Source of the DNA: Verrucomicrobiota bacterium
Lineage (GTDB): Bacteria; Verrucomicrobiota; Verrucomicrobiia; Verrucomicrobiales; Akkermansiaceae
DNA length: 11,126 nt
Assembly (NCBI GenBank): GCA_026397695.1
Contig: JAPLUJ010000350.1
Span: 4,098 to 15,223, forward strand
Reading direction: 5' to 3'
Position numbers and translations under genes: made by a program. This document shows, piece by piece, positions 1 through 11,126 of the stretch (positions are counted from its first letter, which is position 1; every line of letters starts with the position of its first letter). Below the pieces are notes generated by a model, which was not told the origin of the DNA, did not search any database, and saw only the letters and a list, made by a program, of their open reading frames with translations.

Positions 1-441
1 CGCGGAGTGGTCGGCTGGCATTGGTGCTTCCGCTGGTCCCCTTGTGGGACGCCGCGTGGTGTGTAGCGCTATTTGAAGAATCCCCGTGCGGAACATTTCC
101 GCCATTGGATCGGGCTTGCTGTGAAACACGGATGCCTTGAGCCGAGGGCATGGATTCCGATCGGGTTACGGCAGTGCGAACGATTGGCACCGATCTATCC
201 GGGCAACCAGATGGCACGATTGCTGTACCAAATACACGAGGCGTGGCGGGTGACGTTTCCTCGGATTGGCGGAGCAGAGGATACGTGCACGCCAAGGCCA
301 CCACCAGCGCAAGCGATGCTACTACAAGTTTCCTCATCCTCTTTCAGATTGGGCCGGGTGGCATCGCCTTGCGGTGCAGCCACCCGGCCGGGATTGTTTG
401 ATTGGGTGATGAACTACTACCCTACCTGCCGATCAAGCGGA
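1..441. other. Left end of the window, no confident gene
   Basis: No frame here gives a recognisable protein. A plus-strand frame open from the window edge ends at the TGA at 74-76; its last residues include SAGIGASAGPLVGRRVV. It could be the tail of a convergent gene, but it is too short to judge. A minus-strand frame starting at the ATG at 103-105 runs off the left edge, also undecidable. The longer plus-strand frame from the TTG at 73 runs into the PstS-like gene antisense and looks non-coding. The only clear structure is the hairpin at 352-389. Confidence 0.5.
352..389 (-). terminator. Strong GC-rich hairpin downstream of the PstS-like gene
   Basis: GGCCGGGTGGC (352-362) and GCCACCCGGCC (379-389) form a perfect 11-base inverted repeat around a 16-base loop. 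Alternatively, nine outer pairs continue into a second stem (361-367 with 371-377) with a three-base loop and one bulge. It lies 53 bases beyond the stop codon at 442. No U-tract follows on either strand, so it is not a classical intrinsic terminator. It may instead be an mRNA 3'-end stabilising structure or an RNA-pausing site. Confidence 0.45.
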
Positions 442-1680
442 TCAGGGATTCGGATAGTTGGTGTTCTTAATGATCGGGCCGCCGTCACCACCGGTGCGGG
501 TAACCGACATGTTGGGGATAGCGATCGCATTCGGCTCAACGAGCGTGCCCGGGATGGCCGTACGGAAAGCCGTGTCAAAGGTGGTTTCATCGGCTGATGC
601 GTCATTGTCGAGGTAGAACTGCTGATAGCCCCAGAGGCTGTAGAGTCCCTTCTTGACATTTTCAGCCGAGAAACTAACACCGTTGTATTTCATCTCTTTG
701 GCACCTTCGCCGATGGCGTTGAGCGCGTCTGAGATCGTGAGGTAGCCCACGAACACGACATCCACCGGAGAACCACCGTAGGTAACACCGACCGAAGAGC
801 GGGTAAGGAACTCGCGGACAACGTCGTTCGAGGAGCCGCCGCCATTTCCTAATTCAGTGACGGTCAGCAGCATACCGGTCGGATAGGGATCCGTGCGGGT
901 TCCTTGGTAGGTGGCACCGAACTGGGTCAGACCGGTGCCCGAGCCATAACCGGTTTCCGAAAGGATGGTGGCACGGGTGCCGGATCCGTTGTTACGACCG
1001 GTGGCAAGCACGGTGGTGGCATCGGTGGTGTTGCCGGTGAAAAACGCGATCGGGAGCTGACCGGCTCCCCAGAGACTCCTGTGCAGTTGGTCGGTCATGT
1101 TGTTGAGTTCGGCCGGGGAACCTTCGCCAGCAAGGAACATGAACGGCACCACACCCACCGCGCCGCCCGTGAGGGAGGCGTTCGGGCGCTCGGAAAGGAG
1201 CTTGTCCACATCCGAGAACGACCACTGGGCCACCGCGTTCTCGTACTGGGCGACCTCGTTGCCGGTAGCGCCGAGGTTGTAGCCAGTGGTCGTCACCGGG
1301 TTGCCGTTGGTGAGGTCGTTGGGAAGATCGGTCACACCATTCAGGCGAATGTTGTCGTCGATGAACTGAATGGAGTTGTTGTCTTCGACATCCTTGATGC
1401 CTTGGGTGGAACCCGACCAGGAGCAGCGGACGATAATGGTGTGACCCGGGAAGGCCGCCATGGAGCCGACGAAGATCGAGCGGCTGGCTCCGCCGATGCC
1501 GCTAGTTCCGGTGTAGGCATACTGAGTGGTCCCCGCACCGCCGAGGACGGCGATGAGGGCAGTGTGCGAGGAGGCGCGGAAGGCCGTGGCTCCTGTGAGG
1601 TTGAACACTTTGGTGTCGGCGGAAGCTTGGCTGGCGATGAGGGCCAGAGTTCCGAACAGTATGGTTGATTTCATTTTCAT
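442..1680 (-). CDS. Secreted PstS-like substrate-binding-fold protein
   Basis: A 412-residue protein with a clear signal peptide (MKMKSTILFGTLALIASQASA, cut near residue 21). The mature part follows the order of phosphate-binding PstS proteins. LTGATAFR (28-35) stands at the first loop, SGSTQGIKDV (89-98) at the PstS GSGxGIK position, and WSFSDVDKLL (153-162) at its FGASD position. GVVPFMFLA (176-184) follows, then the diagnostic GRNNGSGTR (228-236), VGYLTISDA (311-319) at IGYxxxxYA, and NGVSFSAENVKKGLYSLWGY (333-352). This suggests a periplasmic or secreted protein that may bind phosphate or another oxyanion. Ligand and transport role are unproven: no pstC, pstA or pstB is nearby, overall similarity is limited to motifs, and there is no PEP-CTERM tail. 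A second in-frame ATG at 1674 is an alternative start. It is probably co-transcribed with the PEP-CTERM gene. Confidence 0.72.
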   Translation of the reverse strand: MKMKSTILFGTLALIASQASADTKVFNLTGATAFRASSHTALIAVLGGAGTTQYAYTGTSGIGGASRSIFVGSMAAFPGHTIIVRCSWSGSTQGIKDVEDNNSIQFIDDNIRLNGVTDLPNDLTNGNPVTTTGYNLGATGNEVAQYENAVAQWSFSDVDKLLSERPNASLTGGAVGVVPFMFLAGEGSPAELNNMTDQLHRSLWGAGQLPIAFFTGNTTDATTVLATGRNNGSGTRATILSETGYGSGTGLTQFGATYQGTRTDPYPTGMLLTVTELGNGGGSSNDVVREFLTRSSVGVTYGGSPVDVVFVGYLTISDALNAIGEGAKEMKYNGVSFSAENVKKGLYSLWGYQQFYLDNDASADETTFDTAFRTAIPGTLVEPNAIAIPNMSVTRTGGDGGPIIKNTNYPNP

Positions 1681-1725
1681 TTGATTTAGTTGTGTTGTTT
1701 GTTTGGTTGTGTGTTTGTGGTGATG
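1681..1725 (-). promoter_or_regulatory. 45-base G-free leader before the PstS-like gene
   Basis: The 45 bases immediately before the start codon contain no G on the mRNA strand and are made of A/C-rich words such as CCACAAACACACAACC. No Shine-Dalgarno sequence is present. The tract fills most of the 69-base gap behind the PEP-CTERM gene, and no terminator-like hairpin is seen there. It would be unstructured in RNA. A role as a translation-initiation leader is inference, supported by the similar but shorter leader of the upstream gene. Confidence 0.45.
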
Positions 1726-1749
1726 CGAATGGATTGACTGGTCATGGGA

Positions 1750-2592
1750 TCAGGCGGAACGACGGCGGCGGAGGGCTACTCCGGCACCAGCGATAAGCGC
1801 GAGCATGGCGGCCGATGGCTCCGGAACGGAGGCCACTTGGCCGAGACTGTTGATAGAAAAGGTGGTTTCGTAGGTGCCGCCACCGACGACACCGGTCGGA
1901 CTGGCACCGGTGTTGGTGGAGAGAATGCGTTGGAGATCAACATAGGTCTCAGCGGTGCCCTTGCCGAAGTTCTGCTGGATGCCACCGGTGAAGACGGTGA
2001 AAGCGGCTCCAGGGGTGGGGTTCCAAGCACTCCAGCCGTTGGTCCACTGCACCGGTTGGGTGCCTGCGTCGAGGATTGCCGCGCCGTCGGCTTGCGTCGT
2101 GAGGGTGGGAAGGAAGCCCTCCATGCCGGAAAGGGCGTTTCCGCCGATGCCCAGGGCGTCGGAAGGGTAGGCATTGGCGGCATACAGCACACCCCCGCCG
2201 ATCGTTGCGGTCGGGGTGGAGGTGTAGAAGGTGCGGGAAGGATCGCCGTTCACCGGAAGGCGCGAACCGATACCGCTGGTCGGCTGTTGGTTGAGGTTGC
2301 CGACAACACCGAACCAGAGGTCGGTGCGGCTGTACCAGTCCGTACCATAGGTGGCCGAGAGCGTCGTGCTGATGTTGCCGATCGGGGTACTCCCCCAAGT
2401 CCCCGGATTATCCCGGTGATAGGTGCCGGCACCGAGGTTGAAGAAAACGTTCTTCGTGGCTCCGGTGCCTGACTTGGCCTGGAACCCGAGAATCAAGTCT
2501 CCGTCGGTGAACGAGAAAGCCCCCATGGCGGAAGGAGCGGCCAAAGCCATTCCCATACCAAGGAGCTGTATGATTTTTCGTGTTGGTTTCAT
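1750..2592 (-). CDS. PEP-CTERM sorting domain protein (exosortase substrate)
   Basis: A 280-residue exported protein. The N-terminal signal peptide (about 1-24) has a basic start (MKPTRK), a hydrophobic core and a likely cut after AMGA. The mature part opens with FSFTDGDLILGFQAK (26-40) and includes KNVFFNLGAG (47-56), YGTDWYSRTDLWFGVVGNLN (82-101) and other Gly/Thr/Asn-rich beta sequence. I have seen this body type among verrucomicrobial PEP-CTERM proteins; its function is unknown. The C-terminus is a textbook sorting signal: VPEPS (256-260), a hydrophobic segment (261-273) and RRRR (275-278). In this system an exosortase cuts at the PEP motif and the protein is released to the surface or matrix, usually alongside exopolysaccharide. 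No exosortase gene is in the window. The ATG at 2590-2592 follows a G-free leader. The next gene, for a PstS-like protein, starts 69 bases downstream with no hairpin between, so an operon is likely. Confidence 0.9.
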   Translation of the reverse strand: MKPTRKIIQLLGMGMALAAPSAMGAFSFTDGDLILGFQAKSGTGATKNVFFNLGAGTYHRDNPGTWGSTPIGNISTTLSATYGTDWYSRTDLWFGVVGNLNQQPTSGIGSRLPVNGDPSRTFYTSTPTATIGGGVLYAANAYPSDALGIGGNALSGMEGFLPTLTTQADGAAILDAGTQPVQWTNGWSAWNPTPGAAFTVFTGGIQQNFGKGTAETYVDLQRILSTNTGASPTGVVGGGTYETTFSINSLGQVASVPEPSAAMLALIAGAGVALRRRRSA

Positions 2593-2611
2593 TTGTATTG
2601 TGTTTGTTGGT
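2593..2611 (-). promoter_or_regulatory. G-free leader before the PEP-CTERM start codon
   Basis: The 19 bases just before the ATG contain no G on the mRNA strand (CCAACAAACACAATACAA before the ATG). There is no Shine-Dalgarno sequence. The tract resembles the longer G-free leader of the next gene. An unstructured A/C-rich leader could let ribosomes bind without a Shine-Dalgarno site; that role is inference. Confidence 0.4.
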
Positions 2612-2638
2612 CATATCGCCGCCCGGGGGCCGGACGGT

Positions 2639-2665
2639 GGTTAATTGCTTGGAAAATCATTAACC
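2639..2665. promoter_or_regulatory. Inverted repeat GGTTAAT-N13-ATTAACC
   Basis: A perfect seven-base inverted repeat with a 13-base spacer ends about 47 bases upstream of the PEP-CTERM start. The position suits a regulator site overlapping the promoter or early transcript. It could also form a weak hairpin in the 5' UTR. No known regulator is recognised. Confidence 0.35.
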
Positions 2666-2711
2666 GGGGAGAGGATTAGAGGATGTCACCCGCTAACCGA
2701 AGCGAAACATC

Positions 2712-2727
2712 GTGACACTGTTGTCAC
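2712..2727. promoter_or_regulatory. Operator-like palindrome GTGACA-N4-TGTCAC
   Basis: A perfect six-base inverted repeat with a four-base spacer (GTGACA CTGT TGTCAC) lies about 120 bases upstream of the PEP-CTERM start codon. Its size and symmetry fit a dimeric transcription-factor site, but I cannot assign it to a regulator. Chance occurrence is possible. Confidence 0.3.
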
Positions 2728-3191
2728 ATCTGCAACTGGCTGAAAAAGAATCGTTTGGGTCTCCTGCAAGCCGTGAATTCCGTGGCCGGGAAAGCCGCTG
2801 ATAGACATTTCTTTTTCCGCTTTGGCATCGCGGAAGCAGCGATTTGCGTCACTCCGGGATAGGAACCACGAAGGACACGGAAAAACACCCCATAACAAGC
2901 AGTTAGAATGTCCTTTTGTTACCACAAAACATGCATACTGAGCAGTTCCTGAGTTGGAATACATTCAGTTAGCCGCAAAGAGGACAGAAACCAAAAAAAT
3001 GAATACCATCAGACTTATTGCGTATCTTGCGCATTTTTGCGCCAAAAAAATACTGTAGGGCAAACCAAGAACTCATCAGTAAAAGCCAGGCCGCCTGCCG
3101 GGTTGGGGCGTGAATCTTCCCAGCTTTCCTTTCTTTGTTGAGCATACGTGGTTTTCATCTATTTCCCTGGAACTGTGGGAGGAATTTACGG

Positions 3192-4529
3192 TTATTGGAG
3201 AAACCATGGGATGGCGGGTATCACTTGAATGGGATGCGGGACCACGGTGCCGGGAGGAAGTGCTTCAAGGAGGATGAGTATCAACTCCGCGCCCGCCAGC
3301 AGGGTGCGGGCCTCCATGAGAGAGCGGGTTTCACGCGCAAGGACTTCCGAGTTGGCGGCATTGGCGCACACCTGGATGAGCAGCGTGTCGCCAGAGGGGC
3401 CGGTGGCGTGAAAATCGACTTCGTTTCCCTGTGTGGTGCGGAAGTAGTGGACATCGTATCCTCGTCGCAGCAGTTCGATGAAGACTGCGTTTTCGAGCGC
3501 ATGGCCGATGTTGGCCCTGCCGGTGCGTTCATAGATCGGGATGAGTCCAGAGTCGATGGGATAGGCCTTGCGGGGGTTGACCATGCGCTGACGCTCGGAT
3601 GAGGTGAGCAGTGAGGTGGTGCGGATGAGGAAAGCATCCTCGAAGTGGGCGAGAAAGGCGTGGAGGCTGTCTTTGGAAACAGGCAGGCCTTGGGACCGCA
3701 ACGCATCGTGGAATTTCTGGATGCTGAAGGGTGCGCAAGGATTGCCGAGGAGGTGGCGCTGGAGCCAGCGCAGGGCGACGGGATTGGAAACCCGGTGGCG
3801 TTCGATGATGTCACGAAGCACAGCCACATCGACATATCCCTGTAACAACGGACGGCGGTCCCGCGCATCAAGCTGTTGGGCATCGGGAAAACCGCCCTCG
3901 TCCAAATAGGTCCGGAAAGCTTTTTCCAGAGTGGATCGATGGGCCTTGGGCAAATGATCCCAATCCTTTTCCGGGAGAAGATTCTGATGAAGCAACGCTT
4001 CACGAAAGCTGAAGGGGAAGACGATGACTTCCATCGCCCGACCGCGCATGCTGGTATGCACTTCCCGGCTGAGCATCGAGGCGGAAGATCCGGAGATAAA
4101 GAGGCGGATCTTCTCGGTATCGAGAACACGGCGGGCGAAAGCTTCCCAGCCGGGGATGATCTGAATCTCGTCGAGAAAAAGCGTGATGCGGGATTGATCC
4201 CGAAACTCCGGGTGAAGTTGAAAATATGTTTCAAGCAGGTAGGAGAGATCGGAGACCTCCATTCCCGCGAGGCGGTCGTCTTCGAAATTCAAATATACCA
4301 GCGATTCCCTCGGCTCACCGGATGCAAGCAGATCACCCAGGCACTGCCACAGGAAGCAGGACTTGCCGCTGCGCCTCATGCCGATGACCGCCATCGCTTT
4401 TCCCGGAACCTTGGGCAATCGAATCTCCCGCCGCGTGAGGCTCGGAATTTCGGCAACGAGCGCATCGGCAAGCTTTTCCTTGAGGTTTCTTTGGATTTCT
4501 CCTTTCACGAGGGAGAGGATAGGTGACAA
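3192..4529 (-). CDS. AAA-family ATPase with DUF4143 (AAA_14-type) domain
   Basis: This is a 445-residue cytoplasmic ATP-binding protein. The P-loop is GMRRSGKS (50-57), Walker B is ITLFLDEIQ (115-123), and a sensor-like SGSSASMLSREV (146-157) precedes the family phrase RGRAMEVIVFPFSFREAL (162-179). EGGFPDAQ (211-218) and GYVDVAVLRDIIERH (231-245) follow, then a winged-helix-like stretch (about 250-310). The C-terminal DUF4143 part has LENAVFIELLRRG (345-357), GNEVDF (368-373) and LIQVCA (384-389). This resembles a PD-(D/E)XK fold, but the usual lysine after IQV is cysteine, so nuclease activity is doubtful. The molecular role of this widespread, patchily distributed family is not settled. The longest frame starts at TTG (4527-4529), with AAGGA three bases upstream. 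The only other early start is GTG at 4506-4508, which has no Shine-Dalgarno site; a stop lies at 4536-4538. The neighbours suggest no shared pathway, so this may be an independent accessory gene. Confidence 0.88.
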   Translation of the reverse strand: MSPILSLVKGEIQRNLKEKLADALVAEIPSLTRREIRLPKVPGKAMAVIGMRRSGKSCFLWQCLGDLLASGEPRESLVYLNFEDDRLAGMEVSDLSYLLETYFQLHPEFRDQSRITLFLDEIQIIPGWEAFARRVLDTEKIRLFISGSSASMLSREVHTSMRGRAMEVIVFPFSFREALLHQNLLPEKDWDHLPKAHRSTLEKAFRTYLDEGGFPDAQQLDARDRRPLLQGYVDVAVLRDIIERHRVSNPVALRWLQRHLLGNPCAPFSIQKFHDALRSQGLPVSKDSLHAFLAHFEDAFLIRTTSLLTSSERQRMVNPRKAYPIDSGLIPIYERTGRANIGHALENAVFIELLRRGYDVHYFRTTQGNEVDFHATGPSGDTLLIQVCANAANSEVLARETRSLMEARTLLAGAELILILLEALPPGTVVPHPIQVIPAIPWFLQ

Positions 4530-4612
4530 TCGTCCTTATGAAAAGGATAAATTGCGCCCCGTTGTTCTTCGAAACCCGATTGGCTGGCACACCGCACCAC
4601 CACAGGAGGAAA

Positions 4613-4630
4613 GGGGACAGGAGTGCCCCC
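4613..4630 (-). terminator. Weak hairpin directly after the TpsA-like stop codon
   Basis: On the minus strand, the stop codon of the giant exoprotein is followed at once by GGGGGCA-CTCC-TGTCCCC, a seven-pair stem with one mismatch and a four-base loop. Only TTTCC follows it, so the U-tract is poor. It could be a weak intrinsic terminator separating the exoprotein gene from the ATPase gene 101 bases further on, or a chance GC-rich fold. Confidence 0.3.
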
Positions 4631-7600
4631 TCATTGCTGGACTTCGGAACCCTCTGCGGGTTTCTCAGTCTTCTCTTTCTCGTCGTCTTCTTCATCCTCA
4701 ACCGTGCCACCGCCGCCATAGCCGATGACCTCCACGGTGATGAGCGAGGGAGCGTCATTGGCGACCTTGGTTTCGGCGCTTGTTTGGTCCTCGCCGGGTT
4801 TCTCGACCGTGTTGCCTGCTGCGGCTGACGTGTTAGAGGCGCTGGTCACCGTGCTGATACTGGGAGCGGAAGCGGCGACGGGAGCGCCGGCACTGCTGCC
4901 GCCCGCTGAGATATTGCCTGCATTGACCACGGTGACGGCGGCCAGGTTGATGTTGCCGCTGACGCGAATCCCGGCGTCTCCGGCATCGATGATGCCAGTG
5001 GGTGCGATCAAATCGACGTTGCCGGGGGCAACACCTTCCACCGTAGCCAAGACGCCGATGCCACCACCCGTGGCCAGACCGGCGAGGTCGGTTTGCACCG
5101 CGGCACTCTGCGGATCGATCACAACCCGTGTGGGTGGAGCTGCGGACACCGTGCGCGAGGAGGTGCCTGCGGCAATATCCCCTTTGGATGACCAGATGGC
5201 GACATTGCCACCCTTGAGCGTGAAGATCCGGCCAATGCCGATGCCCACGCTCTGGTCGGTGAACACGTTGATGCTGCCGCCCGACTCGGTGACGATTCCG
5301 GGAGGTGTTAGAGGGTTGCCAAGAGTGCTGTTGGCCATGTTCAAGCCGCCGCCCGGCGCGAAGATGCTGATATCTCCCCCGCTGCGGGTCCGGATGTCAC
5401 GGCTTTGCGTGAGAATATCTCCTTCCCATGAGAGCGTTTCCGGGAAGAGCGCTTTGATCGCCTCGAATCCCTTGTCGTATATTCGGTAGCCCGCGCTGTC
5501 CGGATCATTGAAATCACGTCCCGTGTCGCGTAGCACGAGGTTGTAAATCGACAGCGCCATCTGCTTTTGTTGCTCCTGCGTGAGCGAAGGGTCTGCCAGA
5601 TGCAACAAGTCACTGCCAGGCGTGATGTCGAGTACCAGAGTGACTCCGTCGCGCACAACTTGAACCTTCGTCACTGCACCGATGGTGATGCCGCTCAATA
5701 AGTAGGAGTCATCGTAGCTCGATACGATTTCCCTATCAGAAACCTTGAGGATCACGTCACCTGCTTGCAGTCCCGCCACATCGGCAGCTCCACCTGCTGT
5801 GACGGTCTTGATTTGGATGCCATTTTCCAAGGTCTTCGTGCCTTCGTAATCGGTCACTACGCCGAGTATCCCCTTGGCTTCCGCCAGATAGCGGTCCCCA
5901 TCCGGGCTGGATGCGAACTGCGCGATGAATGATGCAAAGTCCAAATTGCTTCCGCTAAGAGTGCTGGCTGGTCCTATTCCCGCACCGAGCACAAGATCGG
6001 CACCCTCCGCAATGAGATAAGGGTTGCGGAGGTTGCCTATCGAAGTGATGCCGGTGCCGGTGCCGTCTGGTTTGTTAGGACCGATGCCGAGGTCGAGGTT
6101 GCGGCCCGCAAGAACCTGAAGCGTCCCGGGACCGGAAATCTGGATGTCCCCCGCAAGGATGGACTGGCCTGACGAAAGGACGTTACCCGCAGCAAGCGAA
6201 GCCACACGCAGCGGGCTGGACGAATTGTAGGCGATGATGTCCCGACCGGCGGTGACCGAGGTGGCGTCCGTCGCACGCGCGTTCTGAATGTAGAACGCCA
6301 CATCCGTGATGTCGGTTGCCGCGGTGATCCGCGCCTGCTTCCCGGAGAAAAGCGTTAGACCCGACAAGCTTCCATCAAGCGCGTGGATCCGGACCGGATT
6401 CCCGTCATCGTCGTGGAGCCCTCCCGGGGTGTGCCGGGCCTGCCGGGTTTGCAGGACGGCATTCGTGCCGGTGATGTTCATGAATCCCGGCACCGTGTTA
6501 CTGGTTAGGGCGGCGCCCGAGCTGGTTTGGGTGACGCTTGTCAGCGGCTTGAAGATCCAAGGCACGGACGCCGGATTCGCGTCTGATAGATTGATGATAG
6601 AGGACACCCAGCTTCTGACCGTATCTCCCGATCCCAGTTTGGAGAAGCCGGCAGGCTGGAGCGCGTTGACCGATCCTGCGGCGAGAAGTTCGAGCTGTCC
6701 TGTTGACGCGGGAAATGTTGTTAGATTTCCCGTCAGATTCAGATCCGCAGAATACGCAGTGATGAATAGGCTCGCGGCGGACAGCGGCCATACCGGGGCA
6801 AACGGTTCGAGGCTGGTTTCCGCCAGACGCAACCATGGCTGGAACCACGCGGCGGAGGATGCGGAACCGGCAAGCAGCAACTGGGTGTCATGCCATGTGC
6901 GCAGCATCGGCTGTGCCTGGGTTTGGCTAAGCAGGGTGACCGCGTTCCTATAAGTGACATCACCACCTAACGAAAGAGCGATGACTGCGCTGTCGGCGGA
7001 GATGGTGGAGAAGTAGGTTTTATACCAGAACTTGTTACCAACTCCCTGGGGAAGCAGGAACGGATTGCTTACGGGACCCAACAGCAAATCGCCCGCTGCG
7101 GCAAGGTCGAACGAGGACTTGCCCACGAACAACGTGGTGGGCAACCAAGTGAGAGGATCGAGTTGCGCGGTGGCGGGTTGGTTGAGGTTGCCTATCAATC
7201 CGAACGATGGTGAGCGGGTTCCATTGGTGGTGATCGATCCACCGGCATTGAGTGAGCCGCGGCCCCGTTCCACGTAGTAAACTCCGCCGTTGATGTCATT
7301 GCCTGCGGTGACGCGAAGATCGCCGCCATCGAGTTCGACGAATGCCCCGGCCGAGGGGATTCCCCGCGCGGCACGCGCGTTGGTGGGAATCGCCGCGCCC
7401 ACGTTCATGATGTCATGCCCGGCGGTCAGGGTGATATTGCCGCCGCCGAGCGCACCCACGTCTTGGAAGAAGTTGCTGAAGTCCACCCACCAGGTGGTGG
7501 ATGCGGCGGTATCGGTGGTGGAACCGAAACCACTTCCGATCCGGATTCTGCCAGCTTCGCCATTGGCATCCAGATAGCCGCGCCGGTAGAGCCAGTTGTT

Positions 7601-10600
7601 AGGCATTTGTCTGGATGAATCATCGATGAGGCCCGCATTGTTGCGGGTCTTGCGCTCGATATTTCCGCCGGCGGCGATGGTCACGTTGCCTCCAGCCATG
7701 CTGTATTGGGCGAGGTAGTTTTGCTGCGCTGATCCGAGGTCGCCCTGTTGCACGTTGCGGTCGATGATAGGGGTGACAAAATCGTTCGGGTTGATGATGG
7801 TGGTGGCGTCTGCAAGGCGGGTGCCTGCGGTGTAGATGGAGGCGAATGGATTGAGCAATTGCAGATTCCCGCCGGTGCTGATGTCGATGTCACCGGAGCC
7901 GGTGCGGATCACCTGGAAGAGGTTGGTGATGAGGGACGAGGTGCGGGCGTTGGCACCGCCGGTGATGGTGGCCGCCCCGGCGTTTTTGCCAAGTTGCAGC
8001 AGGCCGGATGATTCGCCAAGCGCGGCAGCCGGCCTAACGGAATGATAATCCGCCGCTGCCAGATCGGCTCCTGCGGCCATGCGCAGGGACCAGGATTGCA
8101 TGTTGGCTGGCAGGAGCGGATTGTGGGCCATCAGCGGTGCCAGCCACAGGCTCGTGCCACCGGAGAATCCATCGCTCAGAGCGTTGAAGAATGTGAGGTT
8201 TTCCGATGCCCGGAGGGTCAGCACACCTGCGGCGCTTCTGGGTCCGAATCGGAATGTTTCCAGATTCCAGTCGCTGGCTGCGGTGGAGTTGCTGGCACCG
8301 AGTGTGAGGCTTCCGTTCAGATTGTATATCTCCGCACCGGGAGCGAGGATCAAATCAAGTGCTGGCTGGAGCGAAGTCAGGCGACCGAGCATGGCGGTGT
8401 AACCAGCGGTGGCGGGGCCTGCCGCTCCGAGGAAGGCGGTCGCGTCGGATTTGATGCTGTTTTGCAGCGTCGAGGTGATGGTTCCGATTCCCGTTAGACC
8501 ATAAAGTTTCACCCCTTCCACGAGGATGCTGGAAGCCCCGGTGATCGAACTGCCGATGGTGTTGATCAGGAGGTCGGTGTTGGCGGCGTTGCGCGGGGCG
8601 CGCAGGTGCAGGGTGCCGGTGAATTTTCCGAGCGTTTCGCTGCCAGCGTTCGCCTCGGCGACGGATAGATTGATGGTTGAACCGGTTTGGAGGTCCAGGG
8701 TTGCCGAGGTTTGAACGAGGCCGTTGTGTTGATTGCCAGCTTCGAGAGTGACGGAGCCACCTTTACCGGCGGAATCGAATTTCGCAGCGGAGGCGTTGAG
8801 CAACGAGCCACTGGCCAAGGTCAGACTGCCATGGGCTTTGAGATCGATGACTCCTCCGGTGACACCCGATGCGTCGATGGTGTTAGAGACCGTAATGTTT
8901 CCGGAATCGGCAGAAACCCGATAGGAGTGCGCGGTGGCAGGGCCATCGATGTTCACATTGCCGTTGCGGACGCGGTAATCGCGGGCTTGGGTGAAACTAC
9001 CAGCATTCAAAATGGCATCAAGAGCTGTTAGACTGCCGCCCGTGATCGAACCCATATCAAGCGAAAATTTTCCTTTTTCACCGGTGTCTCCTGCGGTGCC
9101 GATAATGACACCTGCCAGATCCAGAGTGCCTGAAGGAGCTTTGACTTGGATAGTCCCGGCATTGCCGCCGCCCTGCTTGGCGGAAACATTGATGGTGGCC
9201 GCCGCCTGAACGCTCACTGAACCGTTGTCTGCAACGAGATCCACCGTACCACCACTGGTATAACGGATAGTATCTATGAATGTGGTGGAAGTTCCCGCCA
9301 AGTCCAGAATCGTGGTGGCCGTATCGCCCACTGTGAGATCGCCGGAAGTGGCACGCAAGGTGAGTTTTCCGCTAGGCAGGGTGATATCGCCATTCACCTT
9401 CACACTGCTTCCCTGAAGGGTGAGGTCCGCGCCAAAACCGCCGTTGAACGGGGCGGGGCGGGTCACGGCGGGCCGGACAAGCTCAAGCGCTCCGTGGGAA
9501 CGGATCTGATAGTTCGAGGCGCTGGCCCCGGTGAGGCGCGGAGTGACCAGATCGAGGTCTCCGGCCACATCAAGAGATCCGTGACTTTCAGTTAGAATGC
9601 CTGCGGTCGCGGCCAGAGTCACATCCGCATACCCATCCAGTTGAATGGCGTTGGCACCGAGTGTGATCTGGTCCGCATCGAAGGTGACGGATCCTGATAG
9701 AGGAGTGGTCAGGAGTGCGGGTGTGGCGGTGTCGGCACTGTTTCCAAGCATCAGACGGTTTGCGGAAAAGGTGACTGTGCCGCCAGTGGTGTTGAAGCCG
9801 CGGAGAGTGGCCGCCTGAAGCGATAAACTCTCGAAGTTCCGGGATCCCACCGCGCCCGTGCCATAGACGTCGATGGTGGAATAGCTCAGCAGGGCAAGCC
9901 GTTTGGCGGAGCTTTGCAGGCTGGTAAACGCATTCCCCGCGAGCACCAGGCCGGTGGTGGGATTGAGGATTCCCGGGTTGTCCAGACTGATACTGATTTG
10001 ACCGCTGTTGAGCGCGACGCCATCCGCAAGCAGGCGGGCGGATTCGGAAAGGCTCGTGCCAGAAGTGGAGTCGAGCACGATGCTTCCGCCGGTGAGGATA
10101 ACCCCGGGGCGGAGCGTGAGTTCCGGCAAGACGGATGTGCTGGTGGCGCTGCGTGAGATGCTGCCGGAAGCATTGGCGCTCACCCGAACGAGCGAACCGT
10201 TGCCGCTGCCTGCGGTGCCGGCACTGCCCAGCAGCAGGGTGTCGAGGGAAAGATCATCATCCTCCGTAGAGGTGATCTTCGAGTTTTCACCGAGAGTGAG
10301 TTTTTCACGGGAGACCAGAACGACGTCGTTGCCGGTGAGAGCTGTGCCAGCGTTGTCGAGGGTGACATTCGCCGAGTTCGCGGTGACTGAAACGCCATTC
10401 GAGTTGAAGCTAAGGAGGCCGCCTATCAGCAGGCTTTCGGCGCCAAAGCTATTGAGGGTTTCCACGCTGAGAACCAAGCCCGCGCCAGTCACAGCGGCAC
10501 CTGTTGGATTGATGAGAATGTCTGACGAGCTGTTGATGTCTATCAAACTGCCGCGTCCGGAGGTAGGCGCGAGCGATGAAACCCGCCCTCGCAGGGCCAT

Positions 10601-11126
10601 GCTTGAAGTACTGGAGAAAGCGAGGTATCCAGCATCCACCGGCAGGCGTGGAACTGTGAATTCACGGGAGATGGCGGCCTCCCTCAACACGGTGTTTGCC
10701 AGCAGATCCTGATACTCGGCACGGGTACGGAAGACCTCGGCTTGGGCAACCTCGAAACCGCCGATCAGGGTGGGGCCGGTGCGTGATGGGTCGAGATTGT
10801 TGGAACGATAACCGGAAACGATGGACGCACCGTCGGGCGATGTCACCGCCCCGTTAGGCACAATGGACTTTGGCGTGATCAACAGCGCCCCGGGAAGCAG
10901 TGCGTAACGGGCGGGCAGCAGCGTGTAGGTTCCTGCCGCTAGATTCTTGCTGGCGGATAAAGTGATTTGGTCACCTGCTTTGAGTGAGGCATTCGTGTAG
11001 CCCGGCGCACCGCCCAGATTGACAGCGGACGAGTCGGTATTGAATGGAGCGTAAGGACTGTAACTGAAACCGTAACCCGGAATGACCGCAAAGCTGCTAG
11101 ACGAGGCGAGAATGTCGGTGCTCCCG
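4631..11126 (-). CDS. Giant filamentous-haemagglutinin/TpsA-like surface exoprotein with an internal PDZ-like domain (5' partial)
   Basis: The frame is open from the stop at 4631-4633 to the right window edge, giving 2164 visible residues. The first TTG at 10882 is not a credible start, because well-formed coding sequence continues upstream of it. Visible residues 62-85 carry a typical TpsA phrase (GTYTLLPARYALLPG). Residues of about 130-1130 are Gly/Ser/Thr/Asn-rich beta-helix sequence (GGSVTLEAG, SGDLTV). From about 1140 to 2075 I recognise the C-terminal DUF3739-type region, with WWVDFSNFF (about 1212), GGVYYVERG (about 1280), RDTGRDFNDPDS (about 1866) and VDLIAP...GIRVSGNINLAA (about 2040). 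A PDZ-like domain interrupts this region at 1752-1837. The protein ends in an Ala/Ser linker and an acidic Glu/Lys tail (about 2142-2164). I see no cysteine in the visible protein. In this family the protein is exported by Sec and a TpsB outer-membrane pore to act in adhesion or surface structure. No TpsB gene is visible, so that role is inferred from the family. Confidence 0.9.
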   Translation of the reverse strand, partial: GSTDILASSSSFAVIPGYGFSYSPYAPFNTDSSAVNLGGAPGYTNASLKAGDQITLSASKNLAAGTYTLLPARYALLPGALLITPKSIVPNGAVTSPDGASIVSGYRSNNLDPSRTGPTLIGGFEVAQAEVFRTRAEYQDLLANTVLREAAISREFTVPRLPVDAGYLAFSSTSSMALRGRVSSLAPTSGRGSLIDINSSSDILINPTGAAVTGAGLVLSVETLNSFGAESLLIGGLLSFNSNGVSVTANSANVTLDNAGTALTGNDVVLVSREKLTLGENSKITSTEDDDLSLDTLLLGSAGTAGSGNGSLVRVSANASGSISRSATSTSVLPELTLRPGVILTGGSIVLDSTSGTSLSESARLLADGVALNSGQISISLDNPGILNPTTGLVLAGNAFTSLQSSAKRLALLSYSTIDVYGTGAVGSRNFESLSLQAATLRGFNTTGGTVTFSANRLMLGNSADTATPALLTTPLSGSVTFDADQITLGANAIQLDGYADVTLAATAGILTESHGSLDVAGDLDLVTPRLTGASASNYQIRSHGALELVRPAVTRPAPFNGGFGADLTLQGSSVKVNGDITLPSGKLTLRATSGDLTVGDTATTILDLAGTSTTFIDTIRYTSGGTVDLVADNGSVSVQAAATINVSAKQGGGNAGTIQVKAPSGTLDLAGVIIGTAGDTGEKGKFSLDMGSITGGSLTALDAILNAGSFTQARDYRVRNGNVNIDGPATAHSYRVSADSGNITVSNTIDASGVTGGVIDLKAHGSLTLASGSLLNASAAKFDSAGKGGSVTLEAGNQHNGLVQTSATLDLQTGSTINLSVAEANAGSETLGKFTGTLHLRAPRNAANTDLLINTIGSSITGASSILVEGVKLYGLTGIGTITSTLQNSIKSDATAFLGAAGPATAGYTAMLGRLTSLQPALDLILAPGAEIYNLNGSLTLGASNSTAASDWNLETFRFGPRSAAGVLTLRASENLTFFNALSDGFSGGTSLWLAPLMAHNPLLPANMQSWSLRMAAGADLAAADYHSVRPAAALGESSGLLQLGKNAGAATITGGANARTSSLITNLFQVIRTGSGDIDISTGGNLQLLNPFASIYTAGTRLADATTIINPNDFVTPIIDRNVQQGDLGSAQQNYLAQYSMAGGNVTIAAGGNIERKTRNNAGLIDDSSRQMPNNWLYRRGYLDANGEAGRIRIGSGFGSTTDTAASTTWWVDFSNFFQDVGALGGGNITLTAGHDIMNVGAAIPTNARAARGIPSAGAFVELDGGDLRVTAGNDINGGVYYVERGRGSLNAGGSITTNGTRSPSFGLIGNLNQPATAQLDPLTWLPTTLFVGKSSFDLAAAGDLLLGPVSNPFLLPQGVGNKFWYKTYFSTISADSAVIALSLGGDVTYRNAVTLLSQTQAQPMLRTWHDTQLLLAGSASSAAWFQPWLRLAETSLEPFAPVWPLSAASLFITAYSADLNLTGNLTTFPASTGQLELLAAGSVNALQPAGFSKLGSGDTVRSWVSSIINLSDANPASVPWIFKPLTSVTQTSSGAALTSNTVPGFMNITGTNAVLQTRQARHTPGGLHDDDGNPVRIHALDGSLSGLTLFSGKQARITAATDITDVAFYIQNARATDATSVTAGRDIIAYNSSSPLRVASLAAGNVLSSGQSILAGDIQISGPGTLQVLAGRNLDLGIGPNKPDGTGTGITSIGNLRNPYLIAEGADLVLGAGIGPASTLSGSNLDFASFIAQFASSPDGDRYLAEAKGILGVVTDYEGTKTLENGIQIKTVTAGGAADVAGLQAGDVILKVSDREIVSSYDDSYLLSGITIGAVTKVQVVRDGVTLVLDITPGSDLLHLADPSLTQEQQKQMALSIYNLVLRDTGRDFNDPDSAGYRIYDKGFEAIKALFPETLSWEGDILTQSRDIRTRSGGDISIFAPGGGLNMANSTLGNPLTPPGIVTESGGSINVFTDQSVGIGIGRIFTLKGGNVAIWSSKGDIAAGTSSRTVSAAPPTRVVIDPQSAAVQTDLAGLATGGGIGVLATVEGVAPGNVDLIAPTGIIDAGDAGIRVSGNINLAAVTVVNAGNISAGGSSAGAPVAASAPSISTVTSASNTSAAAGNTVEKPGEDQTSAETKVANDAPSLITVEVIGYGGGGTVEDEEDDEKEKTEKPAEGSEVQQ
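5615..5872 (-). other. PDZ-like domain encoded inside the TpsA-like gene
   Basis: These 86 codons encode a sequence that reads like an HtrA-type PDZ domain. GILGVV stands at the carboxylate-loop position, followed by the core GIQIKTVTAGGAADVAGLQA and then GDVILKVSDREI. A helix-like segment (about 5750-5700) follows, and the domain ends with the strands VTKVQVVRDG and VTLVLDITPG. The order and spacing match the usual PDZ phrase of GSPAAKAGLKPGDVI, a helix and two final strands. On both sides the sequence returns to DUF3739-type text: SGSNLDFASFIAQF upstream and SIYNLVLRDTGRDF downstream. By hand count, 128 of 240 bases at 5641-5880 are G or C (53%). The 180 bases on the right have 107 (59%) and the 180 bases at 5461-5640 have 100 (56%), a mild dip only. 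No protease catalytic motif is seen nearby, so a peptide-binding or assembly role is inference. Confidence 0.8.

Follow-up and report, generated by a model that had tools for sequence, protein, structure and literature searches.

The analyzed window is a stretch of 11,126 nucleotides from a Verrucomicrobiota bacterium of the family Akkermansiaceae and contains a gene for a DUF3739-type TpsA-like exoprotein followed by three further open reading frames, all on the minus strand. Because the contig (C235) ends where the window ends, the exoprotein frame is open at its 5' end, and 2164 residues of the protein lie within the window. The features considered below are as follows:

4631-11125, minus strand: DUF3739-type TpsA-like exoprotein gene, 5' end missing (2164 residues in the window)
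5615-5872, minus strand: PDZ domain, residues 1752-1837 (Pfam PDZ_2, PDZ_6 and PDZ; AF2 models and structure matches)
5858-5872, minus strand: GILGV (GILG retained in 21 of 21 sequences compared)
5708-5716, minus strand: YDD motif in the second PDZ helix (invariant, 21 of 21)
5543-5929, minus strand: exchanged segment, comprising the PDZ domain with linkers of ~20 residues before and ~22 after it, residues 1733-1861 (delimited by flips of affinity and a fixed insertion site)
4877-5212, minus strand: Pfam DUF3739 domain, residues 1972-2083 (PF12545; 100.6 bits against a cut-off of 27)
4634-4741, minus strand: C-terminal TVEVIGYGGG motif and charged tail (alike in PDZ-bearing and PDZ-less relatives of one clade)
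3192-4529, minus strand: AAA_14/DUF4143 protein downstream of the exoprotein (Pfam)
1750-2592, minus strand: protein downstream of the exoprotein with a weak PEP-CTERM match, below cut-off
442-1680, minus strand: 412-residue frame downstream of the exoprotein, no family over cut-off

Frames of equal lengths (445, 280 and 412 aa) also follow the exoprotein gene in genome G385.

An earlier note, made from the sequence, had described a PDZ domain within a TPS-type exoprotein; the PDZ domain was confirmed, and the TPS-type assignment was supported. The Pfam models PDZ_2, PDZ_6 and PDZ each score above their own cut-offs on the window protein, and the NCBIfam HtrA models match its PDZ part only, with a best E-value of 1e-9, under their cut-offs. 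Structure prediction for residues 1752-1837, which the note had proposed as a check, yielded a PDZ fold that matches solved structures; for the domain alone, the top-ranked of five AF2 models was used, the mean pLDDT of the five ranging from 43.0 to 79.4. Among the matches listed, the nearest solved folds are the PDZ domains of DegS, DegQ and HtrA, some of them with C-terminal peptides, and no M28-named entry occurs among the best 50 or fewer structure matches per look-up. In the modelled C-terminal part of the exoprotein, a right-handed β-helix resembling that of HxuA, the predicted PDZ domain sits in a helical excursion close to the C-terminal end of the helix. The note had placed it within the DUF3739-type region; the domain is indeed internal to the exoprotein, but the Pfam DUF3739 domain starts downstream of it. 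We take the position of GILGV to be that of the PDZ carboxylate-binding loop, and, going by motif conservation, the domain may bind peptide C-termini. GILG and YDD are among the 34 segment positions that are invariant in the 21 sequences (one of which, L004, repeats P0149). Pairwise dN/dS values of 0.17-0.22 were obtained for the PDZ against four relatives, the closest pair differing by 7 synonymous and 4 non-synonymous changes and the other three pairs being saturated or nearly so.

The probable architecture of the complete protein is shown by P0130, a full-length relative of 3853 aa with flanks 98% identical to those of the window protein, in which the TPS domain (PF05860) spans residues 143-349, the PDZ domain 3453-3523, and DUF3739 3661-3772. 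Pfam searches of the 2164 residues encoded by the 5'-truncated gene detected neither a trypsin-like protease domain, up to an E-value of 0.1, nor Peptidase_M28. Compared across 16 exoproteins with the PDZ and 17 without it, the C-termini track the host clade rather than the presence of the PDZ, with the exception of one clade of seven proteins, all PDZ-bearing, that end in VTAQL. The suggestion that the domain binds the protein's own C-terminus accordingly found no support, and this candidate was rejected.

Across 142 aligned C-terminal regions, the cassette region measures 139-141 residues in the 17 PDZ-bearing sequences and 51-59 in the 125 PDZ-less ones, with no intermediates, and no alternative insert was found at the site in those 125 (linker window of 54-65 versus 145-147 residues). 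The insertion place is identical in 20 proteins, namely the window protein and 19 distinct database entries recovered by two cassette searches, which returned 15 PDZ-bearing proteins among 22 matches and 16 among 17. A Pfam PDZ was present in 2 of 120 proteins, the best 120 of 974 matches in a first search that needs shared 5-residue words and scored the 7975 candidates with the most words in common. At the genome level, with at most nine candidates scored per genome, the full cassette was found in 5 of 386 genomes of the order (the window's own, G385, G172, G249, and G251) versus 82 of 386 for DUF3739, the two samples being assumed to be the same from their equal counts and handles, and, in a sample of 387 genomes of the phylum that addressed spread beyond the order, in the window's genome only (E ≤ 1e-28). 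This rarity in both samples indicates that DUF3739 proteins do not as a rule include the PDZ segment. The possibility that most of them carry it, which the earlier note had acknowledged would make its observation unremarkable, is thus rejected, most relatives sampled being devoid of the domain.

The closest relatives found for the exoprotein PDZ were not those that its HtrA-like appearance had suggested. When a profile built from 16 exoprotein PDZs was run on the frames of the loci examined, 21 M28-type PDZs obtained 73-82 bits, and the highest-scoring PDZ of HtrA type reached 54.6 bits. All 21 M28-type PDZs stand at the ends of frames, of 473-599 residues within the stretches examined; the one frame checked with Pfam contains Peptidase_M28 (E=1.7e-37), PA below cut-off, and a C-terminal PDZ_2, and the remaining frames were assigned on similarity or on a rough motif. 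In the PDZ tree (89 rows, five of them duplicates, sampled as one in three of the HtrA rows and one in two of the others; 84 columns, midpoint root), the 20 exoprotein rows group as a single clade (100/95) that adjoins 22 M28-type rows, with joint support of 96/87 for the 42 rows, and the HtrA rows lie apart. Three more distant M28-type rows are loosely placed, and there is no support (27/0) for the branch that groups the full set of 25 M28-type rows with the exoprotein PDZs. On score and tree together, an HtrA origin is rejected, and the exoprotein PDZ appears to share an origin with the C-terminal PDZ of M28-type peptidases. At the position of YDD, the M28-type PDZs compared mostly have YDY. 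In the order sample, M28-type PDZ matches (E ≤ 1e-18) abound in three families other than that of the window; within the window's own family, they were seen in one genus (g16) only. Second-rank M28-type-like matches, in frames of mostly ~1000 residues whose M28 nature is mostly presumed, are present in 105 of the 386 order genomes, and G249 and G251 hold both such a match and the exoprotein cassette.

A survey of DUF3739 relatives combined with phylogeny, as the earlier note had recommended, revealed a single insertion site and a patchy distribution. With the cassette columns removed, a tree of the flanks, built by a quick method from 60 of the 142 rows, 17 of them with the PDZ, scatters the PDZ-bearing rows among PDZ-less ones and contains nine changes of PDZ state, at least seven of which are forced by supported branches. 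AU tests on the flanks, for which the groups were picked after the trees had been inspected, reject uniting the 17 PDZ-bearing rows (p-AU 6e-10), uniting the seven Luteolibacter-like PDZ-bearing rows (p-AU 2e-46), and pairing P0128 with P0132 (p-AU 4e-7). In the PDZ tree, by contrast, the Luteolibacter-like PDZs form one clade (8 rows, 99/97), and P0128 is paired with P0132 (95/82); the labels Luteolibacter-like and Prosthecobacter-like derive from the source names of some members. Identity is higher in the PDZ than in the flanks for P0132/P0128 (82% versus 63%) and P0131/P0133 (76% versus 62%), but lower for P0005/P0127 (62% versus 84%), so that the PDZ is not simply slow-evolving.

Affinities along the proteins change at the borders of the domain. 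When the seven Luteolibacter-like PDZ-bearing proteins were compared with hand-chosen sets of 8 Prosthecobacter-like and 20 Luteolibacter-like PDZ-less rows, 21 of 25 windows resembled their own kind, and the four that flipped all adjoin the PDZ (residues 1733-1754 and 1840-1861). P0148 is in neither tree, as is the case for P0149-P0151, of which P0149 is identical to L004 in the cassette and in the 445 flank residues compared. Between 800 and 100 residues ahead of the PDZ, P0148 is 81-90% identical to the PDZ-less P0026 and 48-67% identical to P0130; starting 20 residues ahead of the domain, it follows P0130 through the rest of the stretch compared, except for a tie in the interval 145-200 residues past the first residue of the PDZ. 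The conflicting trees, the flipped linkers, and the pattern in P0148 are most simply explained by one Prosthecobacter-like origin and subsequent transfer with the linkers. A single insertion of the PDZ into the exoprotein family appears highly probable, and its lateral spread among exoprotein genes is likely. The domain probably entered the family in the Prosthecobacter-like lineage because the linker of its PDZ-less members most resembles the linker around the PDZ, a resemblance that also suggests the direction of transfer; the PDZ with its linkers would pass between related exoprotein genes by recombination. The earlier proposal of a separately acquired module is supported by the clean insert and its rarity, but the argument from GC content is weak, the composition of the segment being a weak sign of transfer.

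Two other explanations were considered. A PDZ that was ancestral in the exoproteins and lost many times, with no lateral spread, would fit the coarse match between the PDZ tree and the host lineages, including the single clade of Luteolibacter-like copies, but we consider it improbable: repeated losses would have to leave a like linker each time (62 of the 125 PDZ-less rows fit a loose IAPGxDF-type pattern), and the conflict over P0128 and P0132, the breakpoint in P0148, and the confinement of DUF3739 proteins with a PDZ to the window's own genome in the phylum sample all speak against such a scenario. Chimeric assemblies, in which exoprotein genes became fused to PDZ-bearing DNA, might be suspected given that metagenome contigs are the source of many sequences; however, the junction is identical and lies in one open frame in five separate genome assemblies and 19 database proteins, which leaves this explanation a negligible probability.

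The exoprotein gene belongs to a larger locus. In G172, the genes upstream of it encode TpsB (POTRA_2, ShlB), ExbB, ExbD, TonB_2, Porin_5, a coiled-coil-like protein, and a PPIC rotamase; ExbB of this genome has N-terminal DUF2341 and LamG parts. Searches (tblastn) with six of the operon proteins, ExbD not being among them, recovered all six in both G249 and G251 and five in G385, the rotamase being the one not detected there. TpsB is encoded upstream in four PDZ-bearing relatives, and the window contig ends inside the exoprotein gene; a ShlB-like fragment located at the edge of another contig of the window's genome (G000:C71:35-424) is possibly part of the missing TpsB. The same conserved operon, combining two-partner secretion, ExbB-ExbD-TonB, and a Porin_5 porin, occurs at L124 (7305-15281), in the PDZ-bearing regions L156, L157, and L158, and in the control regions L160-L167, and no description of it was found in the open-licence literature searched. 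In the eight control regions, which are taken to be PDZ-less since they gave no full cassette match, six of six proteins were found in five, five of six in two, and three of six in one at a contig end. Because the operon is equally present in PDZ-less relatives, it accompanies the exoprotein rather than the PDZ, and the PDZ is not needed for the core function. Inspection by eye of four PDZ-bearing and eight control regions found no C-terminal feature of the operon proteins special to PDZ-bearing genomes, and an operon partner recognised by its C-terminus was rejected as a candidate; the TpsB and Porin_5 frames examined all end in F.

The reading we favor, with a probability of roughly 45%, is that the PDZ is a complete insert near the C-terminal end of the β-helix of a type Vb DUF3739 exoprotein, that it is kin to M28-type PDZs, entered the family once, spread by recombination together with its linkers, and serves in docking. 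The exoprotein is presumably located at the cell surface, and, by analogy with the HxuA insertions, the PDZ would be displayed near the outer membrane and would hold a ligand by the ligand's C-terminus. Seemingly borrowed from a peptidase and handed on among related genes, the PDZ has the look of a swappable docking module. Docking of a partner is our best guess, and a moderate one.

Its main rival is a role in periplasmic assembly or processing, whereby the PDZ would act either within the periplasm or at the pore of TpsB. There it would bind an outer-membrane protein, or the exoprotein itself, by the C-terminus and so retain it or time its release. The DegS, DegQ, and HtrA structures nearest in fold, some with C-terminal peptides, and the terminal F of TpsB and Porin_5 are compatible with this possibility, as is the reported fate of FhaB, a C-terminal part of which remains in the periplasm and is processed by DegP, with its two PDZ domains, and CtpA (PMC8263021). 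However, PDZ-less genomes have the terminal F just as well, the exoprotein C-termini are not correlated with the PDZ, and the domain precedes the DUF3739 region rather than occupying the extreme tail, so that we regard such a role as rather unlikely. It is doubtful, too, that the cassettes serve a Ton-energised TPS machine as an exchangeable module for ligand specificity, whereby strains that swap the C-terminal end of the exoprotein would acquire or shed a PDZ capturing extracellular protein or peptide C-termini and presenting them to the neighbouring ExbBD-TonB-porin system. A folded domain tolerated in a loop as a neutral passenger, with no ligand, would accord with the lack of a PDZ in most relatives sampled, but the conservation of the loop and helix motifs in 21 rows, a dN/dS of about 0.2, and the repeated spread make this quite improbable.

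The domain combination is real and rare, and its origin and spread are well supported. Bacterial PDZ domains are known mainly from proteins inside the envelope; CtpA has one. As far as the titles listed indicate, no account of a PDZ inside an exoprotein was found in the literature searched, which comprised open-licence papers and left most subscription journals outside its scope, and the domain, tagged by Pfam in database entries, has apparently been annotated but not discussed. A PDZ on a type Vb exoprotein would, as far as the open-licence literature searched goes, present a C-terminus-binding module outside the bacterial cell in a manner not yet described. Natural pairs with and without the PDZ, with flanks about 74-87% identical, allow its role to be tested, and the finding draws attention to the conserved operon linking TPS with ExbBD-TonB and a porin.

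Among known systems, the C-terminal PDZ of M28-type peptidases has LGxxxDY, YD(Y/D)xxY, and TPG-type signatures in common with the exoprotein PDZ, by eye, but terminates an enzyme, whereas here the PDZ is internal to a β-helix protein in which no peptidase domain was found. HtrA/Deg proteases, such as DegS and DegQ, likewise have a protease domain not found here, and their PDZs score below the M28-type ones. FhaB/FHA of Bordetella is a TPS exoprotein secreted through a TpsB (PMC8263021), as is probable for the window protein; in the Bordetella system, the PDZ belongs to a protease of its own, DegP, whereas here the exoprotein itself bears it. HxuA, a TpsA haemophore of Haemophilus influenzae, has a β-helix fold like that modelled here, and insertions at the C-terminal end of its β-helix, not described as PDZ in the accessible portion of the report, hold haemopexin (PMC4873976).
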